Shown here in pieces: positions 1 through 64,000 of a stretch of 64,000 bases of DNA. Position 1 is the stretch's first letter, and each line of letters opens with the position of its first letter. Under the pieces are notes generated by a model that had not been told where the DNA came from, made no database searches, and was given only the letters and a program-made list of their open reading frames with translations. This DNA comes from Brevundimonas alba (GTDB lineage Bacteria > Pseudomonadota > Alphaproteobacteria > Caulobacterales > Caulobacteraceae), in assembly GCF_011927945.1 (NCBI RefSeq), contig NZ_JAATJM010000001.1, positions 1,807,501 through 1,871,500 on the forward strand, in the 5' to 3' direction. The position numbers were made by a program, and so were the translations under genes.

Positions 1-90
1 GTTCGCTACGTCCGCGTGCCTGAACTGGCCGACGTGCCGTTCCCGGTGAAGATGGAGCCGAACCTGGTGGTCGAGTACTACTCGTCCTAA
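1..90 (+). CDS. rpsD: 30S ribosomal protein S4, C-terminal end (partial)
   Basis: The first 29 codons read in frame from base 1 to a TAA stop. The peptide ends in a segment of the form VPELADVPFPVKMEPNLVVE followed by YYSS, which resembles the C-terminus of alphaproteobacterial ribosomal protein S4. S4 is a primary 16S rRNA binding protein that nucleates assembly of the small subunit. The 5' part lies outside the window. A strong intrinsic terminator follows 26 bases after the stop, which fits a monocistronic rpsD. Identification rests on a short tail only, so it is good but not certain. Confidence 0.8.
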   Translation, partial: VRYVRVPELADVPFPVKMEPNLVVEYYSS

Positions 91-115
91 GCGCTTCGCC
101 TTCGACAGGATTTCA

Positions 116-144
116 GGGGCCCCGGAGCAATCCGGGGCCCCTTT
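116..144 (+). terminator. Rho-independent terminator of rpsD
   Basis: An 11-bp perfect GC-rich stem (GGGGCCCCGGA, loop GCAA, TCCGGGGCCCC) is followed by TTT. It sits directly downstream of the rpsD stop codon and has the classic form of an intrinsic terminator, with a short U tract. Confidence 0.85.
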
Positions 145-228
145 CCGTATCCGCCCGAGCCGGGTTCCCCTTGCGGGCGAACAGGCGCACATTGGGGCTG
201 TTCAGGATTTCGGCGCGGGAGGCCGGGA

Positions 229-618
229 ATGAAACGGATCGTCACGCTCGCCGGAGCGCTCGCGCTGGCCGCCGCCCTGCCGGGTTGCGCGCTTGTCGAC
301 CGGTTCATGCCGCAGGATCAGCCGGTCGAGACGGCTGAGGCTCCGGGCCAGATCGAGGCGGTGCACGCGGCCGCCATCGTGCAGGACCAGGCCGTGTTCT
401 GGGTCAGCTCGAACGGCTGCACGGAGAAGGCCGATCTGACGCCGGTCGTGCGCCGCGACGGCGAAGGCTCGGTGATCACCCTGCGCCGGATCAAGGAAGA
501 CCGCTGCCAGCAGCCGCGCGCCGAGGGCGTCGAGATGCGCTGGACCTTCCAGGAGATGGGACTGGCGCCGGGCAGCCGGGTCTCGGTCGAGAACCCCTAC
601 CAGCTGCCACGCGGCTAA
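229..618 (+). CDS. small hypothetical lipoprotein
   Basis: A 129-residue protein with a lysine-rich N-terminus, a hydrophobic stretch and a lipobox LPGC (Cys about residue 20), so it is probably lipidated and membrane anchored. The mature part contains the segment SSNGCTEKADLTPVVRR, which includes a second Cys, and a charged region, with no catalytic motif I recognise. A GGGAGG-like ribosome binding site precedes the ATG. It is transcribed towards the convergent thioesterase gene, six bases away. Function unknown. Confidence 0.7.
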   Translation: MKRIVTLAGALALAAALPGCALVDRFMPQDQPVETAEAPGQIEAVHAAAIVQDQAVFWVSSNGCTEKADLTPVVRRDGEGSVITLRRIKEDRCQQPRAEGVEMRWTFQEMGLAPGSRVSVENPYQLPRG

Positions 619-624
619 GGCCGG

Positions 625-1053
625 TCAGCGCGCCTCGAACGCGGGCAGCATGTCGGCGGGGATGCGGTGCGGCCGCATGGTCGCGGCGTCGACCAACACC
701 CACTCCGAGACGCCCTGCGCGCAGAGCCGGCCCTCGGCGTCCTCGATGCGGACATAGCGGTTGAAGCGTGGGCCCTGCGGGTCGCCGACCCATGTGCGGG
801 CCTTCACGCCGACGGCGTCGGGAAGCAGCGGGCGGAAATAGTCGATCTCGTGCCGGACGGCGACCCACGACCAGCGGGCGCGGGTTTCGGCGTCGAAGCG
901 GGCGTTCCAGTGGGCCGTGCCCGCGTCCTGCAGCCAGCCGACATAGACGACGTTGTTGACGTGGCCGTTGTCGTCGATGTGATCAGGACGGACCTCGAGC
1001 GGGACGACGAAGATCTCGCGGTCGGTCCGGGGCTCGAGCTGGGCCTTCGCCAT
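625..1053 (-). CDS. acyl-CoA thioesterase, YbgC/FadM hotdog family
   Basis: A 142-residue single hotdog domain. The N-terminal half has the family pattern of a 4HBT thioesterase (VRPDHIDDNGHVNNVVYVGWLQDA), in which the Asp/His region forms the active site of YbgC/FadM enzymes. These hydrolyse acyl-CoA thioesters in the cytoplasm; the chain length preference cannot be read here. The ATG overlaps the stop of the upstream glutaredoxin gene by one base, so it is the last gene of the bolA-glutaredoxin operon. Confidence 0.85.
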   Translation of the reverse strand: MAKAQLEPRTDREIFVVPLEVRPDHIDDNGHVNNVVYVGWLQDAGTAHWNARFDAETRARWSWVAVRHEIDYFRPLLPDAVGVKARTWVGDPQGPRFNRYVRIEDAEGRLCAQGVSEWVLVDAATMRPHRIPADMLPAFEAR

Positions 1054-1409
1054 CAGGCGTCGGCGTCGCCGAGGGGCACGCCCTTGTCGGTCAGCAGGGT
1101 CTGGAGCTCGCCGGCGTTGAACATTTCGCGGACGATGTCGGAGCCGCCGACGAACTCGCCCTTCACATAGAGCTGGGGAATGGTCGGCCAGTCGCTGAAG
1201 GTCTTGATGCCGTCGCGCAGGGCTTCGTCCTGCAGCACGTCGACGCCGACGAACGACGCGCCCACGTGGTCGAGAATCTGCACCGCCAGCGAGGAGAAGC
1301 CGCAGCGCGGCGCGTCCGGCGTGCCCTTCATGAACAGGACGACGTCATGCTCTTTCACCGTATCGGCGATGAAGGCGTGGACGGGATTGGCGACGGCTTG
1401 ATCGGTCAC
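1053..1409 (-). CDS. grxD: monothiol glutaredoxin, Grx4/GrxD type
   Basis: A 118-residue glutaredoxin with the monothiol active site CGFS (in PRCGFSSLAVQ), the KGTPDAP segment before it and the WPTIPQLYV glutathione-binding cis-Pro region. Proteins of this family coordinate a [2Fe-2S] cluster with glutathione, and form heterodimers with BolA proteins in iron-sulfur cluster trafficking and iron sensing. A bolA gene lies two genes upstream on the same strand, which supports that role. Translation starts at a GTG preceded by AAAGG. The downstream thioesterase overlaps its stop. Confidence 0.93.
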   Translation of the reverse strand: MTDQAVANPVHAFIADTVKEHDVVLFMKGTPDAPRCGFSSLAVQILDHVGASFVGVDVLQDEALRDGIKTFSDWPTIPQLYVKGEFVGGSDIVREMFNAGELQTLLTDKGVPLGDADA

Positions 1410-1491
1410 TGCAACGGGCCTTTCGGTGAAGGCCGTCAGCTAGGCGCCCGAAGGGGCCGGGTCAAGGCGCCGGAAGGCCTCAGGGCCGGTG

Positions 1492-2409
1492 TCAGGCCGC
1501 CTTGGCGCCGGCGACGCGGGCCATTTCGATCTGGGCGGCGAGGCCCGGGGGCATGTCGCGATCCGGCACCAAGGCCAGCATGTTGAGCCGTTCGGTGTCG
1601 CTGGCGCGGATCAGCACGCTGGAGACCGACGGGTCGGTCAGGGCGTAGGCGAGGCAGATGGCCTCGGCCGGCCAGTTGTTGGTCCGGTGCAGGAAGGCGA
1701 AGGTGCCGGCGTGGGCCAGCGGGTTCGCCTTCGATTTCGAGCCGCCGAAGCCGAACAGGCCCTTCTTGGGCTGGTGCACCGCCGCGGCCTTCTTCGCCGT
1801 GTCGAGGCTTTCCGGGAAATAGTCGTAGACGAAGATGGCCATGTCCGCCTCGCGGGCGGCGCGCAGGCGTGAGCGGATCTGCCAGGGCGAGTTGACGTGG
1901 AACGGCGTGGTCAGGACGTCAAAGGCGCCGGTCGAGACATAGGTGTCCATCACCTCGCCCTCGCCGGAGATGCCCAGCAGGCGGACGCGCTCGGTGGCGC
2001 GCAGGGCCTTGAGGGCGCCGAGGGTGGGTTGCGGCAATTCGTGGTCGGCAGGCTCGTCCAGAACGGCCAGATCGAACCAGCCCAGGCCGGAGATGCTGAG
2101 TGCGCGGTCGATGGCCGAGGTGATGCCCTCGGCCGAGAAGTCGCGGTCCGAGCCGCGGCGGCCGTCGCCGGCGCCGAGGGTCAGGGAGACCTGCACCAGC
2201 TTGCGGTCGACGTGTTTCAGAGCCTGGCCGAGGATTTCCGCCAGCACGGGATCGGCGGTTTCCAGGCGGTAGCTGTTGATGCCGGCTTCGAGGGCCGAAT
2301 AGATCAGTTCACGGCCGGCTTCCGGGCCTTGTGCGATGTCGCGCGGCCCGAGGCTCAGCGTCAGCGCCGAAACTGCCTGACCCGCCTGTCCGAAGGGACG
2401 GTAGCGCAT
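1492..2409 (-). CDS. aldo/keto reductase-like protein, probable pseudoenzyme
   Basis: A 305-residue protein with the fold signature of the aldo/keto reductase family: an opening RPFGQAGQAVSALTLSLG, an AGIN strand at about residues 42-45, and a C-terminal region resembling the 'DPSVSSVLIRASD' segment that normally closes the barrel. The catalytic tetrad looks lost. The Asp of the usual 'FFDTA' motif is Arg48, the Tyr position is replaced, the Lys strand reads VQVSLT, and the His of 'LLHRP' is Asp118 in VLDEP. It lies between bolA and grxD, four bases from bolA, so it is co-transcribed. A non-catalytic or scaffold role is inferred. Confidence 0.75.
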   Translation of the reverse strand: MRYRPFGQAGQAVSALTLSLGPRDIAQGPEAGRELIYSALEAGINSYRLETADPVLAEILGQALKHVDRKLVQVSLTLGAGDGRRGSDRDFSAEGITSAIDRALSISGLGWFDLAVLDEPADHELPQPTLGALKALRATERVRLLGISGEGEVMDTYVSTGAFDVLTTPFHVNSPWQIRSRLRAAREADMAIFVYDYFPESLDTAKKAAAVHQPKKGLFGFGGSKSKANPLAHAGTFAFLHRTNNWPAEAICLAYALTDPSVSSVLIRASDTERLNMLALVPDRDMPPGLAAQIEMARVAGAKAA

Positions 2410-2412
2410 GGT

Positions 2413-2667
2413 TCAGTCTCCTGCCGGCGAGGCTTGGGCCGGCGTCGAGGTTTCGAGCGCCAGGGCGTGCAGTTCGCCGCCCATCTTGCCCTTCAGCGCC
2501 GCATAGACGAGCTGGTGCTGACGGACCCGCGGCAGACCGGCGAAGGCCGCAGAGACGATGCGGGCGCGATAGTGGTCGCCGTCGCCGGCCAGATCGTCGA
2601 TGACGATCTCGGCGTCGGGAAAGGCTTCGGTCAGATGACCGCGAAGCTCTTCGACAGGCATGGGCAT
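2413..2667 (-). CDS. bolA: BolA family protein
   Basis: An 84-residue BolA protein: an N-terminal helix (VEELRGHLTEAFPDAEIVI), the DLAGDGDHYRARIVS region and a loop carrying the conserved His of RVRQHQLVYAALKGKMGGELHAL. BolA proteins bind a [2Fe-2S] cluster shared with monothiol glutaredoxins; a CGFS glutaredoxin is in the same operon. Two nearby in-frame ATGs are possible at 2667 and 2661. I chose 2667 because the open frame further upstream is low-complexity and basic. Length matches the family. Confidence 0.9.
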   Translation of the reverse strand: MPMPVEELRGHLTEAFPDAEIVIDDLAGDGDHYRARIVSAAFAGLPRVRQHQLVYAALKGKMGGELHALALETSTPAQASPAGD

Positions 2668-2744
2668 GGGCGGACGGCGTCTCTCACGAATTTCGCCCGC
2701 CACAATGCCGCGTAAACCTTAATGGCTGGCTACAGCGTCGCGGT

Positions 2745-3260
2745 TCAGGCGGCGGTGCGCTCAAACAGGGTTACCGCCTCGCCCTTGTAGGTGGTCTCGA
2801 CGTAGGGGGCGTAGCCCGCGCGGCGGGCGAGGGCGACGGAGGGGGTGTTGTCCGGCGAGATCATGCAGACGGTACGGGCGGCGTTCAGGCTGTCGTCGCA
2901 CCAGGCGAGGGCGGCGGACAGGGCCTCGAAGGCCAGGCCCTTGCCCTGGAAGCGCGGATGGACGCCCCAGCCGAGCTCCGGCGCGTCGAAGGCGGGCTCC
3001 ATGACACGATGGTAGTCGAGAACGCCGACGCTGCCGACATAGTCGCCGCTGTCCTTCAGGCGGATCGTCCAGTTGCCGTGGCCCAGCGCCTCCCAGTGGC
3101 CGATGTCGCGCAGCAGGCGGAACCAGACGTCCTCGCGGCTCAGGGGATCGGGGAAGATATGCTGGATGAAGGCGGGATCGGCCCAGAGCGCGCACAGGTC
3201 GTCGTAGTCGGACAGGGCGGCCGGCGTCAGTGTCAGGCGTTCGGTGATCAGGGTAGTCAT
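2745..3260 (-). CDS. GNAT N-acetyltransferase, RimJ/RimL type
   Basis: A 171-residue acetyltransferase opening with LITERLTLTPAALSDYDDL, the usual start of the RimJ/RimL-like GNAT group. The acetyl-CoA loop is WGVHPRFQGKGLAFEAL (R/Q-x-x-G-x-G/A), followed by SPDNTPSVALARRAGY, where the conserved Asn-Ser-Ala helix stacks on the cofactor. Substrate unknown. Its ATG overlaps the upstream glycosylasparaginase stop by four bases, placing it third in a radC-asparaginase-acetyltransferase operon. Confidence 0.85.
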   Translation of the reverse strand: MTTLITERLTLTPAALSDYDDLCALWADPAFIQHIFPDPLSREDVWFRLLRDIGHWEALGHGNWTIRLKDSGDYVGSVGVLDYHRVMEPAFDAPELGWGVHPRFQGKGLAFEALSAALAWCDDSLNAARTVCMISPDNTPSVALARRAGYAPYVETTYKGEAVTLFERTAA

Positions 3261-4255
3261 GGGGTCTCGAAGAGGGCTCCGGCTCGCTCGATGCGGGTAT
3301 GGCCGGCGGCGTCGGTCACGGCGTAGGTGAAGCCAGGCTGGAGTGCAAAGCCGCCGGCGCGGCCCTGTTTGTCGAGAGCCAGCAGGGCGACCTGCGAGGC
3401 GGCGACCTTCGAGCCGCGCAGCCGGGCGAGCCGTTCGATGACGCGGCGGCAGGCGGCGGTCGGGTCGAGGCCAGCGCGCATGGCTTCGACCACCGAATGG
3501 GCCCCGGCGACACGGACAACGTCCTCGCCCACACCCGTGGCGGTGGCGCCGCCGACCTCGTCGTCGACATAGAGGCCCGCGCCGATGATCGGGCTGTCGC
3601 CGACGCGGCCGCGCATCTTGAACGCCATGCCCGAGGTGGTGCAGGCGCCCGCCATGCGGTTGGCGGCGTCGATGGCCAGCAGGCCGATGGTGTCATGGTT
3701 GCCGGGACCGCCGGGCATGGAGCGCCAGTCGGTGTTCTCGCTGTTGATGCGGGGCGCGTAGTCGGCGGTTTTCAGCCACTCCCGCCATGCCGCCTCGGCG
3801 CGGGGCGTGAGCAGGTTCTGAAGCTCGAAGCCCTGATCGATGGCGAAGGTCCGGGCGCCCTCGCCGACCAGCATGGTGTGGGGCGTGCGCTCCATGACGC
3901 GGCGGGCGACGGAGACGGCATGGACGACGTCCTCGAGCGCGCAGACGGCGCCGATGTCCCCGGCCCAGGTCATGACGCAGGCGTCCAGCGTCACGCGGCC
4001 GTCGCGGTCCGGGAGGCCGCCCAGCCCGACGGAGGAGTTGCTTTCGTCCGCCTCGGCCACCCGACCGCCCGCTTCGACCATGTCCAGCGCAGAGCCGCCG
4101 CCGGACCGGGCCGCGACACCAGCGGCGTTTGCGGCGGCGCCGAAGTCCCAGGTGGAGACCATGACGGCGGGGGACGCGGGCTGGGCGGAGACCGCGCCGG
4201 CGAGGGCGGCGACCGGAGCGGCGCCCAGCAGGGCCCTGCGCGATGGCCCGCTCAC
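3257..4255 (-). CDS. N4-(beta-N-acetylglucosaminyl)-L-asparaginase (glycosylasparaginase)
   Basis: A 332-residue Ntn hydrolase. The autocleavage site is seen as [11 protein letters not shown], giving Thr189 as the new N-terminal nucleophile; HDTIG is the glycosylasparaginase version rather than the plant-type asparaginase one. The N-terminus carries a Tat-like signal ([16 protein letters not shown] ending VSAQP), so the enzyme is probably periplasmic. It would cleave the GlcNAc-Asn link of glycopeptides. GTG start, overlapping the radC stop by four bases (GTGA). Confidence 0.88.
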
Positions 4256-5025
4256 ATCAGCCCCAGCTGTTTGAAGCTGGCGACGCCGTCACGGCCGACG
4301 ATCAGGTGGTCGTGGACGGAGAGGTCGAGAGCGCGGGCGGCCTCGATGATCTGGCGGGTCATCTCGATGTCGGGCCGGGACGGGGTCGGGTCGCCGGAGG
4401 GATGGTTGTGGACGATGATCATCGACTTGGCCGAAAGCTCCAGCGCCCGGCGCACGACCTCGCGCGGATAGACCGGGGCATGGTCGACGGTGCCGCGATT
4501 CTGGATTTCGTCGAGGATCAGCTGGTTGCGGTTGTCGAGATAGAGGACGCGGAACTGCTCGCGCGGCTCGTGCTGGAGCGAGAGGCGGACGTAGGCGAGC
4601 AGGGCCGTCCAGGAGGAGATGACGGTCCGCTTGCTCGCTTCTTCGAGACTGACCCGCCGGGCGACCTCGTGCAGGGCGGCGAGGTCGAGCGCCGTCTCCG
4701 CGCCGATGCCCTTGGTGCGCCCGCGGGCGTCCTCAGTCCGGACCGTCATGAGATCCTCGACGGAGGCGGCGAGCACGGCCGCGAGAGAGCCGAACCGCGC
4801 CAGCAGGGCCTTGGCGATGGGTTTGACGTCGCCCTGCGGCTGGCTGCGGAACAGGAAGAGTTCGAGGAGTTCGTAGTCGGGGAGGTGGTGGAGGCCGGCG
4901 GCTCTGGCGCGGTCGCGCAGCCGCTCGCGATGGCCGGAGAGGCCGGCGCTCTTGAGGGGAGCAACCGCCGCCGGCGCGGAGGCCGGGCGGGGGGAGAGGG
5001 TGGGGAAGGGCAGCACTGCGGACAC
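4252..5025 (-). CDS. radC: RadC family JAB/MPN domain protein
   Basis: A 257-residue RadC protein. Residues 30-125 form the helix-hairpin-helix-like N-terminal part ([12 protein letters not shown], then [13 protein letters not shown]), and residues 135-257 form the JAMM domain with the metal-binding motif [14 protein letters not shown] (His206, His208, Asp219). Once thought to be a DNA repair gene, radC has no firmly established biochemical role. GTG start. It leads an operon with the two downstream genes through four-base overlaps. Confidence 0.92.
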
Positions 5026-5116
5026 GGCGGCCTCCAGCCAAGCTGCCGCACCATGTCAGAACATAAGAAGAACGTCCAGTTCGGCGGCGGCCCCGGTCAG
5101 GCTCGCCGGCGGCCCG

Positions 5117-5938
5117 TCAGAATTTCGGGCGGAACAGGCCGGCGGGGCTGGCGGTGAAGAGTTCGCAGCCGTCCTCGGTGACGCCGATGCTGTGTTCGCA
5201 CTGGGACGACAGCGACTTGTCGCGGGTCACGGCGGTCCAGCCGTCGGACAGAACCTTCACGTGCGGCTTGCCCAGGTTCACCATCGGCTCGACGGTGAAG
5301 AACATGCCGGTGCGCAGGGTCGCGCCCTCGCCGCGGCGGCCGTAGTGCAGGACGTTGGGGCTGTCGTGGAAGACGCGGCCGATGCCGTGACCGCAGAAGT
5401 CGCGGACGACCGACATGCGGTTGGCCTCGACCACCTGCTGGATGGCGTAGCCGATGTCGCCGAAGGTGGCTCCCGGTTTGATCACGGCGAGGCCGGCCGC
5501 GAGAGAGTCATAGGTGACGTCGATCAGTTTGCGGGCGCGGGCGTTGATATTCCCGACGGCATACATGCGGCTGGAGTCGCCGTGCCAGCCGTCGACCAGC
5601 ACCGTGTGGTCGATATTGACGATGTCGCCGTCCTTGAGAACCTTGTCGCCGGGGATGCCGTGGCAGACGACGTGGTTGATCGAGGTGCAGACGGTCTTTT
5701 CGTAGCCCTTGTAGCCGAGGCAGGCGGGCAGGGCGCCGTGGTCGAGGGTGAACTCGCGGATGCGGTCGTCGATCTCGCCGGTGGTGACGCCCGGGACCAC
5801 ATAGGGGGTGATCATGTCGAGCGCCTCGGCCACCAGACGGCCGGCCTTGCGCATGCCCTCGAAAGCCTCGGCGTCGTGGACGCGGATTTCGTGGGTGCGG
5901 ACGAAGGCGTCGCTGTCCAGTTCGGGGGTCTCGTACAT
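5117..5938 (-). CDS. map: type I methionine aminopeptidase
   Basis: A 273-residue M24 peptidase that removes the initiator methionine from nascent proteins in the cytoplasm. Visible motifs are TSINHVVCHGIP, the metal-binding strand NIDHTVLVDGWHGDSSRMY, the FCGHGIGRVFH histidine and the FTVEPMVNLG and SSQCEHSIGV segments with the glutamate ligands. Length is normal for type I. It is divergent from the cinA-like gene, with 107 bases between them. Confidence 0.95.
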   Translation of the reverse strand: MYETPELDSDAFVRTHEIRVHDAEAFEGMRKAGRLVAEALDMITPYVVPGVTTGEIDDRIREFTLDHGALPACLGYKGYEKTVCTSINHVVCHGIPGDKVLKDGDIVNIDHTVLVDGWHGDSSRMYAVGNINARARKLIDVTYDSLAAGLAVIKPGATFGDIGYAIQQVVEANRMSVVRDFCGHGIGRVFHDSPNVLHYGRRGEGATLRTGMFFTVEPMVNLGKPHVKVLSDGWTAVTRDKSLSSQCEHSIGVTEDGCELFTASPAGLFRPKF

Positions 5939-6045
5939 CAGGCGGGGCTTTCGGGGTCTCGGTCGGCGCGTTCAGATGGCGATCATAGCACACAAGCTCA
6001 AGGCGTTACGATGACCGCGCGTCCCTGACCGTATAGCGTAGACCC

Positions 6046-6798
6046 ATGACCAAACCGTCTCCCACCGCCGCCGTGCTGATCATCGGCGATGAAGTCCTGT
6101 CCGGGCGAACGCAGGACACCAACCTGAACACCATCGCGCGGTTCCTGTCGGCGCTGGGGATAGACCTGCTGGAGGCGCGGACGGTGGGGGATCGGAAGGG
6201 GCAGATCGTGGAGGCGCTGAATGCGCTGCGGGGCGCCCATGACTACGTTTTCACCACCGGCGGCATCGGGCCGACACACGACGACATCACGGCGGACGCG
6301 GTCGCCTCGGCGTTAGGCGTAGGCCTGCCGGAGCATCCGGAGGCGCTGGCGATCCTCGAGCGGCGCTATGGCGACGAACTGAACGCGCCGCGGCGGCGGA
6401 TGGCGCGGATACCGGAGAGCGGTTCGCTGATCGCCAATCCGGTGACCGATGCGCCCGGGTTCCAGATCGGCAACGTCTTCGTAATGGCGGGGGTGCCGAA
6501 GATCATGACAGCCATGCTGGAGGACGTGGCTCCGCGCCTGAGGAAAGGCGCGGTGGTGCAGGCGCGGACGGTGCGGGTAACCGGCGTCGGCGAGGGCAAT
6601 ATCGCGGACATTCTGACCGCGGCGGCGCGGGCGCAGAGGGATATCAGCTTCGGCAGCTATCCATTCGGCGCGGGAACGGCGGGCGAGATCGGGACCAATC
6701 TGGTGGTGCGCGGGCGGGACGCCGAGGCGGTCGACGCCGCGGTGGTGGCGCTGCTGGCCGAGCTGGAGATGGCGGGGATCGATGCGGCTGTGGTCTAG
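6046..6798 (+). CDS. CinA-like molybdopterin-binding domain protein (COG1058)
   Basis: A 250-residue protein containing only the MoCF-like domain of CinA: AAVLIIGDEVLSGRTQDTN at the N-terminus and FTTGGIGPTHDDITADAVA, the hallmark loop. The C-terminal nicotinamide mononucleotide amidase domain of full-length CinA is absent, as in many alphaproteobacterial homologues. Related proteins act in pyridine nucleotide or FAD pyrophosphate hydrolysis; the precise activity is unknown. No Shine-Dalgarno is seen. A TATAGC hexamer lies only eight bases before the ATG (6032-6037), so the mRNA could be leaderless. Confidence 0.85.
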   Translation: MTKPSPTAAVLIIGDEVLSGRTQDTNLNTIARFLSALGIDLLEARTVGDRKGQIVEALNALRGAHDYVFTTGGIGPTHDDITADAVASALGVGLPEHPEALAILERRYGDELNAPRRRMARIPESGSLIANPVTDAPGFQIGNVFVMAGVPKIMTAMLEDVAPRLRKGAVVQARTVRVTGVGEGNIADILTAAARAQRDISFGSYPFGAGTAGEIGTNLVVRGRDAEAVDAAVVALLAELEMAGIDAAVV

Positions 6799-7895
6799 GC
6801 GCCCGCGCGGCCGCTGAAGGCGTCGGCGACGGCCTGATAGGCCGGATTGGCGCGGCCATGGGCGTCGAGCAGGAGGGGGCTGTCGTCGTCGCCCTTGCGG
6901 TTCGGATCGCGGAGCAACCAGCTGTCGGTGTCGCGCAGGCCCCAGGTGGTGAAGGCGTAGCGCTGGCGCTCCGGCAGGGCCATGAAGGCCTCGGCCAATT
7001 CGCCGACGCGGGCGACCTGCTGCGCCCGCTTGCCGGCCATGGAGCGCAGGTCCGGCATGCGGCCGTCGCGCTTCATCGGGAAGTCGAGCTCCGAGACGTG
7101 GATCGGCAGCCCCAGCGAGGCGGCGTCGCGCATGAAGGCGGTGATCTGGCCAGCGGGGATTTCGATGTCGAGGTGCGACTGGGTGCCGATGCCGCCGACA
7201 GGCGCGCCGAGCTTGAGCAGGCGCTCGACCAGCCGGAGGAAGGTCGCGCCCTTGGCCGGGATGTTCTCGAGATTGTACTCGTTGAGGAACAGGACGGCGT
7301 CGGGATCGGCGGCCTTCGCCTGCTGGAAGGCACGAACCATGTAGCCGTCGAGACCCAAGGCGCGGCTCCAGTGACAGTCGCGCAGGCCGTTTCCGTCTTC
7401 CGCCACCGGCTCGTTGACGACGTCCCAGCCGGCCATCCGGCCCCGATAGCGGCTGACCGCCGTGGTGATGTAGCGATCGAACTCGGCGGCGAAGCGGTCG
7501 CGCGGGAGATCGTCGTTGAAGAATTCGGCGCCCTGGGCATACCAGATCAGGGTGTGGCCGTGGACGCGCAGGCCGTTGTCGCGGGCGAAGGCGACGACCC
7601 GGTCCGACGGCCCGAAATCATAGGTGAAGCCGGGACCGAGGGTGCGCTCCATCTTCTGCTCCCACTCGGGGGTCAGCTGGGAACAGTGGCGGAGGATCTG
7701 TTCGACCCATTCAGGCTGGTCGAGCTGCCAGGTCATGCCGGTGGCGCCGAAGGGGCAGGGGGCGATCGACTTCAGCGGCGCGGGGATCGGGCCGGGCGTC
7801 TGGGCCACGGCGGCCGAACGTTCGGTGCAGGCGGCGATCGCGAACGGGGCGGCGAGAACGGCCCGGCGGTTCAGGGCGAACCGGTCAGCCGGCAC
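6795..7895 (-). CDS. endo-1,4-beta-xylanase, glycoside hydrolase family 10
   Basis: A 366-residue GH10 enzyme. The acid/base glutamate is Glu162 in GWDVVNEPVAEDG and the nucleophile is Glu269 in HVSELDFPM; the HGHTLIWY segment and the TTWGLRDTDSW C-terminal motif are also present. An N-terminal NRRAVLAAP motif followed by IAAC suggests Tat export with possible lipidation. It would cut internal xylan bonds in the periplasm or at the surface. The GTG start overlaps the fliJ stop by 11 bases, so it is translated from the flagellar fliI-fliJ message, an odd partner. Confidence 0.93.
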   Translation of the reverse strand: MPADRFALNRRAVLAAPFAIAACTERSAAVAQTPGPIPAPLKSIAPCPFGATGMTWQLDQPEWVEQILRHCSQLTPEWEQKMERTLGPGFTYDFGPSDRVVAFARDNGLRVHGHTLIWYAQGAEFFNDDLPRDRFAAEFDRYITTAVSRYRGRMAGWDVVNEPVAEDGNGLRDCHWSRALGLDGYMVRAFQQAKAADPDAVLFLNEYNLENIPAKGATFLRLVERLLKLGAPVGGIGTQSHLDIEIPAGQITAFMRDAASLGLPIHVSELDFPMKRDGRMPDLRSMAGKRAQQVARVGELAEAFMALPERQRYAFTTWGLRDTDSWLLRDPNRKGDDDSPLLLDAHGRANPAYQAVADAFSGRAGA

Positions 7896-8295
7896 GACGC
7901 CTCAGACCCAGTTCGTCGAAGGCGGCGGTTTCGCGCTTGCCGGCGGCGATCAGCCGGTTGAGGCGCGTCGTTTCAGCGACGTGCTCGAACTTCTTGAGTT
8001 CCTCGAAGGCGCCGGTGAGGGCGTCGCGGGCGCCATCCTCTTCCGCGCTGATCTCGACGACGTCGGCCTGGGCGGCGGATTTGCGCAGCTTCCAGCCGTT
8101 CAGATAGGCCTGCAGCAGGAGACCGGCCTCGGCATCCTCGCGGGCGCGTTCCTGCTCGATCTCGACCTCGGCCTCGAGCACGGCGATACGCATTTCGGCG
8201 GAGGCGCGGCGGGCGGTGATCTCGGCGAGGCGCTTCTGCAGCGTCTCGACCTCGTAGTTGGAGATGCGGATCAGGGATTGGGCCCAGGCGGTCAT
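7885..8295 (-). CDS. fliJ: flagellar export chaperone FliJ
   Basis: A 136-residue, almost entirely helical protein with long heptad-like charged segments (for example residues 16-75), typical of FliJ, the coiled-coil stalk of the flagellar type III export ATPase. It lies 13 bases after fliI, the normal order in Caulobacterales. Sequence identity of FliJ proteins is low, so the call relies on size, coiled-coil character and position next to fliI. Confidence 0.88.
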   Translation of the reverse strand: MTAWAQSLIRISNYEVETLQKRLAEITARRASAEMRIAVLEAEVEIEQERAREDAEAGLLLQAYLNGWKLRKSAAQADVVEISAEEDGARDALTGAFEELKKFEHVAETTRLNRLIAAGKRETAAFDELGLRRRAG

Positions 8296-8308
8296 CGTGC
8301 GTCTCCGG

Positions 8309-9649
8309 TCACTGGACCATTCCTTGATTCAGAATGGTTTCCAGACGGTCAAAGGAATCGGCCAGTCGCGTCACGTCATGGTGATCCTGCCCGAGGAAGG
8401 CCTCGAGCGCGGGATTGAGGGCGATGGCGCGGTCGACGATCGGGTCCGCGCCTGTGCGGTAGGCCCCGATCTTGATCAACTCTTCCATGTTGGCGTAGGC
8501 CGACAGGCACTGGCGGGCGCGGCGGTTCAGCTCCCGCTCCGGCGGCGTCTGGCAGCCCGGAAGCGTGCGGCTGACGGACTTGAGCACGTCGATGGCGGGG
8601 AAGCGGCCGCGCTCGGCGATCTTGCGGTCCATGACGATGTGGCCATCGAGGATGCCTCGTACAGCGTCGGCGATGGGCTCGTCATGATCTCCGCCGTCCA
8701 CCAGCACGGTGAACAGGGCGGTGATCGGCCCGGCGGTCGTGCCGTCGGAGCGGACGGGACCGGGGCCAGCGCGCTCCAGCAGCTTGGGCAGTTCGGTGAA
8801 GACTGTGGGCGTGTAGCCCTTGGTGGTGGGCGGCTCGCCCGCAGCGAGGCCGATCTCGCGCTGGGCCATGGCGAAACGGGTGACGGAGTCCATCAGGCAC
8901 AGGACTTCAAGGTCCTGATCGCGCAGGAATTCCGCGATGGCCATGGTCATATAGGCGGCCTGCCGGCGTTTCAGTGCCGGCTCGTCGGAGGTGGCGACGA
9001 CGACGATGGCGCGGCGCAGGCCTTCCTCGCCGAGCGTCTCCTCGATGAACTCGCGGACCTCCCGGCCCCGTTCGCCGATCAGGCCGACGACGACGACATC
9101 GCAGGTGGCCTGACGCGCCAGCATGGAGAGGAGCACCGACTTGCCGACGCCGGAGCCGGCGAAGATGCCGAGACGCTGGCCACGGCAGGTGGTGGTGAAA
9201 ACGTCCATGGCGCGGACGCCGAGGTCGAGCCGCTCTCCGACCCGGCCGCGCGAATGGGCCGGCGGCGGGGGCGCGCGCAGGGGGTAGGCGGCGGGGCCGA
9301 GGGGCAAGGGCCCTTTGCCGTCGATGGGCGTCCCGAAGGCGTCGATGATGCGGCCCAGCCACGCGGTGGTGGGACGCACGGCGGCGGCGGTGTCAATGAT
9401 GCGGATGTCGGCGCCGGGGGCCACGCCCTCGACCGGCCCGAATGGCATCAGCAGGGCCTTGGCGTCGCGGAAGCCGACGACCTCGGCGGGCAGGGGTGAC
9501 AGGTGGCGGCGCTCGATCTCGGCCCGGGCGCCGACCGCCAGGCGCGAGAGGCCGCCCTTGGACTCGATCAGCAGACCGTTCACGCCCGCGACCTTGCCGG
9601 TCACGACCAGCGGGTCGATCGCTTCGACGGCGGCGGCGAGATTGCGCAA
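8309..9649 (-). CDS. fliI: flagellum-specific ATP synthase FliI
   Basis: A 446-residue F1-beta-like ATPase powering flagellar protein export. The P-loop is [12 protein letters not shown], with [14 protein letters not shown] and the Walker B strand [12 protein letters not shown], and the family motif [23 protein letters not shown] follows. Translation begins at TTG (9649). The upstream region has TTAAC half-sites that could be bound by CtrA, the cell-cycle regulator of class II flagellar genes in Caulobacter. fliJ and the xylanase follow in one operon. Confidence 0.95.
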
Positions 9650-9670
9650 ACGAGGGCCCCTGAACAGGCC

Positions 9671-9696
9671 TTAACGGATGCGGGATCGTGGTTAAC
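9671..9696 (-). promoter_or_regulatory. possible CtrA half-sites upstream of fliI
   Basis: TTAACGG at 9671 and GTTAACC at 9691 lie 22 to 47 bases upstream of the fliI start. The spacing (17 bases between TTAA elements) does not match the TTAA-N7-TTAA full site, so this is at best two half-sites. Flagellar class II genes in Caulobacter are known CtrA targets. Confidence 0.35.
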
Positions 9697-9717
9697 CAGC
9701 CGTGAAGATCGGGCCGT

Positions 9718-10932
9718 CTATCCCCGCTTGAGCGCGGGTTTCACGCCGTAGGTGGCCCAGCGCCATAGCCATTCCGCCGGCCCGTACGCGTAACGGCCGA
9801 GCCACCAGCGGCTGAACACGATCTGCACGGCGAACACGACCAGCGCGAAGGCGAGACTGAGCGTCGGACCCATCCACGGCAGCAGTCCGAAACCGAAGCC
9901 GTACAGGAAGACGAAGAAGAAGGCGCTCTGGGTCAGGTAGTTGGTCAGGGCCATCTGGCCGACGGAGCCGAGGCCGGAGAGGAACCGGCGAACCCGCGGA
10001 AGCTGGCAGAGGATGATGATCAGGGCGCCGTAGCCGAGGGCGAGGATAACCTCGGCCACCGGGTTCAGGCCGCGGAAGATCGGCTGGGCCCAGACCATGG
10101 GCTTCAGTTCGAGGGACTTCATGATCGGGCGGAGCAGCGTCAGCATCAGCCCGAGCGGGATGAAGGTGGCGGCGACAATGGAGAAGCCTGTCAGATACCG
10201 CTGCGGCGCCTGCAGCCAGCCCTGCCGGAAAATCCAGCTGCCGATCATGAAGCGGCCGAGGATCCAGCCGAGATAGCTGAACGCGATCGGCTGGCCGTAG
10301 AATTCAAAGAAGGTCCCGCGGAACATCGCGACGACGAAGGCCGGATAGTCATGGCCCATGACGAACGGCCAGCGGCTGGCCGCTCCGGCATCGAAAATGG
10401 CGAGGAAGGGCGGGGGAACGTCGGGGTAGGCGAGCTGATAGTAGAGCATCAGCAGGCCGGGCAGGACGCCGGCCAGAAACACGCCGACAGCGAGCAGGAG
10501 CTTGCCGGGCCATTTTCGGGTCAGGAGCAGGAGGAAGCCCATGGCGGCGTAGGCGTTGAGGATGTCGCCCATCCAGAGCAGCAGCACATGGGCGAGGCCG
10601 ACGATCAGCAGGACCGTCAGGCGCCGGAGGTAGATACGCGTTCCGTTGCCGCCCCTCTGGCCGATCCGCTCCATCATGATGGCGAAGCCGAAGCCGAACA
10701 GCATCGAGAACAGGGCCTGCGCCTTGCCGCCCATCAGGAGGTGCGAGGCGAACCCGACGATCTTCTCCAGCGTCGGCAGTTCCGTCAGGCCGTGGATTTT
10801 GTCGGCGGGAACGAGGAAGTCGCCCATGCCGAGGACGTTCATCCACAACACCCCGAACAGGGCGAAGCCACGGATGATGTCGACCTCGCCGATCCGGTCG
10901 GCCTGGGCGGTGGGCAGTGTAGCGTCTGTCAT
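9718..10932 (-). CDS. DUF418 family integral membrane protein
   Basis: A 404-residue polytopic membrane protein. The N-terminus IDIIRGFALFGVLWMN-like segment (here VDIIRGFALFGVLWMN) and the later LTNYLTQSAFFFVFLYGFG and RYAYGPAEWLWRWATYG segments are diagnostic of the DUF418/YeiB group. About ten hydrophobic helices are visible. Function is unknown; related YeiB proteins are proposed transporters or acyltransferase-like. I place the start at the ATG at 10932, with GGGGGA eight bases upstream, rather than at 10950. Confidence 0.88.
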   Translation of the reverse strand: MTDATLPTAQADRIGEVDIIRGFALFGVLWMNVLGMGDFLVPADKIHGLTELPTLEKIVGFASHLLMGGKAQALFSMLFGFGFAIMMERIGQRGGNGTRIYLRRLTVLLIVGLAHVLLLWMGDILNAYAAMGFLLLLTRKWPGKLLLAVGVFLAGVLPGLLMLYYQLAYPDVPPPFLAIFDAGAASRWPFVMGHDYPAFVVAMFRGTFFEFYGQPIAFSYLGWILGRFMIGSWIFRQGWLQAPQRYLTGFSIVAATFIPLGLMLTLLRPIMKSLELKPMVWAQPIFRGLNPVAEVILALGYGALIIILCQLPRVRRFLSGLGSVGQMALTNYLTQSAFFFVFLYGFGFGLLPWMGPTLSLAFALVVFAVQIVFSRWWLGRYAYGPAEWLWRWATYGVKPALKRG

Positions 10933-11047
10933 GTGAGCGTCCCCCGGCAACCAAGCTAGGCCGTGGGAATCTGCGGGTCCAGCCTTGCGGCGCGAGTATT
11001 CGCCCTATCTTGTAGGCAGCCAGACCGGCATTTCCGGAGACCTTCCC

Positions 11048-12028
11048 ATGTCCGACGCCGCCTATGACCCGAGCCGCCACGCCAAGTCGGGGCGGGGAAA
11101 GGTCTACGCTTCCATCCTCGACACCATCGGCGATACGCCTCTGGTGGGCCTGCCGCGGCTGTCGGCGGAGTACCAGCCGAAGGCGACGGTGCTGGCCAAG
11201 CTGGAATTCTTCAATCCGATCGCCTCGGTGAAGGACCGCATCGGCGTTGCCATGATCGACGCGCTGGAGCAGGCGGGGCGGATCGGGCCGGAGGCGGTGC
11301 TGATCGAGCCGACCAGCGGCAATACGGGGATCGCGCTGGCGTTCGTCGCCGCGGCCAAGGGTTATCGGCTGATCCTCGTCATGCCGGAGAGCATGTCGAT
11401 GGAGCGACGCAAGATGCTGGCGCTGCTGGGCGCGGAACTGGTCCTGACGCCGGCCGAGAAGGGGATGAAGGGCGCTATCGCCATGGCCCAGGAACTGCTG
11501 GACCGGACGCCGGGCGCGGTCAGCCCCTCTCAGTTCGAAAACCCGGCCAATCCGGCCATCCACCGGGTCACCACCGCCGAGGAGATCTGGAACGACACGG
11601 CGGGCGCGGTCGACATCGTGATCTCCGGCGTCGGTACGGGCGGGACAATCACGGGCGTCGGCCAGGTGCTGAAGGCCCGCAAGCCGTCGGTGCGGATGAT
11701 CGCGGTCGAGCCGACGGCCTCGCCGGTGCTGTCCGGCGGCGAGCCGGGGCCGCACAAGATCCAAGGTATCGGCGCGGGGTTCATCCCCTCGATCGTGGAC
11801 CGCTCGGTCATCGACGGCGTGGAACAGGTATCGAACGAGGACGCCTTCGACATGGCCCGCAGGGCTGCGCGGGTGGAGGGCATTCCGGTCGGCATCAGTT
11901 CGGGCGCGGCGCTGGTCGCGGCCTTCCGCCAGGCTGAGCTGCCGGAGAATGCCGGCAAGACGATCGTGGCCATCATTCCCAGCTTCGCGGAGCGCTATCT
12001 GTCGACGGCGCTGTTCGAAGGGCTGTAG
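11048..12028 (+). CDS. cysK: cysteine synthase A (O-acetylserine sulfhydrylase)
   Basis: A 326-residue PLP enzyme of fold type II making cysteine from O-acetylserine and sulfide. The Schiff-base lysine is Lys62 in [12 protein letters not shown]; the substrate loop [11 protein letters not shown] and the phosphate-binding [10 protein letters not shown] glycine loop are intact. The ATG at 11048 is preceded by GGAGA with a suitable gap, which decides against the longer frame from 10985. It appears to be monocistronic. Confidence 0.95.
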
Positions 12029-12090
12029 CGCGATCGGGCGGGATCACCGTCACAGGCGGTTAACCGACGCGCCTTAGCGTCGCTGACGAC

Positions 12091-13308
12091 ATGTCCGAAA
12101 CCGCTCCCATGCCAGAGGAGGCCGCGCCGCAAGGCGGCTTCCGCGCGCGCCACGCGCTGCTGAAGCGGCTGGCCGACGTTGTGTCGCTGCCGACGAGCCG
12201 GATCAACGCCTTCGAACGCTCCGTGACCGGCGATCTGCTGGTCGAAATGCTGCGGCTGGCGTCGCACGAGGACCGCAAACGGGTCGCGGCGCGCCTGGCG
12301 CCCCTGGCCGAGTTGCCGAACGTGCTGGCGCGGATGCTGCTGCGGGACGAGCCGGACATCGCCGCCCTGCTGATCGAGCAGTGCGCGTCGCTGTCGGACG
12401 CCGATCTGGTCGCCTGCGCCCGGGACGCCGCGCTGGAGCATCGGTTCCTGATGGCCAGCCGGCGTGGACTGTCGGAGGTGGTCACCGAAGCCCTGTTGAG
12501 CTTCGGCGAGACCCAGGTGATCGAGGCGGTGCTGCGGAACTCGACGGCCCGGCTGAGCCAGGTCGCGGTCGAGGGCGTGGTCAGCCTGAGCCGGACCGAG
12601 CGCAGCCTTTGCCCGCATATCCTCAAGCGCCCCGAACTTAGGCCGTCTGGCGCCTATGTGATGTTCTGGTGGTGCGAGCCGGACGACCGGCGGACCATTC
12701 TGCAGCGGTTCGCCGTCTCGCGCGAAGTCATGCAGGAGGTCGTCGAGGACGTCTTCGCCATGGCCGCCGAGGAAAACTGGCAGGATCCGGTGTCGCGAAA
12801 GGCGCTGCAGTTCATCGAGCGGCGGCAAAGGAACCGGGCGGCGATCGAGAAGAGCCCGTACGACAGTCTTGAACAGGCGGTGGAAGCGGCGTCTCAGAAC
12901 GGCCTGACCCGCGAGGTGGCGACGGAGATCGCCTATCTGGCCGGCGTAAAGCCGATAACCGGCGCGAAGATACTGGGAGACCCCGGCGGCGAACCCCTGG
13001 CTATTCTCTGCAAGGCGACGGGGCTGGCCAAGTCGGACCTCGCCGGTCTGTGGCGTTCGATGCGCCGGCCCGAAGTTACCGAGGACGGGTCGCCCGATCC
13101 GACGTGGGAGCGGGTTCAGGTCACCTATGACATGCTGGCGGTGGACCGGGTGCAGACGGTGCTGCGTTACTGGAATTGGTCGCTGTCGTCCGCTTTGACG
13201 CCCGCTCTATTAAGGGCGATCCGGGACGGCGAGGAAGACGGCGTGGACGACTATTCGACGCCGGAACGGGCCGCGATGCTGGCGCTGGCGGAAAACTTCG
13301 GCCGCTGA
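12091..13308 (+). CDS. DUF2336 domain protein (first copy)
   Basis: A 405-residue, helix-rich protein matching the alphaproteobacterial DUF2336 family: repeated leucine-rich helical pairs (LPNVLARMLLRDEPDIAALL, ARDAALEHRFLMASRRGLSE) reminiscent of HEAT-like repeats, and a C-terminal segment ADLAGLWRSM typical of the family. No transmembrane segment or catalytic motif. A second family member lies 0.7 kb downstream on the other strand beyond mucR. A TTAACC half-site lies upstream. Function unknown. Confidence 0.8.
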   Translation: MSETAPMPEEAAPQGGFRARHALLKRLADVVSLPTSRINAFERSVTGDLLVEMLRLASHEDRKRVAARLAPLAELPNVLARMLLRDEPDIAALLIEQCASLSDADLVACARDAALEHRFLMASRRGLSEVVTEALLSFGETQVIEAVLRNSTARLSQVAVEGVVSLSRTERSLCPHILKRPELRPSGAYVMFWWCEPDDRRTILQRFAVSREVMQEVVEDVFAMAAEENWQDPVSRKALQFIERRQRNRAAIEKSPYDSLEQAVEAASQNGLTREVATEIAYLAGVKPITGAKILGDPGGEPLAILCKATGLAKSDLAGLWRSMRRPEVTEDGSPDPTWERVQVTYDMLAVDRVQTVLRYWNWSLSSALTPALLRAIRDGEEDGVDDYSTPERAAMLALAENFGR

Positions 13309-13351
13309 TCTGAACCTAAGTAGAGCGCCGCTAGTCTGATAAGCGTTAGCT

Positions 13352-13373
13352 ATAGCGTGCACGAATACGCTAT
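13352..13373. promoter_or_regulatory. inverted repeat in the mucR upstream region
   Basis: ATAGCGT and ACGCTAT form a perfect 7-bp inverted repeat with an 8-bp spacer in the 156-bp interval before mucR. A GANTC (CcrM-type) site lies just after it at 13379-13383. Autoregulation or a cell-cycle input is plausible but inferred. Confidence 0.45.
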
Positions 13374-13464
13374 TGCGTGAATCGGCGTTCGTCTCTATTG
13401 ACCGCCGCACAGGCTGGCGATGAACGTTCAGCCGACACCATCAGATCACAAGGTGAGGCTGCGC

Positions 13465-13893
13465 ATGGAAGACAACTCGCAACTGCTCGAGATGACCGCT
13501 GACATCGTGTCGGCCTATGTCGGCAACAACAGTGTTCAGGCCGCCGAAGTGCCGGGCCTGATCTCGAGCATCCATGCGGCGCTGTCGCAGGTGTCGACCG
13601 GAGCGGTCGAGCCGGAGCCCGAGCCCAAGGAACCGGCGGTTCCGGTCCGCAAGTCGATCACGCCGGACTACCTGATCTGCCTGGAAGACGGCCGCAAGTT
13701 CAAGTCGCTGAAGCGTCACCTGCGCACCAAATACAACATGAGCCCCGAGGAATACCGGGCCAAGTGGGGCCTCGCGAAGGACTATCCGATGGTTGCGCCG
13801 AACTACGCCAAGGCGCGTTCGGATCTGGCCAAGCAGATGGGTCTCGGCCAGGGCGGCCGGAAGCCGGCCCGCGCCGGTCGCGCCAAGAAGTAA
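13465..13893 (+). CDS. mucR: MucR/Ros family zinc-finger transcriptional regulator
   Basis: A 142-residue regulator. The N-terminal half ([18 protein letters not shown]) is the oligomerisation segment of MucR, and residues 64-127 are the Ros-type DNA-binding domain. Its finger has Cys72 and His85 with the LKRHL helix, but Lys89 stands where a second His is common (LRTKYN). MucR proteins silence AT-rich and cell-cycle promoters in alphaproteobacteria. The start at 13465 has AGGTGAGG six bases upstream; the frame could extend to 13420 but without a ribosome site. Confidence 0.93.
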
Positions 13894-13918
13894 CAACTGG
13901 TCTGAAGACTGGACGAAA

Positions 13919-13950
13919 CGCCCGCCCCGGTCACGGGGCGGGCGTTTTGC
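13919..13950. terminator. bidirectional intrinsic terminator between mucR and DUF2336
   Basis: A perfect 11-bp stem, CGCCCGCCCCG with loop GTCA, is followed by TTTT and preceded by AA. It ends mucR and can also end the convergent DUF2336 gene. Confidence 0.85.
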
Positions 13951-13965
13951 TTTGCGGTACCGGTT

Positions 13966-15072
13966 TCAGGCGGCCTGGGCGCCGCGCCGCATACGCCAGA
14001 AGCGCAGCGTCCTGAGCGCCGCTTCGCGGGTGAGCTCGGCGTACATGCGGGCGTAGGAGTGGGCCTTGGCCATGGCGTCGCCGTCGTCGTTCAGCAGGAC
14101 CACGGCATAGGTCAGGAACAGGGCGCGATCGAGATCGGCGGCCTTGCAGACCACGGCGAGGGCGTCGAGTTCGCGCCGTTCGACGATCTGGCGGGCGGTG
14201 TGGAAGTCGATGTCCGCCAGCTGGGCCAGGGCGATCAGGAAGGACGTGCGTCCGCCGCCTCCGTCGCCGGAGCGCAGGAAGCGCGCCAGCATCTGGGGCG
14301 TGAGCTGACCGGCGGCGCGGAGCTCTTCCACATAGGCCGAGCATTCGGTGTAGTCCGCCGGCAGGGCGCCGTCGTCAGTGGCGATGCGGGCGCGGCCGGC
14401 GGCCAGGGCGCTTTCGAGCAGGCCCGGGTCCATGCTGGCGTTCTGTTCGAGTATCCGGGTTCGCAGTCGGGCCTCGACGACGAAATACATGTCGTTCAGC
14501 AGGTCGGCGGGCAGGGAGGCGCGGGAGACCGTGGCCTCGTGCAGGGCCGGATTGACCTTGGCGCGCTCGACGGCGGCTTCCGAGGCCTTCCGCGAGAGAC
14601 GGGCGCCGTCGTTGCGCAGAAGCGTGCCGAGGGTCTCGTCGTCGCCACGTTCGACGATGACGTCGGAGACCGCTTCGGACACCGATGGGCGGGCCGAGAC
14701 GGCCCGGAGGTGGTCCTGACCATGCCGACGCACCACGCCGAGCAGGTCTTCGTCTGTCAGCACAGGGGATGCGGCCAGAACGGCGCCGGCGACGGCCGCC
14801 TCGTCATTAGCCAGACGCCGGATCAGGTTGTGCGGGGCGTCCAGGGCGTTGGCGAAACGGGCGGACAGTTCCGCCCGGACGGCCGTTTCCATGTCGGCAG
14901 CCAGCTTGACCAGAACGGCGTCGTAGAGCGCGTCTTCGGTGGCGGTGCGCGGCGAGCCGCCGAAGAAGTGGTCGGTCAGTTCACGCAGCAGGGTGCGGCG
15001 CTTCTCGCTGGAATCCACTTCGGCGAGGGCGATCAGGTCGGGCAGGCGGGACAGGGCGGAAGCCTCGCTCAC
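13966..15072 (-). CDS. DUF2336 domain protein (second copy)
   Basis: A 368-residue, all-helical protein of the same DUF2336 family as the gene at 12091. Family features include the ALSARFANALDAPHNLIRRLANDEAAVAGAVL region, a TDEDLLGVVRRHGQDHLRAV repeat and LADIDFHTARQIVERRELD near the C-terminus. No signal or membrane helix. GTG start overlapping the stop of the proline-rich gene by four bases, so both are translated from one message. The two paralogues bracket mucR. Molecular role unknown. Confidence 0.82.
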   Translation of the reverse strand: MSEASALSRLPDLIALAEVDSSEKRRTLLRELTDHFFGGSPRTATEDALYDAVLVKLAADMETAVRAELSARFANALDAPHNLIRRLANDEAAVAGAVLAASPVLTDEDLLGVVRRHGQDHLRAVSARPSVSEAVSDVIVERGDDETLGTLLRNDGARLSRKASEAAVERAKVNPALHEATVSRASLPADLLNDMYFVVEARLRTRILEQNASMDPGLLESALAAGRARIATDDGALPADYTECSAYVEELRAAGQLTPQMLARFLRSGDGGGGRTSFLIALAQLADIDFHTARQIVERRELDALAVVCKAADLDRALFLTYAVVLLNDDGDAMAKAHSYARMYAELTREAALRTLRFWRMRRGAQAA

Positions 15073-16061
15073 TGGTGGTCCCCGTCGGACGAGGCGGGCA
15101 CGGGCCGCATGGAGCCGTTGCGGTCCCGGATCAGGGTCGGACCGGGATCGGGGGCGGCGAGATCCTGGGTCGCGGGCGTCTCGGCCATGGTGACCACGAG
15201 GGCGTCGACATAGGTCGGCTCTGGCATGGCGACGGCGTCCGGCTCGCGGCCGTTCTGGCGGTGAACGGAGTAGTAGCGGGCTCCGTCGCGGGGGGCGGCC
15301 TCGCCAGAGGCGGCGACCTCCATGACGCGGCGGGGTTGGGGCTCGGTTTCGGGCCGGGCGGGCGCTTCGGCGCGCGGGGCGGCCTGCGGCGCGGCTTGCG
15401 GCTGCGGCGGGGGCGTCTGCTGCATCCGGAAGATCGGGGCGTCGCGGCGCGGGGCCATCGGATCGGATGGCGCGAGTTCCGGAGCAGATGCCATCGGCTC
15501 CGTCGCGGGATAGATGGCCTCTGCAGGCGCGGGCTGGCCTCGTCCGCCTTGGTCGGGGAGATAGTCCGGACGCTGGACGGGTCGAGCCGCAGGCGGGGGC
15601 GCGGAAACGACGGCGGGAGCGGGCGCGCGGGGCAGAGCCGGGCGTGGCGCAACGGGAGCGGGGCCCGGGGCCGGGGGTGGGGCGGCCTCGGGCTCGACGG
15701 ACCGGGGCTGGAGCCAGGCGTTGGCGGGGGTCAGGGTCCGACGCGCCGGAGCGGCGGCGGGACGGCCGGGATCGGGCGCAGCAGCGGCCGCGAAGCCGCC
15801 GTGCGGAATGACGGTGTTGGGGCGGCGAAGGCCGGAGCGGCCGCTAACGGGCTGACCTGTCTCAGGGCCGGCGGGGGCGGTCACCTCGCCGCGGCCTTGC
15901 CACGACAGATAGCGAAGCCCCTGCGCCTGTCCGGGGGAGGGAGCCGCCTGGGCCGATGCGGCGCCGGCGAGCGCCAGCACGCCTGTGGCGGCGAGGGCGG
16001 CGGAAAGGACTGTCGAGGCGCGGCGCAAGGGCTGGCTCCGGGCACGGGGACTGGAGCCCAA
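15069..16061 (-). CDS. exported proline-rich hypothetical protein
   Basis: A 330-residue protein with a signal peptide (LSAALAATGVLALAGAASA) and a mature part dominated by Pro and Ala runs (residues 125-260), so it is probably extended and may span the periplasm. The C-terminal 70 residues are less biased (ARYYSVHRQNGREPDAVAMP). No known domain. The start is a TTG at 16061 with no clear ribosome site. A near-consensus CtrA site ends 18 bases upstream, which would fit a leaderless transcript. Coupled to the DUF2336 gene. Confidence 0.7.
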   Translation of the reverse strand: MGSSPRARSQPLRRASTVLSAALAATGVLALAGAASAQAAPSPGQAQGLRYLSWQGRGEVTAPAGPETGQPVSGRSGLRRPNTVIPHGGFAAAAAPDPGRPAAAPARRTLTPANAWLQPRSVEPEAAPPPAPGPAPVAPRPALPRAPAPAVVSAPPPAARPVQRPDYLPDQGGRGQPAPAEAIYPATEPMASAPELAPSDPMAPRRDAPIFRMQQTPPPQPQAAPQAAPRAEAPARPETEPQPRRVMEVAASGEAAPRDGARYYSVHRQNGREPDAVAMPEPTYVDALVVTMAETPATQDLAAPDPGPTLIRDRNGSMRPVPASSDGDHQ

Positions 16062-16078
16062 CGGTAGCCGTCCGGGAC

Positions 16079-16094
16079 TTAACCCGCCGCTAAC
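16079..16094. promoter_or_regulatory. candidate CtrA-binding site upstream of the proline-rich gene
   Basis: TTAACCCGCCGCTAAC matches TTAA-N7-TTAAC at all defined positions but one (C for T). It sits 18 to 33 bases before the TTG start, where a site overlapping the -35 element would sit if transcription begins close to the start codon. Confidence 0.5.
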
Positions 16095-16106
16095 GGGCGA
16101 GGGCGT

Positions 16107-16859
16107 TCAGGCGAGCCGGCGGCGGACCGCGCCCTCAACGGCGCCCACGGCGGCGTTCAGCGCCAGACCCATGATCATCAAACAGGCGAGGGCGGCGAGC
16201 ATGTCGGCGGTGCGCAGGCGGTTGCCGGCCTCCAGCAGGCGCCATGCGAGGCCCTGTGTCGCCCCGGAGCCGGAGACGAACTCGGCCACCACGGCGCCGA
16301 TGACGGACAGGCCGGCGGCGACCCTGAGGCCTTCGAGAATGAAGGGCAGGGCGGCCGGCAGGCGCAGGCGGATCAGGCGCTGCAGAGCCGAGGCGCCGTA
16401 AAGATCGAACAGGCGTTCGAGGTCGGGATCAGCGGACTTGAGGCCCGTCAGCACGCCCGAGAACAGGGGGAAGAAGGCTACGGCGGCGGCGAGAGCGACG
16501 ACGGCGCGGTCGGCGTGGTCGAGCCCGGCCCAGATCAGCACCAGAGGCGCGATGGCGACCACGGGCGTGACCTGCAGCGCCACGGCGAGAGGCCGCACCG
16601 CGCGCTCGCTGGTCTGGTTCAACGACACGGCGAGGGCGAGCCCGCCGCCGATGACGAAGGCGACGACCAGCGCCTGAAACGCCATCCAGAAGGTGGCGGC
16701 GGCGGAGGAGAGCAGCAGCGGGGCGCGCTGGATGAGGGATACGGCCACGTCGCTGGGTGGGGGCAGGAGGTAGACCGGCAGTTGCAGGGCGCGGCAGGCG
16801 ATCTCCCATGCGGCCAGCAGGAGGGCGGTCAGGATGAGGGAGGGCAGCAGGCGGGTCAT
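16107..16859 (-). CDS. ABC transporter permease, NitT/TauT/ThiX-like
   Basis: A 250-residue inner-membrane permease with about six hydrophobic helices and the EAA-like loop (GASALQRLIRLRLPAALPFILEGLRVA), where the ATPase docks. It belongs to the BPD_transp_1 family used for nitrate, taurine and pyrimidine thiamine precursors. The ATG overlaps the upstream ATPase stop by four bases, and it is last in the binding protein-ATPase-permease operon. Confidence 0.88.
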   Translation of the reverse strand: MTRLLPSLILTALLLAAWEIACRALQLPVYLLPPPSDVAVSLIQRAPLLLSSAAATFWMAFQALVVAFVIGGGLALAVSLNQTSERAVRPLAVALQVTPVVAIAPLVLIWAGLDHADRAVVALAAAVAFFPLFSGVLTGLKSADPDLERLFDLYGASALQRLIRLRLPAALPFILEGLRVAAGLSVIGAVVAEFVSGSGATQGLAWRLLEAGNRLRTADMLAALACLMIMGLALNAAVGAVEGAVRRRLA

Positions 16860-17650
16860 GCGGCGACGCCTTCTGGCCCGGCGCCGCTCGGGGCGGCCAT
16901 CGACCGCGCCAGTTCGTCAGCCAGTCGCTCGACGGCCTCGCGGAAGCTCCGGTCCGAACGCCAGCCGTCGGGGCGAGGCAGTGCGCCGGGCGACGGGAGG
17001 TCAGCTGTCACGCGGCCGCTCGCGGCGTCGAGCACCACCGTCCGTTCCGCAAGATAGACGGCCTCTTCCACGTCATGCGTGACGAAGACGATGGCGGGAC
17101 GAGGGGTACGAGAGGCCCAGAGCGCGTGCAGGTCCTCGATCAGCCGCCGACGAGTGACGCTGTCGAGGGCGGCGAAGGGCTCATCGAGAAGGAGGAGATC
17201 CGGTTCGGTGACGAGCGCCCGGGCCAGCGAGGCGCGCATGGCCATGCCGCCGGAGAGCTGGCGGGGGCGGGCGGCGAGACGGTCGCCGAGACCCACGGCG
17301 GCGAGGGCCTCGGCGGCGCGGCGGCGGGCGTCGTCGCGAGGCACGCCCGCGAGTTCGAGCGGCAGGGCGACATTGGACTGGATATTCGCCCACGGCATCA
17401 AGGTCGCGTTCTGGAAGACGAAGCCGGTGCGGCCACGGCCGTCGCCGCGAAAGACCGAGCCGTCCGACGTAGCCTCTAGGCCGGCGAGAAGACGCAGGAT
17501 GGTGGACTTGCCGGCCCCCGAGGCGCCGACGACGGCGACGATCTCTCCGGGCGCGACGGTAAGGTCGACGGGGCCGATCGGCGGACGGCCCGGATAGCGA
17601 ACCACGACCTGCCGCAGCGCCGCCGCGCAGGTCGAAGTGGTGTCAGCCAC
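16856..17650 (-). CDS. ABC transporter ATP-binding protein, NitT/TauT type
   Basis: A 264-residue ATPase with Walker A GASGAGKST, signature LSGGMAMRASLARAL, and Walker B LLLLDEPFAALDSVT followed by the HDVEEAVYLAER switch histidine. I place the start at a GTG at 17650 that overlaps the binding-protein stop by eight bases; the longer frame would run deep into the upstream gene. It energises the adjacent permease. Confidence 0.9.
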   Translation of the reverse strand: MADTTSTCAAALRQVVVRYPGRPPIGPVDLTVAPGEIVAVVGASGAGKSTILRLLAGLEATSDGSVFRGDGRGRTGFVFQNATLMPWANIQSNVALPLELAGVPRDDARRRAAEALAAVGLGDRLAARPRQLSGGMAMRASLARALVTEPDLLLLDEPFAALDSVTRRRLIEDLHALWASRTPRPAIVFVTHDVEEAVYLAERTVVLDAASGRVTADLPSPGALPRPDGWRSDRSFREAVERLADELARSMAAPSGAGPEGVAA

Positions 17651-18683
17651 GGCCGGGCAGGTACTGGGTCGTGAAGGCCTGACGCCAGTCGAGACTGGTC
17701 GGGTAGACACCGGCCTGAGAGGTCACCTCGAAGAAGGCGCGCCACCGCTCGGCCGTCATGGCGCCGAGGCCGTAGAGAGCGGCGTCGCCGCCATCGACGA
17801 TGCCGTTCGCCTTCAACTTCGCCCGGGCCTGATCAAGGATATCCTGGGTCATGTCCGGATTGTCCCGGCGGATCAGGGCGTCGGCGGCCTTGCCGTCGCC
17901 CTGGATGTAGTCGCGCCAGCCCTCGGCCGAGGCGGCGATGAAGCTGCGCAGGGCGCGGGCGTTGTCGCGGGCGAAGGCTGTCGGGGCCAGGACCATGGTG
18001 GCGTAGGAGGGGTAGCCCTCCTCGGCGAGGAGGAAGACCTTGGGTGTGAAGCCCGCCTCCTTCTCGATCGTATAGGGCTCGCTGGTCAGATAGCCCTGCT
18101 GCACGGCCCGCTCGTCGGCGAGGAAGGGGGCGAGGTTGAAGGTGTATTTGCGGACCTGATCGTCGGTGAAGCCGTATTTGGACTTCAGCCAGACCCAGAA
18201 GGCGTTGATCGAGGCGTCGGCCAGCAGGATGGGGCGGCCGCGCAGATCGGCGATGGAGTTCAGCGCCGGGTCGGGGTGGGCGATCAGAACCTGCGGATCC
18301 TTCTGGAAGAAGGCGGCGACGGCCTTCACCGGAGCGCCCTCGGCAACGAGGTTCATCGGGATGAAGCTGTTCGAACCCATGCCGAGCTCGACCGCGCCGG
18401 ACGCCAGTAGCTGGGGCACGTTGACCGCGGGGCCGCCCTGAATGATCTGGACGTTGAGGCCGCGCTTCTCGTAGGCGCCGGACGCCAACGCCTGGTAGAA
18501 GCCGCCGTGCTCAGCCTGGGCGCGCCAGTCGGTGGCGAAGCGGAGCCGGACGCGGCCATCATCGTCGACGGGCGCCTCGGACCGGTCGCAGCCGGCGAGG
18601 GCGGTGGTCGCGGCCAAGGCACCGGCGCCTGCGATCAGGGCGCGGCGGTCAGGCGACGATGGGCGATTCCCGCGACGGTTCAT
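17643..18683 (-). CDS. ABC transporter substrate-binding protein, NMT1/THI5-like
   Basis: A 346-residue binding protein with a Tat-like and lipobox N-terminus (DRRALIAG, then ALAGC). The mature part has the ThiY/THI5-like opening RLRFATDWRAQAEHGGFYQAL and the GSNSFIPMNL and VAAFFQKDP segments of this family, which bind thiamine pyrimidine precursors or aromatic/alkane sulfonates. No thi gene or TPP riboswitch was seen nearby, so the ligand is left open. It is first in its operon; the 579-bp upstream interval has no gene. Confidence 0.85.
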   Translation of the reverse strand: MNRRGNRPSSPDRRALIAGAGALAATTALAGCDRSEAPVDDDGRVRLRFATDWRAQAEHGGFYQALASGAYEKRGLNVQIIQGGPAVNVPQLLASGAVELGMGSNSFIPMNLVAEGAPVKAVAAFFQKDPQVLIAHPDPALNSIADLRGRPILLADASINAFWVWLKSKYGFTDDQVRKYTFNLAPFLADERAVQQGYLTSEPYTIEKEAGFTPKVFLLAEEGYPSYATMVLAPTAFARDNARALRSFIAASAEGWRDYIQGDGKAADALIRRDNPDMTQDILDQARAKLKANGIVDGGDAALYGLGAMTAERWRAFFEVTSQAGVYPTSLDWRQAFTTQYLPGRG

Positions 18684-18764
18684 GGGCTTGGTTTACGGCC
18701 CGTGCGGAGGGAAGGGAAGGGCGCGTCCGCGGGGCTGCTTTCCCGAACCGGACGCCGGAATTGA

Positions 18765-18812
18765 GCGAGGGGACGAAGATCCCCGGCGAACCGGTTTTCC
18801 TCGTCCCCTCGC
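18765..18812. repeat. long hairpin with tetraloop-capped inner stem
   Basis: GCGAGGGGACGA and TCGTCCCCTCGC make a perfect 12-bp stem around a 24-base loop. The loop itself contains CCGG-TTCG-CCGG on the minus strand. It resembles REP-type palindromic elements. Confidence 0.6.
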
Positions 18813-18832
18813 CAAGTCCGGGTTGGACTTGG
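18812..18832. repeat. second hairpin next to the first
   Basis: CCAAGTCC, loop GGGTT, GGACTTGG is a perfect 8-bp stem directly abutting the longer hairpin, giving a paired-palindrome arrangement. Confidence 0.55.
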
Positions 18833-19262
18833 CCATTGAGGTTCAGGGCCCTGGCTTCGGCATCAGCGAGGCGAACCCCGGTGATGGTCAGCTGTATCCT
18901 GTCGCGCTCCTGGTCTCCGGCGTTCCACGAGGTCGAGCCCCGCGCCGTCCATCGATCCTGATCCGGTTCCCTCCGGTCTTCTGGGGCCGAAGCCTTCGAA
19001 GGGTCCTTTGGGCCTTGATCCTGCCCCCCGCTCGTTAAGGTCCGAAAACCCCCCGGTAGCATCAGGTCAGAGAGCCGGGCCGGTCCGCTTTGAGCCCCGG
19101 GTCTCCCCGGATTTCCGCGCCGCCGTGTCCCTCGGCCTGTTGACGTTCGCGCCAAATCCGGTAGACGGCAAGCGCCCGAATTCGGCCGGCTGTGCGGAAC
19201 CGCCCCAGCCCGGTGGACAACCCTGTGCATATCTGTGGGCGGACAGAATTGGCTTAGCCGTA

Positions 19263-20270
19263 TCAGCGGCTTGCGTTGTCCACAGAAACGGGCGGAACAG
19301 CGAGCATTTCGTCGATCCAGCGGCGGATGAAGGCTTGGGCCGGGCCGGCGGAGGCGACGACGAAGTGCTGGAAGCCGTGCGGAGCGAGCGGCACGTCGAG
19401 CAGCATTGTGTCGGCATGGGCGGACCATCGGTCGGCCATGAGCAGGCTGTCGTCGCGAAGAGGGTCGGCTTCGCCCATGACAAACAAGGCGGGCGGCATG
19501 CCGGTGAGGTCGCCATGAAGCGGCGAGACGTCCGGCTGGCGGCGAGCCGCCTCGTCGCGACCCGGAGTCAGTTTGCCGAGGTCGCGAACGAGGTTTGGGC
19601 CGTCGAACAGCAAGGTGGCGGCGTCTGCGGCGTGAACCGAAGGCGTGCCCGCCAGATCGAAAACGCCCTGTACGAAGATCGGGAGCGGTAGGTCGGCGGC
19701 GCCGTCGTCCCTCAGCCGTTGCAGGGCGAGTGCGGCCAGGTGCGCCCCGGCGGACTCGCCAATGACGAAGACGTGGTCGACGTTGAACCGGGCGCGGCCT
19801 TCGCCGACCGCCCAGCGCAGGGCGGCGACGCAGTCGGCCAGGGCGTCGGGCATCCAGACGCCGCGGGTCTCGTCGAGCAGACGGTAGTCGACGGAGGCGA
19901 CTGCGAGGGCCGCCTCAGCGAGATGCCCGGTCAAGCGGTCATTGAGGGCGGCGCTGCCGAACACCCAGCCGCCGCCATGGAGGTCGACGACCAAGGCTCG
20001 CGGCTGAGCTGCAGGCAGCAGCAGGCGCAGGGGGAGCGGGCCCGCCGGTCCGGCGACGGTTTCGAGGGCCACGGTCACACCTCGGCGTTTCAACGCCGCC
20101 GCCGTGAAACGGCCGGCGGTGACGCTGGCGATGCCGTTGAGCTTCATGCCGAGAGCCAGGCGCCAGCCGCCCATTTTCAGGCGCGGAGCCCGGGCCATGG
20201 CGGCGTTGACTCGCCGCGCCGCGGCCATTTGTGCGGGCGTGAGCGGGAGACGATGAACCGTCAGGGACAT
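19263..20270 (-). CDS. alpha/beta hydrolase fold-3 esterase, HSL family
   Basis: A 335-residue hydrolase of the hormone-sensitive-lipase family. The oxyanion motif HGGGW is in VVDLHGGGWVFGSA, the nucleophile Ser in VIGESAGAHLAAL (GESAG), the acid in MGEADPLRDDS and the catalytic His in APHGFQHF. These enzymes hydrolyse short-chain acyl esters in the cytoplasm. No signal peptide. The natural substrate cannot be told. 43 bases separate it from the ABC-F gene. Confidence 0.9.
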   Translation of the reverse strand: MSLTVHRLPLTPAQMAAARRVNAAMARAPRLKMGGWRLALGMKLNGIASVTAGRFTAAALKRRGVTVALETVAGPAGPLPLRLLLPAAQPRALVVDLHGGGWVFGSAALNDRLTGHLAEAALAVASVDYRLLDETRGVWMPDALADCVAALRWAVGEGRARFNVDHVFVIGESAGAHLAALALQRLRDDGAADLPLPIFVQGVFDLAGTPSVHAADAATLLFDGPNLVRDLGKLTPGRDEAARRQPDVSPLHGDLTGMPPALFVMGEADPLRDDSLLMADRWSAHADTMLLDVPLAPHGFQHFVVASAGPAQAFIRRWIDEMLAVPPVSVDNASR

Positions 20271-20313
20271 GGCGTCATCCTAGCGGTCGAAAGCCTGTGC
20301 GCCATGCGGCAGG

Positions 20314-22155
20314 TCAGCCCGCCAGCGCCTCGCGTTTGGCTTCGAGTTCCATCCATTCCTCTTCCGCTGCGGCCAGAAGGGTGCGGGCGCGGTCGGCGTT
20401 GGCGGTGGCGCGGTCGAAGGCCTTGCGGTCGCGGCTGTAGAGGTCCGGGTCGGCGAGGGTCGCCTCGTGACGGGCGATGTCGGCGGGGAGGGTTTCCAGG
20501 AGCCCTTCCAGTTCCTTGAGACGATGGGCGTCCTTGAAGGAGAGTTTGCCGGGTTTCTTCGAAGCGGCCGGCGCGACGGAAGCGGGAGCAGGCTGCGCCT
20601 CGGCGCGACGGGCGGCCTCCTTGTCCTGCGGGCGGGGATTGGCGCCGGGCTGGAGGAAGCCGGGGTTCTGGCGGATGAAGTCGGTCCAGCCGCCGGGCGT
20701 TTCGACGATGTCTCCGCGGCCGTTCATGGCGACGGTCGAAGTGGCGAGGCGGTCGACGAAGTCGCGGTCGTGGCTGACGAGGATCAGGGTGCCGTCGTAC
20801 TGCTCGAGCAGTTCCTCGAGCTTGTCGAGGGTGTCCATGTCGAGGTCGTTGGTCGGCTCGTCGAGGACCAGCATGTTGGCGGGCTTGGCCAGGGCGCGGG
20901 CGAGAAGCAGGCGGTTGCGCTCGCCGCCGGAGAGGGTGGAGATCGGCTGGCGAAGCTGACCTTCCTGGAAAAGGAAGTCCTTGGCGTAGGCGGCCACGTG
21001 TTTCGAGACACCGCGCACGAGGATGGAGTCGCCGCCACCGGGGGTGAGGGCGTCCCACAGGGTCATGTCGCTGCGCAGGCCCTCGCGCGACTGGTCGAGA
21101 TAGACCGGGTCGAGATTGGCGCCGAGCCGCACCGTGCCGCCGTCGGGCTGGAGTTCGCCGAGGAGGATCTTCACCAGGGTGGTCTTGCCGGCGCCGTTGG
21201 GGCCGACGATGGCGAGCCGGTCGCCGCGGATGACGCGGGTGGTGAAGGGCTTGATGACGGTGCGCTCGCCAAACGCCTTGGTCACGCCCTTCAGATCGGC
21301 GACGAGCTTGCCCGACGCCGCGCCGGAATCGACGCCGAGGTTCAGTTCGCGAGGCAGGTCGCGGACGCGTTCGGCCCGGTCGGCGCGCATGGCCTGGAGG
21401 GCGCGCGCGCGGCCCTCATTGCGGGTGCGCTGGGCGGTGATCGAGCGGTAGAAGGTGTAGGTCTCGCTCTCGATCCGCTTGGTCAGGCGGCGCAGGGATT
21501 CCGCCTCCTCCTCCATCACCTTGGCGGCCCATTCGTCGAAGGCGGCGAAGCCCTTGTTGAGAGTGCGCACGCGGCGGTTTTCGAGCCAGTGCACGGCTTG
21601 GGTGGTGCGGTTCAGGAAGGCGCGGTCGTGGCTGACCACCAGCACGGCGAAGCGAGCGCTGAGCAGCTCGTTCTCCAGCAGCTCGATGGCGAGGATGTCG
21701 AGGTGGTTGGTCGGCTCGTCGAGGAGGAGCAGGTCGGGCTCCTCGGCGAAAGCGCGGGCGAGGGCGGCGCGGCGGATCTCGCCCCCCGACAGGTTCAGGG
21801 CCGGTTTGGAGGGGTCGAGGCCGAAGGTGGTCAGCCACGCCTCGGCGGTCCACGGCTGGGCGTCGCCGGAGATCGCGTAGTCGAGCAGGGTTTCGCCGGT
21901 GATGACCGGCTCCTGCGGAACATAGGCGAAGCGGGTGCCGGCCTGTACCGACCGGTCACCGGCGTCGGCCTCGATCAGACCCATGACGAGCTTCATCAGG
22001 GTAGACTTGCCGGCGCCGTTGCGACCGACGAGTGCGGCGCGCGTACGCGGCTCGATAGCGAGATCGACGCCGTCGAACAGAGGGCGCGGTCCGTCCTGAA
22101 GCCGGACGTCCTTGAGCGCGACGAGGGGAGGTCTTCCGGGGGACTTGGCGGCCAT
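20314..22155 (-). CDS. uup: ABC-F family ATPase, Uup-like
   Basis: A 613-residue protein with two ABC domains and no membrane segment. First domain: Walker A GRNGAGKSTL, signature LSGGEIRRAAL, DEPTNHLD; second domain: GPNGAGKTTLV, LSGGERNRLLLARAL, DEPTNDLD. A linker of about 80 residues between them and a C-terminal charged coiled coil (residues 540-610) match Uup, which acts on ribosomes or branched DNA. The ATG at 22155 starts LVALKDVRL-type sequence; the frame extends 13 codons further without support. Confidence 0.88.
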   Translation of the reverse strand: MAAKSPGRPPLVALKDVRLQDGPRPLFDGVDLAIEPRTRAALVGRNGAGKSTLMKLVMGLIEADAGDRSVQAGTRFAYVPQEPVITGETLLDYAISGDAQPWTAEAWLTTFGLDPSKPALNLSGGEIRRAALARAFAEEPDLLLLDEPTNHLDILAIELLENELLSARFAVLVVSHDRAFLNRTTQAVHWLENRRVRTLNKGFAAFDEWAAKVMEEEAESLRRLTKRIESETYTFYRSITAQRTRNEGRARALQAMRADRAERVRDLPRELNLGVDSGAASGKLVADLKGVTKAFGERTVIKPFTTRVIRGDRLAIVGPNGAGKTTLVKILLGELQPDGGTVRLGANLDPVYLDQSREGLRSDMTLWDALTPGGGDSILVRGVSKHVAAYAKDFLFQEGQLRQPISTLSGGERNRLLLARALAKPANMLVLDEPTNDLDMDTLDKLEELLEQYDGTLILVSHDRDFVDRLATSTVAMNGRGDIVETPGGWTDFIRQNPGFLQPGANPRPQDKEAARRAEAQPAPASVAPAASKKPGKLSFKDAHRLKELEGLLETLPADIARHEATLADPDLYSRDRKAFDRATANADRARTLLAAAEEEWMELEAKREALAG

Positions 22156-22200
22156 GAGGCGGGGGCTATAGACCGCGCGGCGGCGGTCCGCCACCCGGTC

Positions 22201-24078
22201 TCAGGCCAGTTCGCCGGGTGTGCGCCCCTTCTTCTTCCGCCGAAAGCGCTCGGGCAGGACGGACCGGCCCTCGAGGACGCTCGCGACGCCGGTGAGGGTC
22301 GCCGCCAACAACAGCCAGAGGCTGAGGCCGACGAAGGTGCGGACGGCGAGGTCGGGAAAGGGCAGGAAGGCGGAGACGAGGAGCCCCCCGATCCAGCCGG
22401 CCAGCATGATCGACCGGCGAGGCACGACAAACGAACCAATGCGGCCCCAGGCCATCGCCCGGTCGCCCAGCGAAAGCGCTGTGACCACACCGCAGGCCGC
22501 GCCCATGCCCCAGCCGGAGGCGGCGCTGCCGACCACGGCGAGGGCTGCGATGACAACGACCGCGAGCTGTGTGGCGCCGGCGCGGCGGCGGCGGGAGATG
22601 TCCCATTGGGCGAACTCGTCGGCGATGGCTTCGGCCCCGACCTGCAGGGCCGCGGCTGCACCGACGAAGGCGACCAGAAGCGCGGTGCCCGCCTGTCCAG
22701 CCACAGCGCCGCCCTGCAGAAGCAGATAGCCGGCGATGGGAGCGAGGCCGGCGTATCGGCCCCAGTCCTTGTTGACGCCGTAGGGGGGTGGAACGTGGCT
22801 GCTGGTGATGCGGGCCCATGTCCAGACGACGAACGACAGTGGCAGCAGAAGCAGCGCCACCCACCAGGCCGGCGGGACTGCGCCCGCGATGACCAGCAGG
22901 GCCAGGGCCGCAGGCGCCCATCCGAAACGCTGCCACAGGGGGCGATGCCAAGGCGAGGCCGCGCGCCACGCCAGCCGCGGACGGGTGATGCCGTGGAGAT
23001 ATCCCACGCCGAGTGCGAAGAGGGCCGACCCGATCACGGTCCAGAAGGCGAAGAAGGTCAGCGGGGAAGGTGGGCCGAAGTCGCCCGTCGCGTTCAGCAT
23101 CAGCGCGGCGAGGCCCGGGCCGATCATCAGGGTCCACAGGAAGATCGGTCCAAGGCCGGGCCTCTCCAGCCACGCCCGCCAATGCGCCTCGGACGCGGGG
23201 TTCATCCGCGCCATCATGTCCGGGTGCTCGTACTGGAAGCGCTGGAGCATGTCGTTCACGCGGCCGGCGAACTTGGGCGTCAGGCGCTGACGGATGCGAT
23301 CGATCCGTGTCGGTTCGGACGTCAGGGCCTTCCAGACATCGTGGTCAGGATGGGAGCTGCGCTCGAGGCGGCGCAGGGTGAGGCCGGCCTCGCGCCGGCG
23401 CAGCACAGGCTCTGCGTGGCGGAGATCGACACCGACGCGGGTGGAGTCCCAGCCGAAGAATTGGATCGCGGGTTCGACCATATCGTCGACCACGGGACCG
23501 CCGAAGCTGATGACGTGCGCGAGCCATTGCTCGGTCCGGGCGTGGGTGGTCAGCGAGTCCATGGCCGGTGAGCGGAAGACGCGGATCATGGCCGCAAGGG
23601 CCTCGTGCCGGTCGCCGTCCAGGTTGGCGATCAGTTTGGTCAGGGCGTCACAGAGGCCTTGATGAGCCTCGGCCAAGTCGCGCTCGCGGGCCAGTTCGGC
23701 GCGGATGTCGTCGGGCAGTTCGGCTTCGGCCGCGGCCTGTTGCTCGGGAGTGGCGCGCGCCCATCGGTCCTCGGGCGGCGGGGCCCAGCCGCGTGAGGCG
23801 TGGTTTGCCGCCGCCGGCCGCCAGTTTGCGACCTCGTCCGGCCAGTCGTCATCGTCATCGAAGGCTTCGTCGTCCTCGCCCCCAGGACGGGTCTCTGGCA
23901 CGGCCCATTTGTTCCGGGCCATGTTCGACGCCTGATCGTAGGCGGCCCGCAAGGCCTGAAACCCCTCCGGATCGTCCTCGGGGTGAACCTCTTTCAGCCG
24001 GCGGGCGTAGGCGCGGCGGACCTCATCCGTGTCGTTGGTCGGAGAAATGCCGAGCGTGGTCCAGATGGATCGGCTCAC
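22201..24078 (-). CDS. membrane-anchored J-domain protein, likely HscC co-chaperone
   Basis: A 625-residue protein. Residues 1-60 are a J-domain-like fold (IWTTLGISPTNDTDEVRRAYARRLKEVHPEDDPEGFQALRAAYDQA) whose HPD tripeptide is HPE, as often seen in DjlB/DjlC-type proteins. Residues 60-310 are soluble and acidic then helical, and residues 320-600 contain about nine hydrophobic helices. The C-terminus is very basic. GTG start overlapping the hscC stop by four bases. In E. coli HscC works with DjlB and DjlC, so a dedicated pair is inferred. Confidence 0.8.
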   Translation of the reverse strand: MSRSIWTTLGISPTNDTDEVRRAYARRLKEVHPEDDPEGFQALRAAYDQASNMARNKWAVPETRPGGEDDEAFDDDDDWPDEVANWRPAAANHASRGWAPPPEDRWARATPEQQAAAEAELPDDIRAELARERDLAEAHQGLCDALTKLIANLDGDRHEALAAMIRVFRSPAMDSLTTHARTEQWLAHVISFGGPVVDDMVEPAIQFFGWDSTRVGVDLRHAEPVLRRREAGLTLRRLERSSHPDHDVWKALTSEPTRIDRIRQRLTPKFAGRVNDMLQRFQYEHPDMMARMNPASEAHWRAWLERPGLGPIFLWTLMIGPGLAALMLNATGDFGPPSPLTFFAFWTVIGSALFALGVGYLHGITRPRLAWRAASPWHRPLWQRFGWAPAALALLVIAGAVPPAWWVALLLLPLSFVVWTWARITSSHVPPPYGVNKDWGRYAGLAPIAGYLLLQGGAVAGQAGTALLVAFVGAAAALQVGAEAIADEFAQWDISRRRRAGATQLAVVVIAALAVVGSAASGWGMGAACGVVTALSLGDRAMAWGRIGSFVVPRRSIMLAGWIGGLLVSAFLPFPDLAVRTFVGLSLWLLLAATLTGVASVLEGRSVLPERFRRKKKGRTPGELA

Positions 24079-25781
24079 AGCCAGGTCTCGCCCTCGAAGC
24101 GGTCAAGAACCTGCGTGAGCTGGGCGCGGGCGTGTTCGATGTCGCGCGGGTCCTGCCGGTCGAGGACGATCTCGAATTCGCGGATCTGATCGGCGATGAA
24201 GGCGCGCTGGTCGCCGAGCGATTCCTCGTAGCAGCGGTTGGCGCGGGCCATGGCGGCCTTGTTGGCGTCGGCGTCGCGGGGGTGCTGCTTGAGGGCCGCG
24301 AGCGCGAGGCGTCGCTTCTCGAAATCGGCGTCGGCCATGACGGCCTCGTCGGCGACGACGAGTTCCCGCTTCTCGCCGGTCTTGGGAATGTGGACGTCGA
24401 CTTCAAGCAGGCCGTTGATGTCGTAGCTGAAGCGAATTTCGATGTGGACGCTGCCGGCGGGGCCGGGCGGGATCGGCACCTCGATCTTTCCGAGAAGGAT
24501 GTTGTCGGCGACGTTGCGCGACTCGCCCTGGTAGATCGGAATGTCGACGATCCGCTGGTTGGCCGAGGCGTTCTGATAGTACTGGACCCGGCTGGCCGGA
24601 ATGACGGTGTTGCGTTCGATGATCGGGGAGAAGGCGATGCCGATCGATCGACCCGCCGCGTCCGTCTCGCTGGCGCCGACCCCTAGGCTGTAGGGGCAGA
24701 CGTCGGTCATGACGACTTCCTTCAGCGCGACGTCGCGCGCCTTCAGGCCGGCCTGGACCGCCGCGCCGACGGCGACGGCTTCGTCGGGATTAACGGCGTT
24801 GGCCGGGAAGCGGCCGAACATCCGGGTGATGGCGCGGCGCACGATAGGCATCCGGGTCGAGCCGCCGACGAGGATAATCTCGGACAGGTCTTCGGCGCGG
24901 AGGTTTGCGTCGCGCAGGGAGCGGAGCACCGGATCGCGAAGGCGGGTCAGGAGCCCCTGACAGAGAACTTCGAAGTCTTCGGTGGTGACCTGCCGCTCGA
25001 GGGCCTTGTCCTTCCAGATCACGGACATGGTCGCAGACGGGTGCTCGCTGAGGGTGCGGCGGGCGCGCTCGGCGGCAGCGCGGATGCGCTCGCGCAGGAG
25101 GGGATCGGAGCGATCCTTGTCGGAGACGTCCTTGCCGGCGGTGCGGCGGAATTCCTCGGAGAGCACGTCGTTGAAGTCCTCGCCGCCCAGACGGTTGTCG
25201 CCGGTGGAGGAGCGGACCTCGATGATGCCCTCGAAGATCTCCAGCACCGAGACGTCGAAGGTGCCGCCGCCCAGGTCGAAGACGAGGAACCGACTGGCGT
25301 CGCCGAGCTCATGAATGCCGTAGGCGAGGGCGGCGGCGGTCGGCTCGTTCAGAAGCCGCTCGACCTTCAGGCCCGCCAGTTCGCCGGCGCGGCGCGTGGC
25401 CTTGCGCTGCTTGTCGTTGAAATAGGCCGGCACGGTGATCACGGCTTCGGTCACCGGCTCTCCGAGAAAGGCCTCGGCATCGGCCTTGAGGCGGGCGAGG
25501 ACGAGGGCGGAGAGCTCCTCGGCCGTGAAGCTGCGCTTGCCCAGCTTCGTGATCCGGCTGGACCCCATGTAGCGTTTGAAGGCGGTGGCGGTGAGCTCGG
25601 GGTGGGTGGACTGCCGTTCGCGCGCGGCGAGGCCGACCATCAGCTCGCCCGAGCTTTCGTCAAAGCTGACAGCCGACGGCGTCAGGACGTGGCCGAGGCT
25701 GTTCGGGATCAGCTCGGCCTTGCCGTCGCGAAAAATGCCGACCGCGCTGTTGGTCGTGCCCAGATCGATGCCGATGATCAC
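24075..25781 (-). CDS. hscC: Hsp70-family chaperone HscC-like
   Basis: A 568-residue Hsp70: [16 protein letters not shown] at the N-terminus, [41 protein letters not shown] and [14 protein letters not shown] in the ATPase domain, and a short substrate-binding region with [19 protein letters not shown]. The short length and short lid match HscC rather than DnaK (about 640). I chose the GTG at 25781, with GGGGGA seven bases upstream; the open frame extends further but that sequence is not Hsp70. It is coupled to the J-domain gene. Confidence 0.9.
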
Positions 25782-25881
25782 GCGTATCCCCCGAACGCCA
25801 CTCGAATTATTCCCTAGCTTGACGGCGGGCGCGGTGGAAGTGCGCGCGACACGCTCAATCAATGAGCGTATGAGGCCGCCG

Positions 25882-26340
25882 ATGGAACGACCCTTCTGGC
25901 AAACCAAGCGCCTCGAACAGATGACGCGCGAGGAGTGGGAAAGCCTGTGCGACGGTTGCGGCCTGTGCTGCCTGGTCCGGTTCGAGGACGAGGACACGGG
26001 CGAGGTGGTGCCAACGCGGGTGCATTGCCGCCTGTTCGATCCGGTGCGCTGCACCTGTTCGGACTATGCCAATCGCCGGGAGCATGTGCCGGACTGCATC
26101 AAGCTGACGCCGTGGAACATCGAGGCGCTGGAGTGGATGCCTAAGTCGTGCGCCTACCGGCGAATCCATGAGGGGCGGTCATTGGCGGCATGGCATCCGC
26201 TGGTTTCTGGCGACACAGAGAGCGTGCATGAGGCCGGGGTGTCGGTGCGGGGGCAGACGGTGTCGGAACTGGCGCTGAAGGATCCCGAGGACGCGCTGGA
26301 TTTCGAAGCGCCCGAATGGACCGGCGAGCGAGGCGCGTAA
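25882..26340 (+). CDS. YcgN family cysteine-cluster protein (UPF0260)
   Basis: A 152-residue protein with the cysteine pattern CDGCGLCC near the N-terminus, [16 protein letters not shown] and VPDCIKL, which is the conserved zinc or iron-cluster-like set of the YkgJ/YcgN group. The [21 protein letters not shown] segment is also diagnostic. Function unknown. Two in-frame ATGs at 25870 and 25882; a weak GAGG favours the second. Divergent from hscC. Confidence 0.88.
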
Positions 26341-26383
26341 CAGCGCTAACCGAAACTTCGTTGTTGGCTGAGAGGGTGGCGGG

Positions 26384-28807
26384 ATGGGCGCCCACCAACC
26401 GCCAGCTTCGCGCAACGCGCCGCAGGGTCTGAACCTCGACAGTCCCTTCGAGCGGCTGACTGCGCTTGCCTGCGCGATGTTCGACACACCCCACGCGATG
26501 GTCGGGCTGATAGAGCGGGACCGCACCCTCTTCAGGGCCAATGTAGGCATCGACCAAACCGAGATGCGGCGCGACCTGAGCGTAACGCAACTGATGGTCG
26601 CCATGGGTCCGGACGCCGTCTGGGTCGTCGAGGATTCGCGTGAGGATGACCGGGTTCGGGACCATCCGATGGTGGTGGGTGAGCCTGGGCTGCGGTTCTT
26701 CGCCGGGGCGACGGTGAGCGACGCCAGTGGCAAGGCAGTCGGCGCGATCGGTGTCATGGATGTTGAGCCGCGCGCCGGCACGACTGAGGCGGAAATCGCC
26801 AATCTGAGAATTCTGGCCCGTATGGCGGGTGACATCGTCGATCAGGCGGAACTGGCGCATCGCCAGTCCGAACAGCTGAAGCTGCTGCGCCTCACGGAGG
26901 ATCTCGCGGGTGTTGGACAATGGCGGCTGGACGCAGAGACGCTGAGGTCCACCTGGTCGGATCAGGTTTACCGCATCTACGGCGTGACGCGGGATACGTT
27001 TGACCCGTGCCTCTCCGACTCCCTGTCGTTCTACCATCTGGACGACCGGGAGATGATCCGCAGCGGCGTGCTGCGCGGACTGGAGACCGGAGAGGGATTT
27101 CGGGTCCGGGCGCGGCTGATACGCGCTGACGGCGAGGAGCGACTGGTCGAGGCGCAGGCGGACACCGAGCGACATCCGGACGGGCGGGTGGCGACGATGT
27201 TCGGCGTGTTCCAGGACGTGACCGATCAGGAGCAGGCGATCCAGAAGGTCACGGACAGCGAGCGGCGCTACCGTCTGCTGGCGTCGCGGGTGACGGACAT
27301 CATCATCACCTACGGCGTGGACGGGTTGGTGACCTATGTGTCGCCCTCGGTCGAGGCCGTGAGCGGCTACAAGCCGGAGGAACTGGTCGGGAAGCCGGTG
27401 ACGGACCTGATCCACCCGGATGACATTCCGGCGCTGACGGAAAGCTTCCGCGAGTTCGTCAAATCGCCGCCGGAGTGGTCACAGCGCGGGGTCACGTACC
27501 GGGGGCTTCCGCGAGACGGGGAAACCCGATGGTTCGAGGCGAGGACCTCGATCATCAGGGATGAGACCGGGCGGGCCATCGAATTCCAGGATCTCGTCCG
27601 CGACGTCACCGACACCAAACGGCTGGAGCAGGAGCTGACCGAGGCCCGGGACAGAGCCGAGGCGGCGGCGCAGACCAAGTCGGAGTTTCTGGCCAATATG
27701 AGCCACGAACTGCGGACGCCGCTGACGAGTGTCATCGGATTCTCGGGCCTGTTGCAGCAGAGCGCGGCGTTGCCGGATGCGGAGCGCCGCTATGCCGACC
27801 GCATCGCGACCGCCAGCGAGGCGCTGCTGGGGGTGATCAATGACATCCTCGACTACTCCAAACTGGAAGCGGACGCCGTGTCGCTCGAGCCGCGCCCCTT
27901 CGATCCCGCGGCCATGGTCAGGGCCGCAGCGGCGATGGTCGAGGGACAGTGCGAGACGCGTGGCCTGGCGCTGACGGTTTCGATCAGTCCTGACATGCCG
28001 GTCCTGCTGACGGGGGATGAGGGCCGCATACGGCAGGTGGTGCTGAACTTCCTCGCCAATGCGGCCAAGTTCACGGCCAAGGGCGACATACGTCTGGAGG
28101 CCGGCTGGGCGAAGGGCCGGTTGCGGGTGGCGGTCAGCGACACCGGCATCGGGGTCTCGACCGACAAGATCGAAGCGCTTTTCGAACGGTTCAGCCAGGC
28201 CGACACATCGACCACGCGGGTCTATGGAGGGACCGGACTGGGGCTGTCGATCTCCCGTCGACTGGTCGAGAAGATGGACGGCACGATCGGCGCGGAGAGC
28301 CGGCCCGGCGAGGGCTCGACCTTCTGGTTCGAGGTTCCGCTGAGCATCGCCAAGGCCGCTGACGCCAACACTCCGGCTTCCGAGAGCCCATCACCTCGTG
28401 GTCTGCGCATCCTGATGGCTGACGACGCTTCGGCCAACCGGGAACTGGTCACGGCGATCCTGAGCGGAATGGGCGTCGCGCTGGAAACGGTCACCAACGG
28501 CGCGCAGGCCGTGGAGGCGGCGCGGGGCGGCGCCTACGACCTGATCCTGATGGACGTGCATATGCCTGTGATGGACGGCCTTGACGCCACGCGGGCGATC
28601 CGGAGCCTCGGAGGCGCCGTCGGCAGAACTCCGATCATCGCCCTGACGGCGAACGTGCAGCCGGAACAGGCGGAGCGGTGCCGTCAGGCGGGAATGGACG
28701 CTCACGTCGGAAAGCCGGTGCAGGTCGCCGAACTGCTGCAGGTGATCGCCGACCAGCTGGCCGGGCGCGCCGGAGACCTGAATGGGCCGAGATCCGTGCG
28801 GGCGTGA
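26384..28807 (+). CDS. hybrid sensor histidine kinase (GAF-PAS-PAS-HisKA-HATPase-REC)
   Basis: An 807-residue cytoplasmic hybrid kinase. A GAF domain spans about residues 15-160, two PAS domains about 175-285 and 295-412. HisKA has His441 in MSHELRTPLTSV, the ATPase has N-box NFLANAAKF and G-boxes SDTGIG and GGTGLGLSI. A receiver at 674-790 carries Asp724 in LILMDVHMPVMDG. No membrane helix, so it should sense an intracellular or diffusible signal. It lies directly upstream of the GTA portal gene, where a terminase gene would normally be. Confidence 0.93.
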   Translation: MGAHQPPASRNAPQGLNLDSPFERLTALACAMFDTPHAMVGLIERDRTLFRANVGIDQTEMRRDLSVTQLMVAMGPDAVWVVEDSREDDRVRDHPMVVGEPGLRFFAGATVSDASGKAVGAIGVMDVEPRAGTTEAEIANLRILARMAGDIVDQAELAHRQSEQLKLLRLTEDLAGVGQWRLDAETLRSTWSDQVYRIYGVTRDTFDPCLSDSLSFYHLDDREMIRSGVLRGLETGEGFRVRARLIRADGEERLVEAQADTERHPDGRVATMFGVFQDVTDQEQAIQKVTDSERRYRLLASRVTDIIITYGVDGLVTYVSPSVEAVSGYKPEELVGKPVTDLIHPDDIPALTESFREFVKSPPEWSQRGVTYRGLPRDGETRWFEARTSIIRDETGRAIEFQDLVRDVTDTKRLEQELTEARDRAEAAAQTKSEFLANMSHELRTPLTSVIGFSGLLQQSAALPDAERRYADRIATASEALLGVINDILDYSKLEADAVSLEPRPFDPAAMVRAAAAMVEGQCETRGLALTVSISPDMPVLLTGDEGRIRQVVLNFLANAAKFTAKGDIRLEAGWAKGRLRVAVSDTGIGVSTDKIEALFERFSQADTSTTRVYGGTGLGLSISRRLVEKMDGTIGAESRPGEGSTFWFEVPLSIAKAADANTPASESPSPRGLRILMADDASANRELVTAILSGMGVALETVTNGAQAVEAARGGAYDLILMDVHMPVMDGLDATRAIRSLGGAVGRTPIIALTANVQPEQAERCRQAGMDAHVGKPVQVAELLQVIADQLAGRAGDLNGPRSVRA

Positions 28808-29032
28808 CGCTGTGCTTACAATTCGGGAATCTATAGTCGGATAGTGGAGAAAGATTCCAGCGATTCCAGTGGCTTGACGAATTCTCGACGCGACTTTCCA
28901 TCCGGATAGCGCTGCCGATGTATGATGTGGCCAGCTCGGAAATCCAAGTGAAGGCCCCGCCAAAGCGGTCGACATCCCTGATCCGGACGTGACCTGACCG
29001 GCGCGGCGCGCCCTCCCAATCCGGAGATCATC
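28808..29032 (+). promoter_or_regulatory. upstream region of the GTA cluster with three GANTC sites
   Basis: No gene is seen in these 225 bases. Three CcrM-type GANTC sites lie within 40 bases (28827, 28853, 28862), two of them inside an inverted repeat GGAATCT/AGATTCC at 28826-28858. A TATGAT hexamer at 28921 and a TTGACG at 28874 are possible promoter parts but are not correctly spaced. GGAG lies six bases before the portal ATG. Confidence 0.5.
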
Positions 29033-30193
29033 ATGTTGAACTGGCGGCGACCCTTCGGGGGGCGACGGAGCGTTGTCGCGCCCGAAATCAAGGACAGCCG
29101 GGCCGGACCGCTGATCGCGCTGACCAGCGCCGGTCGCCCCCGCTGGACGCCGAGGGACTATGCAAGCCTGGCGGTGGAAGGCTTCGCTCGTAACGCGGTG
29201 GCCTATCGCTGCGTCCGGATGGTGGCCGAGGCGGCGGCGTCGACTCCGCTGGCCGTGTTCGTGGACGGCGCGAGGCAAGAAGACCACCCACTGGCGAAGC
29301 TGCTGGCGCAGCCGAACCCGGAGCAGTCAGGGACCGAATGGCTGGAGACGCTGTACGGGGGACTGCAGACGGCGGGAAACGCCTACGCCGAGGCCGTGGG
29401 CGACGAGACGCCGGCGGAGCTTTGGACGCTTCGGCCCGATCGGGTGAAGGTGACGCCGGGCCGGACGGGATGGGTCGAGGCCTACGAATATTCGGTCGAC
29501 GGGCGGTCGATCCGGATCGGGCGGCAGGCCGACGGCTGGATGCCCGTCATGCACCTGAAGCTGTTTCATCCGACGGACGACCACTACGGCTTTTCGCCGC
29601 TGGAAGCGGCAGCCACCGCGATCGACGTACACAACGCCTCGGGCGCCTGGAACAAGGCGCTGCTGGACAACGCAGCCCGGCCGAGTGGAGCGCTAGTTTA
29701 CGGCTCCAGAGACGGCGAGCGGCTGACGGGCGAGCAGTTCGAGGCCCTGCGCTCGCAGATCAACGAGAGCCACGCCGGGACGATGAACGCCGGGCGTCCG
29801 ATGATCCTGGAAGGCGGGCTGGACTGGAAGCCGATGAGCTGGACGCCGGCGGACATGGACTTCATCGCCGGCAAGCACGCGGCGGCGCGGGAGATCGCTC
29901 TGGCGTTCGGGGTGGCACCGCAGCTGCTGGGCATCCCGGGAGACGCGACCTATTCCAACTACCGCGAGGCCAACGCCGCCTTCTGGCGAGGGACGGTCGC
30001 GCCGCTGGTGCGCAAGACGGCAGCGGCTCTCACAGGATGGCTGGGGGGCCGGTTCGGCGGCGCGAGGATCGAAGCCGATCTGGACGGCGTGCCGGGGCTG
30101 CAGCCGGAGAGAGACGCCCTGTGGGCCCGGCTCGAGGCGGCCAGCTTCCTGACAGACGATGAACGGCGGCGAATGGCGGGAGTCGGCGCGTGA
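29033..30193 (+). CDS. GTA portal protein, HK97 family (RcGTA g3 type)
   Basis: A 386-residue phage portal protein forming the DNA entry ring of the capsid. Family segments include AVAYRCVRMVAEAAASTPL, the LWTLRPDRVKV stretch, GFSPLEAAATAIDVHNASG and EIALAFGVAPQLLGIPGDATYSNYREA. It is the first gene of the GTA cluster in this window; the terminase large subunit that normally precedes it was not found. GGAG ribosome site. Reading frame intact. Confidence 0.92.
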   Translation: MLNWRRPFGGRRSVVAPEIKDSRAGPLIALTSAGRPRWTPRDYASLAVEGFARNAVAYRCVRMVAEAAASTPLAVFVDGARQEDHPLAKLLAQPNPEQSGTEWLETLYGGLQTAGNAYAEAVGDETPAELWTLRPDRVKVTPGRTGWVEAYEYSVDGRSIRIGRQADGWMPVMHLKLFHPTDDHYGFSPLEAAATAIDVHNASGAWNKALLDNAARPSGALVYGSRDGERLTGEQFEALRSQINESHAGTMNAGRPMILEGGLDWKPMSWTPADMDFIAGKHAAAREIALAFGVAPQLLGIPGDATYSNYREANAAFWRGTVAPLVRKTAAALTGWLGGRFGGARIEADLDGVPGLQPERDALWARLEAASFLTDDERRRMAGVGA

Positions 30194-30417
30194 TGGACAT
30201 GCGGAAGATACCCGTGGCGGTCATCGCGGCGCTGGCGGTGCAGACGGCAGGGGCACTGGTGTGGGCGGGGGGCGCGGCGGCGCGGATCGCGACTCTGGAG
30301 GACCGGGTCGGGGAGCATCGGCAGGTCGCTGAACGGCTGGCGCGGCTGGAGGAGCAGAGCAAGGCCACGCGCGCCGCGGTCGAGCGGATCGAAACGCGTC
30401 TGGAGCGGGCGGAATGA
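30193..30417 (+). CDS. small membrane-anchored coiled-coil protein (g3.5-like)
   Basis: A 74-residue protein with one N-terminal hydrophobic helix (IPVAVIAALAVQTAGALVWA) and a charged helical tail (LEDRVGEHRQVAERLARLEE). It starts at an ATG overlapping the portal stop by one base; a GTG one codon upstream is also possible. GTA clusters of alphaproteobacteria usually carry a small open reading frame here. Function unknown. Confidence 0.7.
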   Translation: MDMRKIPVAVIAALAVQTAGALVWAGGAAARIATLEDRVGEHRQVAERLARLEEQSKATRAAVERIETRLERAE

Positions 30418-30920
30418 GCGCCCCGGCGGCGGCTCACGCGCCTTGGATGACTGTCGCGCCGGAGGGCCTGCGGATCGAGGGTTACGCCTCCCTCTGGGGC
30501 GTGGCCGATCTGAACGGGGACGTCGTCGCAAGGGGTGCGTTCGGCGCGAGCCTGGCGGCGACGGGCGGGGGCGGCGTACGGATGCTCCACCAGCATGAAA
30601 GCCGGTCTCCGGTCGGCGTATGGGACGAGATGGTCGAGGACGAGCGGGGGCTGCGCGTACGCGGGCGGATCATGGACTGGTCGGCCGAGGCGCGGTTCGC
30701 CCAGGCTTTGTCTAGAGCCGGCGCGCTCGACGGGCTGTCGATCGGCTTCCGCAGTCAAAGGGCGCGCCGGGACGGACGACTGAGAGTCCTCGTCGAGGTC
30801 GACTTGTGGGAGGTGTCGCTCGTGACGTTTCCGATGTTGCCGGCAGCCAGGTTCGGCCTTCAGACGCCGACTTCGCCGCCTTACGCCTTTAGGGGCTCTG
30901 GCGGGCCGGAAGGCGGCTGA
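30414..30920 (+). CDS. GTA prohead protease, HK97 U35 family (g4 type)
   Basis: A 168-residue protease. The typical features are IEGYASLWGVADLNGDVV, MLHQHESRSPVG with the catalytic His, GLSIGFR with the catalytic Ser, and WEVSLVTFPMLPAARF. It matures the capsid by cleaving the scaffold domain of the capsid protein. Its last 11 codons (LQTPTSPPYAFRGSGGPEGG region) overlap an antisense lipoprotein gene by 32 bases, and the tail may have been replaced when that gene arrived. Confidence 0.88.
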   Translation: MSAPAAAHAPWMTVAPEGLRIEGYASLWGVADLNGDVVARGAFGASLAATGGGGVRMLHQHESRSPVGVWDEMVEDERGLRVRGRIMDWSAEARFAQALSRAGALDGLSIGFRSQRARRDGRLRVLVEVDLWEVSLVTFPMLPAARFGLQTPTSPPYAFRGSGGPEGG

Positions 30921-31287
30921 TCTCGCTCTGCGGCACGACGCGGGCGACCTGCACATTGCAGGTCCTGAGGATCGCCGCGTGACTGCGGAGGTCCAGATGG
31001 GCCGGATCGCCGAGACAGATATCTGAGCCGGCCAGGCCGACGGCGCGCACCACCACCTCCGCACGGTCGGGCGTACTCAGGCAGGCCGCTTCGCCAGTCA
31101 GCAGAAGAGCCTCCCCGCTGCGCACCCTGACGTAGGCGCCGTCCGACGGCTGCAGCTTGATGAGGCGCGCTTCGGCGGGCGTGAAGCAGCGGCGGGCCGT
31201 TCCTTGTCCGTCGGCGGCGCCGTCGGTCGCCATGGGCGCGCAGCCGGTGACGATCAGAACCGTGGCGAGTGTTCCAACCAGACGCAT
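30889..31287 (-). CDS. DUF6491-like lipoprotein inserted in the GTA cluster
   Basis: A 132-residue lipoprotein (signal VGTLATVLIVTGC, lipobox Cys about residue 16). The mature part has the CFTPAEARLIKLQPSDGAYVRVRSGEALLL and ARVVPQSEISRLPARQ segments, which I associate with the DUF6491 family of Caulobacterales and Xanthomonadales; the assignment is from memory of the pattern. Start at 31287 with AAGGA eight bases upstream. It is opposite in direction to every other gene of the GTA cluster. Confidence 0.72.
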   Translation of the reverse strand: MRLVGTLATVLIVTGCAPMATDGAADGQGTARRCFTPAEARLIKLQPSDGAYVRVRSGEALLLTGEAACLSTPDRAEVVVRAVGLAGSDICLGDPAHLDLRSHAAILRTCNVQVARVVPQSEISRLPARQSP

Positions 31288-31483
31288 AACGGAGTTCCTT
31301 TCAGCAAAGCCCCTGTGAACAGACAGGAGCGCCGATGGTTCGGCCGAGTCCAGCACCGATTTCGCCGCCACCGCAGACCGCGGAGCGACTGAGCGGCCGG
31401 GCTCCTGACCAAGCGGCATTTCCAAGGGGCGTCCGCGCCTCGATCCCAACCGCATCCCGCGGTTTCTGAAAACCGGAGACACC

Positions 31484-32736
31484 ATGAAAGAGACCAAGAC
31501 GGCCTCGGGCACCCCCGAGGCGCGCGCCGCCATGCATGAAATGATGGCGGCGTTCGAGGCGTTCAAAGGGGCGAACGACGCCCGGCTGGACGAAATCGAG
31601 CGCAAGGCCTCGGCCGATACGCTGCTGGAGGAGAAGGTCGCCCGTATCGATCAGGCTGTCAGCAGCGCCCAGGCGCGGCTGGACCGCGTGGTGAGCGAAG
31701 GGCGGCGGCCCAGCATCGGAGGCGAGGCTGCCGGTCTTTCAGTCGGCTTGCGCTCGCTCTCGCGGTCGCATGGCGAGGAGACGAAGTCCGCTTTCGACGG
31801 CTACCTCAAGACGGGCCAGTCATTCGGCCTCGAGCTCAAGGCGGGACTTTCGACTGCCTCGAACTCGGCCGGCTATGTGGTGCCGGAGCAGACCGAACGC
31901 GCCATCGAGCGCCGGCTGATGGCCGGCTCGCCCATGCGCGAGATCGCCAGCGTCCGTACCGTGGGAGCCGGCGTGTTCAGAAAGCCGGTCTCAACCGCGG
32001 GCCTGGCGGCCGGCTGGGTCGCCGAGACGGCGGCGCGGCCGGAAACGGATCCGGCGACCCTGGCCTTGCTGGAGTTCCCGTCGGCCGATCTCTACGCCAG
32101 CCCGGCGGCCACGCAGAGCCTGCTGGACGACGCCCTGATCGACCTGGACGAGTGGCTGGCCTCGGAAGTCGAGGACGCCTTCGCCGCGCAGGAAACCAGC
32201 GCGTTCGTGAACGGCGACGGCGTCAACAAGCCCAAGGGCTTCCTGAGCTACGAGATCGTCGCCGAGGCGAGCCACGACTGGGGGAAGATCGGCTACGTCG
32301 CGTCAGGCGCGGCCGGGGCGTTCTCGGGAACCAGTCCGACAGACCGGCTGATCGACCTCGTCTACGCTCCCAAGGCGCGATACCGCCGAATGGCCGCTTC
32401 GTCATGAACCGCAGGACCGTTTCGGCGGTGCGCAAATTCAAGGACAGCGACGGCGCCTACATCTGGCAGCCGGCGCAGCGGCCGGGGGAAACCGCCAGCC
32501 TGCTCGGCTATGCGGTGACCGAGATCGAGACCATGCCGGACGTGGCGGCCAATACGGCGGCGATCGCCTTCGGCGACTTCCAGCGGGGCTATCTGATCGT
32601 TGATCGCGCGGGCGTGCGGGTGCTGCGGGATCCGTATTCCGCCAAGCCCTATGTGCTGTTCTACACCACCAAGCGCGTCGGCGGCGGGGTGCAGAATTTC
32701 GACGCCATCAAGGTGATGAAGTTCGCCGTGAGCTGA
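31484..32736 (+). pseudogene. GTA major capsid protein, HK97 fold (g5 type), frameshifted
   Basis: Residues 1-100 are the helical scaffold domain removed by the protease. The capsid core follows in frame to YAPKARYR at 32386, and the frame then stops at 32405-32407 after a few unrelated residues. In the -1 frame the sequence continues smoothly from NGRFVMNRRTVSAVRKFKD to the normal C-terminus FDAIKVMKFAVS at 32736. The simplest reading is one missing base near 32386-32388. Restored, it would be 417 residues, normal for the family. No slippery heptamer is visible. A sequencing error remains possible. Confidence 0.88.
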
Positions 32737-32754
32737 TCCCGGCTGAGAGAGGGG

Positions 32755-32783
32755 GACAGGCGGCGAGTACGCCGCCGCCTGTC
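32755..32783. other. strong hairpin between capsid and connector genes
   Basis: GACAGGCGGCG, loop AGTACGC, CGCCGCCTGTC is a perfect 11-bp stem without a T tract, 19 bases after the capsid stop. It could act as an mRNA 3'-stabiliser or partial terminator to raise capsid output over the downstream genes. Confidence 0.55.
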
Positions 32784-32875
32784 TCGCGCCCCGACCAGAT
32801 CGGCTTTGGCCGAACAGGAGACAGGCGGGCTGGAACGCTCGTCTCCCCCACCGCCACCAGAATTGCGAGGTTCCG

Positions 32876-33142
32876 ATGACCGCACCCGTCTCGCTGGCGG
32901 AAGCGAAGCTGTTTCTGCGCGTCGAGCACGACGCGGAGGACGCACTGATACAAGCCCTGATCGATGCGGCCCGAGCTCGGGTCGAGGGCGATGTGGGCCT
33001 GTCGCTCACTTCCATCTCGCCCGCTCCGTTGCGGCTGGGAATCCTGTTGCTCGCCCTGCGCGCCTACGAGCGTGACGACCGGGAAATGTCGATCCAGCCT
33101 GTCGAGGCCTGGATTGCACCTTATCGCATGGTGCGGCTGTGA
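32876..33142 (+). CDS. GTA head-tail connector, gp6-like
   Basis: An 88-residue helical protein beginning VSLAEAKLFLRVEHDAEDALIQALIDAARARVE, the pattern of phage gp6-like head-tail connectors (DNA packaging chaperones). It would form a ring below the portal. Its reading frame is intact and its end overlaps the next gene by four bases. It is shorter than the RcGTA protein as I recall it. Confidence 0.8.
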   Translation: MTAPVSLAEAKLFLRVEHDAEDALIQALIDAARARVEGDVGLSLTSISPAPLRLGILLLALRAYERDDREMSIQPVEAWIAPYRMVRL

Positions 33143-33432
33143 GACTCCTCGCCGGGCTGTTCGAGGGCGTGGAGAGCGAAACGCCCTACGGCGGACGGGC
33201 AGTCAGCTGGAACGCCCTCGGATCCGTCTGGCTGAAGCCCGGGCCCCGGCACCGGCGCGAAAAAAGCGAGCCGGGGGGCGCCCGAACCAGCGAGACGATG
33301 GCGGCGGAAGCGCGCGCAGACCCGCGCCTGACCGAGGATCGAGTGCTCAGGTTCGGCGGAGCCGACTGGCGCATCCGGTCGGCCGAAACCGTGGGCGGCA
33401 TCGCCATTCTGACCCTGGAGCGAACGACATGA
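33139..33432 (+). CDS. GTA head-tail adaptor protein (g7-like)
   Basis: A 97-residue protein with the beta-rich pattern of phage head closure / head-tail joining proteins: an opening RLLAGLFEGVESETPYGGRAVSWNALGSVW and a closing DRVLRFGGADWRIRSAETVGGIAILTLER. It sits between the connector and the DUF3168 gene in the usual GTA order, with four-base overlaps on both sides. Structural role inferred from family and order. Confidence 0.82.
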   Translation: MRLLAGLFEGVESETPYGGRAVSWNALGSVWLKPGPRHRREKSEPGGARTSETMAAEARADPRLTEDRVLRFGGADWRIRSAETVGGIAILTLERTT

Positions 33433-33833
33433 GCCACGAACTGGCCCTGCAAAAGGCCCTGATCGCGCATCTGGCCGGCGATGCCGGTGTGTGCGCCGTG
33501 CTTGGAGAGCCCCCGCGCATCTGGGATGCAGCGCCGGCCAGACCGGAGTTCCCCCACCTGCTGATCGGCCGGTCGGAAAGCCGTCCGGTCGGGGCCGACG
33601 GCGGCGGGGTGGAGCATGCGCTGACCCTGACCGCCGTCTCCCGATTTCGCGGCAGCGAGGAAGCGAAGGCGGTGCTGGCGGTGCTGCGATCGAGACTGAC
33701 AGACGCGTCTCTGGCGGCGGACGGCGTGCGGACGGTGAGCCTGAGGCTGACCTTCGCGGACGTCTATTCCGCAGCCGATGGATTGAGAACATTCGCGGTG
33801 CTGCGTGTGCGCGCCGTCACCGAGGAGGACTGA
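33429..33833 (+). CDS. GTA tail terminator, DUF3168 (g8 type)
   Basis: A 134-residue DUF3168 protein. It opens with ELALQKALIAHLAGDAGVCAVLG and contains FPHLLIGRSESRPVGADGGG and HALTLTAVSRFRGSEEAKAVL, typical for tail completion proteins that cap the tail tube at the head side. ATG at 33429 overlaps the adaptor stop (ATGA). Intact. Confidence 0.87.
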   Translation: MSHELALQKALIAHLAGDAGVCAVLGEPPRIWDAAPARPEFPHLLIGRSESRPVGADGGGVEHALTLTAVSRFRGSEEAKAVLAVLRSRLTDASLAADGVRTVSLRLTFADVYSAADGLRTFAVLRVRAVTEED

Positions 33834-33835
33834 CG

Positions 33836-34246
33836 ATGACGGCGCAGCGCGGCAAGGATATCCTGCTGAAGATCGAGGGGGCTCCCGGCGTATTCACGAC
33901 CGTGGCGGGCCTGAGGGCGCGGACGCTGTCGCTGAACGCGCGGACCGTCGACGCCACGGACGGAGACAGCGCAGGCCGGTGGCGCGAACTGCTGAACGGC
34001 GCCGGCGTGAAGTCGGCGGCCGTGGCCGGGCAGGGTATTTTTCGGGATGCGGCGTCGGATGCGCTGATCCGGGAGGCCTTCTTCGACCAGACCGCCCGGA
34101 TGTGGCGGCTGATCGTTCCGGATTTCGGCACGCTCGAAGGGCCGTTTCTGATCGCCGCGCTGGAATACGCCGGCGAGCATGAGGGGGAGGCGACGTTCGC
34201 CATCAGTCTGGCGAGCGCGGGCGAAGTCACCTTCGGCGCCGCCTGA
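33836..34246 (+). CDS. GTA major tail (tube) protein, TP901-1 type (g9)
   Basis: A 136-residue tail tube subunit: QRGKDILLKIEGAPGVFTTVAGLRARTLSLNARTVDATDGDS followed by WRELLNGAGVKSAAVAGQGIF, the standard opening of TP901-1-like tube proteins, and a C-terminal EGEATFAISLASAGEVTF. GAGGAGG lies seven bases upstream of the ATG, the strongest ribosome site of the tail genes, fitting a highly expressed repeat subunit. Confidence 0.9.
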   Translation: MTAQRGKDILLKIEGAPGVFTTVAGLRARTLSLNARTVDATDGDSAGRWRELLNGAGVKSAAVAGQGIFRDAASDALIREAFFDQTARMWRLIVPDFGTLEGPFLIAALEYAGEHEGEATFAISLASAGEVTFGAA

Positions 34247-34539
34247 TGGCGACCAACGGGATGCGAGGCGAAGTCCTCATGAGCCTCGCCGGAGCCGAGC
34301 GGCGCCTGTGCCTGACGCTCGGCGCGCTGGCGGAAATAGAGACAGCGCTGGGCTGCGACGGTCTCGCTTCTTTGGCGGAACGAATGCGGTCCTTGTCCGC
34401 GGTGGATCTGACCGTGGTTCTGGCCGCGCTGCTGAGAGGCGGCGGTGAAGAGGTCCTCGCGTCGGGTCTGGCCCAGGCGCCGGTCGATGCGCGCGAGGCG
34501 GCGGAGGCGGTGGCCAGGGCCTTCGCGGCGGCGGCATGA
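34246..34539 (+). CDS. GTA tail assembly chaperone (g10 type)
   Basis: A 97-residue protein of the 'gene transfer agent family protein' group: RLCLTLGALAEIETALGCDGLASLAERM and a helical C-terminus rich in Ala and Glu. The ATG overlaps the tail tube stop by one base and its end overlaps the next short gene by four. Proteins at this position act as tail assembly chaperones coating the tape measure; the role is by analogy. Confidence 0.82.
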   Translation: MATNGMRGEVLMSLAGAERRLCLTLGALAEIETALGCDGLASLAERMRSLSAVDLTVVLAALLRGGGEEVLASGLAQAPVDAREAAEAVARAFAAAA

Positions 34540-34712
34540 AAACGCCTTGGGGCGAGATGCTGCGGATCGCCGCCAGGCTGGGGGTCGCGCCGGGGGACTT
34601 CTGGCGCCTGTCGCTGACCGAATGGCGGATGCTGACGGAAAACCCGCCTTCGGCCTTGCCGATGTCGCGGGACCAATTCGAGCAAATGGCGGAGGCGTGG
34701 CCCGATGACTGA
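34536..34712 (+). CDS. short GTA tail assembly protein (g10.1 / DUF2376 type)
   Basis: A 58-residue protein: PWGEMLRIAARLGVAPGDFW, then RLSLTEWRMLTEN and a closing QMAEAWPDD. The tryptophan-rich pattern matches the Rcc01693/DUF2376 family that follows g10 in GTA clusters. It overlaps g10 by four bases and the tape measure gene by eight, so all three are translationally coupled. Its small size makes it easy to miss in automatic annotation. Confidence 0.82.
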   Translation: MKTPWGEMLRIAARLGVAPGDFWRLSLTEWRMLTENPPSALPMSRDQFEQMAEAWPDD

Positions 34713-35232
34713 CGAGCCCGGAGACGAAGGCATTGCGTCCATGGCGCGCCGAACGGCCGAGGCGGCGGCGGCGCTGGACGGGCTGAAGGAACCGGCCGAG
34801 AGGGCGGCGGCCTCGATCGAGAACGCGTTCGACCGCGCGGGCAGCGGTCTGGCCCGATCCCTGGCGCGAGCGGCCGCGGATGGCGAACTGTCACTCACCG
34901 AATTGGTGCGCGCAGTGCTGGCGGCGGTGAACGCGGCAGCCGGCGGGCGTGGCGGCGGGCTGTCCGGCGCGATCGCTCAAGCGGTCGGATCGATCTTCTC
35001 GGGGTCCAGGGCCGACGGCGGGCCTGTCGCCGCAGGAGGCGCGTATCTGGTCGGGGAGCGGGGACCGGAGCTGTTTCGCCCGGCCGGTGCAGGCGCGATC
35101 GAGCCCGCCAGCGGGTCCAACATAACAGTCAACGTGCAGGTCGAGGGCGGGCCAGAAGCCCTGCTGAGGTCCGAAGCGCAGATCGCCCAGGCGCTCGCAC
35201 GGGCGGTCTCTCTGGGCGCGCGCCGCCTCTAG
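34705..35232 (+). CDS. short GTA tail tape measure protein (g11 type)
   Basis: A 175-residue tape measure protein. Residues 1-60 are helical, 65-100 are an Ala/Gly-rich hydrophobic segment, and the C-terminal motif GGPVAAGGAYLVGERGPELFRPAGAGAIEP is the lambda-type tape measure end. GTA tails are short, so a tape measure far below phage length is expected. Reading frame intact; begins inside the preceding gene. Confidence 0.87.
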   Translation: MTDEPGDEGIASMARRTAEAAAALDGLKEPAERAAASIENAFDRAGSGLARSLARAAADGELSLTELVRAVLAAVNAAAGGRGGGLSGAIAQAVGSIFSGSRADGGPVAAGGAYLVGERGPELFRPAGAGAIEPASGSNITVNVQVEGGPEALLRSEAQIAQALARAVSLGARRL

Positions 35233-35269
35233 GCTTCCGCGCTGCGGAACAATCCAAGGAGACATCGAG

Positions 35270-35899
35270 ATGGCCTTTCACGAGGTGAGGCTGCCCGCGC
35301 GTCTGGCGTTTGGATCAACCGGCGGCGTCGAACGCCGAACGGAAATCGTGACGCTCGGCTCAGGCTTCGAGCGACGGTCCACGCCCTGGGCTCATGGCCG
35401 TCGGCGCTATCTGATCGGGGCGAACCTGAAGTCGCTGGACGACATGGCGACCCTGACCGCCTTCTTCGAAGCCCGGCTTGGACGGCTGTATGGCTTTCGC
35501 TTCCGGGATTTCGCCGACTTCAAATCGTGTCCGCCGAGCGGGACGATATCGTCTGTCGACCAAGGCATCGGCGCCGGCGACGGCGCGCGCACCGTATTCG
35601 ATCTGACGAAGCGGTACGACGATGACCAAGCGGCGTGCGAACGCCGGATACACAAACCGGTCGAGGGCACGGTCGCGATCGCGGTGGATGGAGTTGAACT
35701 CGACGCGGCGGTTTTCGCCGTCGACCTCACGACAGGAACCGTCACGCTCGCGACACCCCCGGCCAACGGCGCCGTCGTTACGGCGGGCTACGAGTTCGAC
35801 GTCCCGGTCCGGTTCGACGCGGATCGGATCGATGTGACGCTGGAAAGCTTCGCTGCGGGACGGATGGCCGCCGTGCCCCTCATCGAAGTGAGGGTCTGA
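35270..35899 (+). CDS. GTA distal tail protein, DUF2460 (g12 type)
   Basis: A 209-residue DUF2460 protein. It opens with FHEVRLPARLAFGSTGGVERRTEIV and shows RRYLIGANLKSLDDMATLTAFFEARLGRLYGFRFRDFADFKS, both diagnostic. It forms the hexamer at the tail tip that joins tube and baseplate hub. AAGGAGA precedes the ATG. Intact. Confidence 0.92.
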   Translation: MAFHEVRLPARLAFGSTGGVERRTEIVTLGSGFERRSTPWAHGRRRYLIGANLKSLDDMATLTAFFEARLGRLYGFRFRDFADFKSCPPSGTISSVDQGIGAGDGARTVFDLTKRYDDDQAACERRIHKPVEGTVAIAVDGVELDAAVFAVDLTTGTVTLATPPANGAVVTAGYEFDVPVRFDADRIDVTLESFAAGRMAAVPLIEVRV

Positions 35900-35901
35900 G
35901 C

Positions 35902-36555
35902 ATGCGCCAGATACCCGCCGAGCTGGCCGCCCGCATCGAGAGCGGGGCGTCGACCCTGTGCCATGCCTGGCTGCTGAAAAGAGCCGATGGCCTCCAGCTG
36001 GGCTTCACCGACCATGATCGGGACCTGGAGCTCGGAGGCATTACCTGCAGGGCCGCCAGCGGGTGGACAACGGGCGCAGCTGAAAGCGCGATCGGCCTGA
36101 CGGGCGGATCGGCGGCAGCGGCGGGCGTTCTCGACGACATCGCCATCTGCGAAGCGGATATCTCAGCCGGCCTGTATGACGGCGCGCAGGTCGCGTTGTG
36201 GCGGGTCGATTGGCGCCGGCCGGACCTGAAGGTGCGGCTTTGGGTGGCGCGGCTCGCCCGGATCCGTCGGGAGGGCGAGGGGTTCACTGCCGACCTCGAG
36301 GGCCCGATGGCGGCGCTGGAGCGGGTGACAGGGCGCACCTATGGCCGCGACTGCGACGCGCAACTGGGCGACGCACGATGTCGGGTGGAACTCGACGGCT
36401 TCCCCGGCGCGGTTTGCGACAAACGCTGGGCCACCTGCGTCGGTACATTCAGCAACGGCGTCAACTTCCAGGGCTTTCCGGACATTCCCGGCGACGACTT
36501 CCTGACGGCTGCGCCGGTGCAGGGCGGTCGCAACGATGGTCGGAGCCGGCGATGA
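35902..36555 (+). CDS. GTA baseplate hub protein, DUF2163/BR0599 (g13 type), shortened
   Basis: A 217-residue protein with the DUF2163 start (IPAELAARIESGASTLCHAWLL) and LTDHDRD-like LGFTDHDRDLELGGI, then the end of the BR0599 domain (CDKRWATCVGTFSNGVNFQGFPDIPGDDF) where paired cysteines may bind a [4Fe-4S] cluster in RcGTA. Between GDARCRVELD and VCDKRWATC only about ten residues remain, whereas homologues I recall carry roughly 65-75 more there. An in-frame internal deletion is suggested. Its end overlaps the peptidase gene by four bases. Confidence 0.85.
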   Translation: MRQIPAELAARIESGASTLCHAWLLKRADGLQLGFTDHDRDLELGGITCRAASGWTTGAAESAIGLTGGSAAAAGVLDDIAICEADISAGLYDGAQVALWRVDWRRPDLKVRLWVARLARIRREGEGFTADLEGPMAALERVTGRTYGRDCDAQLGDARCRVELDGFPGAVCDKRWATCVGTFSNGVNFQGFPDIPGDDFLTAAPVQGGRNDGRSRR

Positions 36556-37016
36556 GCGCGGCGGCCGCGATTGCGGCTCGAGGTTGGCTGGGCACGCCCT
36601 ATCGTCATCAAGCCAGCCTGAGAGGAGAGGGCGCGGACTGTCTCGGGCTGGTGCGAGGGGTGTGGCGGGAGCTGCTCGGAGCAGAGCCGGAAGTCGTGCC
36701 GGCTTACCGCCCGGACTGGGCGGAGGTCGGCGGCGAGGAAACCCTGCTGCGCGTGGCGCGGCGCTGGCTGACGGAAATACCTCTCGCATCCGCCAGGGCC
36801 GGTGACGTGCTGCTGTTTCGAATGGCTCCGGGCTGTCCGGCGAAGCACTGCGCGATCCTGAGCGAGGGCGCCCTGGCCGGCGGGGCCGAGCCGCGCATGA
36901 TCCACGCCTACTGGGGTCGGGCGGTGGTCGAGAGCTGGATGGGCGTCTGGTGGCGGAGCCGGCTGGTGGCCGCGTTCGCCTGGCCTTCCCAAGGAACCGA
37001 CAGGGAGATCGGCTGA
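36552..37016 (+). CDS. GTA cell wall peptidase, NlpC/P60 (g14 type)
   Basis: A 154-residue NlpC/P60 cysteine peptidase. The catalytic Cys is in GEGADCLGLVRGVW, the His in PAKHCAILSEG, and a third polar residue in MIHAYWGRAVVESW. In GTA particles it digests peptidoglycan to open the way for DNA entry. Start overlaps the hub gene by four bases and its stop overlaps the megatron ATG by one. Intact. Confidence 0.9.
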   Translation: MSAAAAIAARGWLGTPYRHQASLRGEGADCLGLVRGVWRELLGAEPEVVPAYRPDWAEVGGEETLLRVARRWLTEIPLASARAGDVLLFRMAPGCPAKHCAILSEGALAGGAEPRMIHAYWGRAVVESWMGVWWRSRLVAAFAWPSQGTDREIG

Positions 37017-40000
37017 TGGCGCAGGTGGTTCTGGGCGGGATCGGGGCCTCGATCGGAGGCGGGTTCGGAGGCGCCCTCGGCGCTGCGCTCGGTGGAATGC
37101 TGGATCAGGCGCTGGTCGCCGGACTGGAGCCGGCGCGCCAGAAGGGCCCGCGGCTCAGCGCTCTTGCCCTGCAGGGAACGGCTGAAGGCGCGCCGATGGC
37201 CTGCGTCTTCGGCCGCGCGCGGGTGGTCGGACAGATCATCTGGGCGGCCCGGTTCCTTGAAGGCCGCAAGACATCGTCGGCCGGCAAGGGCGGGCCGCGC
37301 ACGGTGGAGTACGACTACTCACTGAGCTTCGCTGTGGCCCTGTGCGAGGGCGCGGTGGATGGCATCGGCCGCGTCTGGGCGGACGGTCAGCCGATGGACC
37401 TGACAGGTGTAACGATGCGGCTGCATCGTGGGGCTGACAACCAGACCCCGGATTCTCTGATAGAGGCCATCGAGACCGGCGCGCCCGCGTATCGCGGTAC
37501 GGCATACGTTGTGTTCGAGGACCTGCCGTTGGGCCCTTACGGCAATCGGCCGCCGCAGCTTGCATTCGAGGTGTTCCGACGGGCCCGCGGGTCGGAGCCG
37601 CGACTTGAGGACCGGCTCGAGGGCGTCTGTCTGATACCCGGTGCGGGCGAGTTCGTTCTGGCGACCGAGGCGGTCGTGAGGCGTGAAGGTCTGACGAGGA
37701 CGGCGCCCGAGAACGTCCATGCCGGAAGTGGGGGGACAGATCTCGCGGTGTCCCTTGATCAGCTTCAGGCGCAGGCCCCCAATCTGAAACGGGTCAGCCT
37801 CGTGATCGGCTGGTTCGGCAACGATCTGAGGGCGGATCACTGCGTGGTCAGGCCGGGCGTGGAGCGTCTCGATAAACCGACCGAGCCGATGGTTTGGTCT
37901 GTGGCGGGTCTGATGCGGGGCGAGGCCCACCTGATTTCGCAGAGCGGCGGCGCACCGGCCTATGGCGGAACGCCGTCAGACGACGCCGTGCGACAGGCCG
38001 TCGCGGAACTGAAGGCACGCGGGCTGGAAGTGACCCTTTATCCCTTCGTCTTCATGGATGTGCCGGCCGGCAATGGCCTTCCCGATCCCGACGGCGCGGC
38101 CGAGCAGCCTGCCTATCCCTGGCGCGGGCGCATTCGGGGCGAGGACGGAGTCGGGGCGACGGCCGAGGTCGCGGCTCTCTTCGGCGACGAGGCCGGCTGG
38201 GGACTGCGCCGCCTCGCCCTGCACTACGCGCAACTGGCTGCGGAAACGGGCGCGGAAGGGCTGTTGTTCGGCTCGGAGATGCGGGGGCTGACCTGGACGC
38301 GTGATGCCGACGGCGGTTTTCCAGCCGTGGAGGCCTTCCGTGCACTGGCAAACGAATGCCGCGCCGTCGTCGGAGCTGACGTCAAGCTGTCGTATGCGGC
38401 GGACTGGTCGGAGTATTCCGGATGGCGCGAAGAAGCGGACGTGATCTTCCATCTCGATCCGCTGTGGGCTGATCCCGAGGTCGATTACGTGGGTGTCGAC
38501 TGGTATCCGCCCTTGGCAGACTGGCGAGACGGCGACGGCGGCGTGGACGGGGAGGTCTTCTCCGGTCCGGACGATCCGGCGGCTCTGGCCGCGCAGGTCG
38601 CGGGCGGTGAGGGCTTCGACTGGTTCTATGCCTCGCCGGCCGACAGGGCTGCGCAACAGCGCACGCCCGTCGTCGATACCGCTCACGAAGAGAATTGGGT
38701 CTTTCGGTCGAAGGATCTGAAGGGCTGGTGGTCCAACGCACACCACGACCGGGCCGATGGCGTTCGCGCGGTTGAGCCGACTGCATGGGTTCCGGGTATG
38801 AAGCCGGTCCGTCTGACGGAGTTCGCTGTCCCGCCGTGGATCGGGGCGGCAACGCGCCGCACCTGTTTCAGGACGCCAAGAGTTCGGAGGGCGGGCTGCC
38901 TCCATTCTCCACCGGCGGCCGGGATGATCAGATGCAGCGCCGCGCGATCGAGGCCGTGCTGGGTCATTTTGCCGATCCGGACAACAACCCAGTGTCGTCG
39001 GTCTATGGCGGACCGATGCTTGAGGCCGCCGACCTCTGGTGCTGGGACGCGCGTCCCTGGCCGCACTTTCCGGGGCGATCGGATGTCTGGGCCGACGCCC
39101 CGGCTTGGCGCACCGGTCACTGGCTGAACGGCCGGCTCGGGGGCGACACGCGCGATCTGATCTCCGAAATCCTGAGGCGTGGCGGGCTTTCCGCGGGTGA
39201 GGTCGAGGTGGGTGCGTCCTCCGGAGAGGTGCAGGGCTACGTCATCGACCGGCCGATGCGGACGCGCGACGCACTCGAGCCCCTCCTGGCCGCTCTCGGC
39301 ATGGTCGCGGCGGAGCGGGACGGCCGGGTGGCAATCGTTGGGGACGAGCCCGCGACGCTGGAGCTCTCCGCGGAAGCCTTGGCGCTTCCCGCCAACGGTG
39401 GAAGCGTGCGGGCGGATCGGACGCTCGAAGCCGCGCCGTCCGCAGCGAGAGTCAGGTTCATCGACGGCTCCCGGGACTACCAGACCGGTTCGGTCGTGCT
39501 CAGGACTGCGAGCGAAGGTGGCGGGCTGGACATCGACCTTCCCGCCGTATGTTCGCGCGCTCTGGCTCTGACCGCCGCGGCGAGACGGCTGGAGCAGGGC
39601 TCGGATCGCCTGACGCTGGCGCTTGGGCCGCTGGAGTCTCTGACAGTTGAGCCGGGCGATGTGGTGACGGTCGAGGCGGACGAGCGAAATTGGCGCGTTG
39701 GCCGGCGCGACAGGGACGAGACGCCTTCGGCCCTTCTCGAACCCACGTCTGGCGTCAGCATGGGCGAAGACGACGGCATCCCGTCGCCGGGAGAGCCATC
39801 GGGGCTGATCGGAGAGCCGTTCTTCCGCATGATAGATCCGCCGCCGCTGGCGGGCGTGGAGGAGGACCGCCGACCGATCGCCGTTGTCTCCGGCGACCCA
39901 TGGCGACCGATGCGGGTGTTCGCTGGAGCGGACTCGTCGAGCCTGACGACGCGAGGGGACGTCGGCGAGCCGGCCACGGTCGGTATCCTGGCTTCGGCAT

Positions 40001-40734
40001 TGGGCTTCGGCGTCTGCAATCGTTGGGACGAAGCCAACGTGCTGGACGTTCGTGTCGAAGGCCGGGCGCCGGAAAGCCTGTCTGTCCATTCGGTGCTGGC
40101 CGGCGGCAACGCCCTTGCCGTCGAGACGGCGTCGGGCTGGGAGATCATCCAGTTCCGTGCTGCGCAATTGATCGGGGACGGTATCTGGCGACTGTCGGGC
40201 CTGCTGCGCGGTCAACAGGGCACCGATGTGGAAGCCATGGAGGGCGCCGAAACTGGCACCATCGTTGTCTTCCTGGATCAGAGCACGGTGCGTGTGGCTT
40301 CGCCGTCGTCGGAACGCGGGCTGTCAATGGTCTGGCGAGCCGGTCCGGTCGGCGCGCCCGCCGGTGGAGCGGGTGTCAGCGATACGGCTTTCACGCCGGG
40401 AGGCCGGAATGACCGACCGTGGAGTCCCGCTCATTTGCGAAGCGCACTTCGAGTCGACGGCGGATTCGATCTCGGATGGGTCGCCCGCAACCGGATTGAC
40501 GGGGATCGGTGGGACGGGGAGCCGGCGATGTCCGACTCCTTGCGCTTTCAGGTCAGAATTCTCGACGCCGGAGACCCGGTTCGCGTCTTCGAAGTCGACG
40601 CTCAGGCCGCGGTCTATTCCGCGGTGGATGTGGCCGCAGACTTCGAGGGCGATCTGGCCGGCGCCGAGGCAGCGGTGGCGCAGTGGGGCGAAGGCTACGG
40701 CTGGGGCACGGAGGCGCGCGTCCGGCTGGTCTGA
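37016..40734 (+). pseudogene. GTA megatron tail fibre/hub protein (g15 type), frameshifted
   Basis: The largest GTA gene. The N-terminal part (GASIGGGFGGALGAALGGML, LEGRKTSSAGKGGPRTVEYDY) and the TIM-barrel domain (YAADWSEYSGWREEADV, DYVGVDWYPPLADWRDGDGG) read in frame to RLTEF at 38824. There the frame runs on as unrelated sequence to a stop at 39127, while the -1 frame continues as CPAVDRGGNAPHLFQDAKSS and runs to the true end at 40734. One G seems missing at 38825. Restored, it would be 1239 residues, normal for the family. No programmed-frameshift signal was seen. Confidence 0.9.
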
Positions 40735-40832
40735 TCGTCGACGGGGACGCTTTTCGCCTGAGCGCCTTTGCGGTCTGATGCGAATGCCCTAACTGACAGG
40801 TCTGGTTTGACGCAGCAGGAGCGAACTCGAAC

Positions 40833-41756
40833 GTGGCGGGCGATCCCTACAAGGAACTGGGCGTTTCAAGGGGCGCGAGCGCGGACGAGATCAAGAAGGC
40901 GTTCCGCAAGCTCGCCAAGGAGCTCCATCCCGACAAGAACCCCGGCAACCGCGAGGCGGACGAACGCTTCAAGCGTGTGACCGCGGCATTCGACCTGCTT
41001 GGCGACGCGGAGAAGCGCGCCCGGTTCGACCGTGGCGAGATCGATGCCGACGGGCGGGAGCAATTCGCCGGCTTCAGCGGCAGGACAAGAGGCGGTTCAG
41101 GCGCCAACCCGTTCGGCCAGGGCGGCGCCCAGCGCGGCGGATTCGAGAACATCGACCTGGACGATATTTTTGGCGGAATGTTCGGTGGCGGAGCGCGCGC
41201 GGGCGGTGGCGCTCGGGGCGGATTTCCCTCACGGGGTCAGGACGTCAAGGCGACGCTGGAGATCAGCCTTGAGGACTCCATCTCGGGCGCAACCCGGCGT
41301 ATCCAGTTTTCGGACGGCCGCACGCTCGACGTGACCATTCCCAAGGGCGCAGCCGACGGCCAGACCATCCGGCTGCGAGGGCAGGGTGCGCCCGGTGCGT
41401 CGGGGCGCAGCGAAGCCGGTGACGCCCTGATCACGCTCAAGATCGCACCGCATCCTGTCTTCCAGCGCGACGGCGCGGACCTCACGATGGACCTGCCAGT
41501 GCCCCTGCCGGATGCCGTTCTCGGCGGCAAGGTTCCGGTGCGGACGCCGGAAGGTACGGTCAACATGACCATCCCGCCCGGATCGAACTCCGGCAAGGTG
41601 CTGCGACTGAAGGGCAGGGGCGCGTTCGTCGCCGGCAAGCGCGGCGATCTGCTGGCCAAGCTGATGGTCATGCTCCCGGACAGCGAGGACGAAGGCCTGA
41701 CGAAGCTGGCCGAGGCCATGCGTGACAGGGGGGCTTACCGCCCCTGGCGCGACTGA
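40833..41756 (+). CDS. CbpA/DnaJ-like co-chaperone without zinc finger
   Basis: A 307-residue J-protein. Residues 3-65 are a J-domain with an intact HPD (AKELHPDKNPGN); residues 75-125 are Gly/Phe-rich; residues 128-300 are the C-terminal substrate-binding domains (ATLEISLEDSISGATRRIQ, FQRDGADLTMDLPVPLPDAVLGGKVPVRTPEG). The CXXCXGXG zinc fingers of DnaJ are absent, as in CbpA. Start is GTG at 40833, with AGGAG 11 bases upstream. It overlaps serC by one base. Confidence 0.92.
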   Translation: MAGDPYKELGVSRGASADEIKKAFRKLAKELHPDKNPGNREADERFKRVTAAFDLLGDAEKRARFDRGEIDADGREQFAGFSGRTRGGSGANPFGQGGAQRGGFENIDLDDIFGGMFGGGARAGGGARGGFPSRGQDVKATLEISLEDSISGATRRIQFSDGRTLDVTIPKGAADGQTIRLRGQGAPGASGRSEAGDALITLKIAPHPVFQRDGADLTMDLPVPLPDAVLGGKVPVRTPEGTVNMTIPPGSNSGKVLRLKGRGAFVAGKRGDLLAKLMVMLPDSEDEGLTKLAEAMRDRGAYRPWRD

Positions 41757-42907
41757 TGCCCGGCAAGCCGAACGCCAAACCCGCGCGGCCGTGGTTCTCC
41801 TCCGGCCCGACAGCGAAGCGGCCTGGCTGGTCCAGTCAGAGCCTTCCGCACGAGCTGCTCGGCCGCGGAATCCGCGCGCCGGAAGTCGTGGAGCGGTTTT
41901 CGCACGCCCTTCGGCGGACCCGTGATCTCCTGCAGATCCCCGCCGACTGGAAGCTTGTCTATGTGCCGGGATCGGATACAGGCGCCGTCGAAGCGGTGAT
42001 GTGGTCGATGCTGGGCGAGCGCCCCGTTCAGGTACTGGCGTTCGAGAATTTCGGGCAGGTCTGGGCGACCGATCTCCGCGATCACCTCGACCTTCAGCCG
42101 GATGTGCTCACCGCGCCCTGGGGCCAGTTCCCGGATGTGGCCGGGATCGACCCCGCCAAGGATCTCGTTCTGCCATGGAACGGCACCACGTCGGGTGTGA
42201 AGGCGCCGGACGGCGACTGGATCGCCGCTGATCGCGAGGGGCTGGTGATTTGCGACGCCACCTCGGCGGCGTTCGCCATGCCGCTGCCCTGGGATCGGCT
42301 GGACGTGGTGACGTTCAGTTTCCAGAAGGCCTTGGGCGGGGAAGCGGGGCTGGGCGTCGCCGCCCTGTCGCCTCGTGCAATCGAACGGCTGGACCGATAC
42401 ACGCCGCCTCGCCCTATCCCGAAAGTTCTCCGTCTGCGCAATGGCGAGGGGTTCGACCAAGCGCTGGCCTCCGGATCGATGATCAACACCTTCTCGGTCT
42501 GGACCATCGAGGACTGGATCGACGGTGTGGAGTGGGGCTTGGCGATCGGAGGACTGCCGGCGCTCATCGCCCGCACCGACGCCAACGCCGCCGTTCTCGA
42601 CGCCTGGGTCCAGCGGACGGACTGGATCGACTATCTTGCCGAGAACCCCGACATCCGGTCGACGACCTCGGTATGCCTGAAGTTCGTCGATCCGCGAGTC
42701 AGCGCCATGGATGAGACCGCCCGCCGGGATCTGGTGCTGCGGATGAAGGGTCTGGTGGAGGCGGAAGGGGCGGCCTTCGACGTCGAGAGCCATCGGAACG
42801 CCCCGCCCGGCCTGCGCATCTGGTGCGGGTGCACAGTCGACGCGGCCGACATCGAGGCTCTCACGCCGTGGCTCGACTGGGCGTTCGAAACAGCCTTGGC
42901 CGATTAA
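41756..42907 (+). CDS. serC: phosphoserine aminotransferase, alphaproteobacterial type
   Basis: A 383-residue fold type I PLP enzyme of serine biosynthesis, converting 3-phosphohydroxypyruvate to phosphoserine. The opening WFSSGPTAKRPGWS, the PLP lysine in TFSFQKALGGEAGLG and NTFSVWTIEDW are those of the alphaproteobacterial SerC. ATG overlaps the J-protein stop. A serA gene, often next to serC in relatives, is not found before purA. Confidence 0.92.
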   Translation: MPGKPNAKPARPWFSSGPTAKRPGWSSQSLPHELLGRGIRAPEVVERFSHALRRTRDLLQIPADWKLVYVPGSDTGAVEAVMWSMLGERPVQVLAFENFGQVWATDLRDHLDLQPDVLTAPWGQFPDVAGIDPAKDLVLPWNGTTSGVKAPDGDWIAADREGLVICDATSAAFAMPLPWDRLDVVTFSFQKALGGEAGLGVAALSPRAIERLDRYTPPRPIPKVLRLRNGEGFDQALASGSMINTFSVWTIEDWIDGVEWGLAIGGLPALIARTDANAAVLDAWVQRTDWIDYLAENPDIRSTTSVCLKFVDPRVSAMDETARRDLVLRMKGLVEAEGAAFDVESHRNAPPGLRIWCGCTVDAADIEALTPWLDWAFETALAD

Positions 42908-42987
42908 TGCGCCGGTCAGGACGACACCGGACGATTCCCCCGCTATAGGCTGCGCCCGCATCCCAAAGTCGGTAGCGGAGAAACGTC

Positions 42988-44283
42988 TTGGCGAACGTCG
43001 CGGTGGTCGGCGCCCAGTGGGGTGACGAGGGCAAGGGCAAGATCGTCGACTGGCTGTCGAACCGCGCCGACGTGGTCGTACGCTTCCAGGGCGGGCACAA
43101 CGCCGGGCACACGCTGGTCGTCGACGGCAAGGTCTACAAGCTGGCGCTGCTGCCCAGCGGGGTGGTGCAGGGCAAGCCTTCGATCATCGGCAATGGCGTG
43201 GTCGTCGATCCCTGGCATCTGGTCGGCGAAATCGAGAAGATTGTCGCGCAGGGCGTCGCCATCAGCCCGGACGTGCTGATCGTCGCCGACAACGCCTGCC
43301 TGATCCTGCCCATCCATCCCGCTCTCGACGTCGCGCGCGAGGCGGCGGCCAGCGCGCCCGGCGCCCGCATCGGCACCACAGGACGCGGCATCGGTCCCGC
43401 CTATGAAGACAAGGTCGGCCGCCGGGCGATCCGGGTCTGCGATCTCGCCAGCGCCGAGGACCTGAAGGTCAAGATCGACCGGCTACGGGCCCACCATGAC
43501 CCGCTCCGCGCTGGGCTGGGCCTTGAGCCGATCGATCCGGAGGGGCTGCTACAGCAGTTGCTCGATATCGCCCCGAAGATCCTGCCCTACGTCCAGCCGG
43601 CGTGGCGGGTGCTGGATCAGGCGCGGCGCGCCGGCAAGCGTGTCCTGTTCGAAGGCGCGCAGGGTGCCTTCCTGGACGTGGACCACGGCACCTATCCCTA
43701 TGTAACGAGCTCGAACACCGTCGCCGGTCAGGCCGCGGCCGGCGCGGGCATCGGCCCCCGCGGCGTCGGCTATGTGCTCGGCATCGTGAAGGCCTACACC
43801 ACGCGCGTCGGCGAGGGGCCGTTCGCCTGCGAACTGAACGACGAGGTTGGCCAGCATCTGGCGACCGTCGGCCGCGAGGTTGGCGTCAACACCGGCAGGG
43901 CCCGCCGCTGCGGCTGGTTCGATGCGGTGCTGGTCCGGCAATCGGTGGCGATCAACGGGATCGACGGCATCGCCTTGACCAAGCTGGATGTCCTCGACGG
44001 ACTGAAGACGCTGAAAATCTGCACCGGCTATCGGATCGGCGGCGAGGTGCTCGACTACCTGCCCTCGAGCCTCAAGGATCAGGCGGCTGCCCAGCCCGTG
44101 TTCGAGGAACTGGAGGGTTGGAGCGAGAGCACCGCGTCCGCCCGCAGCTTCCGCGATCTGAACGCCAATGCGATCAAATACGTCCGGCGGATCGAGGAAC
44201 TGATCGGCGCCCCGGTGGCCCTGCTGTCGACCAGCCCCGAGCGGGACGACACCATCCTGATGCACGATCCCTTTCAGGGCTGA
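42988..44283 (+). CDS. purA: adenylosuccinate synthetase
   Basis: A 431-residue enzyme making adenylosuccinate from IMP, aspartate and GTP. The motif [16 protein letters not shown] with the catalytic Asp and the P-loop, [13 protein letters not shown] with the catalytic His, [13 protein letters not shown] and the nucleotide-base motif [10 protein letters not shown] are intact. Start is TTG at 42988 with GGAG seven bases upstream. Full length. Confidence 0.96.
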
Positions 44284-44365
44284 GCGCCCTAGCCGAAACG
44301 TCAGCGTTCAACGGGTCTTAACCCAACCCCATTAAGGATGACGGTCTGTCTGGAGGGCCTGCGTC

Positions 44366-45172
44366 TTGTTTGCTGTCGATCCTCGCGTTCTGGCGAAGGT
44401 GGCGCCGATCCTGAGGCGTGTTCTGGTCGTCGACCCGAACCCTCATGCCGCACGCCTGCTGACCGAGATCATCAAGGGGATGGGGGCGGGTGAGATCGTC
44501 GTCGAGCAGAGCCAGCAGCGGGCGCTACAGGCCGCGGCAGACCTCGAACCGGGGATCATCTTCACCGAACGCAACGGCGATAACCTCGAAGGCGAGGCGC
44601 TGGCTCGCGCCTTGCGCCGATCAAGCCTTCCCTGCCGTCGGGCGCCGATCATCATGGTCACCGCCGACGCGACCGCCAGCACCATCATCGGCGCCCGCGA
44701 CAGCGGCGTGCACGAATTCCTCCGCAAGCCCTTCACGAGCGCCGACCTGCTCAAACGGGTGGAGAACGTCGCGCTGAAGCCTCGCGACTGGGTCGAGGCC
44801 GTGGGCTATGTCGGCCCGGACCGTCGCCGCTTCAACTCGGGTGAGTTCTCGGGCGACCGGAAGCGCAAGGCCGATCGGCCGGCGACCGGCGCGGCGGCGA
44901 TGGCGGCGGCCAAGGATCAGGCGATGCGGATTCTCGCGGCCGCTCTGGATCAGTTCGACAGCGATCCGATGCAGGCCGTCAGGGCCATTCGGGAACAGGC
45001 GGCGACGCTGAAGTCGTTGGCGATGAAGGCGTCGGACTCGCGTCTTGCAGTCGCCGTGGGCGCGCTGGAGGTCACGCTGGCATCGGGCCCGCCTAGCAAG
45101 GCCACCCTTGCTGCGCCTATCGGATCGCTGCTGGCCATGGCGCCGCCGGAGCCGATGAAGAAGGCAGGCTGA
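44366..45172 (+). CDS. receiver-domain protein lacking the phosphorylation site
   Basis: A 268-residue protein with a CheY-like fold at about residues 18-135, but with key residues changed. The acidic pair after VLVVD is Pro-Asn (VDPNPH), and the acceptor position is Glu in GIIFTERNGDN. The Thr of PIIMVTA and the Lys of FLRKPF are kept. Residues 135-160 contain a VGPDRRRFNSG motif and the rest is helical with an Ala-rich C-terminus. A phosphorylation-independent role is likely. TTG start with GGAGGG eight bases upstream. Confidence 0.82.
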   Translation: MFAVDPRVLAKVAPILRRVLVVDPNPHAARLLTEIIKGMGAGEIVVEQSQQRALQAAADLEPGIIFTERNGDNLEGEALARALRRSSLPCRRAPIIMVTADATASTIIGARDSGVHEFLRKPFTSADLLKRVENVALKPRDWVEAVGYVGPDRRRFNSGEFSGDRKRKADRPATGAAAMAAAKDQAMRILAAALDQFDSDPMQAVRAIREQAATLKSLAMKASDSRLAVAVGALEVTLASGPPSKATLAAPIGSLLAMAPPEPMKKAG

Positions 45173-45194
45173 GGCCGGCCCAGCCGGGCCTCAG
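45169..45194. terminator. possible bidirectional hairpin between receiver gene and rpoH
   Basis: CTGAGGCC and GGCCTCAG form a perfect 8-bp stem overlapping the receiver gene's stop codon, 14 bases from the rpoH end. No T tract follows, so the terminator role is weak. Confidence 0.35.
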
Positions 45195-45208
45195 CGCCTC
45201 GCCGAACA

Positions 45209-46096
45209 TCAGGCGTCTACCAGGTTCCGCTCTTCGGCCGCGGCGCGCATCGCCTTCTGCAGCTTCTCAAACGCCCGCACCTCGATCTGGCGCACGCGCT
45301 CGCGCGAGACGCCGTACTGACCCGCGAGCTCTTCCAGGGTGACCGGGTCATCCTTCAGGCGGCGCTCTGTCAGGATGTGCTTCTCACGGTCGGTCAGCTC
45401 CTGCATCGCTTCCTCGAGCAGGCCCCTGCGGATCGACTTTTCCTCGTCCTCGGCGAGCTGGGTTTCCTGCGACACCGCGGTGTCGTCGGCCAGCCAGTCC
45501 TGCCATTCGCTTTCGCCATCCGCGCGCAGCGGCGCGTTCAGCGAGGCGTCGCCGCCGAGGCGGCGGTTCATGTTGGTGACCTCTTCCTCGGACACGCCCA
45601 GCTTGGTGGCGATGGCCGAGAGGTGCTCCGGATGCAGGTCGCCCTCTTCGAAGGCCGAGATCTGGCTCTTGGCCTTGCGCAGGTTGAAGAACAGCTTCTT
45701 CTGGGCCGCGGTCGTGCCCATCTTCACGAGCGACCAGCTGCGCAGGATGTATTCCTGGATCGAGGCGCGGATCCACCACATGGCGTAGGTCGCCAGACGG
45801 AAACCCTTGTCCGGGTCGAATTTCTTGACGGCCTGCATCAGGCCGACGTTGCCCTCCGAGATCACCTCGCCGATCGGCAGGCCGTAGCCGCGATAACCCA
45901 TGGCGATCTTGGCCACGAGGCGCAGGTGAGACGTCACGAGGCGATGCGCGGCCTCGGGGTCCTGGTGCTCGGTCCAGCGCTTGGCGAGCATGAACTCTTC
46001 GTCCTTCGCCAGCATCGGGAATTTGCGGATTTCAGTCAGGTATCGCGACAGTCCCTGTTCAGGCGACATCACCGCGAGCGATCTAGCTACAGCCAT
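45209..46096 (-). CDS. rpoH: heat-shock sigma factor RpoH (sigma-32)
   Basis: A 295-residue sigma-70 family factor. Region 2 (LVAKIAMGYRGYGLPIGEVISEGNVGLMQAVKKFDPDKGFRLATYAMWWIRASIQEYI) and region 4.2 (TLEELAGQYGVSRERVRQIEVRAFEKLQ) are intact. The RpoH box appears as QKKLFFNLRKAK. It directs transcription of heat-shock genes. I set the start at 46096, where GGAGGG precedes by five bases, instead of the longer frame at 46144. Confidence 0.95.
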   Translation of the reverse strand: MAVARSLAVMSPEQGLSRYLTEIRKFPMLAKDEEFMLAKRWTEHQDPEAAHRLVTSHLRLVAKIAMGYRGYGLPIGEVISEGNVGLMQAVKKFDPDKGFRLATYAMWWIRASIQEYILRSWSLVKMGTTAAQKKLFFNLRKAKSQISAFEEGDLHPEHLSAIATKLGVSEEEVTNMNRRLGGDASLNAPLRADGESEWQDWLADDTAVSQETQLAEDEEKSIRRGLLEEAMQELTDREKHILTERRLKDDPVTLEELAGQYGVSRERVRQIEVRAFEKLQKAMRAAAEERNLVDA

Positions 46097-46270
46097 TTGG
46101 TCCCTCCGACCGTGAGAACGAGCGGGCTCTGCGGAGACGGCCACCGGATGTGCGCCATCGCCTCGCCCCTCAACCGATGAGATAGGGTCGGGTTTCCGCT
46201 TTTGTCAGAGGCGGATCGTCACACAGAAGCGTGACCGTTGCCCCGGCGCCACTGCACCGAATGAGTGGTG

Positions 46271-46298
46271 GTATAGCGCAGAGTGCGTCCTTAATCAA
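46271..46298 (-). promoter_or_regulatory. candidate housekeeping promoter of rpoH
   Basis: On the minus strand TTGATT and CTATAC are separated by 16 bases. The predicted start leaves a leader of about 165 bases before rpoH. The 205-bp gap here holds no other gene. Confidence 0.5.
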
Positions 46299-46301
46299 GA
46301 C

Positions 46302-47279
46302 TTACTTGGCCGAGGCCGCCCGGATTCGCAGCCGCGCCAAGTCCCAGGCGGTCGTGTCGCCGTTGTGCTTCTCCGGGTGCAAGGCCTGCAGGTCGCGGAT
46401 GTCGCCGGCCGAACCAGCCCTTGCGGGAACCCCTTCCACAATCGCGAACGCCGTCAGCGCCGCCCAGTCCTGCGCGGCGGGATTGGCTGCCGCCGGCGCG
46501 TCCAGTCTGTGGGCTGACCAGCGGATTGCGTCGACGATCTGCCGCCGGAAGCGCGGATCGGCCCAGGTCGACGGCGTGTGGCCGAGGTTGGTGTAGAATA
46601 GCCGGCCCCCTCCCATTTCTCGCACCCAGGTTATCGGCACGGGATAGGGCCGGCGAATGGGCCCTGCCGACATGTCCAGCGTCTGAAGCACACGAACCCG
46701 ATCGGGCTCGAAGGCCGTGTATTGGTAAATCTCCTCGGCGAAGTCGGTCCCGTCGGGCCACATCGAGGCGAGCGGATGGGAACGCTCGAGGTTCGTCAGG
46801 CGAATGGGCGTGCCCTGCGTCCACGGGTGGCCGTCGAAGCGTCCGCCTATGAACGCGGTGTACGCTTCCTGCCCGCCCTCGAAATCCAGCGCCGTATCGG
46901 CTGCGCTGTGGATGCCCACGAAACCGCCCCGGCCGCTCTCGATCCAGTCGACGATGGCGCTCCAGGTCTGGCGGTCGATCGGCAGGGAGCCGGTGGTGCC
47001 GAAAACCAGAACGTCGATATCGTTCAGGCGAGCGGCTGTCAGCTCGCGGGCATCCTGCGTCAGCTCGACGGCGAAGGCGCCGCTGTCGCGGGCCATTTCC
47101 TGCATGGCGATCTCTGATGGCGCCAAACCATCGGTCGGCCGGCGGGCGGTGTCGTGCACAAACCCCACCGACTGCGACAGATACAGAACCCGCACGGGCG
47201 CTCCTTCGGCAGTGGGCATCGAGCTGCATGCCGCGAGACCCAGCGCGAGAAACAACCCGGCCAGGAGACGAACCATCAT
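46302..47279 (-). CDS. ThuA-like domain lipoprotein
   Basis: A 325-residue protein with a lipoprotein signal (LLAGLFLALGLAAC). The mature part has the ThuA (trehalose utilisation-like, glutamine-amidotransferase-like fold) pattern: VRVLYLSQSVGFVHDTARR, DVLVFGTTGSLPID, GGFVGIHSAADTALDF, RLTNLERSHPLASMW and ITWVREMGGGRLFYTNLGHTPSTW. Function in sugar metabolism is proposed for the family, not proven here. It overlaps the GNAT gene downstream of which it lies by four bases. Confidence 0.85.
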   Translation of the reverse strand: MMVRLLAGLFLALGLAACSSMPTAEGAPVRVLYLSQSVGFVHDTARRPTDGLAPSEIAMQEMARDSGAFAVELTQDARELTAARLNDIDVLVFGTTGSLPIDRQTWSAIVDWIESGRGGFVGIHSAADTALDFEGGQEAYTAFIGGRFDGHPWTQGTPIRLTNLERSHPLASMWPDGTDFAEEIYQYTAFEPDRVRVLQTLDMSAGPIRRPYPVPITWVREMGGGRLFYTNLGHTPSTWADPRFRRQIVDAIRWSAHRLDAPAAANPAAQDWAALTAFAIVEGVPARAGSAGDIRDLQALHPEKHNGDTTAWDLARLRIRAASAK

Positions 47280-47581
47280 AGTCCGAGGATCTGGCGATAC
47301 GTCGGATGCACGACGTCGGCGTGTTCCGGGTGCTTCTGGAAGTAACCGGAGAAGAACGGGCAGACAGGCAGGATGACCAGGCCGCGCTCCCGTGCGTCTG
47401 CGATCACATGCTTCGCAAGTCGGCTGGCGATCCCCCGACCCTCCAGCGCCTCCGGCACCAGCGTCTCCGTGATCATCAGGTTCTCGCCGGACAGGTTGTA
47501 GATCACCACGGCCGTCCGTCCCTCGACGTCCAGCTCGTATCGGTGAGCGTCTGCGTTGTCGCGAATCTCGGGGTCACTCAT
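47276..47581 (-). CDS. small GNAT-like N-acetyltransferase, YjdJ type
   Basis: A 101-residue member of the COG2388 group: RYELDVEGRTAVVIYNLSGENLMITETLVPEALEGRGIASRLAKHVIADA with the acetyl-CoA loop GRGIAS, then the invariant LVILPVCPFFSGYFQKHPEH. Substrate unknown. Start at 47581 preceded by a GGGAAGGG stretch. Coupled to the ThuA-like gene. Confidence 0.87.
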   Translation of the reverse strand: MSDPEIRDNADAHRYELDVEGRTAVVIYNLSGENLMITETLVPEALEGRGIASRLAKHVIADARERGLVILPVCPFFSGYFQKHPEHADVVHPTYRQILGL

Positions 47582-47609
47582 CGCGGGCTTTCCCTTCCCG
47601 TTGGGCCGA

Positions 47610-48608
47610 TCACAGGTCTGCAAGCAACCGCTCCAATTCCGTCATGTCGCGGGGAGGGGCTGTTTCAAAGCGTAGCTGGTCGCCGGTCACCGGGTGGACG
47701 AACCCCAAAACAGCTGCGTGCAGCGCCTGACGCTTCAAGCCAGCATCCGCAATGGCGGCCTTGACTCCAGCGGCCGGGCTGCCCGAGCCATAAACCGCAT
47801 CACCGAGGATCGGCGCGCCCTTCGAGGCGAGGTGGACACGGATCTGATGTGTCCGACCGGTCTGAAGGGTGCAGGAGACCCGGGCGGCCATCGAGGCGCC
47901 GCCAGCCTTGGCGGGCTCGCCAAAGCGCCGTTCGACCACATAGTCAGTGATGGCATTGCGGCCGCCACTGTTCAGCACCGCCATCTTCTTGCGATCCGAG
48001 GACGAGCGCCCGATCAGCGTCTCGATACGGCCCTTCGCAGGGCTCGGCGCGCCGCGGGTCAGGGCGATATAGGTTCGCTCGATGTCGTGGGTCGCGAACA
48101 GGGCCGAGAGGCCCGCATGCGCCCGGTCCGACTTGGCCGCCACCATGACGCCCGAGGTGTCCTTGTCCAGCCGGTGCACGATGCCCGGCCGCGCGACACC
48201 GCCGATCCCGGACAGCGAGGCGCCGCAGTGGGCCAGCAGCGCGTTGACCAGCGTGCCGGTCTCCGACCCCGGCGCTGGGTGGGCCGCCATGCCGGCGGGC
48301 TTGTCGACCACAATCAGATCGGCGTCCTCGAACAGCACCGTCAGCGGAATGGCCTCGGGCGCCGGCGTCGCGGAGACCACCGGCGGCAGTGTGATTGTAT
48401 ACAGTCCCTCGCGGGCCTTGGCCGAGCCGCCGGAAACGGGCTCGCCATCGCGGGTCACCGCGCCTTCGGCGAGCAGCGCCTGCAGCCGGGCGCGCGACAG
48501 GGTGGGGAAGATCTCGGCAAGCGCCTTGTCGAGCCGCACCCCGCCGCTCTCAAGATGCGCCTCCAGAGCTGTGCCGTCCTCATCGTCGATCAGGGGTTCG
48601 TCGGACAC
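47610..48608 (-). CDS. rluD: ribosomal large subunit pseudouridine synthase, RluD family
   Basis: A 332-residue enzyme with an S4-like RNA-binding domain (VRLDKALAEIFPTLSRARLQALLAEGAVTRDGEPV) followed by the synthase domain. The catalytic Asp is in IVHRLDKDTSGVM; LQTGRTHQIRVHL is the other family motif. It isomerises uridines in 23S rRNA helix 69 in E. coli. I prefer the GTG at 48608 (GGAG, six-base gap) over the TTG one codon upstream. Confidence 0.93.
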   Translation of the reverse strand: MSDEPLIDDEDGTALEAHLESGGVRLDKALAEIFPTLSRARLQALLAEGAVTRDGEPVSGGSAKAREGLYTITLPPVVSATPAPEAIPLTVLFEDADLIVVDKPAGMAAHPAPGSETGTLVNALLAHCGASLSGIGGVARPGIVHRLDKDTSGVMVAAKSDRAHAGLSALFATHDIERTYIALTRGAPSPAKGRIETLIGRSSSDRKKMAVLNSGGRNAITDYVVERRFGEPAKAGGASMAARVSCTLQTGRTHQIRVHLASKGAPILGDAVYGSGSPAAGVKAAIADAGLKRQALHAAVLGFVHPVTGDQLRFETAPPRDMTELERLLADL

Positions 48609-48735
48609 CAAGCGCTCCGCCGCCGGCCGGGCGGTCCCCGATCTAGCACGCCCCGCCCGCGCCCCGGCAAGTCGCCAGCTTGGCTGTTCTGCGGAATTCC
48701 GTCATGGTGAACGCGGGTATCTGGGGAGGCATCCA

Positions 48736-49374
48736 ATGAAATATCTGATCATCGCCGCCGCCGCTGGTGGCGCCGCCCTGGCTCTGGGCAGCTGCGCGAC
48801 CATGAGCGAGGAGCAGTGCATGGCCGGCGACTGGTCCGGCCAAGGCTATGTCGACGGCCAATCCGGCTACACCATGAGCCGACTGGATGAGCATGCAGAG
48901 GCCTGCGCCAAACACGGCATCGCGCCGGATGCGACGGCCTATGCGGCGGGGCGACGGCAGGGGCTCGTCTACTACTGCACGCCCGCGAAGGGCTTCGAAG
49001 TCGGCCGCACCGGCTCCGGCTACGGCGGCGTCTGCCCTTCGGAACTCGAAGCGGACTTCATGCCAGCCTACCGCGACGGTCAAATCGTCCACGAGGTCGA
49101 GGCGGCGCTGGCAGCCGCCCGCAGCCGTGTCGACGGGCTCGGGGCCCGGCTCCAGGAACTGGACGAAAAGATCGTCGCCAAACAGGCCGAGGCCCGCGCG
49201 GACGGTCTGACGGACGAGCAGCGCGAGCAGATCCGGAACCGCATCGCCGAGATCCGGCGCGAACGGGCGGACACCGAGCGCGAATGGCGGCGGGGGCAGG
49301 ACGAGATCGACGACGCGGAGCGCGACGTCCGCGACGTCCGCTGGCGTTTCCGGGATCAGTACGGCAGCTGGTGA
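48736..49374 (+). CDS. DUF2799 lipoprotein with C-terminal coiled coil
   Basis: A 212-residue lipoprotein (LIIAAAAGGAALALGSC). Residues 20-115 match the DUF2799 pattern (SEEQCMAGDWSGQGYVDGQSG, HAEACAKHGIAPDATAYAAGRRQGLVYYC, GYGGVCPSELE), and residues 118-205 form a long charged coiled coil. Probably periplasmic; function unknown. A GGGGAGG site lies six bases before the ATG. It ends four bases from the convergent aldolase gene. Confidence 0.88.
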   Translation: MKYLIIAAAAGGAALALGSCATMSEEQCMAGDWSGQGYVDGQSGYTMSRLDEHAEACAKHGIAPDATAYAAGRRQGLVYYCTPAKGFEVGRTGSGYGGVCPSELEADFMPAYRDGQIVHEVEAALAAARSRVDGLGARLQELDEKIVAKQAEARADGLTDEQREQIRNRIAEIRRERADTEREWRRGQDEIDDAERDVRDVRWRFRDQYGSW

Positions 49375-49378
49375 GGGC

Positions 49379-50404
49379 CTAGGCGGCCTTCTTCTCCAGC
49401 TTCTTCTCCCACTGGCCCAGTGAGGCCAGCCCGTTCATGCGGGCGCGGTGGTGGAAGGCGGCCTGACAGGCGACCGCATTCTCGGCCTTGCCCGACCAGG
49501 CGCGCTGCGGCGACGCCTGAAGCGCGCGGCCGTACGAGAAGGTCATCTTCCACGGGAAGCCGCCGATCCGGTTCATGGCGTCGAGGTGAGCCGTGGCCTG
49601 CTCGTCGGTCTGGCCGCCCGAAAGATACGCGATGCCGGGCACCGACGACGGGACCGTCGCCTTCAGCGCGGCGATCGTCCGCTCCGCCACTTCCTTGACC
49701 GAGGCTTGGCGGACGCTGCCCTTGCCGGAGATGACCATGTTCGGCTTCAGCACGATGCCTTCCAGCGCCACGCGCTGTTCGTAGAGCTCGTTGAACACCG
49801 TCTGCAGCACCTGACGGGTGACTTCGTCGCAGCGGGCGATGTCGTGAGAGCCGTCCATCAGCACTTCAGGCTCGACGATCGGCACGATCTGCTCCTGCTG
49901 GCAGATGCGGGCGTAGCGGGCGAGGGCGTGGGCGTTGGACTTGACGCAGCCCCAGGTCGGAATGCCGTCGGCGATGTCGATCACCGCGCGCCATTTGGCG
50001 AAGCGGGCGCCGCGTTCGTAGTGGGCGCGCAGCCGCTTGGACAGGCCGTCCAGACCCTTGGTCACCGTCTCGCCGGGGAAGCCGGCCATCTTGGTCGCGC
50101 CCTTGTCGACCTTGATGCCGGGGATCGAACCGGCGGCCTTGATGATCTCGACCAGCGGCGTGCCGTCGGCGGCGTCCTGGTACAGGGTCTCCTCGAACAG
50201 GATCACGCCCGAGATGTGCTCGCGCATCGTCTGCTCCGCGCGGAACAGGCATTCGCGATAGTCGCGGCGGTTCTCTTCGGTGTTCTCGACTCCGATGGCG
50301 TCGAAGCGCTTCTTGATCGTGCCCGTGGACTCGTCGGCCGCCAGAATGCCCTTGCCGGGCGTTACCATCGCCTGGGCCACTGCGTTGAGCGCCGCCAAAT
50401 CCAT
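49379..50404 (-). CDS. fructose-bisphosphate aldolase class I
   Basis: A 341-residue class I aldolase of the eukaryote-like type: KGILAADESTGTIKKRF near the N-terminus, WRAVIDIADGIPT, IVPIVEPEV and the Schiff-base Lys220 in EGIVLKPNMVISG, then GIAYLSGGQTDEQA. It cleaves fructose-1,6-bisphosphate without metal. Start at 50404 has AGGAGGAA upstream. pgk lies immediately upstream on the same strand. A 16-base motif in its leader is shared with the gap region. Confidence 0.95.
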   Translation of the reverse strand: MDLAALNAVAQAMVTPGKGILAADESTGTIKKRFDAIGVENTEENRRDYRECLFRAEQTMREHISGVILFEETLYQDAADGTPLVEIIKAAGSIPGIKVDKGATKMAGFPGETVTKGLDGLSKRLRAHYERGARFAKWRAVIDIADGIPTWGCVKSNAHALARYARICQQEQIVPIVEPEVLMDGSHDIARCDEVTRQVLQTVFNELYEQRVALEGIVLKPNMVISGKGSVRQASVKEVAERTIAALKATVPSSVPGIAYLSGGQTDEQATAHLDAMNRIGGFPWKMTFSYGRALQASPQRAWSGKAENAVACQAAFHHRARMNGLASLGQWEKKLEKKAA

Positions 50405-50458
50405 CGGTTCCTCCTGAGCTTTGTGTTGGGGGTGATCTAGCCCCGTCAACGCCCAAAG

Positions 50459-50474
50459 TCACGCATTGTTACAG
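50459..50474 (-). promoter_or_regulatory. 16-base motif upstream of the aldolase gene
   Basis: On the minus strand this reads CTGTAACAATGCGTGA. It differs at one base from a 16-mer next to gap at 53119-53134. Shared placement at two glycolytic genes suggests a common operator. Confidence 0.45.
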
Positions 50475-50501
50475 CGGCTTCGCGGGAGTTTGGCGCAAGG
50501 C

Positions 50502-51698
50502 TCAGGCCCGGAGAGCCTCGACTCCCGGCAGCGGCTTGCCCTCCATCCATTCGAGGAAGGCGCCGCCGGCGGTCGACACGAAGGTCATGTCCTCGGCCAC
50601 GCCCGCGTGATGCAGGGCCGCGACCGTATCGCCGCCGCCGGCCACCGCGACCAGTGCGCCGGCCTTGGCCAACTGCGCCGCCGCCTGCGCGGCCTTCACG
50701 GTGGCGGCGTCGAAGGGCGGGACCTCGAACACGCCCAGCGGGCCGTTCCAGATCAGCGTCCGCGACAGCGCCATCGCCTTGATCAGCTTCTCGACCGTCA
50801 ACGGTCCGGCATCGAGGATCTTCTCGTCCCCGCCGATCTCCTCGCGCGCCAGCACGGTATGCGTGTCGACCCCCGGTTTGACGTCCTTCGCCACCACCAC
50901 ATCGATCGGCAGCAGGATTTCGCAGCCCTTCGCCTCGGCCTCGGCGAGGATGTCCCGCGCCGTGTCGGCCATGTCCTTCTCGGCCAGAGAGCCGCCGATA
51001 TCGACGCCTTGGGCGAACAGAAAGGTGTTGGCCATGCCGCCGCCGATGGCGAGGCGGTCCAGCTTGCCGACGAGGTTCTTCAGCAGGTCCAGCTTGGTCG
51101 AGACCTTGGCACCGCCGACGATGCCGATCACCGGCTTCTGCGGATTGCCCAGCGCGGCGTCTAGCGCATCCAGTTCGCGCCGCATCGACTCCCCGGCATA
51201 GGCGGGCAGCAGTCGCGCCAGCCCCTCCGTCGAAGCGTGGGCCCGGTGCGCGGCCGAGAAGGCGTCGTTGACGTACAGGTCGCCCAGCTCCGCCATCTGC
51301 GCGGCGAAGGCGGGATCGTTCTTCTCCTCGCCGGCGTGAAAGCGAACGTTCTCCAGCAGCACCACGCCGCCGGCCTCGAGGTCGGCCAACGCTGCCTTGG
51401 CCTCGTCGCCCACGCAGTCGTCGGCGAACCGCACCGGCGCGCCCAGCAGCTTCTCCAGATCGTCCACCACGGGCTTCAGGCTCATCGAGGGAACGCGCTG
51501 TCCCTGGGGCCGGTCGAAGTGGGCCAGCAGCGCGACCCTGGCCCCGGCGTCCCGAAGCTTCTGGATCGTCGGCAGGGCTACCCGAAGCCGCGTGTCCTCG
51601 GTGACCTTCCCCGCCTCCATCGGCACGTTGAAGTCCACCCGCACGAGCGCGGTCTTGCCAGCGAGAGAGGGGGCGTCGTCTAGGGTGCGGAAGGTCAT
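50502..51698 (-). CDS. pgk: phosphoglycerate kinase
   Basis: A 398-residue glycolytic kinase. The N-terminal [18 protein letters not shown], the ADDCVGDEA region and the C-terminal nucleotide-binding [16 protein letters not shown] and [13 protein letters not shown] segments are intact. It transfers phosphate between 1,3-bisphosphoglycerate and ADP. The start at 51698 overlaps the stop of the small membrane-protein gene by four bases; a longer frame would run through that gene. Confidence 0.96.
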
Positions 51699-52033
51699 GG
51701 AAAAATCTCTAGGAGCAAGGCGACCGTGAAGACGCCGAACAGGGTCAGCACCGGCAAAAACATGCCTGCGAATGATTTCGCGCCGAAGGTCCGCCCAACC
51801 AACGTCAGTACAACAACAAGCAGCGCGAGCAGGGCGAGGATGGCCAGAGAAGCGCCTATGCCGCGACTGCCGGCGTAGGTCGTGATCAGCCAAGCGGTAG
51901 CCTTGGCCCCACCGGCTCCCAAAGGAACGCTGAGAGCAACGGCGCCGGCGATCAGCCTGATGTCCGAATTGAACGCGTCGACGGGGGACAGCCTAGCTTG
52001 GTCTTCAAGCTTTCGAGCCCACTTCGGAGCCAT
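51695..52033 (-). CDS. small integral membrane protein between gap and pgk
   Basis: A 112-residue protein with a short charged N-terminus ([23 protein letters not shown]) and about three hydrophobic helices (residues 26-50, 60-80, 88-110). No family I recognise. It is one base after the gap stop and overlaps pgk by four bases, so it is co-transcribed with the glycolytic genes and may limit or couple pgk translation. Confidence 0.7.
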
Positions 52034-52034
52034 C

Positions 52035-53042
52035 TCAGATGAACTTGCTCATTACCAGAGCCGTATCGGCCATCCGCGTCGCAAAGCCCCACTCGTTGTC
52101 GTACCAGCTCAGCACCCGGGCCAGCTTGCCGTCGACGACCTGGGTCTGGGGCAGGGCGGCGGTTGAAGAGGCCGACACGTGGTTCAGGTCGCTCGAGACC
52201 AGCGGGTCGGTGGTGGTGAACAGCACGCCCTTCATCGGCCCGTCGGCGGCGGCCTGAAGCGCGGCGTTGATCTCCTCGACCGTGACCTCACGGCCGGCCA
52301 CGACCTTCAGATCGACCACCGAGACGTTCGGCGTCGGCACGCGGATCGAGGAGCCGTCCAGCTTGCCCTTGAGTTCCGGCAGCACCAGCCCCAGCGCCTT
52401 GGCGGCGCCTGTCGAGGTCGGGATCATGCTCAGGCCTGCCGCGCGGGCGCGGTACAGATCCTTGTGCATCGTATCCAGCGTCGGCTGGTCGCCGGTGTAG
52501 CTGTGGATCGTGGTCATGTAGCCGCGCTCGATGCCGAACAGGTCGTTCAGCACCTTGGCCACCGGAGCGAGGGCGTTGGTCGTGCACGAGCCGTTCGAGA
52601 CCACGATGTCGTCGGCGGTCAGGGTCTCGTGGTTGACCTTGTAGACGATGGTCTTGTCGGCGTTGTCGGCGGGGGCCGAGACCAGCACGCGCTTGGCCCC
52701 CGCGGTCAGGTGCGCCGACGCCTTGTCCTTGGACGTGAACAGGCCCGTGCATTCGAAGGCGATGTCGACGTTCAGTTCCTTGTGCGGCAGCTTCGACGGA
52801 TCGCGCTCGGCCGTGACCTTGATCCTGCCCATGCCGACGTCGATCCAGTCCTCGCCGGTCGTCACCGTGGCCGGAAACCGGCCGTGTACGCTGTCGTAGC
52901 GAAGCAGGTGGGCGTTGGTCTCGACCGGCCCCAGATCGTTGATCGCCACCACCTCGATGTCGCTACGGCCATGCTCGACGATCGAGCGCAGGACGAGGCG
53001 GCCGATGCGGCCGAAACCATTGATGGCGACGCGAACGGTCAT
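52035..53042 (-). CDS. gap: glyceraldehyde-3-phosphate dehydrogenase, type I
   Basis: A 335-residue dehydrogenase. The Rossmann start VRVAINGFGRIGRLVLRS, the catalytic Cys153 in SNGSCTTNALAP and the later WYDNEWGFATRMADTA are all present. The Ser-Asn-Gly-Ser version replaces the more usual SNASCTTN. Oxidises glyceraldehyde-3-phosphate with NAD and phosphate. AGGAG precedes the ATG. First gene of gap - membrane protein - pgk, with the aldolase downstream. Confidence 0.96.
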   Translation of the reverse strand: MTVRVAINGFGRIGRLVLRSIVEHGRSDIEVVAINDLGPVETNAHLLRYDSVHGRFPATVTTGEDWIDVGMGRIKVTAERDPSKLPHKELNVDIAFECTGLFTSKDKASAHLTAGAKRVLVSAPADNADKTIVYKVNHETLTADDIVVSNGSCTTNALAPVAKVLNDLFGIERGYMTTIHSYTGDQPTLDTMHKDLYRARAAGLSMIPTSTGAAKALGLVLPELKGKLDGSSIRVPTPNVSVVDLKVVAGREVTVEEINAALQAAADGPMKGVLFTTTDPLVSSDLNHVSASSTAALPQTQVVDGKLARVLSWYDNEWGFATRMADTALVMSKFI

Positions 53043-53096
53043 GAGGGCGGTCTCCTGAAGCGTGGTGTTATCGTTGGCGCTTCAATGGAACCGGCG

Positions 53097-53118
53097 GCGC
53101 GGGGTTTCAACCCCGTGC
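53097..53118. other. hairpin upstream of gap
   Basis: GCGCGGGGT, loop TTCA, ACCCCGTGC makes a 9-bp stem with one G-T pair, 55 bases before the gap start and just after the S41 gene. No T tract. It may lie in the gap leader or end the upstream transcript. Confidence 0.4.
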
Positions 53119-53145
53119 CTGTAACAAGGCGTGATGAACTGTAAC
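53119..53145 (+). promoter_or_regulatory. CTGTAAC direct repeat next to gap
   Basis: CTGTAACAAGGCGTGA (53119-53134) is followed by a second CTGTAAC at 53139, 20 bases after the first, about two helical turns. The 16-mer recurs with one change upstream of the aldolase gene. Confidence 0.45.
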
Positions 53146-53147
53146 GC

Positions 53148-54509
53148 TTAGTCGGTCCGGCGCGCGCGAGGGCCCGGACCGCCGAACCCGACCTGATCCA
53201 TGGTCACGACTCGCCCGGCCCCATCCCGTGAAAACTGCACGCGTCGTCCCGGATCGCCCACGACGGTGAACAAGTCCCCATCCAGCCGCGCAAGAGCAAC
53301 CGGCGGGCGGCGGCCGCGGACGACGTTCAGCCGGTCGCCGGCGACTGAAATGGTCTGCTCCCCATAGGTGCCGGCGTAGGGCGTCAGGTCGCCCGCCGGG
53401 GCGGTAGAGTTCATCGCCTGCAGGGCCCATGCGGCGTCGGTGCGGCCGCTGTCGGCGGTCACGATCGCTTCCAGCGCCAGCTTATGAGCCCGCGTCAGGG
53501 CCTGATCCCACGGCACGGCCACGTCCGGGATGACACCCGTCCCTTCCCAGTTGCCGCCCGTATTCGGGTTTTTCGGCGAGCCCTGCGAGATGAAGATCGC
53601 GAAGCCGCCGCCGACAGGCACCATGCCGCCCGGGTTCGCCGCCCCGCCGCTCGCCTCGCCGACGATCGTGGCGCGCCGCGCACCCTGCAATGTGTAGGGG
53701 AAGGCTTCGCCGGCCGACCCGGTCCGGCCGCTGATCAGCACATAGACCGGCACGTCCAGCCGCGGTGTCGGATAGAAGACTTGCGGCGCCTCGCTCTGCG
53801 TCCCCTCCCGACTATGGAAGACATTGTAGATCGGGGCGTTCGCCGGAGTGAAGGCGCTGGTCAGATAGCCGACCATCGACGGCGCGCCGCCGCCGTTGTC
53901 GCGCAGATCGAAGATGACCGCATCGGCGTCGGCGACGAAGTCCAAGGCTGCGTCGGCAGCGCGCCGGGCCGGATCGGCCGGGTTGCCGAAGTCGATGTTA
54001 GAGAACTGCCGCAGATCGATATAGCCGACGTTGCCGGGCAGTATCTCGACCTTCCGGAACCCGAAGTGGCCGCGCGCCTCCATCGGATTGGCCCCGCGCC
54101 GCTCGGGCCCACCCGCGCCGGGAGGCGGCGGAGAGCCCGGAGCCCGGCGGACCCGCTGTGGCCCACCGCCGGGGCCGCCCGCGGCGGGTGCGTTGGGATC
54201 CCAGGCGACGTTGAAATGGGCGTCGAGCGGCCGCAGCCGCCGGCTCAGCGCCGCAGCCAGATCGCGTGGATCGGTCAGGGCGTCGAAGGCCCCGGCCGCG
54301 CTCTCGGCCTCCAGTCCGTCGGCGATCCGGTCTCCGGCCGCCGGGTCGAAATACAGCTCGCGGATGCGGCCCGCGACCGCGCCGACCGTCTCTCGAGGCA
54401 CCGGCACGTCGGCCTGCGACTGAGCCTCGCTGCGCGGTCGGTTGTCCTGCGCCTCCGCAGGCAGGGTCATCAATGCGGCCAGAGCCGTGGCCAGTATGAG
54501 GATACGCAT
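53148..54509 (-). CDS. secreted S41 family peptidase
   Basis: A 453-residue exported protein with signal peptide (ILATALAALMTLPAEAQ). An N-terminal helical domain (residues 30-110), a Pro/Gly-rich linker (110-150) and an S41 domain: GYIDLRQFSNIDF, AVIFDLRDNGGGAPSMVGYL, and the nucleophile Ser in ISGRTGSAGEAFPY, followed by GEASGGAANPG. This is the tricorn/IRBP-like S41 group, which does not use the CtpA lysine. ATG overlaps the histidine kinase stop by one base. Confidence 0.88.
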   Translation of the reverse strand: MRILILATALAALMTLPAEAQDNRPRSEAQSQADVPVPRETVGAVAGRIRELYFDPAAGDRIADGLEAESAAGAFDALTDPRDLAAALSRRLRPLDAHFNVAWDPNAPAAGGPGGGPQRVRRAPGSPPPPGAGGPERRGANPMEARGHFGFRKVEILPGNVGYIDLRQFSNIDFGNPADPARRAADAALDFVADADAVIFDLRDNGGGAPSMVGYLTSAFTPANAPIYNVFHSREGTQSEAPQVFYPTPRLDVPVYVLISGRTGSAGEAFPYTLQGARRATIVGEASGGAANPGGMVPVGGGFAIFISQGSPKNPNTGGNWEGTGVIPDVAVPWDQALTRAHKLALEAIVTADSGRTDAAWALQAMNSTAPAGDLTPYAGTYGEQTISVAGDRLNVVRGRRPPVALARLDGDLFTVVGDPGRRVQFSRDGAGRVVTMDQVGFGGPGPRARRTD

Positions 54510-56044
54510 CAGCGGGTCTCCACAACGGTTGAAGCCAAAGGCAGATCGAGGCGAGCGGTCAGCCCGCCCTCAGTTCGCCGGATCAGGACGACGTCTCCGC
54601 CGTGAGCGCGGGCGGCTTGCCGGGCGACGGTGAGCCCCAGGCCCGCGCCGCCTGTTTCCCGACTGCGCGAGCGTTCCGCCCGGTGGAAGGGCTCGAACAC
54701 CGCTTCAAGCTCGCTCTCGTCGAGGCCCGGACCGTCGTCCTCGACCTCGACGATGGCCCGGCCGTCGCGCGCGAAAGCCTTCACCCGCGCAGCTCCGCCG
54801 TATTTGACGGCGTTTTCGATCAGATTGCCCAAGGCGCGCCGCAGTCCCGCCGCGTCGCCTTCGACCGGCAGCGCCCCGCCGCCGTCGAAACGCACCGCCG
54901 CCCCCGTTTCCGCGAACCCGCCAGCGCAGTCAGCGGCAAGCGCATCGAGATCCAAGGGTTCGCGCCGGTCAGGCGTCGTCTCGCCGCGTACGAAGGCCAT
55001 GGCCTGGGCGATCAGCGCGTCCATCTCCTCGATGTCAGACGCCATCCGGTCCCGCACGGTCTCCGACGCCTGCTCGGCCCGGAAGCGCAGCCGGGTCAGC
55101 GGCGTGCGCAGGTCGTGGGCGATGGCCGCGATGGTCTGGGTGCGCTGGCGCATGTGGTTGCGGAGTGACGCCTGCATATCATTGAAGGCGTGGATGGCGG
55201 TTCGCACCTCGCTGGGGCCGGACGGCGCCAGCGGCTCGGCGTCGGGATTGGCTCCCAGCCGCTCGGCCGCTTCGGCGAATACCCGGATTGGGCGCGTCAG
55301 ACGCCGCGCCAGCCACCACACGAGCGGCGCCAGCAGCAGCATCGAAATGCCCAGGGCCAGCAGCACCCGCTGCTGCCATGGAGAGAGCAGGCCATGCGGA
55401 GGCTCTACCGTCGCCCACCGCCCGTCCGCCTGCCGCACCGAGGCGGAGAAGGGCGCGAAAGTCAGTCGGTCGGTCAGGATCGTGAACTCGCGCGTGGTCG
55501 AGTTCAGGACGATGGCGCTGTCGTCCCCCCGGGGTGCGAAATGCCGCATGTGCATCTCGGCCCTGCGATGGGCCTCATCCGGATTCAGTTTGGTCACGAC
55601 GCGGACTTCATTGGAGCCGCCTGACCGTCCCTCCCGGGCATCGGGACGTACGAAGACGAAGCTGGCTGCTCCCGATTCCTCGTGAGGTGGAGGGCTGGGC
55701 CGCGGCCCCCGCCGCCGGTCCACCGACACGCGGACCATCCCCTGCTCGACCCCAAGACGGTTCGCCAGGCCCGCTGAAATGGCGAGAGCCATTGGATCGA
55801 CGCGGTCCACGCCATCTGGCGACACCGGATCATCGGTGATCCGCCGCTTGAGCTCCCTGCCGTCGGATGTGCGGGCGGGGTCCCCCTTCAGTGCATCCGC
55901 CGCCGCCTCGATGCTGAAGCCGGCAGGGCGTGGTTCCGGCGCCAGCACGACCACGCCGAACGCCACCGCCTGCGACATCACCACGGCGAACGCCGCCAGC
56001 GCCGCCACCTGGACCAGGACGGGCAGGGAGGAGGGACGCTTCAT
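54509..56044 (-). CDS. membrane sensor histidine kinase, EnvZ/PhoQ type
   Basis: A 511-residue kinase with a transmembrane helix at about 10-34, a periplasmic region to about 220, a second helix at 225-246, a HAMP segment (RRLTRPIRVFAEAAERLG) and HisKA with His310 in IAHDLRTPLTRLR. N-box GNLIENAVKYGG and GGAGLGLTVARQAARAHGG complete the catalytic part. The start at 56044 overlaps the response-regulator stop by four bases. It is coupled to an S41 peptidase gene. Confidence 0.92.
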   Translation of the reverse strand: MKRPSSLPVLVQVAALAAFAVVMSQAVAFGVVVLAPEPRPAGFSIEAAADALKGDPARTSDGRELKRRITDDPVSPDGVDRVDPMALAISAGLANRLGVEQGMVRVSVDRRRGPRPSPPPHEESGAASFVFVRPDAREGRSGGSNEVRVVTKLNPDEAHRRAEMHMRHFAPRGDDSAIVLNSTTREFTILTDRLTFAPFSASVRQADGRWATVEPPHGLLSPWQQRVLLALGISMLLLAPLVWWLARRLTRPIRVFAEAAERLGANPDAEPLAPSGPSEVRTAIHAFNDMQASLRNHMRQRTQTIAAIAHDLRTPLTRLRFRAEQASETVRDRMASDIEEMDALIAQAMAFVRGETTPDRREPLDLDALAADCAGGFAETGAAVRFDGGGALPVEGDAAGLRRALGNLIENAVKYGGAARVKAFARDGRAIVEVEDDGPGLDESELEAVFEPFHRAERSRSRETGGAGLGLTVARQAARAHGGDVVLIRRTEGGLTARLDLPLASTVVETR

Positions 56045-56772
56045 GAGCCGCCCCTCGCCGCGCCGTTCTGGCGGTCCACCCGCACGTCGAACATATAGCC
56101 CTCGCCGCGCAGGGTCTGGATCAGCTCCAGCCCCGATCCGTCGTCCAGCTTCTTCCTCAGGCGGCTGATCTGCACGTCCATGGCGCGGTCGAAGACATCG
56201 CTGTCCGCCCCCCGAGCCCGCTCCAACAACTGGTCGCGGGTCATGATCCGGCCCGGCCGCTCGGCGAAGGCGCGCAGTAGGGCGAACTCCCCCGCGGACA
56301 GGCTGACGATCCGGCCGTCCGGTCTCACCAGTTCCCGCCGCATCAGGTCCAGCCGCCAGCCCGCAAACGCAAGGCACGGCCCATCCGCCTCGGCCGCATC
56401 CCGCGGTCGCCTCAGCACCGCCCGCACTCGCGCCAGCAGTTCGCGCGGATTGCACGGCTTGGCCAGATAGTCGTCGGCGCCCAGCTCCAGTCCGATGATC
56501 CGGTCCGTGTCCTCGCCCATGGCCGACAGCATGACGATCGGCGGGCCCTTGCCTGCCATCCGCCGACAGACCGACAGTCCGTCCTCGCCCGGCATCATCA
56601 GATCCAGCACGATCAGGTCCGGCGCGCGGGCGGCGATGGCGCGGTCCATCTCGGCCGCCGTCGCCGCCCCCTCTGCGGCGTAGCCGTGCTGGGACAGGTA
56701 TTCGGTCAGCACCTCGCGGATGCCGGGGTCGTCGTCGACAACGAGGATGCGCGGGGCGGCTTCGGCTTGCAT
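56041..56772 (-). CDS. OmpR-family response regulator
   Basis: A 243-residue regulator. The receiver has Asp57 in LIVLDLMMPGEDG, and the winged-helix output domain covers residues 130-235 with AGEFALLRAFAERPGRIMTRDQLLERARG and DVQISRLRKKL. Start at 56772. It is first in the regulator-kinase-peptidase operon and divergent from the EF-hand gene; a CTGAAACA direct repeat lies between them. Confidence 0.94.
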   Translation of the reverse strand: MQAEAAPRILVVDDDPGIREVLTEYLSQHGYAAEGAATAAEMDRAIAARAPDLIVLDLMMPGEDGLSVCRRMAGKGPPIVMLSAMGEDTDRIIGLELGADDYLAKPCNPRELLARVRAVLRRPRDAAEADGPCLAFAGWRLDLMRRELVRPDGRIVSLSAGEFALLRAFAERPGRIMTRDQLLERARGADSDVFDRAMDVQISRLRKKLDDGSGLELIQTLRGEGYMFDVRVDRQNGAARGGS

Positions 56773-56814
56773 GCGGCCATTGTGGCGAACGACGGTCGCC
56801 TCGTCATTTCACCG

Positions 56815-56843
56815 CTGAAACAATTCCCGCCGCCTCTGAAACA
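56815..56843 (+). promoter_or_regulatory. direct repeat in the divergent regulator / EF-hand region
   Basis: CTGAAACA occurs at 56815-56822 and 56836-56843, 21 bases apart (two helical turns), in the 127-bp interval between the OmpR-type regulator and the EF-hand gene. OmpR-family proteins usually bind direct repeats, so this is a likely operator. Confidence 0.5.
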
Positions 56844-56899
56844 CGGGCGAAAGGCCATCGTGGTCGAACAGGGGAATATCCAACGGGAGCCGACCGCTC

Positions 56900-57556
56900 A
56901 TGCTGACCCTAATCGCTCTGTCCGCCGTCCTCATCCAGGAGCCGCCCACCCCGCCGGCGCCGCCCGAAATCCACACCCGGGTGATGGTCATGGGCTCCGA
57001 TGGCCCCGGCACGCTCGACAAGGACGGCGACGGCCAGGTCTCGCGCGAAGAGTTCGCCGCGCCGATGAACGATCATTTCGCCCGGATGGACCAGAACGGC
57101 GACGGTCGTCTCTCGACGGAGGAACTTTCCGGCGGCCACGGCCCCGATGGCGACGGCGACGTCGTGTTCTTCCGCGGCGGACCCGACGGGGCGCCCGGCG
57201 TTCACCGCTTCGAGATGCGACGTCCCGGCGGCGAAGGCGGCCGCGAGGAGCGTGAGATCGTCATTCACGGACCCGACGGACGCGGCATGCCGATGATGAT
57301 CCACGGCGGTCACGGCGGCCCCGGCGAAGAGTCCCGCGTCGAAACTCGCCGGATGGGCGGTCCCGGCGGGCACGACGACATGGACAAGGACGGCGACGGC
57401 AAGGTCAGCGAGGCCGAGTTCGTCGGCCCACTGCGCGACGCTTTCGCCCGCATGGACGCCGACCACTCCGGCTTCATCGAGGAGGGTGAACACGGCGGCG
57501 GAGATGGCGAGGTGCGGGTCTTCACCCACCATATCGAGACGCGCGACGAGCATTGA
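56900..57556 (+). CDS. EF-hand domain protein with four calcium-binding loops
   Basis: A 218-residue protein with a short hydrophobic N-terminus (LTLIALSAVLI). EF-hand loops lie at residues 40 (DKDGDGQVSREE), 64 (DQNGDGRLSTEE), 162 (DKDGDGKVSEAE) and 186 (DADHSGFIEEGE, less canonical). A Gly/His/Met-rich segment at 78-158 separates the pairs. Probably exported and calcium-binding. GGGAG lies ten bases before the ATG. The S41 gene follows 50 bases later on the same strand. Confidence 0.85.
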   Translation: MLTLIALSAVLIQEPPTPPAPPEIHTRVMVMGSDGPGTLDKDGDGQVSREEFAAPMNDHFARMDQNGDGRLSTEELSGGHGPDGDGDVVFFRGGPDGAPGVHRFEMRRPGGEGGREEREIVIHGPDGRGMPMMIHGGHGGPGEESRVETRRMGGPGGHDDMDKDGDGKVSEAEFVGPLRDAFARMDADHSGFIEEGEHGGGDGEVRVFTHHIETRDEH

Positions 57557-57606
57557 AGCCGTCCTGCGCTTTCGTGATTTGAAGACCGGAGGTCCGCCGC
57601 TCTAAC

Positions 57607-58899
57607 GTGGCGCCGATGAACCTCCGCCGCCTCCTTCTCGAACTGACCGGGTCAGCCGCGATGAGCCTTGTGCTTGTCGCGGCGCCGGCGTCGGCGCGTG
57701 ATCCTGCGACAGAACCCGCTGCGGCCGCGGCTCCCCGCGCGCGGATGCCCTCCGAGCGGGCGCGGATGAACCAGCGCGTCTTCGACCGCGTCTGGAACGA
57801 GGTCCGCACCCAGTATTACGACCCGGGACTGCACGGCGTGGACTGGAACGCCGCCCGGCGCACCTATCGACCGCAGGCGCTCGCCGCCGCGGATGACCGC
57901 GCCCTCTACCGCGTGCTCGGCGAGATGCTGGACCTGCTGGACGACGAACACGCGGGCGCCTCGGCCCCGGCCGTGTCCCGCCGGATCGACACCGTCCGGC
58001 AGGCGCGTCCCGCGATCGGCGTCACCCTCCGCGCCGATCCCGGCAAGCCGGGGCTGTACGTAGTCGAGATGGTCCGCGAAGGGTCGCCGGCCGAGGCGGC
58101 GGGCGTCGCCGCCGGCTGGCGGTTGGATACCACCGCGCCGGGGGTCTGGTACCCCGAACTGGATGTGCTCGACGGCCAGACCGTCACCCTCGCCCTCGCC
58201 GATCCGCAGGGCGTGCCCCACACCGTCTCAATCACGCCCCGGGTCATGGAGCCGCGCTCGCCGTTCGCCGTCGACCTGTCCCGGCCCGGGGTGGCGGTGC
58301 TGCGCATCGACGCCTTCGACCCCGGTCTCGGCGACTGGATGGGCCGGCAGCTCGCGGCTCTTCCGTCCGAGACCGACGTCATTCTGGACCTGCGCGGCAA
58401 TCCCGGCGGTCGTCTGGTCGAGGCGGATGCGGTCCTGAGCTGCTTCCTTCCGCGCCACCGCGCCTGGGCGACCCGGACGACACGGTCCGGCCGGGCGATC
58501 GTGCTGACGACCGCCGGAGGCTGCGGCGATCTGGAGGGGCCCGCGCCGAACGACGTGGCCGTTCTCGTCGACGCCAACAGCCGCAGCGCCGCCGAGCTGA
58601 CGCCCGCCGCCCTGCAGGAAGCCCGCCGCGCCGTGGTGGTCGGCGAACAGACCGCCGGCGCCGTGCTGATTTCGCAGGACACACGCCTGCCGGATGGCGG
58701 TCGCCTCAGCCTCAGCCGCTCGGACTTTGTCACCGCGGGCGGGGTCCGGCTGGAGAAGCGCGGCGTCACTCCGGACCTGACCGCCCCCGTCGCGGAGCGC
58801 GAGGCGCACGGTCAGGATCCGGCGCTCGATCTCGCCATCGCCGCCCTGTCGGGCACGGGCGCCCAGCAGGTCCGCGCGGCCGAGCCCGCGCCGCTCTAG
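57607..58899 (+). CDS. secreted S41 family peptidase, PDZ type
   Basis: A 430-residue protein with a signal peptide, a helical segment (QRVFDRVWNEVRTQYYDPGLHGVDW) and a PDZ-like region (GLYVVEMVREGSPAEAAGVAAGWRL). The S41 core has VILDLRGNPGGRLVEADAVL and the Ser in DANSRSAAELTPAAL. Where CtpA-type enzymes have Gly-Lys-Gly, this has EQTAGAVLIS, so the Lys of the Ser-Lys dyad is missing. Activity is therefore uncertain. GTG start (57607), with an ATG three codons in. Confidence 0.85.
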   Translation: MAPMNLRRLLLELTGSAAMSLVLVAAPASARDPATEPAAAAAPRARMPSERARMNQRVFDRVWNEVRTQYYDPGLHGVDWNAARRTYRPQALAAADDRALYRVLGEMLDLLDDEHAGASAPAVSRRIDTVRQARPAIGVTLRADPGKPGLYVVEMVREGSPAEAAGVAAGWRLDTTAPGVWYPELDVLDGQTVTLALADPQGVPHTVSITPRVMEPRSPFAVDLSRPGVAVLRIDAFDPGLGDWMGRQLAALPSETDVILDLRGNPGGRLVEADAVLSCFLPRHRAWATRTTRSGRAIVLTTAGGCGDLEGPAPNDVAVLVDANSRSAAELTPAALQEARRAVVVGEQTAGAVLISQDTRLPDGGRLSLSRSDFVTAGGVRLEKRGVTPDLTAPVAEREAHGQDPALDLAIAALSGTGAQQVRAAEPAPL

Positions 58900-58910
58900 C
58901 CGGCGCCGCA

Positions 58911-60104
58911 CTAGCCTTGGACTGGCCGGACCTTCGACGCCGCCTCGCGGGCGCGCTCCCGCGCCTGTTCGACCGTGTCGCCCCGCGCCGTCGCCACGCC
59001 CATCCGCCGGCGCTCGTAGCTCTCCGGCTTGCCGAACAGCCGCAGGTCGGCCGTCGGGACTGACAAGGCCTCGTCCACCCCCTCGAAGGCGATACCGGGC
59101 GCGTCCATGCCGCCATAGATCACCGCGCTCGCGCCTATGTCGCGTTGGCTGACGTCCACCGGCAGGCCCAGGATTGCCCGGGCGTGCAGGGCGAACTCGC
59201 TCATCGTCTGGGTCGCCAGGGTCACCAGACCCGTGTCGTGCGGCCGCGGAGACACCTCCGAGAACCAGACCTCGTCGCCCCTGACGAACAGCTCCACCCC
59301 GAATACGCCGAGCCCGCCCAGCGCGTCGGTTACCTTGCGCGCGATATCCTGCGCCGCCGCCAGCGCCGCCGGGCTCATCGCCTGCGGCTGCCAGCTCTCG
59401 ACATAGTCGCCCTGCACCTGCCGATGGCCGATGGGCGCGCAGAAGTCGGTCCGAACGGCCCCCTCACGCATCGACCGCACGGTCAGCAGGGTGATCTCGA
59501 AATCGAAGTCGATCCGCTCCTCGACGATGACCCTCGCCGTCTGGACCCGGCCGCTCGACTGGGCATGGGCCCAGGCGTTGGCGGCGTCCTCGAGTGCGTC
59601 GATCATCGACTGGCCCTTGCCCGATGACGACATCACCGGCTTGACGAACACCGGCAGGCCGATGCGGTGCGCCGCCTCGGCCAGTTCAGCCGCGCTGCCG
59701 ACAAAGGCGTAGGGGGAGGTCGGCAGGCCGAGTTCCTCCGCCGCCAGCCGCCGGATGCCTTCGCGGTTCATGGTCAGGTGCACGGCGCGGCCGGTCGGAA
59801 TGACCCGCGCCACGCCCGCCGCCTCGATCGCCGCCAGGGCCTCTGTGGCGATGGCCTCGATCTCCGGCACGATGATGTGCGGCGCCTCGGCCATGATGAT
59901 GCCGTTCAGCACCTGCGGGTCGGTCATCGGGATGACGTGACTGCGATGCGCCACCTGCATGGCCGGCGCGTTCGGATAGCGGTCCACCGCGATCACCTCG
60001 GCGCCCAGCCGCTGCAGCTCGATGGCCACCTCCTTGCCCAGCTCGCCGGCGCCCAGCAGCATGACGCGGGTGGAGTTGGCGGATAGCGGCGTGCCGATAC
60101 GCAT
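58911..60104 (-). CDS. purT: formate-dependent phosphoribosylglycinamide formyltransferase
   Basis: A 397-residue ATP-grasp enzyme. The N-terminal [46 protein letters not shown], the ATP-grasp [12 protein letters not shown] and the [22 protein letters not shown] motif are diagnostic. It forms formyl-GAR from formate in purine synthesis, an alternative to PurN. Convergent with the S41 gene. Confidence 0.95.
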
Positions 60105-60107
60105 GGG

Positions 60108-60503
60108 TCAGTCTCCGGTCCGGGCGGGTTCGATCAGGTCCCAGGCGTTGCCGTACAGGTCCTCGAACACCACCACCTTGCCATAGCTTTCGTGCCGCGG
60201 CTCCTCGCGGAACCGCACGCCCGCGGCCAGCCAGGCGGCATGATCGCGCATCAGGTCGTGGGTCTCGAGGAACAGCCAGACGCGCCCGCCCGCCTGATCG
60301 CCAACCCGCGCCCGCTGCTCCTCCGTTGTCGCCTTGGCCAGCAGGAGTGAGGTCTCGCCGCCTTTGGGCGTGACCCGCACCCAGCGCTTTCCGCCGCCCA
60401 TGTCGGTGTCTTCGCTGAGCGCGAACCCCAGCGTGCCGACATAGAAGGCGACCGCCTCGTCATAGTCGCGGACCAGCAGGCTGACCGCGCCGAGACGCGC
60501 CAT
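60108..60503 (-). CDS. VOC family (glyoxalase-like) protein
   Basis: A 131-residue vicinal-oxygen-chelate protein. The opening LGAVSLLVRDYDEAVAFYVGTLGFAL and the closing VVFEDLYGNAWDLIEP, with the conserved metal-ligand Glu, are typical. Metal-dependent lyase, dioxygenase or resistance activities all use this fold, so the substrate is open. Two bases after the tkt stop and three before purT, so the three genes form one operon. Confidence 0.85.
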   Translation of the reverse strand: MARLGAVSLLVRDYDEAVAFYVGTLGFALSEDTDMGGGKRWVRVTPKGGETSLLLAKATTEEQRARVGDQAGGRVWLFLETHDLMRDHAAWLAAGVRFREEPRHESYGKVVVFEDLYGNAWDLIEPARTGD

Positions 60504-60505
60504 CG

Positions 60506-62500
60506 TCAGAGCCGCGCCTTGACCGCCGCGACCACCGCCTCGGTGGTGATGCCGAACTTCTCGTACAGCACTTCCGCCGGAGCCGAGGCTCCGAACCCGG
60601 TCATGCCGACGAAGGCGCCGTCCTCGCCGATGAACCGTTCCCAGCCCTGCTGGATCGCGGCCTCGACGGCGACGCGCACGGTGCCGCGGCCCAGCACCGA
60701 CGCCTGATAGGCCGCGTCCTGCTGGAAGAAGAGTTCGAAGCAGGGGACCGACACCACCCGCGTCGGCGTGCCTTCGGCTTCCAGTTTCTCCGCGGCGGCG
60801 AGCGCCAGCGGCACCTCGGTGCCGGTCGCGAACAGGGTGGCCTTCGCCTCGCCGTTCGCCGCCTTCAGCTCATAGGCCCCGCGCGCCGAGAGGTTCTCCG
60901 GTGCCGCGACCATCCGCACCGCCGCCGTCTTCTGCCGCGACAGGGCCAGCGCCGACGGCGTCGACCTGTGTTCCAGCGCCAGACGCCAGCACTCCATCGC
61001 CTCGACCGTGTCCGCCGGGCGGAACACCATCAGGTTCGGAATCGCCCGCAGCGCCGCCAGATGTTCGACCGGCTGGTGCGTCGGTCCGTCTTCACCGAGG
61101 CCGATGCTGTCGTGGGTCAGCACGTGGATGACGCGGATGCCCATCAGACCCGCCAGACGGATCGACGGGCGGCTGTAGTCCGAGAACACCATGAAGGTGC
61201 CGCCGTAGGGGATGACCCCGCCGTGCAGGGCCATGCCGTTCATCGCCGCGGCCATGCCGTGCTCGCGAATGCCCCAGTTGACGTAGCGGCCCTCATAGGT
61301 CGGCGCGTCGAAGATCGGCGTGCCCTTGACGAAGGTGTTGTTGGAGCCGGTCAGGTCGGCCGAGCCGCCGATCAGTTCCGGCACGGCGGCGAACAGCTCG
61401 TCCAGGGCGGCCCCGGACGACTGGCGCGTGGCCTGCGCCGGCTTCGTCTCGACCAGTTCGGCGATCTTGGCGTCCAGCGCCGTGAAGGCTCCCTCGGGCA
61501 GATCGCCCTTCATGGCCCGGGTGAAGTCCGCCGCCTGCGCCGACGCCGCCAGTCGGGCTTCCCACGCCTTGCGATCGCGCGCCCCGCGCTTGCCGACCTT
61601 GCGCCAGGCGCTTTCAACGTTCTGCGGCAGTTCGAACGGATCATGGGCCCACGACAGGCCCAGCCGCGTGGCGGCCACCTCGGCCGCGCCCAGAGCCGCG
61701 CCGTGGGTCTTGTGGCTGCCTTCCATGGTCGCGGCGCCACGGCCGATCTTGGTGCGGCAGGCGATCAGCGTCGGCTTGTCCTGACGCGTCGCCCACTTCA
61801 GCGCCGCCTTGATCTGCCCCATGTCATGGCCGTCGATGGCCTTGACCGCCCAGCCCGCCGACTTGAAGCGCGCCTTCTGATCTGTGGCGTCCGACAGGCC
61901 GACCTTGCCGTCGATGGTGATCTCGTTGTCGTCCCACAGCACGGTCAGCTTGTTCAGCCGGTAGCGGCCGGCGAGGGTGATCGCCTCCTGCGACACGCCC
62001 TCCATCAGGCAGCCGTCGCCGGCGATGACCCAGGTCCGGTGGTCGACCAGATCGTCGCCGAATCGCGCTGCCAGATGCCGCTCTGCCATGGCGAAACCGA
62101 CCGAGTTGGCGAGACCTTGTCCCAGCGGTCCCGTGGTCGTCTCGACGCCGGGCATATGGCCGAACTCGGGGTGCCCTGCCGTCTTCGAGCCCCACTGACG
62201 GAAGTTCGACAGCTCGTCTTTCGTCGCGGCCTTGTAGCCGGTCAGGTGCAGCAAGGCGTAGATCAGCATCGAGCCGTGGCCCGCCGACAGGATGAAACGG
62301 TCCCGGTCGGCCCAGTCCGGGCGGCTGGCGTCGAACTTCAGGAATTTCGAGAACAGCACCGTCGCCACGTCGGCCATGCCCATCGGCATGCCGGGGTGGC
62401 CGCTCTTCGCCTTCTCGACTCCGTCCATGGCCAGAACGCGAATGGCGTCCGCCATCTGCTTCGGCGTGGCTTTTTCGGATACGGCTTTGGCGTCGGTCAC
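60506..62500 (-). CDS. tkt: transketolase
   Basis: A 664-residue thiamine diphosphate enzyme of the pentose phosphate pathway. [17 protein letters not shown], the TPP-binding [13 protein letters not shown]...[10 protein letters not shown] region and [21 protein letters not shown] are intact. It leads the tkt-VOC-purT operon and is divergent from zauP. In many bacteria tkt sits beside gap and pgk; here 7.5 kb separate them. Confidence 0.96.
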
Positions 62501-62598
62501 GGGCGGGACCTTTCGTCGGAAGGCGGAAAAAGGGAGGCGCGCCGCTTTACCCCGGCGCGCCAGCGGGTTCTATACGGATTCTGGAGGAAGTGACCTGC

Positions 62599-62856
62599 AT
62601 GGACGCTGCATCGGCCGCCAAGGACCGGGTTGATCGCGCGCTGGCGCTGCTCGAACGCCGCCTGCTCGACCTGAAAAGCCGCGCCGCGGGCGCGGGCCGC
62701 GCGCCCGACGACGACCTGTTCGCGCCACAACCCTCCAGCGAGACCGACCGGGCCCGCATCCACGAACTTGAATCCGCCGGACGCGACGCCGCCGAGGTGC
62801 TGGCTCGCGCCGCCGACGCCATTCGCGACAGCCTCGCCGAGCGGGAGGCCCGCTGA
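62599..62856 (+). CDS. zauP: ZauP-like coiled-coil protein upstream of zapA
   Basis: An 85-residue coiled coil (KDRVDRALALLERRLLDLKSRA at the N-terminus, ELESAGRDAAEVLARAADAI at the end) immediately before zapA. In Caulobacter crescentus ZauP, encoded just upstream of zapA, works with ZapA to focus the Z-ring. The position and size match. ATG at 62599 has GGAGGAAG eight bases upstream; its TGA overlaps the zapA ATG by one base. Confidence 0.87.
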   Translation: MDAASAAKDRVDRALALLERRLLDLKSRAAGAGRAPDDDLFAPQPSSETDRARIHELESAGRDAAEVLARAADAIRDSLAEREAR

Positions 62857-63164
62857 TGGCCACCGTGACCGTCGAGATCAACGGCCGCCCCTACGCCGTC
62901 GGCTGCGCCGATGGACAGGAAGAGCGCGTCCGCATTCTCGCCAAACAGTTCGACGGCCACGTGCGTCAGGTGGCGGGCGAGGTCGGCCATGTCGGTGACA
63001 TCCGCCTGTTCCTGATGGCGGGCCTGCTGCTCGCCGACGAACTGCATGAAGCCCGCCTGGCGGTGCCGGGCTCCGAACCCGCCGCCGCCTCAGCCGGCGA
63101 CGGGGTGGCCGAGGCGCTCAACGCCGTCGCCGCGCGTCTGGAAAAGATCGCCCAAGGCCTGTGA
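62856..63164 (+). CDS. zapA: cell division protein ZapA
   Basis: A 102-residue ZapA protein: TVTVEINGRPYAVGCADGQEERVRILAKQFDGHV and the FLMAGLLLADELHEAR helix that forms the tetramer coiled coil. It bundles FtsZ filaments at midcell. Translationally coupled to zauP. In many proteobacteria the 6S RNA gene follows zapA; only 57 bases separate it here from the next start, too few. Confidence 0.95.
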   Translation: MATVTVEINGRPYAVGCADGQEERVRILAKQFDGHVRQVAGEVGHVGDIRLFLMAGLLLADELHEARLAVPGSEPAAASAGDGVAEALNAVAARLEKIAQGL

Positions 63165-63186
63165 CAGACCGCCGCTCCGGTGGAGA

Positions 63187-63232
63187 TTGACTCCCGGTCT
63201 TCGTTGTCTGATATTTCTGTAATGACAGAAAT
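63187..63232 (+). promoter_or_regulatory. promoter and palindromic operator over the regulator start codon
   Basis: TTGACT (63187-63192) and GATATT (63210-63215) are 17 bases apart, giving a predicted start at about 63222, which is the ATG itself. ATTTCTGT (63213-63220) and ACAGAAAT (63225-63232) form a perfect 8-bp palindrome around AATG. Confidence 0.7.
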
Positions 63233-63764
63233 AACAAAACTGCCAGTCTCGATCGAACGCTTCGTCCTTCATTGGGGCGAGATGGGGGGCTTCTGGGGCG
63301 TGAACCGCTCCGTCGCACAGATCCACGCCTTCCTGATGACGGCCGACAGGCCAGTGACGGCCGAGAACGTCGCCGTCGCGCTGGAAATGGCGCGGTCGAA
63401 CGTATCGACCTCCCTGAAGGAACTGCAGAGCTGGAATCTGATCCGGCGCGTTCCGATCCGGGGGGATCGGCGCGATCATTTCGAGGCCGAGACGGACGTC
63501 TGGGAAGTCGCCTCCCGGATCGCGGCCGGGCGAAAGGCCAAGGAGATCGATCCCGCTCTTGAAACCCTCCGGGTCTGCGTCGCTGAGGCCGAAACCGATC
63601 CCACAGTCCATCCCGTCGCTCTCAAGCGGCTGAAAGAGATGCTCGAATTCACCGAGACCCTCGACCGCTGGTACGGGCAGATCACCACCGTAGCGCGGCC
63701 GAAACTGATGGCGCTGCTCAAGCTCGGAGCGCGCATCGCGGCGCTCATTCCAGGTGGCAAATAG
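63222..63764 (+). CDS. GbsR/MarR-type winged-helix transcriptional regulator
   Basis: A 180-residue regulator. The helix-turn-helix region (MTADRPVTAENVAVALEMARSNVSTSLKELQSWNLI) and the wing (RVPIRGDRRDHFEAETDVWEV) match the GbsR-like MarR group; the C-terminal half is helical and probably dimerises. I chose the ATG at 63222; the open frame extends to 63180 but that part is in the promoter. No Shine-Dalgarno, so a leaderless mRNA is likely. The palindrome over the start suggests autorepression. The DUF4166 gene follows. Confidence 0.88.
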   Translation: MTEITKLPVSIERFVLHWGEMGGFWGVNRSVAQIHAFLMTADRPVTAENVAVALEMARSNVSTSLKELQSWNLIRRVPIRGDRRDHFEAETDVWEVASRIAAGRKAKEIDPALETLRVCVAEAETDPTVHPVALKRLKEMLEFTETLDRWYGQITTVARPKLMALLKLGARIAALIPGGK

Positions 63765-63779
63765 GCGGAGGAGGGGACA

Positions 63780-64000
63780 ATGGGGGCGAGGCCCGCAATC
63801 CGGGAAGATCGACCGATCGCGCAGGCGGACGGCGACCTGCTTGATCTGCGCTTCCGGGCTCTGCTTGCCGAGCCGGAGTGGAAGACCCTGCCACTGGCTG
63901 TTCGGCGCCGCTTCACCAAGCGCATGAAGAGCGGCGACACCGTGGTTTATCGAGGCCATGTGATCGAGATCGAAACCCGTCCGCTGGGACGCCTTCTGGC
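63780..64000 (+). CDS. DUF4166 domain protein, N-terminal part (partial)
   Basis: The first 73 codons of a protein running off the window. LLDLRFRALLAEPEWKTLPL and VRRRFTKRMKSGDTVVYRGH match the DUF4166 pattern. GGAGGAGGGG precedes the ATG. It starts 15 bases after the regulator stop and is probably co-transcribed with it. Function unknown. Confidence 0.8.
   Translation, partial: MGARPAIREDRPIAQADGDLLDLRFRALLAEPEWKTLPLAVRRRFTKRMKSGDTVVYRGHVIEIETRPLGRLL

Follow-up and report, generated by a model that had tools for sequence, protein, structure and literature searches.

Two single-base losses in the capsid and tail hub genes of an RcGTA-like cluster of Brevundimonas alba: a probable case of very recent inactivation

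Introduction

GTAs are maintained by selection even though producing them kills the cell, which raises the question of how, and how often, they are lost. The GTA of Rhodobacter capsulatus (RcGTA; native particle, 6TBA) has the same gene order, g3 to g15, as the cluster of Brevundimonas alba described here, and its proteins are the best solved relatives of the B. alba capsid, distal tail protein and g15 product. The B. alba cluster differs from RcGTA in that the capsid and g15 genes carry frame breaks, and terS and terL are missing from the cluster. The GTA of Caulobacter crescentus (CcGTA; CCNA_02880-02861, gafYZ) has a homologous head-tail cluster, together with gafZ; unlike that of B. alba, it is intact, with the terminase gene gtaT as its first gene (PMC11150451). 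In C. crescentus, the GTA-dependent effect disappeared when the capsid, the portal or the terminase was deleted, so each of the three is needed (PMC9632790).

RcGTA-like clusters that are incomplete have been described in abundance (PMC9765227). The B. alba cluster adds to them and stands out in that so little of it is damaged. We found that g5 and g15 each lack one base, and we consider it probable that these two separate losses inactivated the cluster very recently.

Results

The window that we analysed is the 64,000-nucleotide stretch C1:1807501-1871500 of the B. alba genome (G000; 3.06 Mb in two contigs, 100% complete, contamination 0.01). Positions are those of the window unless C1 is given, and the cluster genes lie on the plus strand. 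The first of them here is the portal gene g3 (29033-30193; Pfam Phage_portal, 1e-87), with 90% identity to the sister genome G018, followed by the prohead protease gene g4 (30414-30920; Pfam Peptidase_S78, 5e-24). Beyond the capsid gene are the head-tail connector g6 (32876-33142; Pfam Phage_connect_1), the head completion or stopper protein g7 (33139-33432; a sub-threshold Pfam Phage_HCP match of 2e-4, orthologous in 20 loci), the tail terminator g8 (33429-33833; PHROG 176), the major tail protein g9 (33836-34246; PHROG 1407, 2e-26) and the tail protein g10 (34246-34539; PHROG 2115). The short tape-measure gene g11 (34705-35232) has the length typical of the genus, with a sub-threshold profile match and aligned relatives. 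The distal tail protein g12 (35270-35899) matches Pfam DUF2460 (8e-82) and RcGTA Rcc01695 (E 2e-73), and it is followed by the hub protein g13 (35902-36555) and the minor tail protein g14 (36552-37016; PHROG 329), whose product we take to be NlpC/P60 peptidase-like. All head-tail genes other than g5 and g15 are intact and full length. An internal deletion in g13, which matches Pfam BR0599 at positions 53-80 only, was considered and rejected, as the short form is found genus-wide. Between the protease and capsid genes, the minus strand carries a 133-codon lipoprotein-like ORF (30892-31290) that has no relatives in 20 loci; in Caulobacter, a putative bleomycin-resistance gene, CCNA_02873, adjoins the capsid gene in antisense.

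Genes g3 to g15 are collinear with those of the relatives, giving at least nine collinear RcGTA head-tail genes, and RcGTA proteins (6TBA/6TB9/6TEH) are the closest characterised relatives. The nearest named relatives of the cluster are Brevundimonas. An upstream neighbour that is the same in several relatives, together with dN/dS values mostly below 0.25, indicates that the cluster is inherited vertically, occupies a conserved locus and is under purifying selection. A prophage was rejected on the collinearity, the conserved locus and the best matches to RcGTA. The cluster is classed as an RcGTA-like GTA of Brevundimonas; a working member would be predicted to make particles that package random host DNA. 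The genome also carries the activator gene gafZ (DUF6456; G000:C1:1716167-1716565), which scores 121.7 bits, above the cut-off, in an open frame; expression of the cluster may therefore still be triggered.

The first capsid ORF (31484-32407) encodes 307 amino acids, 301 of them in frame and six out of frame, before a TGA stop at 32405-32407. It reads as HK97 capsid sequence up to YAPKARYR. The missing 116 C-terminal residues, PNGRFVMNRRTV...KFAVS, are encoded at 32386-32736 in the −1 frame. The Pfam Phage_capsid profile is split cleanly between the two pieces, with positions 2-166 on the first and 165-280 on the second. The best solved relative of the N-terminal piece is the RcGTA capsid Rcc01687 (6TBA/6TB9; E 3e-41), and the C-terminal piece matches PDB 6TB9 with E 6e-40. 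Across its 116 residues, the latter shares 86-93% identity with relatives, so the match in the −1 frame is not due to chance. The preliminary description had called this gene the major capsid gene of a GTA, and the profile and RcGTA matches bear this out.

That description had also placed a one-base deletion at about 32386-32388, with the protein continuing in the −1 frame, and had proposed alignment with intact Brevundimonas capsids. Both frames and the same-genus alignment agree with this position and direction. Among the same-genus loci for which sequence across the break point was compared, intact capsids read TAY-CGN-CCN-AAY (YRPN) there in a single open frame, mostly of 408-417 amino acids, and B. 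alba differs by exactly one missing base, at 32384-32388. Nearly all relatives checked read straight through: the capsid frame is unbroken in 79 of 80 species loci, as far as each genome contig reaches, and the sole exception belongs to another decayed cluster. The capsid is full length and in one frame in 77 of 80 IMG/VR relatives; two of the other three stop at a contig edge, and the third is the same sequence as the window.

Could ribosomes make the capsid across both frames, or as two separate chains, through slippage or through stop-restart coupling at the ATGA overlap? An ATG of the C-terminal frame (32404-32406) does overlap the TGA at 32405-32407. However, this ATG is the ordinary methionine of VMN, conserved and in frame in the intact relatives, the break has no slippery heptamer of the form X XXY YYZ, and no relative that we checked uses two frames in this way. 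Such decoding would also leave the break in g15 unexplained, and we regard it as very improbable.

A functional GTA needs an intact capsid gene. That of B. alba is not intact in the deposited sequence, and the cluster is therefore filed as an inactivated member rather than a working GTA. Truncation would remove roughly 40% of the HK97 domain, with the final 116 residues of a protein of about 417, and the shell should then fail to assemble.

The second break is in g15, the megatron or tail hub gene, and was missing from the preliminary description. The first part (37016-39127; PHROG 4271, 1e-205) has 603 residues in frame (37016-38824), followed by about 100 residues out of frame before a stop. 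Compared with 15 aligned relatives, B. alba has one base fewer within 38822-38828, and the loss is placed near 38824-38827. The rest of the protein, about residues 604-1237, is in an open frame at 38785-40734 (PHROG 4271, 5e-106), and this C-terminal half matches the RcGTA megatron (6TBA/6TEH) with E 1e-65.

Both losses are of one G or C within a run of two to three. Loss of a single G or C in a short run is the usual form of residual long-read error, and both breaks could be sequencing or assembly errors, in which case the strain has an intact capsid and g15 and may make particles. The remaining head-tail genes, which are all open, fit an error as well. A search for an independent resequencing gave a single other copy, IMGVR_UViG_2829754414_000001, which is letter-identical over 10,095 bp (29033-39127), may be the same assembly, and is not known to be independent. 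IMG/VR lists exactly this segment of the window as a viral contig (L262/L342), which runs up to the false stop that the break in g15 produces.

Genes predicted in 1.6 Mb of G012, a relative with a complete genome, were searched against 740 kb of the B. alba genome, which gave 286 orthologous genes and 289 kb of alignable sequence, about 9% of the genome. Genuine frameshifts were found in the capsid gene and g15 only, both inside the 10.4 kb GTA; the probability that both would fall there by chance is (10.4/289)^2 = 0.0013. The remaining orthologous coding sequence, about 279 kb outside the GTA, had none. At an error rate consistent with this zero, about 0.1 or fewer breaks are expected in the GTA, against the two observed. 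Four further candidates from the first assay and one from a wider assay were rejected as shadow-frame, out-of-frame 5' extensions over neighbouring genes. With the only two frameshifts both in the GTA, real inactivation is favoured over read error, and we judge error to be unlikely, though with an appreciable chance. The preliminary description had held the GTA to be dead unless the read is wrong. The inference from capsid loss is sound, given the Caulobacter knock-outs; the proviso is weakened and carries the appreciable chance just stated.

The site of terL in many relatives (28808-29032, plus strand; 225 bp), between the upstream kinase and the portal gene, has no terminase remnant in B. 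alba, a point that the preliminary description had missed. No terL was found beside the portal gene in the sequence examined of the sister loci L118, L120, L121, L124 and L128. Further clusters of the genus with intact structural genes did not yield one either, so we take its absence as a variant, not as grounds for exclusion. Judged by these loci, the in-cluster absence is an older, clade-wide trait common to the sister species. The cluster might then have already been functionless in the clade for want of a terminase, with the frame breaks late and neutral. Against this, the clade's structural genes evolve under strong purifying selection, with dN/dS mostly 0.03-0.25, and GTA-type terminases stand alone in the genomes of B. 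alba and the sister G018. We consider prior loss of function quite unlikely.

The B. alba genome has two such stand-alone terminases outside the cluster. A TerS-TerL pair is at C1:844888-846680 on the minus strand (L095 9888-11683), with no other GTA head-tail genes nearby. A TerS-TerL fusion ORF is at C1:2101518-2103581 on the plus strand (L096 9440-11581), near aroA, and its orthologue in G018 matches it from end to end at 76% identity. The fusion has two inserts that resemble in-frame palindromic repeats, and G018 has extra C-terminal TerL fragments near its orthologue. P282 and C292 are reported to distinguish GTA TerLs from viral TerLs (PMC7947584). When these positions are assigned by motif rather than from an RcGTA alignment, the TerL at C1:844888-846680 has both (DPP...DACG), and the fusion has the cysteine only. 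Stand-alone TerLs are present in all four genomes judged to lack an in-cluster terL (G000, G018, G032 and G010), compared with four of about 20 that have one (Fisher p about 0.007 in our own tally, relatedness ignored). A stand-alone terminase that acts in trans for the GTA is plausible, with the pair at C1:844888-846680 as a possible candidate. In Brevundimonas lenta (L126 5099-6256), the in-cluster TerL is 59% identical to the usual GTA TerL, while the adjoining portal is 83% identical; here the terminase appears to have been replaced by another at the same position.

The codons after the breaks bear on their age. After the capsid break, dN/dS is 0.03-0.08 compared with the sisters, and none of the 115 codons has an amino-acid change unique to B. 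alba; after the g15 break, dN/dS is 0.17-0.25, within the range of intact sisters. The nearest public capsids, L263 and L264, are intact, with dS of about 0.35-0.39 after the break. Selection is thus not relaxed downstream of either break, which a read error would equally produce; if the lesions are real, they would be very recent on the B. alba branch.

Among 57 further Brevundimonas-type loci in which the whole cluster could be seen, 12 have a missing or shortened structural gene; some of these are draft metagenome assemblies, and some lesion flags may be assembly or alignment effects. Most of the lesions are deletions. The clear cases are B. terrae, B. huaxiensis, two B. diminuta strains, B. 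denitrificans and strain G8. B. huaxiensis (L189) has a capsid frame break, with the capsid fused to a g15 remnant. B. terrae (L179) has kept full-length, open protease and capsid genes and lost the portal, g6-g11, g13 and g14. Genes for the head or tail are likewise lost at this locus in B. diminuta (L157/L178). The clusters of these three species carry large deletions, whereas B. alba differs by only two single bases. The lesions at other loci indicate that GTA loss is recurrent in the genus, in which B. alba looks like an early stage, and its case is most likely one of several independent losses. Our literature search found no paper that joins a GTA cluster with a frameshift.

Discussion

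We propose that one-base losses struck the major capsid and tail hub genes while the other head-tail genes and gafZ remained intact. Because GTA producers lyse, such loss may be favoured: non-producers would still receive DNA, so that loss of production could spread in a population. The repeated lesions in other Brevundimonas clusters would fit such spread, and the B. alba genome would represent its early stage. A fuller account can be offered only tentatively, and we hold it as a possibility rather than as our expectation. In it, stand-alone GTA-type TerS-TerL loci, acting in trans, would provide the packaging motor of the clade, and B. alba, its GTA otherwise whole and still under regulation, would have become a natural non-producer through two new single-base losses.

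If resequencing shows the breaks to be errors, the locus is an ordinary one. If the losses are real, as we think probable, a single genus would hold a graded series of clusters, from intact ones through one with only two single-base lesions to partly and almost fully deleted ones, in which the loss of a GTA may be dated and tested.
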